33,493 nucleotides of DNA from IMG/VR virus record IMGVR_UViG_3300042868_001855, positions 1 through 33,493 of that record; one strand, written 5' to 3'. A model generated the notes under the pieces. The model did no database searches, was not told where the DNA came from, and saw only the letters and a program-made list of their open reading frames with translations. Shown here one piece after another: positions 1-33,493 of the stretch (its first letter is position 1; every line of letters begins with the position of its first letter). A program made the position numbers and the translations under genes. The DNA comes from a virus.

Positions 1-1361
1 CCTGCCTGCGTGGTAGCCTTGTCGTCAAGGGCTAGGGCTTGCGCTTGATCCAGCGTGTCTTGGCACATGATCCTGTGGCAGATAACCGGCACACCTTGAC
101 CTTGGCGGCGTACACGGGCGTTGAACTGCTCGTACAGATCCAGTGACCAGTTGAGGCCGTACCACACAAGAATGTGGCCGTTATTCTGTAGGCCGTCAAT
201 CCCGTGGCCCATCGATGCCGGGTGGCCTATCATCAAGGCGCAGTCACCCGTCTTCCAGCGGTGCATGGCGTTGTTAAGCGATGACTCGGATTTACACTCG
301 GTCAAGTTGATCGGGTCAAGGTGCTTAAACTTCTCCATGATTCGTGCAGCGTCCGAGCGGTAAGCGTAGGAGCACAGGATGGGTGAGCCTTGGGCTTCGT
401 CAATAATCTCTTCCAGCGCTTCAAGTTTCAGGTCATGCACCGGCTCCCACAAGGGCATCCCAGCAATCGGGTACATGGCCCCGTTGGAGAACTGGAGGCA
501 CTTGTTGGTCAGCGATGCCTGGTTAAACGCTTCCACGGTTGTGCCGCTGTCAAGGGTCAGAAAGAACTCCTTTTCCATCTTTTCGTACTTGGCCCGCAGA
601 TCGTCAGGCATCTCGATCTCAACATTGTTAATCATTAAATCAGGTAGCGGGTTGTAATCCTCGGCGCTCATCTCAAGCGTAATGTCCCCGATGAGCTTTT
701 TAATCGTGTCTTCGGTGTCCTCATAGGGCACTTCTTTGTACGGCCCGACTTTCTTGTAAAAGCGAGTGCGGAAAGCGGTTTTAGACGTACCCAATCGCTC
801 ACCCTTGTCCACCACAAGGAACTGGCCATGCAGATCCTTGTAGCCATTGGACGCTGGTGTGCCGGTCAGACCGGTTGACCAATCAAACTTGTCAGCGATC
901 TTTTTAAATGCCTTAACTCGGTTTGTGGCACTGTTCTTCATCTTGCTGATCTCGTCCCAGATGATGCCGTTGAACGGCATCGGCTTGTCTTTTTTGACAA
1001 AGTAGGTCTGGATCGTTTCAGATAGCCAACCAAGGTTTTCATAGTTAATTAGGTACACGTCAGCCGAGCGCAGCAGGGCGCGGGTGCGCTGATCTTTTGT
1101 GCCCGTGACCATGCTGAACCGCAGGTGCTTGGTGTGCTCCCATTTCACAGCTTCTTGCCGCCAGACCAGACGGATAACCCTGATTGGGGCCACAATAATC
1201 ACGCCCCGCAGGAACTGGGTGCGGATTAAGTGAGCCAAGCTGGTCAGCGTGATCACGGTTTTGCCCAGCCCCATGTCAAGCCACAGCATTGAGTTAGGAC
1301 GGGTGCACTGGAAGTTAACGGCTTTTTGCTGGTAGCCGTGCAATAACTCTGGGGTCAGCAT
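1..1361 (-). CDS. SNF2/DEAD-like DNA helicase (3' end cut by window)
   Basis: Superfamily 2 helicase/translocase of the SNF2-like group, probably acting at the phage replication fork or in recombination. Reading from the ATG at 1361, I see a Walker A motif DMGLGKT near residue 30, an IWDEISKMKN motif II, GLTGTPASN as motif III, and near the end of the visible part SMGHGIDGLQ followed by ARVRRQGQ, which are helicase motifs V and VI. The arrangement matches small phage SNF2 helicases of about 450-480 residues, so only a short C-terminal piece should lie outside the window. The start overlaps the stop of the upstream VRR-NUC gene by 7 bp, which indicates translational coupling. Helicase plus VRR-NUC is a common pairing in phage replication operons. 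The fold assignment is secure; the exact role is inferred. Confidence 0.9.
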   Translation of the reverse strand, partial: MLTPELLHGYQQKAVNFQCTRPNSMLWLDMGLGKTVITLTSLAHLIRTQFLRGVIIVAPIRVIRLVWRQEAVKWEHTKHLRFSMVTGTKDQRTRALLRSADVYLINYENLGWLSETIQTYFVKKDKPMPFNGIIWDEISKMKNSATNRVKAFKKIADKFDWSTGLTGTPASNGYKDLHGQFLVVDKGERLGTSKTAFRTRFYKKVGPYKEVPYEDTEDTIKKLIGDITLEMSAEDYNPLPDLMINNVEIEMPDDLRAKYEKMEKEFFLTLDSGTTVEAFNQASLTNKCLQFSNGAMYPIAGMPLWEPVHDLKLEALEEIIDEAQGSPILCSYAYRSDAARIMEKFKHLDPINLTECKSESSLNNAMHRWKTGDCALMIGHPASMGHGIDGLQNNGHILVWYGLNWSLDLYEQFNARVRRQGQGVPVICHRIMCQDTLDQAQALALDDKATTQA

Positions 1362-1693
1362 TTTTCAGCCTGATATTTTTCAAACTCATTAAACCGGCGG
1401 TTTTTTAAATGATTTGATTCGATAGCAGCATCAATCATGAGATAGCCGTTTACAACATCGTCAACGATATGCACATTGACATGATGTTGACTTAGCCTAA
1501 GATGCTCCCGCATTTGAGCTTCAGTAAGTTTGGCTCCGGTGCGCTTAAATTCAATAAAAAACACAGTGCCATCAGGCAAAATAAACATGCGATCAGGGAC
1601 GGCCATTCGTGCGGGGCTGGTGAACTTGTAAACCAGCAACCCTTTAGACTTGGCATAATCACACACTTTTGCTTCAATTTGTTTTTCTAGCAT
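1355..1693 (-). CDS. VRR-NUC domain nuclease
   Basis: Small stand-alone VRR-NUC protein of 112 aa, a PD-(D/E)xK-type nuclease fold. The core is visible: an N-terminal helix (EKQIEAKVCDYAKSKG), then VPDRMF carrying the first acidic residue, then FFIEFKRTG carrying the E-x-K catalytic pair, then a helix beginning LTEAQ. Members of this family in phages are thought to process branched or flap DNA, often beside an SNF2 helicase, as here. I chose the ATG at 1693; a TTG two codons upstream is possible but less likely. The gene overlaps the helicase start by 7 bp and the small upstream gene by about 20 bp, so the three are one translationally linked unit. Confidence 0.88.
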   Translation of the reverse strand: MLEKQIEAKVCDYAKSKGLLVYKFTSPARMAVPDRMFILPDGTVFFIEFKRTGAKLTEAQMREHLRLSQHHVNVHIVDDVVNGYLMIDAAIESNHLKNRRFNEFEKYQAEKC

Positions 1694-1844
1694 TTTCAAT
1701 CACCAATGTTCGGTATGCGTCAAGTGCAACGCGCAAATCTTCTTTTAGGGTTTCAATCTCTTTTTGTTGGTCATGCAACTTTTCGTTTGCTTCTTCGGCA
1801 AAACGTGCAAGGTTGTTGTATTCCCACAGTTGAAAACTTGTCAT
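1674..1844 (-). CDS. 56-aa coiled-coil hypothetical protein
   Basis: Short ORF filling the gap between the polymerase and the VRR-NUC gene. It starts at an ATG overlapping the polymerase stop as ATGA (1841-1844) and ends inside the start region of the nuclease gene. The peptide begins MTSFQLWEYNN and is mostly helical and charged, with a likely coiled coil over residues 15-40 (EEANEKLHDQQKEIETLKED). No family recognised. Tight coupling on both sides argues that it is translated; a role as a small partner of the polymerase or nuclease is speculation. Confidence 0.6.
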   Translation of the reverse strand: MTSFQLWEYNNLARFAEEANEKLHDQQKEIETLKEDLRVALDAYRTLVIENARKTN

Positions 1845-3697
1845 GCTAGTCCAAGGCAGAGTTTCTCTACCTCTTGAATGTAGTAGTCAAAATCCACTGG
1901 CAATTTGCCAGCATCCTTAATGTCATTGCAAGGCTGGACACCCCAGCCAGATTCAACGCCGATTTTTCGCCATTGACCAGGATTCTTGGCAAGCGGGGGC
2001 ATCCACTTGAACAGTCGTCCACCGCCCTCAGCAATGTAGTAGCGTGTGATGTTTTGTAGCTGTGAGGTCACGCCGTCACGCTCGATGGCCAAGTGGCTAG
2101 ACCGTGGCACTTTGGTGCGAAGCATGAAGTCCATAATATCTGGCCAGTTGTGCAGCGTTTCGCGGATCGGTGCGCCCTCGGTCAAAACCTTCTCGGCCAC
2201 CTTGGCAATTACTAGACCACCGGCGTTTTGATGCCACTCCATGTCGTGCTCATAAGCACCCTTACGCTTGACGTTCCCATCTTCATACTGGGCAATGTAG
2301 TTATTTACGTCACGGATCATCATGGTTTTGTAGATGGCTTCCTCAAGGTTCAGCCCAGTGCGAAGTTGCCAAGCGGCACGGGCTAGATCCACCAGCCATT
2401 TGTTTTGCCTAGGCACACGCACTGTCAGGCCGTCCGTGTTCACTTGGATCAGGCGAAGCTCCTCGATGTGCATCAACCCTTCAGCCAACAGGCACAACAA
2501 AAGCTGGCCATTGAGCGTAATGGACATGGTGAACAGTGGGTCATAAAACACGCTAAAGCGGCTGTTGCTGTCGCCATAGACACCATTAAGTGCCAGCTTA
2601 AGCATGGCCGACTCAGCCGACTTTTTGGGATATGTTTTGCGCTGCTCAAACAGGTGTTTGTAAATGCTTACAAACTCTTTCCCCAGATGTTGAGGATGAA
2701 ACCCATTACTGATAGCAAGGTTTGGGTAATAAGAGGTAACGTCCAAGTCAACAATGACATGATCAGCATCCGATTCGACCACTTCTGACTCAATGGATCC
2801 ATGTATACCGCCAAGCCCAAAAACAAAATCGAACCCATGAACGCAAGCAATAAGATCATTGAACACCCCCTTTGTTTCTGTGATTGTCTGCTCTTTTAAC
2901 CAGTTCAGCACACGGTTAAACTCGGGCGCTTGAAACTGAATCCATGGCAAGATGGCATCTTTAAGCGCAATCTCTGGCCGTGGGGTTTGACGGGGTGTGC
3001 GTCCTTTGGAACCAAAGTCATAGCAGGCGACACCAGCTTCTTCCAGCTTCATGACAAAGTAGTCTTTGCCAATCTTGGTGTCATTGTGGTTCATGAAGTC
3101 GCGGTTGTACTTGGCTGTCAGCTCTTCACGAAACCGAATCATGTCCAGCGTCTTAAAGTAAAACGCTTTGGTTTCCCGCACGTCCTTGGCGTTGTATTGC
3201 TTAAGCGTCACGATCTGCTCTTTAGCCAGCGCCGTACCTACGGGGAACGGCAGATCCTCAATGGTGTCTGAGCGCATGTTGAACTCAAGCATCTTGAGGC
3301 TGGTAGCCCGTGCTTTGTTGTCAAAGTGGTGAATTTTGAACAGGTCAATCTGCTCGACATAGCGGTCACTTGGGCTGACTTGGTGCATCCATTTGCCATT
3401 TTCATCGTCATCTTGCGAATTGATGATAGCTATGGCCTTGTCGTACAGAGTTCGGGCATCGGATTTGCCCATGCGGATCAGCGTATGCAGGACGGGGTAG
3501 TCGAACCCCAAGTTGTTGTACCCGACCATCCTTGCGTTCGTATCCTTGAGATACTGGAGAAACTCGATAATTTCTTTGGAATCGTTGCGGTGGTCGCTGA
3601 TCTCAAAAGACCAGCATAGCGGCGCGTCTGTATGCTCCAGCGCCAGCGTGAAGACGTTGGGGTAGGTTTCGATGTCATAGACATAATCATTACTCAT
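1841..3697 (-). CDS. Family B DNA polymerase with 3'-5' exonuclease
   Basis: Replicative DNA polymerase of about 618 aa. The exonuclease domain shows Exo I (YDIET, residues 7-11), Exo II (NNLGFDYP, near 61-68) and Exo III (YNAKDVRET). The polymerase domain has motif A as DLDVTSYYPNLAI, motif B as KLALNGVYGDSNSRF and motif C as QVNTDGLTV. This order and the SYYP and NGVYG signatures place it in family B, not family A. Motif C has Asn where most family B enzymes have the first Asp of DTD; the second Asp is kept. The size is small for family B, so accessory insertions are minimal. I prefer the ATG at 3697, directly before the exonuclease domain; an in-frame TTG at 3739 would add 14 residues of Pro/Lys-rich sequence. 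The stop overlaps the next small gene by 4 bp. Confidence 0.92.
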   Translation of the reverse strand: MSNDYVYDIETYPNVFTLALEHTDAPLCWSFEISDHRNDSKEIIEFLQYLKDTNARMVGYNNLGFDYPVLHTLIRMGKSDARTLYDKAIAIINSQDDDENGKWMHQVSPSDRYVEQIDLFKIHHFDNKARATSLKMLEFNMRSDTIEDLPFPVGTALAKEQIVTLKQYNAKDVRETKAFYFKTLDMIRFREELTAKYNRDFMNHNDTKIGKDYFVMKLEEAGVACYDFGSKGRTPRQTPRPEIALKDAILPWIQFQAPEFNRVLNWLKEQTITETKGVFNDLIACVHGFDFVFGLGGIHGSIESEVVESDADHVIVDLDVTSYYPNLAISNGFHPQHLGKEFVSIYKHLFEQRKTYPKKSAESAMLKLALNGVYGDSNSRFSVFYDPLFTMSITLNGQLLLCLLAEGLMHIEELRLIQVNTDGLTVRVPRQNKWLVDLARAAWQLRTGLNLEEAIYKTMMIRDVNNYIAQYEDGNVKRKGAYEHDMEWHQNAGGLVIAKVAEKVLTEGAPIRETLHNWPDIMDFMLRTKVPRSSHLAIERDGVTSQLQNITRYYIAEGGGRLFKWMPPLAKNPGQWRKIGVESGWGVQPCNDIKDAGKLPVDFDYYIQEVEKLCLGLA

Positions 3698-3811
3698 TAC
3701 AATTACCAAGTTGGGTGGGGGCTTCGATTTGGGCTTCAATAAATCACAGTGGAAAACCAGAAAAAGTTGTGAGTCGCCATCCTCGAATGCTGGTTTGACA
3801 GCCCCCGATTC
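3698..3811. other. Intergenic gap between polymerase and DUF2815 gene
   Basis: A 114-bp gap in an otherwise tightly packed operon. On the minus strand it contains a 14-codon ORF (ATG at 3780) whose nearest SD-like bases touch the start codon, so it is probably not translated. I see no clear promoter or hairpin. Confidence 0.4.
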
Positions 3812-4489
3812 TTATTGACCGCCTAAAAACGAGGGGAGGCCAAACGGCGCAGCAGGCATCGTAGGCACACCTTGAGGCGCAGCACCGAACATTCCAGCCG
3901 GAGCAGTTGCAACCGGAGCGAACAAGTTAGACGCATCAACGGCTCCTTCACCGAATGCAGTATCGTCACCAGCAAATTGAACAGCGATCAAATCACAACG
4001 GATGCCACGGCCATGTTTGTTCTCTTGCAACCAAGGTTTGACAGCAGCGTTGACTCGGCATCCACCGTACATCTTGCGGGCCAATTGCTGAAACGCCATC
4101 GTGTTGGCAGGATCAACAGGTGAACCATCGGCTTGAATCATCTGCGGTGCAGAGTCACGGCCAGCAGTGATAAACACGTTGCCAGCGTAGCCGTCATAGG
4201 GCAAGAACGTCTTTTTATTGACCTTCTCGTTACCCATGCCAAAGCAGCGCAATTTGCGGTCTTGCTGAATCATTCCCATTACGGTGTTGGCGTGCTCTTT
4301 CCATTTTTCCAATGCCATTGCACCATAGCGTGCCATAAACTGGGCAAAACCTGCATGATCCTGCGACATCAAGAATTCACAGTTGTAAGAGATTCGCTCC
4401 TTACCTGTGGCTTCATTGACCTGTTTTTGGGGTTCTGCAAGGTGGGGGAAAGACAAACGGACGTTTGATAAAAAAATTACTTCGGACAT
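3812..4489 (-). CDS. DUF2815 family protein, candidate ssDNA-binding protein
   Basis: A 225-aa protein matching the DUF2815 family: N-terminus MSEVIFLSNVRLSFPHLAEPQ, central YDGYAGNVFITAGRD and a C-terminal section VNAAVKPWLQEN followed by GIRCDLIAVQFAGDD. The last 40 residues are a flexible Pro/Ala/Gly tail. DUF2815 proteins sit in phage replication operons beside a DUF2800 nuclease and a polymerase, exactly as here, and have been proposed to be OB-fold single-stranded DNA-binding proteins. The start is supported by GGAG eight to nine bases upstream. The SSB role rests on family context, not on a visible catalytic motif. Confidence 0.82.
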   Translation of the reverse strand: MSEVIFLSNVRLSFPHLAEPQKQVNEATGKERISYNCEFLMSQDHAGFAQFMARYGAMALEKWKEHANTVMGMIQQDRKLRCFGMGNEKVNKKTFLPYDGYAGNVFITAGRDSAPQMIQADGSPVDPANTMAFQQLARKMYGGCRVNAAVKPWLQENKHGRGIRCDLIAVQFAGDDTAFGEGAVDASNLFAPVATAPAGMFGAAPQGVPTMPAAPFGLPSFLGGQ

Positions 4490-4507
4490 TACATTTACTC
4501 CATTGAT

Positions 4508-5794
4508 TTACGAAAGCCAAGCGGGAAGCTCGGCGGGGGTTTCAACTGCGCTAAACAGCGGCGCAGCATTTGTTGTGACAGCCTTACGGCCATCAGATTC
4601 GGAAACGACAGTCAGTTTGCCAGCCATCTTGACCACATACTCCTGCTCCATGCGGGTTAGTTGTCGGTCAGTAAGCTGAACCTTTGTGCCGTCTTTCTTT
4701 TCCCACGTTAGCTTTTCAGCTTTAGCGGGTGTGACAAGTTTGGTTTCATAGATCGCGCTTTTGGGGATGCCCATCTTGACCAGCTTCTCAGCCATCTCAG
4801 CATCAGGCAGTGCCCAGGCGCGGGAGCCACGGCCATTGACAAGCTTGAGGCCAGCAATGCTTTGACCAACTTCTAAGCGGCGCAGGGCTTCCTTCTCCAC
4901 ACCTTCTAGGAGTTGGCGCATTAGGGGAGCGGCTTCCATGATCTGACGGATCTGGGCATCGTCCATCGTGGATGGATCTTTGTCAGCGCTTTGCTGCGCG
5001 ACATCAAGTGTTTGAGTTACTACAGGCTGGAACATGATTCCAATCTCCTTCATTACATTACTTGCCAGTGCGGAGCATGACCCCTTAGCACGGCAAAATT
5101 TACATTGACTTTCACCCGGTACAAGCGGTGCATCTGGTTTGTCAGTTGCGGCGGCCTGTGTGATGATTGTACCCATGTTTGCAAGTAACTCAGAAACCGT
5201 CACAGTGTGCGAGGTAATAGGGTTCATACCGCGCAAAGCCAGTTTAGGCTGGATGATGGTCATCTTCACATAATCAAAGGGATAGGTGGCGTTAACGGGT
5301 AACTTGTAGCCTGCCAACACACCAAAGGCGTACTGTTCAAGCTGCATGTTACCTTCGGCGCTAACGATACCCATGCCATCTTTGTAGTCGATCAACTCAA
5401 GCGTGTTACCCGCAATGATCTGAATATCCACTGTGCCAGACAAGTCGTTACGGCCAAGCAGGTAAGCAGGATCAACCTTAGTTTCACTAATGACCTTGCA
5501 TATTCCGTTTAAAGATTGTTCATTGATGTAGTCGTAAGCCACTCTGACTCGCGCAATCCGACTGGCCTCAACCATAAACTCACCCTCATGGTCATTTAAC
5601 GTCAGACCCATGAAGGCTTCGGGTTCTATTGGAATATCTCTAAAACACTGCTCAAGCAACGTGTGGCTGTGTGTGCCGTCAACGGCAGCCGCGCCACTTT
5701 CCTGCTCGGGGTACTTGGCCTCCTCCCTAATCGAGCCTGGGCACAAAGCCCAGCGGCTACGCTTAGATGGAGATAGTTGGGCGTGTGCGCTCAC
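4508..5794 (-). CDS. DUF2800 family PD-(D/E)xK nuclease (Cas4/RecB-like)
   Basis: A 428-aa protein of the DUF2800 family. Its core is a RecB/Cas4-type nuclease: a helix with GTHSHTLLEQ near residue 40, ISETKVDPAYLLGRNDLSGTVDI, then LELIDYKDG carrying the D-x-K pair, then a QLEQYAFG motif. A cysteine cluster follows (CKFCRAKGSC), as in Cas4/AddB-like enzymes that bind an Fe-S cluster, although only part of the four-Cys set is obvious. The C-terminal third (GRGSRAW, then a Lys-rich stretch) is the usual DUF2800 extension. The start overlaps the stop of the upstream gene as ATGA, and the DUF2815 gene follows after 18 bp. A role in recombination-dependent replication or end processing is likely but inferred. 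Confidence 0.87.
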   Translation of the reverse strand: MSAHAQLSPSKRSRWALCPGSIREEAKYPEQESGAAAVDGTHSHTLLEQCFRDIPIEPEAFMGLTLNDHEGEFMVEASRIARVRVAYDYINEQSLNGICKVISETKVDPAYLLGRNDLSGTVDIQIIAGNTLELIDYKDGMGIVSAEGNMQLEQYAFGVLAGYKLPVNATYPFDYVKMTIIQPKLALRGMNPITSHTVTVSELLANMGTIITQAAATDKPDAPLVPGESQCKFCRAKGSCSALASNVMKEIGIMFQPVVTQTLDVAQQSADKDPSTMDDAQIRQIMEAAPLMRQLLEGVEKEALRRLEVGQSIAGLKLVNGRGSRAWALPDAEMAEKLVKMGIPKSAIYETKLVTPAKAEKLTWEKKDGTKVQLTDRQLTRMEQEYVVKMAGKLTVVSESDGRKAVTTNAAPLFSAVETPAELPAWLS

Positions 5795-6210
5795 TTGAGT
5801 GCCTCAACACCGGCAAACAACTGTGCATAGTGCTCGGGCTTTACATCATTGATGTTTTGGTAACCCAGACCAGTCAGGACGTTCTGGATTTGCGATCCCT
5901 TAGCGGCTCCCAGTGCCTTGTACGATGCCATCACATAATCGATCAGACCTTTACCGTCAGAGAACGGTGCACCGGCTGTTTGGGCAGCAACAACAGCTTC
6001 TGTTTTAGGCCAGAAAGGGGCATCGGGCATAACTGGGACGGCTACAGGTGCAACGGGTGCGGCAACCACGGGAGCTGGTGCAACTTGTACCACAGGGGCT
6101 GGTGCTGGTGCAACGGGTGCGGTTGGTGCTACATTTTTCGATTCCAAAATTGCAACAGTAAGAGCTTGCACAGCAATAGTGAGTGCATCAATTTTATTTT
6201 CCAATGACAT
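5791..6210 (-). CDS. Hypothetical protein with Pro/Ala linker
   Basis: A 139-aa protein in three parts: an N-terminal amphipathic helix (MSLENKIDALTIAVQALTVAILESK), a low-complexity Pro/Ala/Val linker over about residues 28-65, and a compact C-terminal section (GKGLIDYVMASYKALGAAKG to the end) that resembles the small helical tail found in many phage replication-region proteins. I chose the ATG at 6210, which has AAAGGAA seven bases upstream; a TTG six codons earlier is weaker. It overlaps the upstream RHH gene by 17 bp and is coupled to the nuclease gene by ATGA. Function unknown; an oligomerising partner of the SSB or nuclease would fit. Confidence 0.75.
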   Translation of the reverse strand: MSLENKIDALTIAVQALTVAILESKNVAPTAPVAPAPAPVVQVAPAPVVAAPVAPVAVPVMPDAPFWPKTEAVVAAQTAGAPFSDGKGLIDYVMASYKALGAAKGSQIQNVLTGLGYQNINDVKPEHYAQLFAGVEALK

Positions 6211-6391
6211 ATAACGATTCCTTTTCAATTACGGGGGGTTGAATTACAAGGCGGTCAGAATTGAACGCTTGCACTATTTCACGCAAGACATCGGACGGTT
6301 TACCGTACCTATCTGCCTTTCGATGAAATGTTTTGTGATCGCTAGGCGTGAGCCTAACGGTCAAAAATTTGGTGAGTGGTTTGGTTGCCAT
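6194..6391 (-). CDS. Small ribbon-helix-helix-like DNA-binding protein
   Basis: First gene of the leftward replication operon, 65 aa. Residues 9-44 (FLTVRLTPSDHKTFHRKADR, then a Gly turn, then SDVLREIVQAF) follow the ribbon-helix-helix pattern: a short beta strand with alternating exposed residues, helix A, a turn and helix B. RHH proteins bind short palindromes as dimers and often repress their own operon. A palindrome lies inside the promoter just upstream (6422-6438). The start has AGGA at a suitable distance (CAGGAAAATAAATT before ATG). Autorepression is inferred from the position. Confidence 0.7.
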   Translation of the reverse strand: MATKPLTKFLTVRLTPSDHKTFHRKADRYGKPSDVLREIVQAFNSDRLVIQPPVIEKESLYVIGK

Positions 6392-6418
6392 AATTTATTT
6401 TCCTGAACGGTTGCACAA

Positions 6419-6448
6419 AGTGTAGCACAGTGTGGTACGATTGTACAA
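6419..6448 (-). promoter_or_regulatory. Sigma70-like promoter of the replication operon
   Basis: On the minus strand: -35 TTGTAC (6443-6448), an 18-bp spacer, -10 TACACT (6419-6424). The predicted transcript start lies about 20 bases before the RHH gene ATG, leaving just enough room for its SD. Confidence 0.6.
6422..6438. promoter_or_regulatory. Palindromic operator candidate in the promoter spacer
   Basis: GTAGCACAGTGTGGTAC is a dyad of the form GTA.CACA.TGTG.TAC, symmetric except at two positions and the centre. It fills the spacer and touches the -10 of the leftward promoter. It is flanked by TTGCACAA (6411-6418) and the perfect palindrome TTGTACAA (6441-6448), so up to three related sites may be present. 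The adjacent RHH protein is the obvious candidate ligand. Confidence 0.55.
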
Positions 6449-6479
6449 CAGTTTGTAAATAAATTTTTAGCAAAGAAAA

Positions 6480-6501
6480 GCCCCGGTGATTAGACCGGGG
6501 C
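6480..6501 (-). terminator. GC-rich hairpin, terminator-like on the minus strand
   Basis: An 8-bp stem GCCCCGGT/ACCGGGGC with a 6-base loop. On the minus strand it is followed by CTTTTCTTT, so it would stop leftward read-through before the replication promoter. On the plus strand it sits in the 5' leader of the primase-helicase transcript, just before its SD. Confidence 0.55.
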
Positions 6502-6519
6502 TAAAAGGAGTGGCAATTC

Positions 6520-6561
6520 ATGAAACAAATGACAACTGCATTGTCAGAAACGATTATATGA
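6520..6561 (+). CDS. 13-codon leader ORF coupled to the primase-helicase
   Basis: Encodes MKQMTTALSETII. It has the best SD in the vicinity (AAGGAG, 6505-6510, nine bases before its ATG) and its TGA overlaps the primase-helicase ATG as ATGA. The primase-helicase start itself has no good SD, so this mini-ORF probably delivers ribosomes to it by termination-reinitiation. Conservation in relatives is not known to me. Confidence 0.5.
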   Translation: MKQMTTALSETII

Positions 6562-9032
6562 GCACAGCACCGCAAGTACAACAACATCCTGCATCTGTTG
6601 ATGCATATATCCGACACGGTTGGTCACTCGTGCCCATTCCCGCTGGCACAAAAGGCCCCCGCACACCTGGTTGGAACCTTAAACCTAATGCTCTCAAGGC
6701 ACAGGGTGACTTGCCTCAGGGCTTTGGTATTGGCTTGGCCCACGCTTACTCGGGCACGATGGCTTTGGACATTGATGAGTGGGATAGCACCACCGTAGCA
6801 CTTAAGCTACATGGGATCGATCTTCAAGAGTTGTATGATGCAAATGATGCTGTCATCGTGGACTCGGGCAGGGCTGGTCACGGGAAACTTTTGTTTACGA
6901 TGCCTTTTGGCCTTACGCTGCCGTCTAAAAAGATCCTGATCAATGGCGTGACAGCATACGAGTTGCGCTGTGCTACGGCCAACAACCTCACGGTGCAGGA
7001 TGTCTTGCCTCCATCTATTCACCCCGAGACACAACAGCCCTACCGCTGGGCAGGTAAGGGTCACTGGACACGTTTGCCCGTGCTCCCACAGCCTTTACTT
7101 GACCTGTGGCAAGGTTTGCTGGCGCAGGACAAAGAGCGAACCATTGGTACAGGTGAGTCAATCGATGCCTCATGGGAAGACATCCGCACGGCCCTAGAAG
7201 CCATAAACCCTGATTGCTCCCGCGATGAGTGGGTCACAGTGGGCATGGCGCTTAAGTGGGCAGGCGAACAGACAGACCAGCTAGAACCTGCGCTGACGCT
7301 TTGGAACGATTGGTCAATGCCCTCTGCCAAGTACCCTGGAGAAGGTCAAATCGTTGCTCAGTGGATGAGTTTTCGCAATGACAAGGCGACTGCGGTTAAG
7401 TTAGGATCGCTGTTTCACATAGCCAAGCAACACGGATGGGTGCGCCCTATGCCTGACATTTCCACAATGTTCGCTCAAGTGGAGTCACCCGCTGACCCAA
7501 AGTCAGTCATCGTTGACCTGCGGCCAAGGCCACCGATGATGGATGTTTCTTTGTGGCCAGCCGTCATTGCTAGACGTGCAAACGAGATCGGCCAAACTGT
7601 TGGCTGTGATCCTTTAGTACCTTTGTTCGCAGGGCTTGCCGCGGTATGTGGTGTAGTCGATGCCCGTACACGGTTGGAACTTATAAAAGACTTTAAGGTT
7701 CCCCCAGTGCTGTGGCTAATGACCATTGGTGCGCCAGCAGACAAGAAGACACCAGGCTCTGCGCCTATGTTGGCTCCCTTGAAGCACCTTGAAATTGAAG
7801 ACAGACCGCGGTTTAGAAAAGAGATGCTCGACTGGGAAGGGCAGGAGGCCATGTTCGCATCAAGCAAAAAGGCCTTCCTTGATTTCTCAGCATCACCCGA
7901 GGCGCTGATGGACACCAGTCAAGCACCGTCAGTGTTTGAATTGCCACCACAACCCGTACCCCTTCGCATTACAGTGGATGACGTGACCAGTCAGAAACTG
8001 GTGCGCTTGGCAGCCGACCGTCCCCGTGGTTTGCTTTGTGCCTTAGACGAGATGAATAGCTGGGTGCGCAAACTTACCGACAAGGCCAGTGGTGAAGATC
8101 GATCCGCATGGGTCAAGGCTTATGAGTCATCCAGCTACGAAATGGATCGCGTGGGTAGTGGATCGATCTATGCTGAAAATTTGGCGGTGTCGATTTATGG
8201 CAACATCCAACCTCGTGTGTTTCGTGAAAACTTGCACAACCTTTCAGCAGATGGTCTGGTTCAGCGTTTTGTGCCTTGCATCTTAAACGGTGATTTGACC
8301 AAGAAGCCCATCGAAATACCCGATTACCTGCTGAACAAAGATCAGTGGGAACAGACTTTGCGCATCGTGTTTGCCCTGCCTGCCATGACTTACCAGTTGA
8401 GTCCAAAAGCCAAAACTGCGTACCAAGCGTTTCAAGACTGGTACGACAGCAAGCGCAACGATGAGCGCCTCTTGCAATCTGACGATACGTTCATGACGGC
8501 CTTCGGTAAGTTGGAAGGCTTAACAGGCCGTTTGATTCTTATGTTCCACCTGATCGAGTCACCCTTCAGTATGGCAGTCAGTGCAGAGCTGACCCAGCGG
8601 GTGATTCAGTTGGTTCAATCTTATGTTGTGCCTGCGTATCGGTATGCCTTGGCGGAACTGAGCGGCTCGTCCAACTTCGACACATGGCTGCGTGACTACA
8701 TCATTCAGCACGCCGATGAGTCAACAATTACCATGGCTGAGATTAAGCGGTCAGCACGCCGTCAGATTGAAAAGGTCAACGTGTGGCAACAAGACCAAAT
8801 GATCTACGGCGCGATGTATCCACTGGAGCAGGGCAGGTGGGTTATGCGAATGGATGACGGCACACGGGAGAACCAGCACCATGCTCAGTGGGCTATCAAC
8901 CCTGCGCTGGCTGTGCAGTTTAAGGATCACCGCAAAGCGGTCATCGATGCCAAGCAGCGCCAGCTTGATGAGATTTACAGGCTGTCCAGAAAAGAAAAAC
9001 CCCGAGTACACGGGGCTGAGTTGCTGGATTGA
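6558..9032 (+). CDS. Primase-helicase (prim-pol, PriCT-2, DUF3987-like)
   Basis: Multidomain replication protein of 824 aa. The N-terminal prim-pol-type primase domain covers roughly residues 15-185: GWSLVPIPAGTKGPRTPGW, then GFGIGLAH, then ALDIDEWD with the catalytic acidic pair, then SGRAGHGKLLF. A PriCT-2-like region follows (WEDIRTALEAINPDCSRDEW to FHIAKQHGW, about 200-305). The C-terminal half resembles DUF3987 helicase-like ATPases, with a degenerate P-loop (IGAPADKKTPGS) and a Walker B-like LLCALDEMNSWVRKL. It would prime and unwind phage DNA. I start it at 6558; the longer in-frame GTG start at 6486 lies inside a hairpin without an SD. It is divergent from the rest of the replication module and ends at a terminator. 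Confidence 0.88.
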   Translation: MSTAPQVQQHPASVDAYIRHGWSLVPIPAGTKGPRTPGWNLKPNALKAQGDLPQGFGIGLAHAYSGTMALDIDEWDSTTVALKLHGIDLQELYDANDAVIVDSGRAGHGKLLFTMPFGLTLPSKKILINGVTAYELRCATANNLTVQDVLPPSIHPETQQPYRWAGKGHWTRLPVLPQPLLDLWQGLLAQDKERTIGTGESIDASWEDIRTALEAINPDCSRDEWVTVGMALKWAGEQTDQLEPALTLWNDWSMPSAKYPGEGQIVAQWMSFRNDKATAVKLGSLFHIAKQHGWVRPMPDISTMFAQVESPADPKSVIVDLRPRPPMMDVSLWPAVIARRANEIGQTVGCDPLVPLFAGLAAVCGVVDARTRLELIKDFKVPPVLWLMTIGAPADKKTPGSAPMLAPLKHLEIEDRPRFRKEMLDWEGQEAMFASSKKAFLDFSASPEALMDTSQAPSVFELPPQPVPLRITVDDVTSQKLVRLAADRPRGLLCALDEMNSWVRKLTDKASGEDRSAWVKAYESSSYEMDRVGSGSIYAENLAVSIYGNIQPRVFRENLHNLSADGLVQRFVPCILNGDLTKKPIEIPDYLLNKDQWEQTLRIVFALPAMTYQLSPKAKTAYQAFQDWYDSKRNDERLLQSDDTFMTAFGKLEGLTGRLILMFHLIESPFSMAVSAELTQRVIQLVQSYVVPAYRYALAELSGSSNFDTWLRDYIIQHADESTITMAEIKRSARRQIEKVNVWQQDQMIYGAMYPLEQGRWVMRMDDGTRENQHHAQWAINPALAVQFKDHRKAVIDAKQRQLDEIYRLSRKEKPRVHGAELLD

Positions 9033-9035
9033 AAA

Positions 9036-9056
9036 GGCCCCGCGAGGGGCTTTTTT
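9036..9056. terminator. Bidirectional rho-independent terminator
   Basis: Stem GCCCC/GGGGC with loop GCGA (9037-9050) and T6 on the plus strand; the minus strand reads TTTTC after the hairpin. It lies between the convergent primase-helicase and the last gene of the accessory operon and can end both transcripts. Confidence 0.85.
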
Positions 9057-9057
9057 G

Positions 9058-9303
9058 TTAATCTCCTATTTGACGTTTGCGCCAACCTTCGGCAGTTTTC
9101 ATGTTTCGTATATAAACAGTAAAGCTGTCAATGGTGTCGGGGCCAAATACTTTCATTTTCTCAATTTCTCTAGCCACTTCTTCAAGCACAGCGTTTCTCT
9201 GTGACGGGGATACAAACACATCAAAATGATAAGGTTGCCCTTGGCGCATGGCATTTTCGTGCTCTATGCGGCTAAATTCATCGTCTTCGTCAGTGTGAAT
9301 CAT
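9058..9303 (-). CDS. Hypothetical protein, 81 aa
   Basis: Acidic N-terminus (MIHTDEDDEFSRIEHENAMR), then a predicted beta-alpha-beta section (YHFDVFVSPSQRNAVLEEVAREIEKMKVFG, DSFTVYIRNM). No family recognised. The start has AAGGAG at a good distance, and the ATG overlaps the stop of the upstream gene as ATGA. It is the last gene of the leftward operon, directly before the terminator. Confidence 0.7.
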   Translation of the reverse strand: MIHTDEDDEFSRIEHENAMRQGQPYHFDVFVSPSQRNAVLEEVAREIEKMKVFGPDTIDSFTVYIRNMKTAEGWRKRQIGD

Positions 9304-9698
9304 GTGTTCTTCTCCTTGAGTTTTGCTTCAATAGCGTTGGCAAAACTGCGACCAATGTGTGTTCCTTCAATTTGACTTAACTCCTCATACGTCAGCCCTA
9401 CCCATGTGCGCTGTGGTGGGGTGGTGTATAAACCAACGTCACCTTCTTCGGGTTCAAGCCCAAGGTTTACCCGCCAATCTTTTGCACCCGCATACGCATT
9501 GCCACGCATTACCAAAAGTTCTTTGGGGCTAATCCACGCCACAGGCTCTGGCTGTGCCAAGGCTTCTTTAATGGCAATGATAGCTAATTCAATTTCTGGC
9601 AAATGTGTCTTTCCTTTCGGGATGTAGTAGCCGTCAACGCAACTGTTTGCCACTTCCAGCGCCTCCAGCGCCAGCTTCAATGCTTCGTCTTTAGTCAT
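9300..9698 (-). CDS. Conserved phage hypothetical protein, 132 aa
   Basis: The pattern LKLALEALEVANSC, then IAIKEALAQPEPVAWISPKEL, then VGLYTTPPQRTWVGLTYEEL is one I recognise from many phage and prophage proteins of unknown function, with a helical N-terminal half and a short PEPVAW linker. There are no catalytic residues to name. It is translationally coupled at both ends: its ATG overlaps the stop of the 43-aa ORF, and its TGA overlaps the next ATG. Confidence 0.75.
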   Translation of the reverse strand: MTKDEALKLALEALEVANSCVDGYYIPKGKTHLPEIELAIIAIKEALAQPEPVAWISPKELLVMRGNAYAGAKDWRVNLGLEPEEGDVGLYTTPPQRTWVGLTYEELSQIEGTHIGRSFANAIEAKLKEKNT

Positions 9699-9826
9699 CT
9701 GGGTGCATCCTCATAGTTGTCAGGATTGAACTTAGGCTGCTTAGAGTTTTTGTCTTTAGGGTTGGGGAATGGTGGGAATGGCCAAACGGTTAACGGTTGG
9801 TTGGGAGCCTTAATCAATAGTTTCAT
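9695..9826 (-). CDS. 43-aa proline-rich small protein
   Basis: Starts MKLLIKAPNQPLTVWPFPPF and ends YEDAPR; about one residue in five is Pro. It has an AAGGA SD and ends in an ATGA overlap with the next gene, so translation is likely. Its first codons (LLIKAPNQPL) repeat the end of the upstream HTH protein (QLTKAPNQSI), because both lie in copies of the same 30-bp repeat. The ORF may have arisen by duplication of that segment. No known function. Confidence 0.55.
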   Translation of the reverse strand: MKLLIKAPNQPLTVWPFPPFPNPKDKNSKQPKFNPDNYEDAPR

Positions 9827-9905
9827 GGTTGGATTCCTTAGTCAATAGTTCGATGGCTTAACCGGCTATCGACTGGTTGGGAGCTTTAGTCAATTGTTTC
9901 GATGG
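9799..9905. repeat. Three degenerate copies of a 30-bp direct repeat
   Basis: Copies at 9799-9828, 9827-9856 and 9875-9905 share the plus-strand pattern GGTTGG, then six to seven variable bases, TTA(G/A)TCAAT(A/T)GTT and ATGG at the end. They cover the end of the HTH gene, the gap, and the start of the 43-aa ORF, including its SD and ATG. Confidence 0.75.
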
Positions 9906-10148
9906 TCGTCCCGCGCCCCGTGTGGGGGCGGCATCCGGCGGCGTGAGTGCGGCCAGCACGTTCGGGGCCAGCGCTTCGAGCGTACCCAGCACGGCCAGCA
10001 GCTGCACGGCGGCGGCGCTCGGCGCTCGTTGGCCAGCGGCCCACTTGCGGAAAGTGAAAACGGGAACACCCAGCAGGCCAGCGGCCCGGTGCTCGCTCAG
10101 TGCCAGGCGATCAGTGAAGGCCAGCAGGTCGGTTTTGAATTGTGTCAT
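9858..10148 (-). CDS. Small helix-turn-helix (XRE-like) regulator
   Basis: A 96-aa protein. Residues 3-60 hold a helical HTH pattern: TDLLAFTDRLALSEHRAAGLLG, then VPVFTFRKWAAGQRAPSAAA with the recognition helix, then VQLLAVLGTLEAL. This resembles XRE-type or transposon-associated HTH domains that read a site through a FRKW helix. The tail is Pro/Ala-rich and basic. I start at ATG 10148; upstream in-frame codons run through a terminator hairpin and are not credible. The gene lies just downstream of that terminator, so it may be expressed only by read-through. It is a candidate ligand of the repeated sites in the control region, by inference. Confidence 0.68.
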   Translation of the reverse strand: MTQFKTDLLAFTDRLALSEHRAAGLLGVPVFTFRKWAAGQRAPSAAAVQLLAVLGTLEALAPNVLAALTPPDAAPTRGAGRPSKQLTKAPNQSIAG

Positions 10149-10169
10149 TGGATCTTTAAAATTAGGGTT

Positions 10170-10196
10170 AAAAAAGCCCCGGCCTAGTGGCCGGGG
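10170..10196 (-). terminator. Strong intrinsic terminator inside the accessory operon
   Basis: On the minus strand an 8-bp stem CCCCGGCC/GGCCGGGG with loop ACTA, followed by C and T6. It lies between the 19-codon ORF and the HTH gene, and would separate, or attenuate, expression of the HTH gene and the three genes after it. Confidence 0.85.
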
Positions 10197-10212
10197 TAGA
10201 GTAGGGCAGGGT

Positions 10213-10272
10213 TTATAGATCCCAGGCAGCGGCCAGCAAGGCCACAATAGCGGCGGCGATCAGGGCGCTCAT
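10213..10272 (-). CDS. 19-aa hydrophobic microprotein
   Basis: Encodes MSALIAAAIVALLAAAWDL, a single hydrophobic helix long enough to span or lie in the inner membrane. There is no free-standing SD, but its ATG overlaps the upstream stop as ATGA (10269-10272), like the other couplings in this operon, and a strong terminator follows at once. It could be a real membrane peptide or a chance ORF; the coupling and the terminator position favour a gene. Confidence 0.45.
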   Translation of the reverse strand: MSALIAAAIVALLAAAWDL

Positions 10273-10442
10273 GCTGGGGCCGATAGCCTGGCCTCAGCTC
10301 GGCCCTGCTCGATCAGGCGGCGGGCTTCGGCGCGAAAATCTAAGGCTTCGGATTCCACCATGTGGCGCAATGTTTGAGCTGGGATCTGATCCCGCTCGAA
10401 TTGAAAACCCGCGGTAATGTATTCGGCTTCGGTGTAGTTCAT
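10269..10442 (-). CDS. Hypothetical helical protein, 57 aa
   Basis: Begins MNYTEAEYITAGFQFERDQ and is predicted all-helical, with an Arg/Glu-rich C-terminal half (ALDFRAEARRLIEQGRAEAR). I start it at 10442, where the ATG overlaps the upstream stop as ATGA and GGGAG lies eight to nine bases upstream; a start five codons earlier would lie before that SD. No family recognised. Confidence 0.65.
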   Translation of the reverse strand: MNYTEAEYITAGFQFERDQIPAQTLRHMVESEALDFRAEARRLIEQGRAEARLSAPA

Positions 10443-10690
10443 CGCTCGATCTCCCATAGGTTAACGATTTCGTCAATTGTGGCCAGCGCTTCGGCGGCGG
10501 CCCCCCGGCGCTGCTTCGCGTTCATTGTGTCGCTTGTGCTCTCGGCGATGGCTTCCAGGGCGGCCACGGCCTGCCCTAATGCTCGCTGCAGGTCGGCGAT
10601 CCTGGCAAACTGTCGGGCCGTGCCTGGGAACCCCTCAGAATAGGCCAGCGCTTCGGCCTCGGTGGCCGTTAAATTTTCAAGGTTGATCAT
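10439..10690 (-). CDS. Hypothetical helical protein, 83 aa
   Basis: Sequence MINLENLTATEAEALAYSEG, then two long Ala-rich helices (LQRALGQAVAALEAIAES, QRRGAAAEALATIDEIVNLW). The ATG has AGG ten bases upstream. It is coupled by ATGA to the next gene. No recognisable domain; probably a small oligomeric or protein-binding factor. Confidence 0.65.
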   Translation of the reverse strand: MINLENLTATEAEALAYSEGFPGTARQFARIADLQRALGQAVAALEAIAESTSDTMNAKQRRGAAAEALATIDEIVNLWEIER

Positions 10691-10692
10691 AA

Positions 10693-10890
10693 TTAAAACC
10701 TGTAATGATTGAAAACAGCTCGGGCGTCACAATGGCACTCGAGTACGTCACGGGCAATCGCGTGCCGGTGTATGCGCTGGGCACGGGTAAGCGCCTTAGG
10801 GCGCAGCTTTTTATAAAGCGCCCTTAATACCTGCTTAGGTGTAGCGCTCACGTGCAGGCGCAGGCGGTGATAGGTTCCAATGTAAATCAT
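10693..10890 (-). CDS. Basic hypothetical protein, 65 aa
   Basis: MIYIGTYHRLRLHVSATPKQ followed by VLRALYKKLRPKALTRAQRIHRHAIARDVLE. It is strongly basic and rich in Arg and His, with a possible helix-turn-helix-like centre. The SD AAAGG lies eight bases before the ATG. It follows the DUF7227-like gene after 3 bp. A nucleic-acid-binding role would fit its charge but is not shown. Confidence 0.62.
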   Translation of the reverse strand: MIYIGTYHRLRLHVSATPKQVLRALYKKLRPKALTRAQRIHRHAIARDVLECHCDARAVFNHYRF

Positions 10891-10893
10891 AAT

Positions 10894-11574
10894 TTAACCT
10901 TTCAAAATAGGGATCACGCGCCTGGCCAGCGCATCAGTTACCCGGGCACGCGATCCATGGGCACGAAACCCAATGATCACGCGGCGATCAGCTCGAGCGC
11001 AAAGCCCGCAAGTCGCGCAGGTAATATCGTCGCGGGTTTGTGCTGGGCATACGATAATTGTCCGGCCCTCTGGGGTTTCCGTCTTCTCCGGCGTATCCAT
11101 GGGCACAATGCAGGTGAGCGGCGCACGCGATACGGCGGCCAGCGCGTCGGCCTCTCCAGCATCGTCGGCGCTCAGGTTCACCGTAAAGCCCCAGTCATTC
11201 GCGCACTGTACCCAGTACAAAGCCTCAGGGCTTTTTTTGTGGGTGTACGTAAAGCCCCGGCGGCCAGTGTTCGCGGCCACAATTTCCCCCAGGGCGGCGG
11301 CGTCTACATCCTCACCGGCCCCAGGCAGATCCCCGGCCACGTTGAAGCGCCATAACTGGCCAGCGGGCAGGGCTTCGATTGACGCGCACAATTCACCCAG
11401 TGAACCGCCTCGCTGCGCTACTCGATCCCAGCTCATGCGGGTATAGTAGTCTTCGGCGTAGCAGTCAGCGCGATAATGCGGGCAGCTTTGAGGGCAGGTT
11501 TCCCGCTGGGAATAAGTCACCGGCAGCGGGCCGGTTTTGCTATTGGCCGATTTCAAAATAAAATGATATTTCAT
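10894..11574 (-). CDS. DUF7227-like cysteine-rich protein
   Basis: The largest gene of the accessory operon, 226 aa. It has an N-terminal cysteine set (C27, C31, C38 in ETCPQSCPHYRADCYAE), a middle part with repeated beta-alpha units (WRFNVAGDLPG, GFTYTHKKS, WGFTVNLSADDAGEADAL, LTCIVPMD) and a C-terminal cluster C176, C186, C189, C192 ending in VIIGFRAHG. I recognise this layout from phage proteins now called DUF7227. The paired Cys clusters and barrel-like repeats suggest a metal or Fe-S cofactor, possibly radical-SAM-related, but the N-terminal spacing (Cx3Cx6C) is not the classical Cx3Cx2C. The start overlaps the upstream stop by 4 bp, with AAGGGGG as SD. Confidence 0.72.
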   Translation of the reverse strand: MKYHFILKSANSKTGPLPVTYSQRETCPQSCPHYRADCYAEDYYTRMSWDRVAQRGGSLGELCASIEALPAGQLWRFNVAGDLPGAGEDVDAAALGEIVAANTGRRGFTYTHKKSPEALYWVQCANDWGFTVNLSADDAGEADALAAVSRAPLTCIVPMDTPEKTETPEGRTIIVCPAQTRDDITCATCGLCARADRRVIIGFRAHGSRARVTDALARRVIPILKG

Positions 11575-11714
11575 TTCTGGCCCCCTTTGAGCTGTTCGCG
11601 CAGCTGGGCCTTGCGAGCTTCTACCCGTTGTTCGCGCTCCATATCGGCGAGCGCCCTCTCATCGTCAGCGGTGAATTCCGCATAATCTTGGTCGGTGTCT
11701 TCGTATTCGTGCAT
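11571..11714 (-). CDS. Small acidic/charged helical protein, 47 aa
   Basis: From ATG 11714 the peptide begins MHEYEDTDQDYAEFTADDER and ends in a charged helix (ALADMEREQRVEARKAQLRE). This start is chosen because it carries the repeated leader found before three other genes of the operon, with GGAG eight to nine bases upstream. A longer reading from ATG 11783 (70 aa, MDLFNQFIFNRF...) is possible and would be coupled to the upstream gene with a 2-bp gap. No family recognised. Confidence 0.6.
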   Translation of the reverse strand: MHEYEDTDQDYAEFTADDERALADMEREQRVEARKAQLREQLKGGQK

Positions 11715-11747
11715 TTTTAATTCTCCGGTGTTACGGTTTACATTTAC
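11715..11747 (-). repeat. Leader repeat, copy 4 (CCGTAACACCGGAGAATTAAAA)
   Basis: On the minus strand this segment contains GTAAC, two bases, then CCGGAGAATTAAAA directly before the ATG at 11714. It is the most divergent of four copies; the others precede the genes starting at 12353, 12524 and 12972. Confidence 0.6.
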
Positions 11748-11785
11748 AAAACGGTTAAAAATAAATTGATTGAATAAATCCATGA

Positions 11786-12043
11786 TCAGGCCCTGAAATT
11801 ATCATATGACCTGATCGGGTGGCGCTTGTCGGTGTGTTTCTCGATGTACGGGGGAACCGTGCCGGCGGCCTTGTGCGCCGCAAAATATAGGCTAGCGTCA
11901 CAATCCTCTTCAAGGTAAACCGTGCGGCCCCGTTGGTAGGAATAGTGCGAAACCTGGCCAAGTATTCCCAGCTCGGCCAGCTCAGCACGTTTCACGGCAA
12001 ACCAACCGTGCCCAGGATCAGTGTAATAAATAACGGGTTTCAT
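11786..12043 (-). CDS. Conserved hypothetical protein, 85 aa
   Basis: MKPVIYYTDPGHGWFAVKRA, LGILGQVSHYSYQRG, VYLEEDCDASLYFAA and HTDKRHPIRSYDNF together match a conserved small protein I recognise from many phages and some plasmids, of unknown function. The highly conserved YTDPGHGW, YSYQRG and YLEED motifs suggest a compact alpha-beta fold. The SD AGGGG lies eight bases before the ATG. It is followed by the next gene without a promoter. Confidence 0.78.
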   Translation of the reverse strand: MKPVIYYTDPGHGWFAVKRAELAELGILGQVSHYSYQRGRTVYLEEDCDASLYFAAHKAAGTVPPYIEKHTDKRHPIRSYDNFRA

Positions 12044-12053
12044 GGCCTGCCCC

Positions 12054-12353
12054 TTATGCTTTGCGAGCGCTCACGCGCACGGTGTAGAACGGCGATCCGG
12101 TGGCCGTATGCGCCGTGATCAATTGACGCGATGGGGAAAAGTGATCAGCGATTGCGTGCCAGTCGGTGCAATCACGACCAGGGCAGAAGCTCACAGCGGC
12201 CCGGTGCATCGTGCCTTCAATGGCGGCCTGGCCTGCTTCGATCAGCACGGCCTTCAATTGATCTTCCTCGGCCTTCAGGTTTGCGATCTGGGCCTTGATC
12301 AATGCCAGGCGATCAACGGCGGCGGCCAGCATTACGGGGTTTTCGTTTTTCAT
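12054..12353 (-). CDS. Coiled-coil conserved phage protein, 99 aa
   Basis: N-terminal coiled coil (LAAAVDRLALIKAQIANLKA, continuing EEDQLKAVLIEAG) followed by a small C-terminal domain, AVSFCPGRDCTDWHAIADHF then LITAHTATGSPFYTVRVSARK. Phage proteins of this design are common near replication or early genes; the function is unknown. Its start follows leader-repeat copy 3 with CTGGAG as SD. Confidence 0.72.
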   Translation of the reverse strand: MKNENPVMLAAAVDRLALIKAQIANLKAEEDQLKAVLIEAGQAAIEGTMHRAAVSFCPGRDCTDWHAIADHFSPSRQLITAHTATGSPFYTVRVSARKA

Positions 12354-12391
12354 GATTAGATTCTCCAGGGTTACGGTTACGGGTTACAGTG
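12354..12391 (-). repeat. Leader repeat, copy 3
   Basis: On the minus strand: CACTGTAACCC, then GTAACC twice, then CTGGAGAATCTAATC up to the ATG at 12353. The GTAACC unit is tandemly amplified here. The copy includes the TAA stop of the preceding gene. Confidence 0.75.
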
Positions 12392-12524
12392 AAAATAGAA
12401 CAACAAGGATAAAACCTAAAGCGGCCAGCAGGGCAGCAGCTCCGGCCACAATGGCCAGGTCGCTGGGTTCCTCAGGCAGTGGCGCAGGGTTTAAATCGAT
12501 GTAGTGCAGATTGTGCTTGTTCAT
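12384..12524 (-). CDS. 46-aa single-span membrane protein
   Basis: A hydrophilic N-terminus (MNKHNLHYIDLNPAPLPEEP) is followed by one hydrophobic segment over residues 24-46 (LAIVAGAAALLAALGFILVV...), so it is probably tail-anchored with the N-terminus in the cytoplasm. The start at 12524 is fixed by the leader repeat and GGAG; upstream in-frame codons are not needed. A holin-like or superinfection-related role is conceivable, but there is no lysis partner nearby. Confidence 0.62.
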   Translation of the reverse strand: MNKHNLHYIDLNPAPLPEEPSDLAIVAGAAALLAALGFILVVLFSL

Positions 12525-12547
12525 GATTAGATTCTCCAGGGTTACAG
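12525..12547 (-). repeat. Leader repeat, copy 2
   Basis: On the minus strand: CACTGTAACC then CTGGAGAATCTAATC immediately before the ATG at 12524. It is identical to copy 3 over its last 20 or so bases. Confidence 0.75.
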
Positions 12548-12548
12548 T

Positions 12549-12569
12549 GGCCAGGCTTCGCGCCTGGCC
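12549..12569. other. Inverted repeat, stem-loop in the operon
   Basis: GGCCAGGC and GCCTGGCC separated by TTCGC form an 8-bp stem between two small genes. On the plus strand it is followed by GGTTTTG; on the minus strand, the direction of the genes, no T-run follows. It is more likely an RNA processing or stability hairpin than a terminator. Confidence 0.5.
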
Positions 12570-12576
12570 GGTTTTG

Positions 12577-12768
12577 TTATCGGGCAGCAGCTTCGCGCTC
12601 GGCGGCGGCCAACTCGGCCAGTACGCGATCAATCGCACTTCGCACGGCTTCAACGGTTGACGCATCACGCGCTTCGCGGTAGATAGTGTTCAAGGCCAAA
12701 CGGCGGGCCTTGGCGATCTCGTTGGCGCGATGTAGAACGATCAGGGTGGCGGGGCTATTTAAGTTCAT
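12577..12768 (-). CDS. Helical hypothetical protein, 63 aa
   Basis: MNLNSPATLIVLHRANEIAK followed by an amphipathic helical stretch (ARRLALNTIYREARDASTVE) and an Ala/Glu-rich tail. GGGAG lies nine bases before the ATG, and the gene starts 3 bp after the first gene of the operon. No family recognised. Confidence 0.6.
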   Translation of the reverse strand: MNLNSPATLIVLHRANEIAKARRLALNTIYREARDASTVEAVRSAIDRVLAELAAAEREAAAR

Positions 12769-12771
12769 GAT

Positions 12772-12972
12772 TCACTCTCCCACGTACATCAAGCAGCCAT
12801 TGCGCATTGTCAGCTCACCGCTGCTGCCTGCGCCTAGATCCTTGATCAGTGCGAGGATCTCGCCTTGGGTGCGCTTGCTGCCTGCACGGTGAATAATAGC
12901 CACGGTGCGCAACAGTGCGCTTCTACCGTGGGGCTTTGCTCTCTCGATCTGGGCTTGTTCAAATTTCGTCAT
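12772..12972 (-). CDS. First gene of the accessory operon, 66-aa hypothetical
   Basis: MTKFEQAQIERAKPHGRSAL, then LRTVAIIHRAGSKRTQGEILALIKDLG, then SGELTMRNGCLMYVGE. The central helix-turn-helix-like section could bind nucleic acid, but this is not a clear match to any family. The start carries leader-repeat copy 1 with CTGGAG as SD, about 54 bases downstream of a near-consensus promoter. Confidence 0.62.
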   Translation of the reverse strand: MTKFEQAQIERAKPHGRSALLRTVAIIHRAGSKRTQGEILALIKDLGAGSSGELTMRNGCLMYVGE

Positions 12973-12995
12973 AATGATTTCTCCAGGTTACAGTT
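12973..12995 (-). repeat. Leader repeat, copy 1
   Basis: On the minus strand: AACTGTAACCTGGAGAAATC then ATT before the ATG at 12972. It shares GTAACC and TGGAGAA with the copies before three other genes of the operon. Confidence 0.7.
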
Positions 12996-13032
12996 ACAAA
13001 TTACGGGGCCGGTTTTGTGTGCCGGTGAATGA

Positions 13033-13060
13033 ATTATAACCCAGCGGGTTAGCTTGTCAA
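13033..13060 (-). promoter_or_regulatory. Near-consensus sigma70 promoter of the accessory operon
   Basis: On the minus strand TTGACA (13055-13060), a 16-bp spacer, and TATAAT (13033-13038). Both hexamers are perfect consensus. The spacer is almost entirely filled by the palindrome AACCCGCTGGGTT, so a bound protein would block RNA polymerase. Confidence 0.85.
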
Positions 13061-13596
13061 CACTATTTGAGAAAATATTTACTCAGTGCTTACCCTTACC
13101 CTCTGGGTTTTCCTGCTTCTACTGGTGCGTCACTTGTGACTTACAGAGAAATAAGAGTTTTTAGGATTCCTGATTTCTTGTGCTCTTTTAAAAAGTCTAT
13201 ATCGACCCCCTCGCCTGCGCGATGTCACAAGTGGCGCACTGGCTACCGATCCCGCAAACCCGTGCACCCGCTGGGTTATTCCCTCACCCGCTGGGTTTCC
13301 GTGCCCATGGCCAGCGATCCCGTGCATCCGCTGGGTTTTGTGGCCACTGATTCACCCGCTGGGTGCACATGGCCGCATCGATTCACCGGCGGCGGCCTGC
13401 GCCAGCGATCCCGCGGCGGCCTGCGACACAATGGCCGGCGATGGCCAGCGCCAGCAATCTTGCGGCGCAAAGCAAGATCCGTGCCAGTTGCGCAATGGGG
13501 CCGGGTAGGGCCGGAGGCCGAAGGGGCCCAGACTGGGAGGTATCACGAACAATTTTTTATTTTTCAAAGAACCCGTTAACCAGTTACCCAATGGGT
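13038..13596. repeat. Seven ACCC-N3-GGGT palindromes (operator/iteron array)
   Basis: Sites at 13039-13049 (ACCCAGCGGGT, in the leftward promoter spacer), 13098-13108 (centre TCT), 13266-13276, 13286-13296 and 13354-13364 (all centre GCT), 13326-13336 (ATCCGCTGGGT, one mismatch) and 13586-13596 (centre AAT, 15 bp before the rightward -35). Start-to-start spacings in the central cluster are 20, 40 and 28 bp. The longer unit CGTGCA(C/T)CCGCTGGGTT occurs twice, exactly 60 bp apart. Confidence 0.85.
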
Positions 13597-13611
13597 TCCG
13601 CTAACCTACAG
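13061..13611. other. Non-coding control region between divergent operons
   Basis: No credible gene. It contains the palindrome array, the inverted-repeat pair, an AT-rich section near 13060-13085 and 13140-13205, a weak rightward promoter candidate (TTCTTG-17-TATATC, 13175-13203), a GC-rich stretch with repeated GCGGCGGCCTGCG (13388-13430) and a second AT-rich patch at 13550-13568. Repeats plus AT-rich DNA would suit an operator complex, a replication origin, or both. Confidence 0.7.
13122..13242. repeat. 19-bp imperfect inverted repeat pair flanking an AT-rich spacer
   Basis: The arm at 13122-13140 ends GCGTCACTTGTGAC; its reverse complement recurs at 13224-13242 with 16 of 19 bases matching. 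The left arm itself contains the palindrome GTCAC-TT-GTGAC. The 83-bp spacer is AT-rich with A and T runs. Confidence 0.65.
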
Positions 13612-13640
13612 TTGCACAAACTCAAACCTCCCGCTAGAAT
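13612..13640 (+). promoter_or_regulatory. Rightward promoter for the virion operon
   Basis: TTGCAC (13612-13617), a 17-bp spacer, TAGAAT (13635-13640). Predicted initiation falls only a few bases before the terS ATG at 13651, so this transcript would be nearly leaderless. Confidence 0.65.
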
Positions 13641-13650
13641 CCGTGACACT

Positions 13651-14202
13651 ATGGAATCATTAAATCTCGATCCTGTAGGCGCAAATGTCACAATGACCAG
13701 CGACAACAAAATCGAACTACCAGACTGGTTAGACCCTGCGCCTCGCACGCTTGCCAAATCACCCCCTGCGGTGAAGTCATTGGTATTGGCTCAGTATGAG
13801 CATGTATTTATGCGAGTCATCGATGAGGTTGCCCACGGCAAGTCCTTGTCGCAAGTGCTCAATGATGACCAGCGGCACATCGACTACAACGACTTTTACC
13901 GGTGGATCAAAAAAGACCCAACCCGTAAACAGTTGTTTGATGAAGCCCAAGAGATGCGCACTGAGTTTATGGCCGGCGAGATCATTGAGATTGCCGATGC
14001 GGATGACACACTCGAAGATGTGAATCGTAGTAGGCTCAAAATCGACACACGCAAGTGGCTCATGGGTGCGCACAACCGTAAGAAGTACGGAGCGACCACT
14101 AACATTGAGATGAGTGGTGGGATCTCAATACTGGCTGCGCTTGAAGCAGCTAACGCTCGGGTGATTGACTTGGCCGATGTAACCGATGTGCAGGAGAAGT
14201 AA
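13651..14202 (+). CDS. Terminase small subunit
   Basis: A 183-aa protein preceding the large terminase with a 1-bp overlap. It has a helical DNA-binding N-terminal half (VFMRVIDEVAHGKSLSQVLN, then DYNDFYRWIKKDPTRKQLFD), a central oligomerising helix (AQEMRTEFMAGEIIEIADAD), and RLKIDTRKWLMGAHNRKKYG, a pattern typical of phage small terminases that recognise the packaging site. I start at ATG 13651, downstream of the promoter; ATG 13693 is an alternative since neither has a clear SD. Longer readings upstream run through operator repeats and are rejected. Confidence 0.85.
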   Translation: MESLNLDPVGANVTMTSDNKIELPDWLDPAPRTLAKSPPAVKSLVLAQYEHVFMRVIDEVAHGKSLSQVLNDDQRHIDYNDFYRWIKKDPTRKQLFDEAQEMRTEFMAGEIIEIADADDTLEDVNRSRLKIDTRKWLMGAHNRKKYGATTNIEMSGGISILAALEAANARVIDLADVTDVQEK

Positions 14203-15728
14203 TGCAGACTTTAAAATTTTCTCCAGAAGATGAGCAGGTACTAATGGGTCAGCTTTGGAGCGCCCAGATTGCGGACAACCCAGAAACGTTTGTACTTTTT
14301 GCGTTTCCATGGGGACAGAAGAACACACCGCTTGAACATTTCAAAGGCCCGCGGGCTTGGCAGCGCAGGACACTTCGTAAGATAGCCGATCACATTAAGG
14401 CTAACCGTGGACAGATGGACATGGATGCGCTAAGAAGGGCAGTCAGCTCGGGTCGGGGAATTGGGAAGTCGGCACTGGTGTCGTGGTTAATCCTGTGGAT
14501 GCTGACTACTCGGATAGGCAGTTCCGTCATCGTGTCGGCTAACAGTGAGAACCAGCTTCGCACGGTGACCTGGGGTGAGCTGACTAAGTGGGCCACCATG
14601 GCGATTAACTCGCACTGGTGGGAGCCGTCAGCTACCAAGCTGGTTCCTGCACAGTGGCTCACCGAGCTCGTTGAGCGTGACCTTAAAAAAGGTACTCGTT
14701 ACTGGGCCGCGGAGGGGAAGCTGTGGTCTGAGGAGAACCCCGATAGCTATGCCGGTGTCCACAATCATGACGGGATGATGGTGATTTTTGACGAAGCCAG
14801 CGGTATTCCAGACACAATTTGGTCGGTTGCTTCAGGCTTCTTTACCGAGAAGATATTGGACAGGTACTGGTTTGCGTTTAGTAACCCGCGGCGCAACACA
14901 GGGTATTTCTTCGAGTGCTTCAACGCCAAGCGGGACTTTTGGGACACCGAAATTATTGATGCTCGGACAGTCGAGGGTACGGACAAGGGCATCTATGACC
15001 AGATTATTGCTGAATACGGCGAAGACTCCATACAAGCCCGCATCGAGGTCTATGGCGAGTTCCCCGCTGCCGGCGAAGACCAGTTTATCTCGCCCGTTGT
15101 GGTCGAGGATGCGTTCAAACGGCCTAAGTACAAAGACCTGACAGCTCCGATCGTGATCGGTGTTGACCCAGCCCGCGGCGGTATGGACTCAACAGTCATC
15201 GTGGTGCGCCAAGGGCGTGACTTGGTTGCCATCAAGCGTTACAAAGGCGAGGACACCATGAGCGTTGTCGGTCACGTTATCGAAGCGATCGAAGAATATA
15301 AACCAGTCCTGACCGTCATCGATGAGGGCGGCCTTGGGTACGGGATACTTGACAGGTTGACCGAGCAGCGGTACAAAGTGCGCGGGGTTAACTTTGCTTG
15401 GAAGGCAAAAAACCCCATAATGTGGGGTAATAAGAGGGCTGAGATGTGGGGTATGATGCGCGAATGGCTCAGGTCAGCCGCAATTCCCATCGATAGGCAG
15501 CTCAAAGCTGACCTTATCGGGCCGACCAAAAAGCCCAATTCCGCAGGTACTATCTTTCTGGAAGGTAAAAAGGAAATGAAAGCACGAGGTATCGCTTCAC
15601 CTGATGCAGCCGATGCTTTGGCCGTCACTTTTGCCTTCCCCGTAGCACATCGGGAGTCGCGTGAACACACAACGCGGCGCATTCAATCCGATCGTAGTGT
15701 GGTTGCAACATCATGGATGGGATCATAA
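14202..15728 (+). CDS. Terminase large subunit
   Basis: DNA-packaging ATPase and headful nuclease, 508 aa. Walker A is SGRGIGKS (residues 83-90), Walker B is MMVIFDEAS with D197 and E198, and the RNase H-like nuclease domain shows VIGVDPARGG (D322), VIDEGGLGYG and, near the end, SPDAADALA, giving the acidic triad. The length and motif spacing are normal for a complete TerL. It starts at the last base of terS and its TAA overlaps the next ATG (TAATG), so packaging genes are translated together. Confidence 0.95.
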   Translation: MQTLKFSPEDEQVLMGQLWSAQIADNPETFVLFAFPWGQKNTPLEHFKGPRAWQRRTLRKIADHIKANRGQMDMDALRRAVSSGRGIGKSALVSWLILWMLTTRIGSSVIVSANSENQLRTVTWGELTKWATMAINSHWWEPSATKLVPAQWLTELVERDLKKGTRYWAAEGKLWSEENPDSYAGVHNHDGMMVIFDEASGIPDTIWSVASGFFTEKILDRYWFAFSNPRRNTGYFFECFNAKRDFWDTEIIDARTVEGTDKGIYDQIIAEYGEDSIQARIEVYGEFPAAGEDQFISPVVVEDAFKRPKYKDLTAPIVIGVDPARGGMDSTVIVVRQGRDLVAIKRYKGEDTMSVVGHVIEAIEEYKPVLTVIDEGGLGYGILDRLTEQRYKVRGVNFAWKAKNPIMWGNKRAEMWGMMREWLRSAAIPIDRQLKADLIGPTKKPNSAGTIFLEGKKEMKARGIASPDAADALAVTFAFPVAHRESREHTTRRIQSDRSVVATSWMGS

Positions 15729-15880
15729 TGGCTACCAAACCCGGACTCTATGCAAATATTCATGCAAAACAGGCTCGCATAGCCGCTGGCAGCAAAGAGA
15801 AGATGAACAAGCCTGGCAGCAAAAACGCACCGACTGCCAAAGATTTTAAAGACTCTGCCAAGACGGCTAAGAAGAAGTAA
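15728..15880 (+). CDS. Small basic phage protein, 50 aa
   Basis: MATKPGLYANIHAKQARIAA, then GSKEKMNKPGSKNAPTAKDF and a Lys-rich end. The KPGLYANIHAK...KPGSK...PT pattern recurs in many phage structural operons next to terminase or portal genes; the function is unknown. It overlaps the terL stop as TAATG. The high Lys content suggests contact with DNA or the capsid interior. Confidence 0.75.
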   Translation: MATKPGLYANIHAKQARIAAGSKEKMNKPGSKNAPTAKDFKDSAKTAKKK

Positions 15881-15882
15881 TC

Positions 15883-16311
15883 ATGGCAAATACCAAACCT
15901 ATTGGCGTGGCATACGAAGATCAGAACATCATTGGCGCGGACATTGTCAAGGCCACTGACATTGCTACCACTGGCACAATTGGTTATTCGGCCAGTGCTT
16001 TTGGCACGGTGACTCAGCAGAACAACAAGACCACTGGTGTGACGCTTAATACGCCTTCTGGCCAGATTACCACGGCCAACGCGCAAATGGCCCCAAGTGC
16101 CAATGCAATGTTTGTGGTGACTTGTTCTGCATGTAGCATCAAAGATGTGGTGGTGATAAGTGTGGCCTCTGGCGGCACATTGGGCGCATACAATGCTTTC
16201 ATTGCTGCGGTCGCAGATGGCTCGTTCACGGTGGAACTTAAGAACGTGACGAACAATGCTTACTCTGAGGCGATTAAATTGAATTACGCTATTTTCCACA
16301 CGGAGACTTAA
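15883..16311 (+). CDS. Beta-rich structural protein, 142 aa
   Basis: Begins MANTKPIGVAYEDQNIIGAD and is rich in Thr, Ser, Ala and alternating hydrophobics, as in head decoration or fibre-domain proteins. The first ten residues and the leader DNA (TAATCATGGCAAATAC) nearly repeat those of the gene at 25273, so the two may share an assembly signal or a common origin. It is followed directly by the next ORF. Virion location is inferred. Confidence 0.65.
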   Translation: MANTKPIGVAYEDQNIIGADIVKATDIATTGTIGYSASAFGTVTQQNNKTTGVTLNTPSGQITTANAQMAPSANAMFVVTCSACSIKDVVVISVASGGTLGAYNAFIAAVADGSFTVELKNVTNNAYSEAIKLNYAIFHTET

Positions 16312-16461
16312 ATGCCACTGGTTAAATCAAAATCACCCGAAGCCTTCCGCAAGAACGTCAAGGCCGAAGTGGCCGCTGGCAAGCCAGTCAAGCAGGCAGT
16401 TGCAATTGCTTATTCTGTTAAGCGCGAAGCTCAAAAATCAACACCAAAAGGGAAAAAATAA
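16312..16461 (+). CDS. DUF6496-like small basic protein, 49 aa
   Basis: MPLVKSKSPEAFRKNVKAEV followed by AAGKPVKQAVAIAYSVKREA, matching the small KPxKQAxAIAYSVKR family frequent in phages (DUF6496-like). It is very basic, with two short helices. It is flush with the upstream stop and overlaps the next start as TAATG. Function unknown; possibly DNA-associated. Confidence 0.75.
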   Translation: MPLVKSKSPEAFRKNVKAEVAAGKPVKQAVAIAYSVKREAQKSTPKGKK

Positions 16462-16754
16462 TGGCCATCAAGAAAATTATGAACTTAACTGGCAACAGGG
16501 TTCTTCAAACGTCATTTGGTGCAGTTTCTGAAGGCTCTGGCACATTGGCAGTTGTCGCTACTGCTCGGGTGGCAGAAATTACGGGCAACGCAAGTCAACT
16601 TAACGCTCGCGTTAGTTTTACGGATGGGACAATAAACTTTGACAAAACTTATGTTGTTCCAGTTTCGATTGAAGACGGCCAGCCTAACTTCATTCGTCAA
16701 GTGTATTTGCACTTAAAGACTTTGCCAGAATTTGAAAATTGCGAAGATTGCTAA
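16461..16754 (+). CDS. Hypothetical protein, 97 aa
   Basis: MAIKKIMNLTGNRVLQTSFG, then VSEGSGTLAVVATARVAEITG, then VSFTDGTINFDKTYVVPVSI and an ending FENCEDC. It looks like an all-beta domain with a short acidic, two-Cys tail. No family recognised. It is coupled to both neighbours with no spacing. Confidence 0.65.
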   Translation: MAIKKIMNLTGNRVLQTSFGAVSEGSGTLAVVATARVAEITGNASQLNARVSFTDGTINFDKTYVVPVSIEDGQPNFIRQVYLHLKTLPEFENCEDC

Positions 16755-16988
16755 ATGAAAGCCTTGCAAGATTGCATCATCATTGAGCGCGATGTTGAAA
16801 AGCATCCTTTGTTTGTATTGCCGCAGACTGAGAAGTTAGGCACTGGGATTGCTGTTGCCATTGGCCCAAAATGCCTAGACATCAAGATTGGTGACCATGT
16901 ATACTTCGATGTAGGGCAAGAATTTAAGCAAGATGGCAAAGATTATGTCGTCATGCGTGAGCCTCACATTTTAGGGGTTTTGGAATGA
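16755..16988 (+). CDS. GroES-like co-chaperonin (Cpn10 fold)
   Basis: A 77-aa protein whose order of elements matches GroES: MKALQDCIIIERD at the N-terminus, then a shortened loop, then KLGTGIAVAIGPK, then DIKIGDHVYFD, then DGKDYVVMREPHILGVLE, which parallels the GroES ending with ...M.E.DILA.VE. It is about 20 residues shorter than cellular GroES (95-97), mainly because the mobile-loop and roof regions are reduced; PLFVLPQTEKL occupies the mobile-loop position. Phage co-chaperonins adapt host GroEL for capsid folding. It lies directly before the portal, which it overlaps by 4 bp. The fold call is strong; GroEL binding is inferred. Confidence 0.8.
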   Translation: MKALQDCIIIERDVEKHPLFVLPQTEKLGTGIAVAIGPKCLDIKIGDHVYFDVGQEFKQDGKDYVVMREPHILGVLE

Positions 16989-19174
16989 ATGATCCTACTG
17001 GTATTGTTGCGGCGGCTAACGTAGCTGCTGGCGGTAAGCCTAAAAATAGTGCTGCGGATATATTGACAACCGCCCGTGCGCGGTTGGATATGGCTGTCTC
17101 TGCGCTTGCGGAAAGCAGAGAAGACGAAATTGACGATCTGCGCTTTTATGCTGGCTCACCCGACAATCACTGGCAGTGGCCTGCTGACGTACTGGCCACT
17201 CGCGGTGCGGTGCAAGGTCAGACGATCAACGCCCGCCCGACACTCACAATTAACAAACTGCCGCAACACGTTCGTCAAGTGACGAATGACATGCGTCAGA
17301 ACCGCCCAGGCGCGAAGGTCATTCCTGTGGATGACAATGCTGACGTGGAAGTGGCTGACATTTTCAACGGCATGATTCGCCATATTGAATACATCTCTGA
17401 CGCTGACGTGGCCTACGACACGGCCTGTGAGAATCAGGTGTCTTATGGCGAGGGCTATATCACCTTGATGACCGAGTATTGTGACGAGAACACATTTGAT
17501 CAGGACATTAAGATTGGCCGTGTGCGCAATTCCTTCTCGGTCTACATGGATCCCTTGATCCAAGACCCAACGGGTGCAGATGCCACGTATTGCTTTATTA
17601 CTGAAGACCTGACCAAAGCAGAATATGAGCGCCAGTACCCTGATGCCGCGCCTATCTCGACGCTCCAGTCTCTTGGCGTGGGTGATCAGTCAATCAGCAA
17701 CTGGCTCAATGAAGACACTGTGCGAATTGCCGGTTATTACTACATTGACTATGACCAGACAACGCTGAACCTGTACCCTGGAAACCAGACCGCTTTTGAG
17801 GGCACGCCAGAAGACAAGGTTTTGAGGTTGCAGTTTGGCAAACCCAAGCGCAGCCGTGAGTCTGACCGCCCAAGGGTCAAATATTGCAAGATTAACGGAT
17901 ATGAAATCCTTGAAGAAAAAGAATGGGCTGGCAAATGGATCCCTGTGATCCGTGTGGTTGGCAACGAATTTGAGGTCGACGGTAGGTTATACGTCAGTGG
18001 CCTTGTGCGCAATGCCAAGGATGCCCAGCGCATGTACAACTATTGGGTTAGCCAAGAAGCTGAGATGTTGGCTTTGGCACCCAAGGCGCCTTTCATTGGC
18101 TATGGTGGCCAGTTTGAGGGCTATGAGGATAAGTGGAAGACGGCTAACACAAACAACTGGCCGTATCTAGAGGTAAACCCTGATGTGACTGATGGCCAAG
18201 GTGCGGTGTTGCCGATACCTCAACGTGCCCAGCCGCCAATGGCTTCTAGCGGCTTGTTGCAAGCCAAAGCTGGCGCATCTGAGGACATCAAGTCTACAAC
18301 TGGCCAGTACAACGCATCATTGGGCATGGGATCAAACGAACGCTCTGGCAAGGCTATTTTGGCTCGCCAGCGCGAAGGTGATGTTGGCACATACCACTAT
18401 GGTGACAATCTAACCCGCGCTGTGCGCCACGTTGCCCGCCAGTTGGTGGACTTGATCCCTAAGATTTACGACACTCAGCGCATTGCTCGCATCATCGGTG
18501 AAGATGGTGAGACAAAGATGGTCAAGATCAACCCAGAGCAGCCACAACCTGTTAACAAAATTGTGGATCAGGCTGGCATTGTGATCGAGAAAATCTACAA
18601 TCCAGGCGTGGGCAAGTACGATGTAGTGGCCACCACTGGCCCAGGCTATGCAACCAAGCGTCAGGCGGCATTAGAAGCCATGGCTCAACTCTTACAGGGC
18701 AATCCCCAACTGTGGGCTGTGGCTGGCGACTTGTTTGTCAAGAACATGGATTGGCCTGGCGCACAGGAGATGTCCAAGCGCTTTGCCAAGACCATTGATC
18801 CCAAGTTCTTGTCGGACGGTGAAGACAACCCCGCATTGCAGGCAGCGCAGCAACAAATGCAGGCCATGGGTCAAGAAATGGAGCAGATGCACCAGATGAT
18901 TCAGAATGTCGGCAAGTCAATTGAAGCGCAGGACATGGAGCGCAAGGATTTTGAGGCACAAGTTAAGGCTTATGATGCTGAAACCAAGCGCATTTCTGCT
19001 GTGCAAGCATCGATGTCGCCAGAGCAGATTCAAGACATTGTTTTGGGCACGGTTCACGGCATGATTACTTCTGGTGATTTAATTGCTGAGATGCCTGGCC
19101 GTGAACCAATGGAAATGATGCCTGAGACTGCTGAATATGCACAAGGAATACCACCACAAGGAATGCCACAATGA
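16985..19174 (+). CDS. P22-like portal protein
   Basis: A 729-aa portal, close to the 725 residues of P22 gp1. Recognisable sections are REDEIDDLRFYAGSPDNHWQ and LTINKLPQHVRQVTNDMRQN near the N-terminus, SYGEGYITLMTEY, VYMDPLIQDPTGADATYCFI and GSNERSGKAILARQREGD in the core, followed by a long Gln/Met-rich helical C-terminus (from about residue 615) like the P22 barrel. It forms the dodecameric ring for packaging and tail assembly. ATGA overlaps occur at both ends (GroES-like gene before, DUF5856-like gene after). Confidence 0.93.
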   Translation: MNDPTGIVAAANVAAGGKPKNSAADILTTARARLDMAVSALAESREDEIDDLRFYAGSPDNHWQWPADVLATRGAVQGQTINARPTLTINKLPQHVRQVTNDMRQNRPGAKVIPVDDNADVEVADIFNGMIRHIEYISDADVAYDTACENQVSYGEGYITLMTEYCDENTFDQDIKIGRVRNSFSVYMDPLIQDPTGADATYCFITEDLTKAEYERQYPDAAPISTLQSLGVGDQSISNWLNEDTVRIAGYYYIDYDQTTLNLYPGNQTAFEGTPEDKVLRLQFGKPKRSRESDRPRVKYCKINGYEILEEKEWAGKWIPVIRVVGNEFEVDGRLYVSGLVRNAKDAQRMYNYWVSQEAEMLALAPKAPFIGYGGQFEGYEDKWKTANTNNWPYLEVNPDVTDGQGAVLPIPQRAQPPMASSGLLQAKAGASEDIKSTTGQYNASLGMGSNERSGKAILARQREGDVGTYHYGDNLTRAVRHVARQLVDLIPKIYDTQRIARIIGEDGETKMVKINPEQPQPVNKIVDQAGIVIEKIYNPGVGKYDVVATTGPGYATKRQAALEAMAQLLQGNPQLWAVAGDLFVKNMDWPGAQEMSKRFAKTIDPKFLSDGEDNPALQAAQQQMQAMGQEMEQMHQMIQNVGKSIEAQDMERKDFEAQVKAYDAETKRISAVQASMSPEQIQDIVLGTVHGMITSGDLIAEMPGREPMEMMPETAEYAQGIPPQGMPQ

Positions 19175-19533
19175 AAGCAAATGAATTTTTAGGCTTGCTG
19201 TTCTTGGCGCGGGATGTAGCCCATTCCGTGCATTTGAACACTCGCAGCTACAGCAAGCATGTAGCGCTTAATATCTTTTATGACCGCATCATTGGCGCGG
19301 CTGATGACTTTGCCGAAGCCTACCAAGGCAGGCATGGTTTGATTGGCCCCATTACCTTGCATTCGGCCAAAAAGACGGCCAACATTATTGAGTTTTTGCA
19401 AGATTCACTTGCTGAAATTGAAGCCGCAAGATACGATGTGGCTGATAAATCTGATTCATCATTGCAACAATTGATAGATAATATCGTTGAGATATATCTG
19501 CGAACTTTGTACAAGCTAAAATTCTTAGCATAA
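19171..19533 (+). CDS. DUF5856-like helical protein, 120 aa
   Basis: All-helical protein: FLGLLFLARDVAHSVHLNTR, SYSKHVALNIFYDRIIGAAD, DFAEAYQGRHG, then IIEFLQDSLAEIEAARYDVA. The LARDVAH...HLNT.SY..H.AL..FYD and EAYQG motifs match DUF5856, a family found in phage structural regions whose helical pattern recalls Dps/ferritin-like bundles. No metal ligands can be assigned with confidence. It overlaps the portal stop as ATGA. Function unknown. Confidence 0.72.
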   Translation: MKANEFLGLLFLARDVAHSVHLNTRSYSKHVALNIFYDRIIGAADDFAEAYQGRHGLIGPITLHSAKKTANIIEFLQDSLAEIEAARYDVADKSDSSLQQLIDNIVEIYLRTLYKLKFLA

Positions 19534-19541
19534 GGATCATC

Positions 19542-19844
19542 ATGGAACTTCTGAACCCTCTATCACAAGTCAACTTCCCTGGCCGCACTGCGTCTTACAC
19601 TGGCTCTGCTGGCAACACTGCTGACTGGAACCCCGGCCCCGAGGGCGTGGTGATCTGGTCTACAACTCCTTGCTATGTGGAAGTTGGCCCTGGTGCTGTG
19701 GCCACTACTGCTAGCACACCGATCCCTGCATTTACCCCAATTCCGTTTTACGTGATTATGGGCACTGGCGCTCCTTTTCGCGTGAGTGCCATTCGCATTG
19801 CGGATGACGGCGTGATTTACTGCAAACCGATTAACAAGCAATGA
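19542..19844 (+). CDS. Small beta-rich virion protein, 100 aa
   Basis: MELLNPLSQVNFPGRTASYT, then Pro/Gly/Thr-rich beta strands (VVIWSTTPCYVEVGPGAVAT, FYVIMGTGAPFRVSAIRIAD). It resembles small phage decoration or fibre-linked proteins, with no named family. GGATC lies upstream of the ATG. The stop overlaps the next start as ATGA. Confidence 0.6.
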   Translation: MELLNPLSQVNFPGRTASYTGSAGNTADWNPGPEGVVIWSTTPCYVEVGPGAVATTASTPIPAFTPIPFYVIMGTGAPFRVSAIRIADDGVIYCKPINKQ

Positions 19845-20005
19845 GCTTTGGTGTCGCCCTTCGCAATGCACTAGGTCTTGGCCTTGGCGGTATTGCCACG
19901 TTGTTTACAGGCACACGCGACAGTGGTGGCTCGGTGGGCAACCTTCTCACCGAATCTGGCGACAACCTCGTCCAAGAGGACGGTGGGCAAATTCTTTTGG
20001 AGTGA
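19841..20005 (+). CDS. 54-aa small protein upstream of the tailspike
   Basis: MSFGVALRNALGLGLGGIAT followed by LFTGTRDSGGSVGNLLTESG and an acidic end. A short Gly/Leu-rich N-terminal segment could be weakly membrane-active, and LLTESGDNLVQEDGGQILLE is a phrase common at the ends of phage tail-associated small proteins. It is coupled to the upstream gene by ATGA, and the tailspike starts 5 bp after the stop. Confidence 0.6.
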   Translation: MSFGVALRNALGLGLGGIATLFTGTRDSGGSVGNLLTESGDNLVQEDGGQILLE

Positions 20006-20010
20006 CCTAA

Positions 20011-21717
20011 ATGGCCGTCAATCTCTCTCCCTTGGGCGGCGCTGCGGCCCAATTTTTTACAAATACCGGCGCGGTTCTGACTGGTGGTAAGTTATACACT
20101 TACCTTGCAGGTACAACTACGCCTGCAACTACATACACTACCAGTGCGGGGGATGTTGCTCGTACCAACCCTATTATTTTAGATTCAGCAGGCCGAGTAG
20201 CTAATGGGGGCGAAATTTGGTTAACTGTTGGCGTTACTTATAAATTTTTATTAAAAGACAGCAACGATGTTTTAATCGGAACTTATGACAATGTTCCAAG
20301 TGCTTCTAGCACTCTTGCGTCTTTAGTAAGCTATACCCCCGCAGGCGCGGGCGCTGTAACAACTACAGTGCAAGCCAAGTTGCGTCAAACCGTAAGTGTC
20401 AAAGATTTTGGCGCGGTAGGTGACGGCGTAACAGACGACACGACTGCTTTCAATAATATGTTTGCAACTGGATCAAATTCATTTCAGTTGATTGCGGGTG
20501 AGCAGTATTTAATTGGTAATGTTGTTTTACCTATTGGTTCAGGATGGGAACTTAATGGTAATTGGGCAACTTTAATTCCTAAAGCTGGCTCAACAACTTG
20601 TTTAATTGGAACGTACACCACGGCAATTTTTAATACTAGCATTAGAAATTTAAACATTTCTGGCAATGTTACTGACGTTATTAAATTTGTTTGTACTGGA
20701 AGCGGCGTTCTTTTAAACTGCGAAATTGACGGTATTACTGCACGGTCTGGCACTTGTACAACGCTTATTACGCTTAACTCTACTGCATCTGGCCAAGGCG
20801 AAACTTTGCGTTTTAGCAACATAACCGTTTTTGGTGCAAATTATGATTACGTTATATATTTATATGGCGGTTCATCTAACTATGGTTCTTGCGAATTTAA
20901 AAATATATTTCACAACGCAGATACGGGCATTGCAACAATTTACGCTGTTGATGGATTGTTCTTGTCTTCGTTTGATTTGATTTATCACACAAGAGGAAGT
21001 GGAATTTTAGTTGGTGCAGGCAATAACATTGTGCATAGCCAATTTACTCGCATGGAAACTGAAGCTGTTGAACACGGCACTAAACTTTACAACGGTAATT
21101 TTCTTAATTGCTCGTTTGATGTTTCTACTGTCTACAACCAATTGTTATCCGCACCTTATACGGAACAAATAGCTAGCGGTGTATTTAAAAATTGCATTTT
21201 TTCAAATAATTTTGTGTTTCAAACAAGCGGAACAACTATAACGCTTGCCGCTGGATCAACAAGAAATACAGTAACTGATTTACAAGTTGGAAGTATTGAA
21301 TACGTTCAATACACAACAATTTCTGACGCAGGAACATTTAATAATTTTATTGCTGAACAATACATTTCGCCTTCTGCAAGCTGTACTGGAGCCATTACTA
21401 CGGCTGCAACTTATACACTTGTAAAAAATGGACGCATGGTAACGGTTAATCTTCCTGCTGTTTCTGGTACAGCTACTGCTGCGGCTAGCTTTTCATTTGG
21501 TACTGCGCTCCCCGTTAAGTACAGACCCACCACGCCAAACGCTTCTCTTAGCGCGTTAATTACTGATAATGGGGCGTTAACAAATACGCCAGGTCTAATT
21601 ACAGTAGGAACAAATGGTGTTATTTCTGTATTTAAGAGTGGCAACCAAACTGATACTTACACAGCAGCGGCCACATCTGGTTTAGCACAATCTGTAACAA
21701 TTACTTGGGTTAATTAG
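20011..21717 (+). CDS. Tailspike with head-binding N-terminus and pectate-lyase-like domain
   Basis: Receptor-binding protein of 568 aa. Residues 1-100 (LSPLGGAAAQFFTNTGAVLT, GGKLYTYLAGTTTPATTYT, NPIILDSAGRV, GVTYKFLLKD) are the particle-binding domain seen in P22-type and other podophage tailspikes. A hinge and VSVKDFGAVGDGVTDDTTAF at about 130-150 begin the right-handed beta-helix (pectate lyase superfamily), which continues to about 430. The last 120 residues are a beta-rich trimerisation or receptor domain. Active-site acids cannot be picked from sequence. Its DNA is AT-rich compared with portal and coat, as expected for an exchanged host-range module. Confidence 0.85.
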   Translation: MAVNLSPLGGAAAQFFTNTGAVLTGGKLYTYLAGTTTPATTYTTSAGDVARTNPIILDSAGRVANGGEIWLTVGVTYKFLLKDSNDVLIGTYDNVPSASSTLASLVSYTPAGAGAVTTTVQAKLRQTVSVKDFGAVGDGVTDDTTAFNNMFATGSNSFQLIAGEQYLIGNVVLPIGSGWELNGNWATLIPKAGSTTCLIGTYTTAIFNTSIRNLNISGNVTDVIKFVCTGSGVLLNCEIDGITARSGTCTTLITLNSTASGQGETLRFSNITVFGANYDYVIYLYGGSSNYGSCEFKNIFHNADTGIATIYAVDGLFLSSFDLIYHTRGSGILVGAGNNIVHSQFTRMETEAVEHGTKLYNGNFLNCSFDVSTVYNQLLSAPYTEQIASGVFKNCIFSNNFVFQTSGTTITLAAGSTRNTVTDLQVGSIEYVQYTTISDAGTFNNFIAEQYISPSASCTGAITTAATYTLVKNGRMVTVNLPAVSGTATAAASFSFGTALPVKYRPTTPNASLSALITDNGALTNTPGLITVGTNGVISVFKSGNQTDTYTAAATSGLAQSVTITWVN

Positions 21718-21727
21718 AAAGTAAATC

Positions 21728-22375
21728 ATGGCTGATAAAAAAATCTCCGCGCTAACAGCAGCTTCTACGCCCTTGGCGGGAACCGAAGTTCTGCCAATTG
21801 TTCAATCTGGTTCAACTGTTAAAGTTTCTGTAGCAGACTTAACGGCAGGCCGCGCAATTAGCGCAACATCTGTTACCGCGTCAACTGGAAATTTTGTAGT
21901 TGGCACATCTGGTCAAGGCATTGACTTTTCTGCTACCCCTAACACGGGCACAAGTGAATTGTTTGCTGACTATGAAGAAGGTACTTGGACGCCTACTTTG
22001 ACAGCAGACGTAGATTTTACGTCTGTCTCATACAATGCTATGACTGAAGGCGCTTATACCAAAATTGGACGCGTTGTAAATTTTTATTGCACGCTTCTTA
22101 CAAGCAGTGTTACTATTGGCCCCGCATCTGGGGCGGTTTATATATCTGGATTGCCATATACATCTTCATCAGCTTCTTATGGCGGTGGTTTAATTACTGT
22201 TTGTCAGGCATGGGCGGTAAATAATCCGCTTTATGGAGTAGTGTTGCAAAGTGGAACAAGAATTCTGCTTGGGAAACGATTATTAGTTAACGGCGCAACA
22301 TCTGGAATTGATGTATCGGATGTTGGTATTGGAACAAGCAATTTTGTTGTGATTTCTGGTTCTTATCAAGTTTAA
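21728..22375 (+). CDS. Tail fibre-like protein, 215 aa
   Basis: Begins MADKKISALTAASTPLAGTE, a standard N-terminal peptide of phage fibre and tip proteins, then VLPIVQSGSTVKVSVADLTAG, a linker, and FADYEEGTWTPTL followed by GAYTKIGRVVNFYCTL, the receptor-proximal domain found in many phage fibres. It lies 10 bp after the tailspike and is equally AT-rich. It is probably a second host-range protein or a tailspike accessory. Confidence 0.72.
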   Translation: MADKKISALTAASTPLAGTEVLPIVQSGSTVKVSVADLTAGRAISATSVTASTGNFVVGTSGQGIDFSATPNTGTSELFADYEEGTWTPTLTADVDFTSVSYNAMTEGAYTKIGRVVNFYCTLLTSSVTIGPASGAVYISGLPYTSSSASYGGGLITVCQAWAVNNPLYGVVLQSGTRILLGKRLLVNGATSGIDVSDVGIGTSNFVVISGSYQV

Positions 22376-22387
22376 AAAATAGCCGTG

Positions 22388-22404
22388 TCAGTGCGGAACA
22401 CTGA
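22388..22404 (+). other. Stem-loop between fibre and next gene
   Basis: TCAGTG and CACTGA around a 5-base loop, followed by AAATTGATTTTG. It may act as a weak terminator or mRNA stabiliser; evidence is slight. Confidence 0.3.
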
Positions 22405-22430
22405 AAATTGATTTTGATTGGAGTATCAAA

Positions 22431-22682
22431 ATGGCCTTAACCAAAGTTGAAATTGTTGACCGCATTGAAGTTGTTGAAAACGGTTGCATTCAAGTTCGTA
22501 CTAAAACTGCTATCAAAGAAGATGGCGTAGAAATTAGCAACAAGTTTCACCGCCACGTTGTTGTGCCTGGCGCTGATTACAGTGCTGAAGATACCAAAGT
22601 AAAAGCTATTGCCGCGTCTATTCACACGGCTGACGTTATTGCGGCATATGTTGCTTCGCAACAAGTTGCACAGCCAGAGTAA
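22431..22682 (+). CDS. Conserved small tail-region protein, 83 aa
   Basis: MALTKVEIVDRIEVVENGCI, VRTKTAIKEDGVEISNKFHR and HVVVPGADYSAEDTKVKAIA fit a small family common after fibre genes in siphophages and podophages, of unknown function. It has a beta-rich first half and a helical end. GGAG lies ten bases before the ATG. Confidence 0.7.
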   Translation: MALTKVEIVDRIEVVENGCIQVRTKTAIKEDGVEISNKFHRHVVVPGADYSAEDTKVKAIAASIHTADVIAAYVASQQVAQPE

Positions 22683-22695
22683 TCTGGTGTAAGAT
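22666..22695 (+). promoter_or_regulatory. Internal promoter candidate before scaffold and coat
   Basis: TTGCAC (22666-22671), an 18-bp spacer, TAAGAT (22690-22695). The -35 matches that of the main rightward promoter. It would give extra transcripts for scaffold and coat, which are needed in large amounts. Confidence 0.45.
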
Positions 22696-22747
22696 TAAAA
22701 CAACTGTATCGGCCCAGTAGACCGAGGAATCTTAGGATTCAGAAAAA

Positions 22748-23524
22748 ATGACTGAAGAAGTCCAAGCCCTAGCGGAAGTAGACTCCGCGCCAACCACGGA
22801 TGTGACGGCCACACCTGAAGTTGCTGAAAGTACGCCGGAAGTAGCTGAAACACAGCCAAGCAAGACATTCTCGCAAGAGGAACTTGATGCTGCTATTGGC
22901 AAACGCCTCGCAAGAGAGCAACGTAAGTGGGAAAGAGAACAAGCACAGCGATCTGCGGAAACGCAAATTGTAAGAGCTGCACCAACTGCATCCGTTGATC
23001 AATTTGAAAGCCCTGAGCATTATGCGGAAGCATTGGCTTATCAAAAGGCAGAAGAATTGATTGCCAAACGTGAAGCAGCCAAGCAGCAATCGGCTGTTCT
23101 TGAGAGTTATCACGATCGTGAAGAAGAAGCTCGGACTAAGTATGACGACTTTGAACAAGTCGCCTACAACCCCAAGCTACCAATCACAAACGTGATGGCA
23201 GAAACGATCCAGTCTTCGGACGTGGGGCCAGAGTTAGCGTACTATCTCGGCTCTAATCCAAAAGAAGCAGATCGCATCTCACGCATGTCGCCTTTGAGCC
23301 AGGCGAAGGAAATTGGGAAAATTGAGGCCAAATTGGTTTCTTCGCCCCCAGTTAAGAGAACAACATCTGCGCCAGCGCCGATTTCTCTTGTCACCGCACG
23401 CTCCAATGGAGTGTCGGCTTACGATACTACTGATCCACGGTCTACCAAGTCCATGAACGCATCAGAGTGGATTGAGGCCGAGCGCAAACGACAAGTGAAA
23501 AAGTGGGAAGCGCAGAACCGCTAA
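22748..23524 (+). CDS. Scaffolding protein
   Basis: A 258-aa acidic, helical protein just before the coat gene. The first 40 residues are disordered (Thr/Glu/Val/Pro). Then comes KTFSQEELDAAIGKRLAREQ and RKWEREQAQ, a signature of phage scaffolds, a helical middle, and a basic C-terminal segment (SEWIEAERKRQVKKWEAQNR) suited to docking on coat subunits, as in P22 gp8. It is smaller than gp8 (303 aa). A hairpin-rich 65-bp leader precedes it. Confidence 0.85.
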   Translation: MTEEVQALAEVDSAPTTDVTATPEVAESTPEVAETQPSKTFSQEELDAAIGKRLAREQRKWEREQAQRSAETQIVRAAPTASVDQFESPEHYAEALAYQKAEELIAKREAAKQQSAVLESYHDREEEARTKYDDFEQVAYNPKLPITNVMAETIQSSDVGPELAYYLGSNPKEADRISRMSPLSQAKEIGKIEAKLVSSPPVKRTTSAPAPISLVTARSNGVSAYDTTDPRSTKSMNASEWIEAERKRQVKKWEAQNR

Positions 23525-23553
23525 AACTTTGACTTTTTTTTGAAAGGACTGAA

Positions 23554-24756
23554 ATGTCTAATACTATTCTGACGATCGACATGATCACAAGAAAATCTCT
23601 CGAAATCCTTGAAAACAACCTTGTGATCACCCGTAACGTGAACCGCCAGTATGACGATTCTTTTGCTGTTGAAGGCGCAAAGATCGGCTCTACACTGCGT
23701 ATCCGTTTACCTGACCGCGCTTTGGTAACTGACGGCGCCGCCTTGCAAGTGCAAGACGACAACGAACAGTTCACCACTTTGACCGTTGCCAGCCAAAAGC
23801 ACATCGGTGTCAACTTCACATCTGCTGAATTGACCATGCAATTGGATGACTTCGCAGAGCGTGTGTTGAAGCCTCGTATCAGCCAATTGGCATCTTCCAT
23901 TGATGCTGACGTGGCCAATGCGTACAAATCAATCGGTAACACCGTTGGTACTCCTGGCACAACTCCTTCTACTTCTTTGGTCTTGCTCCAAGCCCAGCAG
24001 AAGCTGAATGAGAACGCAGCCGTGATGTCACCCCGTTACGCTACCGTGAACCCTGCTGCTAACGCTGGCTTGGTTGAAGGCATGAAAGGTCTGTTTAATC
24101 CTACAGACACTATCAGCAAGCAATTTAAGAACGGCATGATGGGCACTGGCGTGTTGGGCTTTGACGAGATCAACATGTCTCAGTCTATCAAGCAACACAC
24201 CACTGGCACTCGCGCAGCTACTGGCGGCACTGTGACTACTACTGTGTCTTCTGAAGGCGCTGCTAGCATTGCTTTGACTGTTGGCTCTGCCGTAACTGTC
24301 AAGGCTGGTGACGTGTTCACTGTTGCTGATTGCTTCGCTGTGAACCCACAAACCCGTGAATCCACTGGTTCGTTGTTCCAGTTCGTAGCTTTGGCCGATG
24401 CAACTGCTGTTAGCACTGCAATCGTTGTAACTGTTGCTCCTATCTACACCGCTGCCAATGCTTTGGCTACTGTTGACAGTTTCCCTGTCGCTGGTAAAGC
24501 TGTCGTGTTTGTGGGTGCTGCATCTACTCAGTACGCTCAGAACTTGGTCTATCACAAGGACGCCATCACCTTTGCAACTGCTGACTTGCTGTTGCCCCAA
24601 GGTGTTGACATGGCTGCTCGCGCAGTTCACAACGGTATTTCTTTGCGTATCGTGCGCCAGTACGATATTAACAATGACCGTATGCCTTGCCGTATTGACG
24701 TTTTGTACGGTTTCAGCACAATCCGCCCACAAATGGGTTGCCGCATCTGGGGCTAA
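23554..24756 (+). CDS. Major capsid protein, P22-coat-like
   Basis: A 400-aa HK97-fold coat of the P22 gp5 family. The N-terminal section (MSNTILTIDMITRKSLEILE, NNLVITRNVNRQYDDSFA, GAKIGSTLRIRLPDRALV) matches the N-arm and E-loop region, and LLPQGVDMAARAVHNGISLR followed by RQYDINNDRMPCRIDVLYGF matches the conserved C-terminal part. The inserted region (residues 215-315) is probably the I-domain equivalent. It has a strong SD (AAAGGA), translation-optimised codons unlike the AT-rich spike genes, and a terminator hairpin after the stop. Confidence 0.92.
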   Translation: MSNTILTIDMITRKSLEILENNLVITRNVNRQYDDSFAVEGAKIGSTLRIRLPDRALVTDGAALQVQDDNEQFTTLTVASQKHIGVNFTSAELTMQLDDFAERVLKPRISQLASSIDADVANAYKSIGNTVGTPGTTPSTSLVLLQAQQKLNENAAVMSPRYATVNPAANAGLVEGMKGLFNPTDTISKQFKNGMMGTGVLGFDEINMSQSIKQHTTGTRAATGGTVTTTVSSEGAASIALTVGSAVTVKAGDVFTVADCFAVNPQTRESTGSLFQFVALADATAVSTAIVVTVAPIYTAANALATVDSFPVAGKAVVFVGAASTQYAQNLVYHKDAITFATADLLLPQGVDMAARAVHNGISLRIVRQYDINNDRMPCRIDVLYGFSTIRPQMGCRIWG

Positions 24757-24763
24757 TCTGATC

Positions 24764-24790
24764 GGGGCTTCGGCCCCTATCTTCTTAACA
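24764..24790 (+). terminator. UUCG-tetraloop terminator after the coat gene
   Basis: GGGGC-TTCG-GCCCC (24764-24777), followed by TATCTTCTT. The 5-bp GC stem with a cUUCGg loop is stable, but the T-run is broken, so partial termination is likely and downstream genes are still read. Confidence 0.6.
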
Positions 24791-24809
24791 TCTTTTTAAG
24801 GAAATTATT

Positions 24810-25208
24810 ATGGCTCTCCCTAATGGCGCTGGTGGCTACCAAATTGGCGCAGGTAACACTTCTGAAGCTCAACTGATTGTTCAAGCGGCTCCAACTGCTT
24901 TAACAGCAGCGGCAACGGTTACTGCTGCTCAACTGTCAAATGGTTTGTTTACCTTTGACGGCACAGCAGGCAATATGACTTTGCCCACTGTGGCACTTGT
25001 AGAAGCAGGCATTCCTAATGCTGTCAAAGTTAACGCTGCATTTGACTTTTTCGTTGTCAATATTGACGGCGGATCTGACGATGTAACAGTGGCTGCTGGC
25101 ACTGGCTGGACGCTTGTTGGCACTATGCAAGTTGACAACGCTACTTCTGGTCACTTCCGTGCCCGTAAGACTGGCGAAGGCTCTTGGACTTGCTACCGCA
25201 TTTCTTAA
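24810..25208 (+). CDS. Head decoration-like protein, 132 aa
   Basis: MALPNGAGGYQIGAGNTSEA, then TAAATVTAAQLSNGLFTFDG, then VNIDGGSDDVTVAAGTGWTL and FRARKTGEGSWTCYRIS. It is all-beta and Ala/Gly/Thr-rich, lying directly after the coat gene, where capsid decoration or cementing proteins are often encoded. It is isolated between two hairpin terminators, which would set its own expression level. The fold is unproven. Confidence 0.68.
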   Translation: MALPNGAGGYQIGAGNTSEAQLIVQAAPTALTAAATVTAAQLSNGLFTFDGTAGNMTLPTVALVEAGIPNAVKVNAAFDFFVVNIDGGSDDVTVAAGTGWTLVGTMQVDNATSGHFRARKTGEGSWTCYRIS

Positions 25209-25215
25209 GCATCAA

Positions 25216-25240
25216 GCCCCGCTTCGGCGGGGCATTTTTC
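25216..25240 (+). terminator. UUCG-tetraloop terminator after the decoration-like gene
   Basis: A 7-bp stem GCCCCGC/GCGGGGC with loop TTCG (25216-25233), followed by ATTTTTC. It is a stronger terminator than the one after the coat gene. Confidence 0.8.
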
Positions 25241-25272
25241 TTCCCTTTTGGAATTGATAAAGGAATTTAATC

Positions 25273-25872
25273 ATGGCAAATACTAAAGCTGTTGGCGTTG
25301 CATTCGCTGACCCAGCATTTGATTCGGTACAAGTTGGCTCGTCTGGCGATCCTATCGCTCTCACATCTTCTGGTGTGTTGAACGGTTCTTACGCTACAAC
25401 TAGCGCAACCAGTGGTGATACTCGCTTGTCTTACAGCAAGTTGACTTTCACAAGCACAGGCTCTGGTGAAACGCTCCGTGCGTTCTCCGTAGTGACTGGC
25501 GCTGGCGCAGCTGCTGCCGGTACTATCAATGGCGCTCATATCAGCGCTGAAATCGATGGCTCTGGCACTATCTCTGGCGCGGCCAATGCACTTCGTGCAA
25601 CGATTGGTGGCACGTCTACCACTCCTGGCGGCACATTGGCGGCAATTCAGTTGGACTCCAACTTCGGCGCTGGTGTAACTTTAGCTGGAACGTCTGCGTT
25701 CATGCGCGTGACTGATAGCGGCACTGTGAAAGTTGGTTCGCTACTTAACATGCCAGCACCAGCATCTAACACAATTTTCCGCGCCAAGGCGGCGGCTGCT
25801 GTTACCCACGTTATCAAAATCGTGGCTGACAACGGTACACCGTACTACATCATGGTTTCGGACGCTGTGTAA
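25273..25872 (+). CDS. Beta-rich virion protein, 199 aa
   Basis: Starts MANTKAVGVAFADPAFDSVQ, close to the N-terminus of the protein encoded at 15883. The remainder is Ser/Thr/Gly-rich beta sequence (LTFTSTGSGETLRAFSVVTG, then a GAGAAAAG stretch, ending THVIKIVADNGTPYYIMVSD). It may be a head fibre or decoration protein. The first base of the next ATG is shared with its TAA. Confidence 0.65.
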   Translation: MANTKAVGVAFADPAFDSVQVGSSGDPIALTSSGVLNGSYATTSATSGDTRLSYSKLTFTSTGSGETLRAFSVVTGAGAAAAGTINGAHISAEIDGSGTISGAANALRATIGGTSTTPGGTLAAIQLDSNFGAGVTLAGTSAFMRVTDSGTVKVGSLLNMPAPASNTIFRAKAAAAVTHVIKIVADNGTPYYIMVSDAV

Positions 25873-26033
25873 TGCAGATCACCAAGGAATTCTTGGTTTG
25901 CGAGATCGAGGAACTTGAGCGAGAAGCAGAAAAGGCTCGTACTTTTTTGATTCAAGCTCAGTCCACGATCTCCGCATATCGGATGTTGATCGCCCGCATT
26001 GAAGCACCCGAACCCACGCCCTTGGAGGAATAA
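25872..26033 (+). CDS. 53-aa coiled-coil protein
   Basis: MQITKEFLVCEIEELEREAE followed by KARTFLIQAQSTISAYRMLI; a single long coiled-coil helix with a Pro-rich tail (APEPTPLEE). Phage head-tail regions often hold such short helical ORFs. It overlaps both neighbours as TAATG, so it is probably translated. Confidence 0.68.
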   Translation: MQITKEFLVCEIEELEREAEKARTFLIQAQSTISAYRMLIARIEAPEPTPLEE

Positions 26034-26218
26034 TGGCCGTCATTTATCTCACACATCCCGTTCACGGCGCTAAAGTAGCGACTATGGATATTGAAGCAGA
26101 CGCTGATGAAAAAAATGGCTGGATTCGCTATAATTCAGACACGTCTTCTGAACTTGAAGCGGCTCCTGTAAACGTGCTGGAAGTTAAACGCCGTAGAAAA
26201 ACCACAACTGAGGTTTAA
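26033..26218 (+). CDS. Hypothetical protein, 61 aa
   Basis: MAVIYLTHPVHGAKVATMDI, an acidic centre (EADADEKNGWIRY) and a basic tail (EVKRRRKTTTEV). Small proteins of this form (YLTHP.HG.KVA, then EA...GW.RY) are common between coat and connector genes of phages and of unknown function. It shares its first base with the upstream stop codon. Confidence 0.68.
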   Translation: MAVIYLTHPVHGAKVATMDIEADADEKNGWIRYNSDTSSELEAAPVNVLEVKRRRKTTTEV

Positions 26219-26220
26219 GC

Positions 26221-26934
26221 ATGACAACGTACACCGCTGGCGAACAAATCAATCGGGCGCTTAGGCTCCTTGGCGTGCTTGCTGAAGGTGAAACGCCCTC
26301 TGCATCGGTTTCCCAAGACGCTTTAATGGCGTTCAATCAAATGGTGGACTCGTGGAATACAGAGCGTTTGGCTGTGTTTTCCACGCAAGATCAAATCTTT
26401 ACATGGCCTGCAAGTTTTATTAGCCGCACGCTTGGCCCAACTGGTGACTTTGTTGGCAACCGCCCAATCTTAGTGGACGATGCTACATACTTTAAAGCAC
26501 CTAATGGCGTGTCGTATGGCATCAAAATGATCAATCAACAGCAGTACAACGGTATTGCTGTTAAGACCGTAACGTCCACTTACCCACAAGTCATGTGGGT
26601 CAACATGACGTTTCCTGATATTGAAATATACCTCTATCCAAGACCCACACAAAACTTGGAGTTTCATTTTGTGTCGGTGCAAGAACTAACGCGCCCTGCT
26701 GACTTGTCAACGGTGATGTACTACCCACCAGGCTATTTGCGTGCGTTTACATACAATTTGGCCATGGAGTTTGCCCCTGAGTTTGGCGTTGAGCCAAGCC
26801 AGCAAGTACAGCGCATTGCCATGACTTCTAAGCGTGACTTGAAGCGCATTAACAACCCTGATGATGTGATGGCGCTGCCTTACGCATTGGTGGCCAACCG
26901 CCAGCGTTTCAACATCTATGCCGGTAACTACTAA
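26221..26934 (+). CDS. P22 gp4-like tail accessory factor (head-tail adaptor)
   Basis: A 237-aa protein with the conserved N-terminus TYTAGEQINRALRLLGVLAE, then DALMAFNQMVDSWNTERLAV, QIFTWPASF, RPTQNLEFHFV, PPGYLRAFTYNLAMEFAPEF and a helical end SKRDLKRIN. These match the P22 gp4 family, which binds under the portal and begins tail assembly. It is longer than P22 gp4 (166 aa), as in many environmental podophages. The stop overlaps the hub gene as TAATG. Confidence 0.85.
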   Translation: MTTYTAGEQINRALRLLGVLAEGETPSASVSQDALMAFNQMVDSWNTERLAVFSTQDQIFTWPASFISRTLGPTGDFVGNRPILVDDATYFKAPNGVSYGIKMINQQQYNGIAVKTVTSTYPQVMWVNMTFPDIEIYLYPRPTQNLEFHFVSVQELTRPADLSTVMYYPPGYLRAFTYNLAMEFAPEFGVEPSQQVQRIAMTSKRDLKRINNPDDVMALPYALVANRQRFNIYAGNY

Positions 26935-28373
26935 TGAAAACACCGATTCTTGGATCGTCTTATGTAGTGCGGTCTGTCAATGCGGCAGACAACCGCATGG
27001 TCAATTTGTTTCCAGAAATTATTCCTGAAGGCGGCAAAGAGCCTGCATTTTTAAACCGCGCACCAGGCTTAAAATTACTTAACACCGTTGGCACTGGCCC
27101 CATCCGAGGTTTATGGGCATTTTCATCGGATGATGGTACTGGTTTTGTCGTTTCAGGCGTTGAGTTTTATAAGATCAACAACAACTACACAGCTACGCTA
27201 ATTGGGTCTGTAAGTGGTACTGGGCCGGTTAGCATGACTGACAACGGCACGCAACTGTTTATTGCTTGCAACGGCCCTAGCTACATTTACAACAACATTA
27301 CAAATGCGTTTGGTGAGATTACTGACCCTGATTTCCCCGGCGCTGTAACTGTAGCTTATTTGGATGGTTACTTTGTGTTCAATGAGCCAAACAGCCAAAA
27401 ACTGTGGGTTACTTCGCTACTTGACGGCACATCAATTGATCCACTTGATTTTGCCAGCACTGAAGGTTCGCCTGACGGCCTGCTTGCCGTTGTGTCCAAC
27501 TTCCGCGAGGTGTGGGCTTTTGGTACAAACTCAATTGAAGTTTGGTACGACTCTGGCGCAACAGATTTCCCACTTCAGCGCATTCAAGGTGCGTTTAATG
27601 AACTTGGCTGCGCAGCCCCTTTTTCAGTAGCCAAGATGGACAATGGCCTGTTTTGGCTTGGCCGTGATCGCCGTGGTCAAGGAATTGTTTACCGTGCCAA
27701 TGGCTACACTGGCCAACGCATCTCAACTCATGCGGTTGAATGGCAAATCCAACAGTACGCTAATATGTCGGACGCTATCGGCTACACATATCAGCAAGAC
27801 GGCCACAGCTTTTATGTGCTAGTTTTTCCTACTGCTAATACCACTTGGGTTTACGATGTAGCAACTCAAGCCTGGCATGAGCGTGCAGGATGGAACAACG
27901 GCGCGTTTACTCGACATCGTGGCAATTGCCAGATGGCGTTTAACAACAAAATTCTTATTGGCGACTTTGAAAACGGCAATGTTTACGCATTTGATTTAAC
28001 TGATTACAGCGACAATAATGACATTCAGCGGTGGCTTCGCACATGGCGCGCGCTACCGACTGGTCAAAATAACCTTAAGCGCACCGCCCAACATAGCTTG
28101 CAACTGGACATTGAGTCTGGTGTAGGTTTAAATTTAGGCCAAGGCAGTGATCCGCAAGTCATGCTGCGTTGGTCAGACGATGGCGGCCACACTTGGTCAA
28201 ATGAGCATTGGTCACCGATTGGTAAGATTGGCGAATATTACAAACGCGTATTCTGGCGGCGTTTGGGGATGACATTAAAGTTGCGTGACCGCGTTTACGA
28301 AGTCTCTGGCACTGACCCTGTAAAGATTGACATCATGGGCGCTGAACTCCTTTTGAGTCCAACGAATGCCTAG
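26934..28373 (+). CDS. P22 gp10-like tail hub / DNA stabilisation protein
   Basis: A 479-aa protein, near the 472 residues of P22 gp10. Landmarks are SSYVVRSVNAADNRMVNLFP near the start, FLNRAPGLKLL, the propeller-like repeats over residues 55-330 (GLWAFSSDDGTGFVVSGVEF, VAYLDGYFVFNEPNSQKLWV, NFREVWAFGTNSIEVWYDSG, DGHSFYVLVFPTANTTWVYD) and a beta-rich C-terminus with LRWSDDGGHTWSNEHW. It closes the tail channel below gp4. It overlaps the next gene by 8 bp. Confidence 0.88.
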   Translation: MKTPILGSSYVVRSVNAADNRMVNLFPEIIPEGGKEPAFLNRAPGLKLLNTVGTGPIRGLWAFSSDDGTGFVVSGVEFYKINNNYTATLIGSVSGTGPVSMTDNGTQLFIACNGPSYIYNNITNAFGEITDPDFPGAVTVAYLDGYFVFNEPNSQKLWVTSLLDGTSIDPLDFASTEGSPDGLLAVVSNFREVWAFGTNSIEVWYDSGATDFPLQRIQGAFNELGCAAPFSVAKMDNGLFWLGRDRRGQGIVYRANGYTGQRISTHAVEWQIQQYANMSDAIGYTYQQDGHSFYVLVFPTANTTWVYDVATQAWHERAGWNNGAFTRHRGNCQMAFNNKILIGDFENGNVYAFDLTDYSDNNDIQRWLRTWRALPTGQNNLKRTAQHSLQLDIESGVGLNLGQGSDPQVMLRWSDDGGHTWSNEHWSPIGKIGEYYKRVFWRRLGMTLKLRDRVYEVSGTDPVKIDIMGAELLLSPTNA

Positions 28374-29196
28374 CCCTAACGCTACGCCAACGCCGATCAC
28401 ACCCCCACGGGTGCCGTTGATTGATCCTCGCACGGGCTACATTGACCGCGCTTGGTATTTGTTTTTCTTGTCGCTTAACAATGTTGCCACAGGCGTTGTT
28501 GACGATTCTGGGCTTACGTTCAGCTCTGAATCGGTAATTGCTTCGTATGAAGCGGCTTTGCTTTCGGTTAATCAAGAATTGCAAACCTTACCGCCAACGG
28601 TTGATTCAAGCGCTGAATTGATTAAGCAAATTCAAGATGCTAATCTTGTTGATTGCTGTTCTGCTTTGGTGTCTCAAACGGCTGAAATGCAAAAGCAAAT
28701 TGAGGCGCTTAATGTTTTGCCGCCAGTTTCATTTGGAACTGTTGTTGCGGTAACAGCCACGGCCCCCGTGGTGTCTTCTGGTGGCATTGCGCCTGACATT
28801 AGTATGCCTGCGGCCAACACTTCGACTGACGGTTATCTGACATCAACTGACTGGAATACGTTTAACAACAAACAAGGTGTTTCCGCGCCAGTGACCGAAA
28901 CGGCTGACTTTACAGTGGCAGACGGCGACATTTGGTATATAAACAATAAGTCAGGATCGACTTGCACAGTAACATTGCCAGTCGCATCGTCTTATACTGG
29001 TCGCACTTTGACTTTTAAAAACATGCAGGCGCAGACTTTGGTGTCTGCGTCAAGCAATGTTGTGCCGATTGACAGCACCAGCGCAGGCACCGCAATCCTC
29101 TTGGCAGTTGTAGGAAATTGGGCGACAATGGTGTCTGACGGCACAAATTGGATCATCATGCAACAGGCCGCTAACAATTGCCTATTATTGGAGTAA
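28366..29196 (+). CDS. Tail needle/fibre candidate, 276 aa
   Basis: A Pro-rich start (ATPTPITPPRVPLIDPRTG) leads into YIDRAWYLFFLSLNN, then a coiled-coil-prone section (residues 60-125), then GYLTSTDWNTFNNKQG and a C-terminal beta domain (about 185-275, ADFTVADGDIWYINNKSG...). The place directly after the gp10-like hub is where P22 encodes its needle, gp26, which also has an N-terminal hub-binding peptide, a coiled coil and, in Sf6, a C-terminal knob. The assignment rests on architecture and synteny; a tail fibre is the alternative. Confidence 0.55.
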   Translation: MPSPNATPTPITPPRVPLIDPRTGYIDRAWYLFFLSLNNVATGVVDDSGLTFSSESVIASYEAALLSVNQELQTLPPTVDSSAELIKQIQDANLVDCCSALVSQTAEMQKQIEALNVLPPVSFGTVVAVTATAPVVSSGGIAPDISMPAANTSTDGYLTSTDWNTFNNKQGVSAPVTETADFTVADGDIWYINNKSGSTCTVTLPVASSYTGRTLTFKNMQAQTLVSASSNVVPIDSTSAGTAILLAVVGNWATMVSDGTNWIIMQQAANNCLLLE

Positions 29197-29199
29197 ACC

Positions 29200-29535
29200 A
29201 TGACCGTATCAGTGAAGGTACTTGTACCCGCAAAATTTGCCGAAAACTCGCAAACAACCCAGTACACCGCAACTGGCGTGACTGCCATTATCGACAAGTT
29301 TACTGCCACCAACATCAGCGCTACGGCGGCCACAATCTCTGTGAACTTGGTGACAACCGCAGGTTCTGCGGGTAATACCAACTTGATCACCAAGACCAAG
29401 ACGCTTCAGGCATCTGAGGTTTATACGTTCCCAGAACTTGTTGGCCAAGTGCTTGGCATTGGTGATTTCATCAGTACAATTGCCGGAACAGCCAGCGCAA
29501 TCAATATCCGCGTCAGCGGTCGTGAGGTGACTTAA
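29200..29535 (+). CDS. Small beta-sandwich-like protein, 111 aa
   Basis: TVSVKVLVPAKFAENSQTTQ, IIDKFTATNISATAATISVN, ASEVYTFPELVGQVLGIGDF and a strand ending INIRVSGREVT suggest a jelly-roll-like beta domain. Similar small proteins occur beside phage tail fibres. It is flush with the next gene. Function unknown. Confidence 0.65.
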   Translation: MTVSVKVLVPAKFAENSQTTQYTATGVTAIIDKFTATNISATAATISVNLVTTAGSAGNTNLITKTKTLQASEVYTFPELVGQVLGIGDFISTIAGTASAINIRVSGREVT

Positions 29536-31119
29536 ATGGGCTTTTTTAAAGACTTATCCTTTGATACTACAAAAACAAGGATGACGGATTACTTAACAAG
29601 TAATCCGGGGGCAAGCGATGCAAGTATTGCTAAAGCCATGGAGACTTTAGGTGTTTCCCCGTCCGACATGTCAAAAATTGTTGGCGTGCCAGAAGGTCAA
29701 ATTGCGGCCCGTGTGGCGGCTACTGTTGCTCCTGGTATGTCAGTAACGCTTGGAGATACTGTTATTGCTCCTCAGTACCGAACAACAGGTTCTGGGATGG
29801 ATGAGCAAATTGGCCCTCTTGAGACTTTTACAACATCTAAATCTGATGGCGATGTTAACTATAAAGCTCCTGTTGGAACACCAGTAAACATTTTTAGCCC
29901 TACTGGTGAACTTGTTAACACAGTAAAAACTAAAAAAGATTTATCGTTTGTTGGCGGTTTTGTAGATATGCTAAAAGACCCTGTAGTTTTAGCTGCGGTA
30001 GGTGGTGCTGCTGCGGGTGGACTATTAGGCCCAGCGGCTGGTGCGGCGGGCACGGCAGGCACAGCGGGTATGACCGCAGCGGAATTGGCACAACTTGATT
30101 TGGCATTGGGTGGTGCAGGTGGTACAGCAGGCGCTACTACATTGGGCAACGCTTTGGCCACAGGCGCTACAGTGCCTACACTTACTAATTTGACAGGCGG
30201 TAGCGGTGTTTTAACGGGCGCTGCGGCAGGCATTACGGCAGAATCCGTGGCCGCTAAACTAGCGGCGGATGCAGCTGCAAGTGGAAATCTTAACGCTCTT
30301 GCGGCAGGTGCAGGCGGTGCGGCAGCAGGAGCCGCAGGCGGTGCAGGCGCTGGTGCAGGCGCTGGTGCAGGCGCAGGTGCAGGAGCTGCTGGTGCGGCAG
30401 GCGCAGGTGCAGGCTCTACCTTAACTTCTTTATTGACCCCTGCGGCCCTTGCTGTTTCTGGTTTAGTAGGCGCAAATGCCGCAAAATCCGCAGCTGAAAC
30501 ACAAGCTGATGCTGCTAGAGAAGCCAATGCGTTGCTCTACAAGATGTACCAAGAGCAGAAAGGTCTGCAAGAGCCTTTCCGTGGTGCGGGTATTACTGCG
30601 CAAAATCGACTGCTTGATTTGTTGGGCTTGAGCCAAAACAGAGGCGCAGAAGGTTATGGCCGATACGCAAAAGACTTTGGCATGTCCGACTTTACGGCTG
30701 ATCCTGGCTACGCTTTCCGTTTGTCTGAGGGTCAAAAAGCCTTGGAGCGCAATGCGGCGGCTCGCGGCGGTCTGATTTCAGGTGGAGCATTAAAAGCGGC
30801 CACACGCTATGGCCAAGACATGGGTTCGCAAGAATACCAAAGCGCGTTCAATCGCTACCAAACAAACCGTGCCAATCAGTTAAATCCTTTGGGCAGTTTG
30901 CTCACCAGTGGTCAAGCAGCGGCAAGCAATCAAGCGGCGGCTGCGGGCAACTACGGCACGCAAGCAGGCGGCAATATAACTGGTGCGGGCGCGGCCACTG
31001 CGGCTGGCCAAGTTGGTAGCACCAATGCGCTGACAAATGCGTTAAGCTCTTATTTGAATTATTCATCTGGCCAGAATCTGGCTGATGCTATTCGCAAATC
31101 TACATACGGCCCAGCGTAA
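29536..31119 (+). CDS. Ejection/internal virion protein with Gly-Ala tract
   Basis: A 527-aa protein: an N-terminal helical unit (SNPGASDASIAKAMETLGVS), a Gly/Ala-rich region over residues 155-300 containing an almost pure GA repeat near 265-295, then LYKMYQEQKGLQEPFRGAGI, YGRYAKDFGMSDFTADPGYA, FRLSEGQKALERNAAARGGL and GSQEYQSAFNRYQTNRANQL. This C-terminal module recurs in phage proteins annotated as DNA transfer or tail proteins, and the position matches the first of the three P22 ejection proteins (gp7). The Gly-Ala region may be flexible or membrane-inserting; a specific function is inferred. Confidence 0.7.
   Translation: MGFFKDLSFDTTKTRMTDYLTSNPGASDASIAKAMETLGVSPSDMSKIVGVPEGQIAARVAATVAPGMSVTLGDTVIAPQYRTTGSGMDEQIGPLETFTTSKSDGDVNYKAPVGTPVNIFSPTGELVNTVKTKKDLSFVGGFVDMLKDPVVLAAVGGAAAGGLLGPAAGAAGTAGTAGMTAAELAQLDLALGGAGGTAGATTLGNALATGATVPTLTNLTGGSGVLTGAAAGITAESVAAKLAADAAASGNLNALAAGAGGAAAGAAGGAGAGAGAGAGAGAGAAGAAGAGAGSTLTSLLTPAALAVSGLVGANAAKSAAETQADAAREANALLYKMYQEQKGLQEPFRGAGITAQNRLLDLLGLSQNRGAEGYGRYAKDFGMSDFTADPGYAFRLSEGQKALERNAAARGGLISGGALKAATRYGQDMGSQEYQSAFNRYQTNRANQLNPLGSLLTSGQAAASNQAAAAGNYGTQAGGNITGAGAATAAGQVGSTNALTNALSSYLNYSSGQNLADAIRKSTYGPA
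30295..30420 (+). repeat. Gly-Ala coding low-complexity repeat
   Basis: A 6-bp period of GGTGCAGGCGCA-like units encoding alternating Gly and Ala. Such tracts can change length by slippage. The reverse strand reads Pro/Ala and stays open for over 600 bp as a side effect. Confidence 0.7.
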
Positions 31120-31128
31120 GGAACAATT

Positions 31129-32607
31129 ATGGCTCTCGATCCATCTATTGCACTGGGCGTGCGCCCTCTCCAACTGCCAGACCCATTGGTGCAAATGGCG
31201 CAGGTTTCGCAGATTCAAGCATCGCAACGCCAGAACGAAATGGCGCAAATGCAACTTGAGCAGTTGAAGCAAGACCGTTTGGAAATGAAAGATTTCCAAA
31301 GTCAACTTGAGAAAAGTGGCGGAAATCCTGATTTGGACTTGTTGGCCAAGACAATGCTCAAGTCACCTAAATATTTTCAACAAGGTGTTGAGCTGACTAA
31401 AAAGCTCAAAGAACAAGCTGATTTTGAACGTGCCGGTAAAAGCCTTTATCCTGAACTGTTTGGCGCTGCACCTACAGCCGCGCCTGCTGCCGCGCCTGCG
31501 CCTTCAATGATGCGCCAGCCTGCTGTTGCGCCAGCCGCGCCAACTCGGGATATGTTGGGCACTGGCATGTACGGCATGCAACCTACAAATGCCTTAGCGC
31601 CTAATGCTGCGCAAGCCGCGCCTGTGAATGCGTTAGCCGCTAGCGTTGCGCCGACAGAGCCTACTGGTAAGACCGCAGATCAACTGCGCCGTGAAATTAT
31701 CATGTTTAGCCAGTCTGGCGACCCTCGCGCCAAAGCAATGGCAGACGTGCTTAAAGCTCAATTAACCGAATTGAATAAAACGCACACTGTGGGCGGTCGT
31801 ATTGTTAGCGGTGGCGGTAACGTGGTATATGCCGCGCCAACAGAGTTGGACGATTTGATCGCTAAAGCTAACGACCCCTTAACATCACCTGCCGCAAAAG
31901 CAATTTATCAACAACGAATTGCAAAATTGGCAACGCACGCGCCTGGCACAACAGTTAACGTCAGCACTGAAAAGAAATACGGTGAGCGATTCGGTGGCTT
32001 GATTGCCGATGCTGATGCCGCTAAATTAAGCGCTGCCGAAGGCGCACCTTCTGCGGCGGCAAATGCCGATCGCATTATGGATCTATTGGCAACTGGTAAT
32101 GTTATTACCGGCACAGGTGCAAATGTACGTTTGCAAATGGCCAAAGCTCTTAATCTTGCTGGTGGTAATGACGCTGAGAAAATTCGCAATACTGAAGTTT
32201 TGGTCTCATCTTTGGCTGAAACAACTCTGGGCGCAATTAAATCGTCAAATCTTGGAGCAGGTCAAGGCTTTACCAATGCCGACCGAGATTTCTTGGAAAA
32301 GGCCAAAGCTGGTCAACTTACATATGATGCAAAATCATTGGCTGAGTTAGCCCGACTGTCTCGCAAGGCTGCTGAAAAGAGCGCAGAATCTTGGAACACC
32401 CGTGTTAAACAGATTCCTAAATCTGCGCTTGAGGGTACAGGTATTAGCACCGAACCCGTTGTCGTGCCTTCTCGTAGAACTGCATCTGTGATGAACATTC
32501 CTGCTGGTGCACTTGCTGATTTAAAATCAGGAAAAGGTAGTCCTGAGCAGTTTGATGCGGTTTTTGGTGCAGGATCAGCAAGTCGAATTCTTAGCGGGGG
32601 AAAATAA
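31129..32607 (+). CDS. Second ejection-type virion protein, 492 aa
   Basis: Begins MALDPSIALGVRPLQLPDPL and has a Gln/Met-rich coiled coil (VQMAQVSQIQASQRQNEMAQ to KQDRLEMKDFQ, residues 20-60), a Pro/Ala/Met-rich disordered middle (115-175) and a helical C-terminal half. The length (P22 gp20 is 471), the order and the coiled-coil design fit a DNA-ejection protein. I find no enzyme motif. It ends directly before the next virion gene. Confidence 0.65.
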   Translation: MALDPSIALGVRPLQLPDPLVQMAQVSQIQASQRQNEMAQMQLEQLKQDRLEMKDFQSQLEKSGGNPDLDLLAKTMLKSPKYFQQGVELTKKLKEQADFERAGKSLYPELFGAAPTAAPAAAPAPSMMRQPAVAPAAPTRDMLGTGMYGMQPTNALAPNAAQAAPVNALAASVAPTEPTGKTADQLRREIIMFSQSGDPRAKAMADVLKAQLTELNKTHTVGGRIVSGGGNVVYAAPTELDDLIAKANDPLTSPAAKAIYQQRIAKLATHAPGTTVNVSTEKKYGERFGGLIADADAAKLSAAEGAPSAAANADRIMDLLATGNVITGTGANVRLQMAKALNLAGGNDAEKIRNTEVLVSSLAETTLGAIKSSNLGAGQGFTNADRDFLEKAKAGQLTYDAKSLAELARLSRKAAEKSAESWNTRVKQIPKSALEGTGISTEPVVVPSRRTASVMNIPAGALADLKSGKGSPEQFDAVFGAGSASRILSGGK

Positions 32608-33493
32608 ATGGCTGACAATCCGTTTGCTCAGTACGCACCTAAGCAAGAGGTTGCGGCAAATCCGTTTGCCCAATACGCATCACCTGCTTCATTTAGCGAG
32701 ATTCCCGCACCTCGGCGTAGTTATTCGCTGGGTGAAGTGCCACTTGAGGCCGGTAAAAACCTACCTGCTAGCGCTGGTCAATTTGTCAGCGGTGTGGTGC
32801 AAGCTGTTACAAGCCCCCTGCAAACCCTAACGGGTCTTCTTGATATGGGCGCAGGTGCTTTGCGCAACTCTTTGCCCAAGAATGTGTCGGGTTTTATCGA
32901 TAAGTTTGACGCAGATCCTGCAGCCGCTCAACGTGCAAGCGAAGTGGCATCTGCTGTTGGCGGCATGTACAAAGATCGATACGGTAGCTACGACGCAATT
33001 AAACGCACATTTGCCGAAGATCCCGTGGGCACTGCGGCTGACTTGTCTACATTATTGACAGGTGGTGGCGCAGTAGCTGGTAAGCTAGGCGCTACTCAAA
33101 CTGGCGCAGCGCTTACAAAAGCCGGAAGCATGATTAACCCCATGCGCCCAATTGCGCCAGTGATTGAAGCCCCGTTTAAGTTGGCTGGTAAAGCCGCTGG
33201 CGCTGTTTACAACGCTCTTGACCCCAAGTCCACAGCGTATCTGACTGCCGTAGAAGGTCGCGGCCCAGAAATTGTCAACGCGCTTCGTAATCAAACTGAA
33301 ATTGTGCCAGGCAGTTTGCCTACTGCTGCGCAAGCCGCCGCCCCCGTGGGAGCCACTCGGTTTTCTGCGATGGGTGAATCTGCGGCCCGCACTACGCCAA
33401 CACCGTTCTTTGAGCGTGAGCAAGCTCAAAAGGCAGCTCAGTTGGCCGCAGTGCAACAAGTGGGTAAAACACCCGCTGAACTTAAAGCCGCTG
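32608..33493 (+). CDS. Third ejection-type/internal virion protein (3' end cut by window)
   Basis: Starts at ATG 32608, the base after the previous stop, and runs off the right edge after 295 codons. The N-terminus holds the motif NPFAQYA twice (residues 4-10 and 19-25), a type of repeat common at the start of large phage internal proteins. Then come a long Ala/Gly-rich helical region (residues 50-125, with SAGQFVSGVVQAVTSPLQTL) and GTAADLSTLLTGGGAVAGKL, suited to membrane insertion. By position it corresponds to P22 gp16 or to a larger multi-domain protein; any enzymatic domain would lie outside the window. Confidence 0.65.
   Translation, partial: MADNPFAQYAPKQEVAANPFAQYASPASFSEIPAPRRSYSLGEVPLEAGKNLPASAGQFVSGVVQAVTSPLQTLTGLLDMGAGALRNSLPKNVSGFIDKFDADPAAAQRASEVASAVGGMYKDRYGSYDAIKRTFAEDPVGTAADLSTLLTGGGAVAGKLGATQTGAALTKAGSMINPMRPIAPVIEAPFKLAGKAAGAVYNALDPKSTAYLTAVEGRGPEIVNALRNQTEIVPGSLPTAAQAAAPVGATRFSAMGESAARTTPTPFFEREQAQKAAQLAAVQQVGKTPAELKAA

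Follow-up and report, generated by a model that had tools for sequence, protein, structure and literature searches.

What reads an array of short palindromes lying between two divergent phage promoters, and what would its binding do to each of them? The question is raised by the 33,493-nt virus record IMGVR_UViG_3300042868_001855, analysed here over its whole length (the window), which by gene content is a podovirus-like phage. Left of the array lie replication genes, i.e. those for an SNF2-like helicase, a polymerase, a gp2.5-like protein, an exonuclease and a prim-pol, and right of it the terminase, P22-like portal, scaffold and capsid genes. We consider it probable that the palindromes are the operators of a one-protein switch, in which a 96-aa helix-turn-helix (HTH) regulator would repress the leftward promoter and most likely activate that of terS, the terminase small subunit gene. 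From the array, its conservation, its positions in the two promoters, its phasing and the covariation of operator and recognition helix, all of them features of the sequence, we infer binding, dimerisation, repression at the left and, at the right, activation rather than contact-dependent repression.

Organisation of the array

Seven sites, P1 to P7, lie between 13039 and 13596, in the region from a leftward promoter of consensus sequence to the terS promoter (Table 1; promoters were assigned by consensus). Six of them are exact ACCC-N3-GGGT palindromes, and the other deviates at one position. The original prediction of a seven-copy array thus stands as to the number of sites, but one of them (13326) is imperfect and only six are perfect. 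The start-to-start spacings of 20, 40 and 28 given for the central cluster P3-P6 are correct, and both the near-consensus leftward promoter with a palindrome in its spacer and the palindrome 15 bp upstream of the rightward -35 were borne out. In 100 shuffles exact copies averaged 0.23 and never exceeded 2, as compared to 8 in the window itself. Two of these lie outside the array and inside genes, at 8592 (prim-pol) and 17565 (portal), and look incidental. Among relatives the spacing of neighbouring sites is irregular with weak periodicity only (R 0.24), so that regular spacing was rejected. No Rfam match was obtained in 12900-13750, and no phage paper with ACCCGCTGGGT was found in the literature searched. 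Between P2 and the central sites there is a second inverted repeat, present as GTCACTTGTGAC (exact) and GTCACAAGTGGC (one mismatch) at 13129-13140 and 13224-13235, which is possibly the site of another regulator; GTCACAA-TGAC-like stretches adjoin P2 in relatives.

Table 1. Positions of the regulator gene, promoters, palindromic sites and adjoining features in the window.
Feature	Position	Strand	Description
HTH (XRE/Cro-C1-like) regulator, 96 aa	9858..10148	-	leftward operon; basic C-terminal tail GAGRPSK; proposed palindrome binder
Leftward promoter	13033..13060	-	TTGACA 13060..13055, 16-bp spacer, TATAAT 13038..13033; 12/12 match; kept in relatives
P1	13039..13049		ACCCAGCGGGT; occupies leftward-promoter spacer, abuts -10
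P2	13098..13108		ACCCTCTGGGT; promoter-proximal end 59 nt upstream of leftward -10
P3	13266..13276		ACCCGCTGGGT; central cluster
P4	13286..13296		ACCCGCTGGGT; central cluster
P5	13326..13336		ATCCGCTGGGT; one mismatch; central cluster
P6	13354..13364		ACCCGCTGGGT; central cluster
A/T-rich tract	13548..13568		AACAATTTTTTATTTTTCAAA; directly upstream of P7; kept in relatives
P7	13586..13596		ACCCAATGGGT; end 38 nt upstream of terS -10
Rightward (late, terS) promoter	13612..13640	+	TTGCAC 13612-13617, 17-bp spacer, TAGAAT 13635-13640
terS, terminase small subunit	13651..14202	+	phrog_1482, E 1.3e-22; opens rightward (structural) operon

Several genes around the array deserve mention in their own right. 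The prim-pol gene (6486-9032, +) runs rightward within the otherwise leftward early region and therefore needs a promoter of its own; the gap preceding it (6391-6486) holds no ACCC-N3-GGGT palindrome. A DUF7227 protein (10894-11574, -; E 2.4e-75) also occurs in array-less relatives such as L044. A gene for a GroES-like co-chaperonin (16755-16988, +) directly precedes the portal gene (phrog_3188) and is found in the same place in the metagenome-assembled phage DSL-LC05, the nearest named record to the window.

Conservation in relatives

Scanning related phage contigs had been proposed as a check. About 70 non-redundant relatives, DSL-LC05 among them, carry the array in the corresponding position, as do most of those TerL relatives (80 fetched) that share TerS too. 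Relative to the start of TerL the copies are found at about -1130, -1090, -940 to -800 and -620. Most relatives have 5-8 perfect ones, with up to 11 palindromes in all, and in an unbiased palindrome count ACCC-3-GGGT is the top motif of the region. Strict conservation of position is confined to the sites placed with respect to the two promoters. Other clades carry different palindromes in the same region, e.g. GCCA-1-TGGC in L033 and L035, and yet others in L055, L076 and L002. The relatives that have neither the HTH protein nor the ACCC array (L076, L055, L002 and L044) show other repeated palindromes in this intergenic region, such as TATTG-1-CAATA in L055 and L076 and GTTTA-2-TAAAC in L002, which suggests other regulators in the same slot. 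Rhodoferax phage P26218 and Vibrio phage VvAW1, cultured phages named as gene-sharing neighbours, contain no ACCC-N3-GGGT.

The array-bearing phages are an uncultured, widespread freshwater family. DSL-LC05 is predicted to be lytic (PMC10611076) and no integrase is named in it. No HTH homologue was detected among 84,980 bacterial and archaeal genomes, i.e. neither hosts nor prophages were found by way of the HTH protein, and the corresponding search with TerL yielded one close match, on a contig of 3.2 kb from a lake MAG. As neither integrase, prophage copies nor the lytic prediction speak for lysogeny, a role of the array in the immunity of a temperate phage is unlikely.

The HTH protein as candidate binder

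The original prediction had named the HTH protein (9858) and the 66-aa protein encoded at 12772 as possible binders, and had proposed an RHH protein for binding assays as well. The last was not identified, and the 66-aa protein, which occurs in 2 loci only, was rejected. Among 14 proteins of the leftward operon compared, the HTH protein alone is present in all array-bearing loci, defined for the TerL-fetched relatives by at least three perfect copies and enough upstream DNA. HTH protein and array are both present in 18 of these relatives and both missing in 13; 11 encode the HTH protein with fewer than three perfect copies and none has the array only. The 11 comprise three loci with GCC arrays, six or seven with degenerate CCC-N3-GGG copies and two without any. 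Degenerate copies of the ACCC-N3-GGGT motif are seen in L024, L026 and L045, and L037 and L039 (HTH helix YAW) have no recognisable array. When loci were fetched by the HTH protein alone, almost every one with sufficient DNA carried the array, and a search made separately with HTH proteins of the RHW/RNW group yielded loci with GCCA-1-TGGC instead.

The recognition helix varies together with the operator. Its position K35 is Lys in 63/63 distinct HTH proteins that accompany CCC arrays, whereas those with His or Asn at this position accompany GCCANTGGC arrays (AGCC-A-N-T-GGCT). The GCC-type sites replace ACCC in the promoter registers: at the left GGCT shares its T with TTGACA, and at the right the distance to the terS -10 is 38 or 26 nt. 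In L033, L023 and similar phages the operator letters thus covary with the recognition helix while TerS is unchanged. As the tree of this short protein lacks resolution, the operator switch may correspond to perhaps only one or two evolutionary events. Co-occurrence and covariation of specificity both support the HTH protein, which is likely to be the binder rather than the 66-aa protein or TerS.

The AlphaFold2 model of the HTH protein (pLDDT 86) consists of five helices and a disordered basic tail and has the five-helix, lambda-repressor-type HTH domain of XRE/Cro-C1 proteins. HTH_3 matches 18/22 family members and HTH_31 17/22 (E up to 0.1; best 2e-6 and 2e-7, respectively); for the collection scan closer subsets were used, the 22-row HTH alignment being too diverse. 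A profile search returned MqsA (3fmy, E 7.7e-6), HigA-2 and P2 C, and Foldseek with the model returned HigA2, MqsA, Aca10, Aca2 and P2 C, all with E > 1e-3 and a probability near 1. The protein is, however, below the cut-offs of the curated MqsA families (PF15731, 17.8 vs 30; TIGR03830, 19.2 vs 61.8), and an identity as MqsA antitoxin was rejected on these scores. Moreover, with 96 aa in total and the HTH starting at residue 3 there is no room for the zinc-binding N-terminal domain of MqsA. An AT-hook-like core (RGR/GRP/GRK) is found in the tail (9858-9930, - in the window) in 55/89 distinct relatives.

Site positions at the two promoters

At the leftward promoter P1 abuts the -10 in 33/33 strictly defined cases (32 at 0 nt, one at 1 nt), and other relatives show two further registers, in which P1 has letters in common with the -35 (TTGACCC or GGGTTGACA). 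As P1 either abuts the -10 or overlaps the -35, a bound dimer should exclude RNA polymerase in every register, and a protein on P1 should thus occlude this promoter. The original expectation that the leftward promoter would be shut by a bound protein is consistent with this overlap or abutment of a core element. In most relatives P2 precedes the leftward -10 by 58-61 nt; as this is mostly one value (~59), the phasing of P2 to the left promoter is weak evidence.

The arrangement at the late promoter differs. Its -35 is weak in relatives, with a mean match of 3.7 of 6 as compared to 5.4 of 6 at the left. P7 always lies upstream of this -35 and never overlaps the core promoter. In 70 non-redundant regions the end of the last palindrome is 26-28, 36-40, 47-48, 57 or 65 nt from the terS -10, the gaps between these classes being empty apart from four misassigned cases. 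The distances are phased at 10.3 bp (Rayleigh R 0.86), a value reached by 0 of 2000 uniform nulls, and the phasing holds with one value per sequence cluster (16 to 45 clusters); the control test omitted the four of the 70 distances for which either the last site or the -10 had been assigned wrongly. The second-last and third-last sites give an R of 0.16 and 0.15, respectively, and a phasing of the central cluster with the late promoter was rejected.

As the helical phasing is specific for P7, it points to a contact with RNA polymerase on a fixed face of the helix by the protein bound there. Together with the weak late -35 this is most simply read as activation of the late promoter by the P7-bound protein. 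The phasing, which the original prediction had missed, suggests activation at the late promoter beyond repression, but it would agree with a polymerase-contacting repressor as well.

The A+T content is 0.78-0.87 at -30 to -11 from P7 and about 0.2-0.3 further upstream, and the A/T tract is present in array-less relatives too. In 39/64 TerL loci the motif GGGTAGGG[CT]C (13503-13512 in the window), followed by the A/T tract, lies between array and terS. The motif is also found in relatives without the array and may, together with the tract, be a packaging site or an origin element.

Alternative explanations

The strongest competitor accepts the HTH protein as binder and has it purely repress both promoters, a damping as by lambda Cro or Aca proteins, with the P7 phasing explained by a bound protein that contacts and holds polymerase or anchors a repression loop. 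The position of P1 would mean occlusion at the left here as well, the proteins of similar HTH fold (HigA2, MqsA, Aca10, Aca2 and P2 C) are mostly autorepressors, and Aca proteins block acr promoters via inverted repeats (PMC9410881). Yet a purely blocking site is expected to overlap its promoter, as P1 does, whereas P7 stays 26-65 nt from the -10, moves in helical steps and leaves the core promoter free. Moreover, the late -35 is weak, as expected for an activated promoter, and the sites adjoining P7 are not phased to the promoter. We thus regard repression alone as unlikely.

The two remaining alternatives take the array out of transcription control. Binding by an initiator to iterons of a replication origin would agree with the repeated sites, the adjacent conserved A/T-rich tract and the early replication genes to the left (prim-pol, DNA polymerase and helicase), but the spacing of the copies is irregular, strictly conserved positions exist only with respect to the two promoters, the candidate binder is akin to regulators rather than initiators, the A/T tract persists in relatives that lack the array, and the GC skew at the array is uninformative, with nothing beyond coding-strand bias. 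Iterons, which had been considered originally, are thus unsupported and very unlikely; both the registers in the promoters and the helical phase relative to the -10 speak for the control of transcription. That TerS binds the palindromes, which would then belong to a pac/cos region next to its gene, is suggested by their location directly upstream of terS and by the conserved GGGTAGGGCC with the A/T tract in between. However, L033, L023 and others have nearly the same TerS although their palindromes became AGCC...GGCT along with the HTH helix, and the palindromes keep to promoter registers and to a helical phase relative to the -10. TerS was rejected as binder because the same TerS occurs in phages with switched operators, and we give this explanation hardly any credence. 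An array of operators serving two divergent promoters is, in contrast, supported.

A model of the proposed switch

In the one-protein switch that we favour, the consensus leftward promoter would fire early in infection and yield the early proteins, including the HTH regulator, whose gene lies about 3 kb downstream of the putative operators within the leftward (early) operon. With rising regulator levels P1 would be occupied by a dimer and polymerase blocked at the leftward promoter, so that the regulator would repress its own gene and shut off the early operon. A dimer on P7, positioned on a fixed face of the helix, would most likely recruit polymerase to the weak terS promoter and turn on the structural operon, and P2 and the central sites P3-P6 probably help cooperative loading or set a threshold. 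An unlikely extension is that the basic tail bridges the operators and the A/T tract beside P7, rendering the array an early-to-late nucleoprotein switch that may even license packaging at GGGTAGGGCC.

If correct, an uncultured and widespread phage group gains a concrete transcription switch for which regulator, operator and two target promoters can be named. The relatives provide a natural experiment, having changed the operator letters along with one residue of the recognition helix, and the displacement of the late-promoter site in whole helical turns only amounts to a classic phasing experiment done by evolution. Activation by polymerase contact is directly testable with short DNA and the 96-aa protein.

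Comparison with known systems

Among phage regulators of similar fold, Aca2 and Aca10 are likewise small HTH proteins encoded in their own operon, with inverted repeats in a strong promoter (PMC9410881), but in our case no acr gene is known, the array reaches a second, divergent promoter and no curated family matches. MqsA belongs to the same HTH superfamily, and its operator, AACCT-N3-AGGTT, is likewise built of two 5-bp arms around a 3-bp centre (PMC4894380), although the arms end in CCC/GGG here and the zinc-binding N-terminal domain is absent from the 96-aa protein. The specificity residue K35 aligns with an Arg of MqsA (RY -> KW), by our own residue count Arg101, which is reported to be important for DNA binding (PMC5422877).

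Lambda OR/OL with CI and Cro, as well as P2 C, also combine an HTH phage regulator, multiple operators and divergent promoters, with one site that blocks and one upstream of a weak promoter. Here, in contrast, there is no evidence of lysogeny, one regulator was found instead of two, and the distance of the putative activating site varies in whole helical turns.

The closest functional analogue may be protein p4 of phage phi29, an early phage protein with several sites between early promoters (A2c/A2b) and a divergent late one (A3). Its sites overlap the early -35 elements, and it is needed at A3, which has a poor -35 and depends on contact with polymerase (PMC3100819). Correspondingly, P1 overlaps or abuts the early promoter in 70 relatives and the HTH gene is part of the leftward operon, and the weak late -35 and the phasing of P7 would fit activation by contact with polymerase. 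The two systems differ in that p4 has its own new DNA-binding motif (PMC3100819), while the present protein has an XRE-like HTH, and in that p4 uses four sites and works with p6, as compared to 5-8 (up to 11) short palindromes here. The likeness, for which we do not claim homology, would thus be one of functional design.
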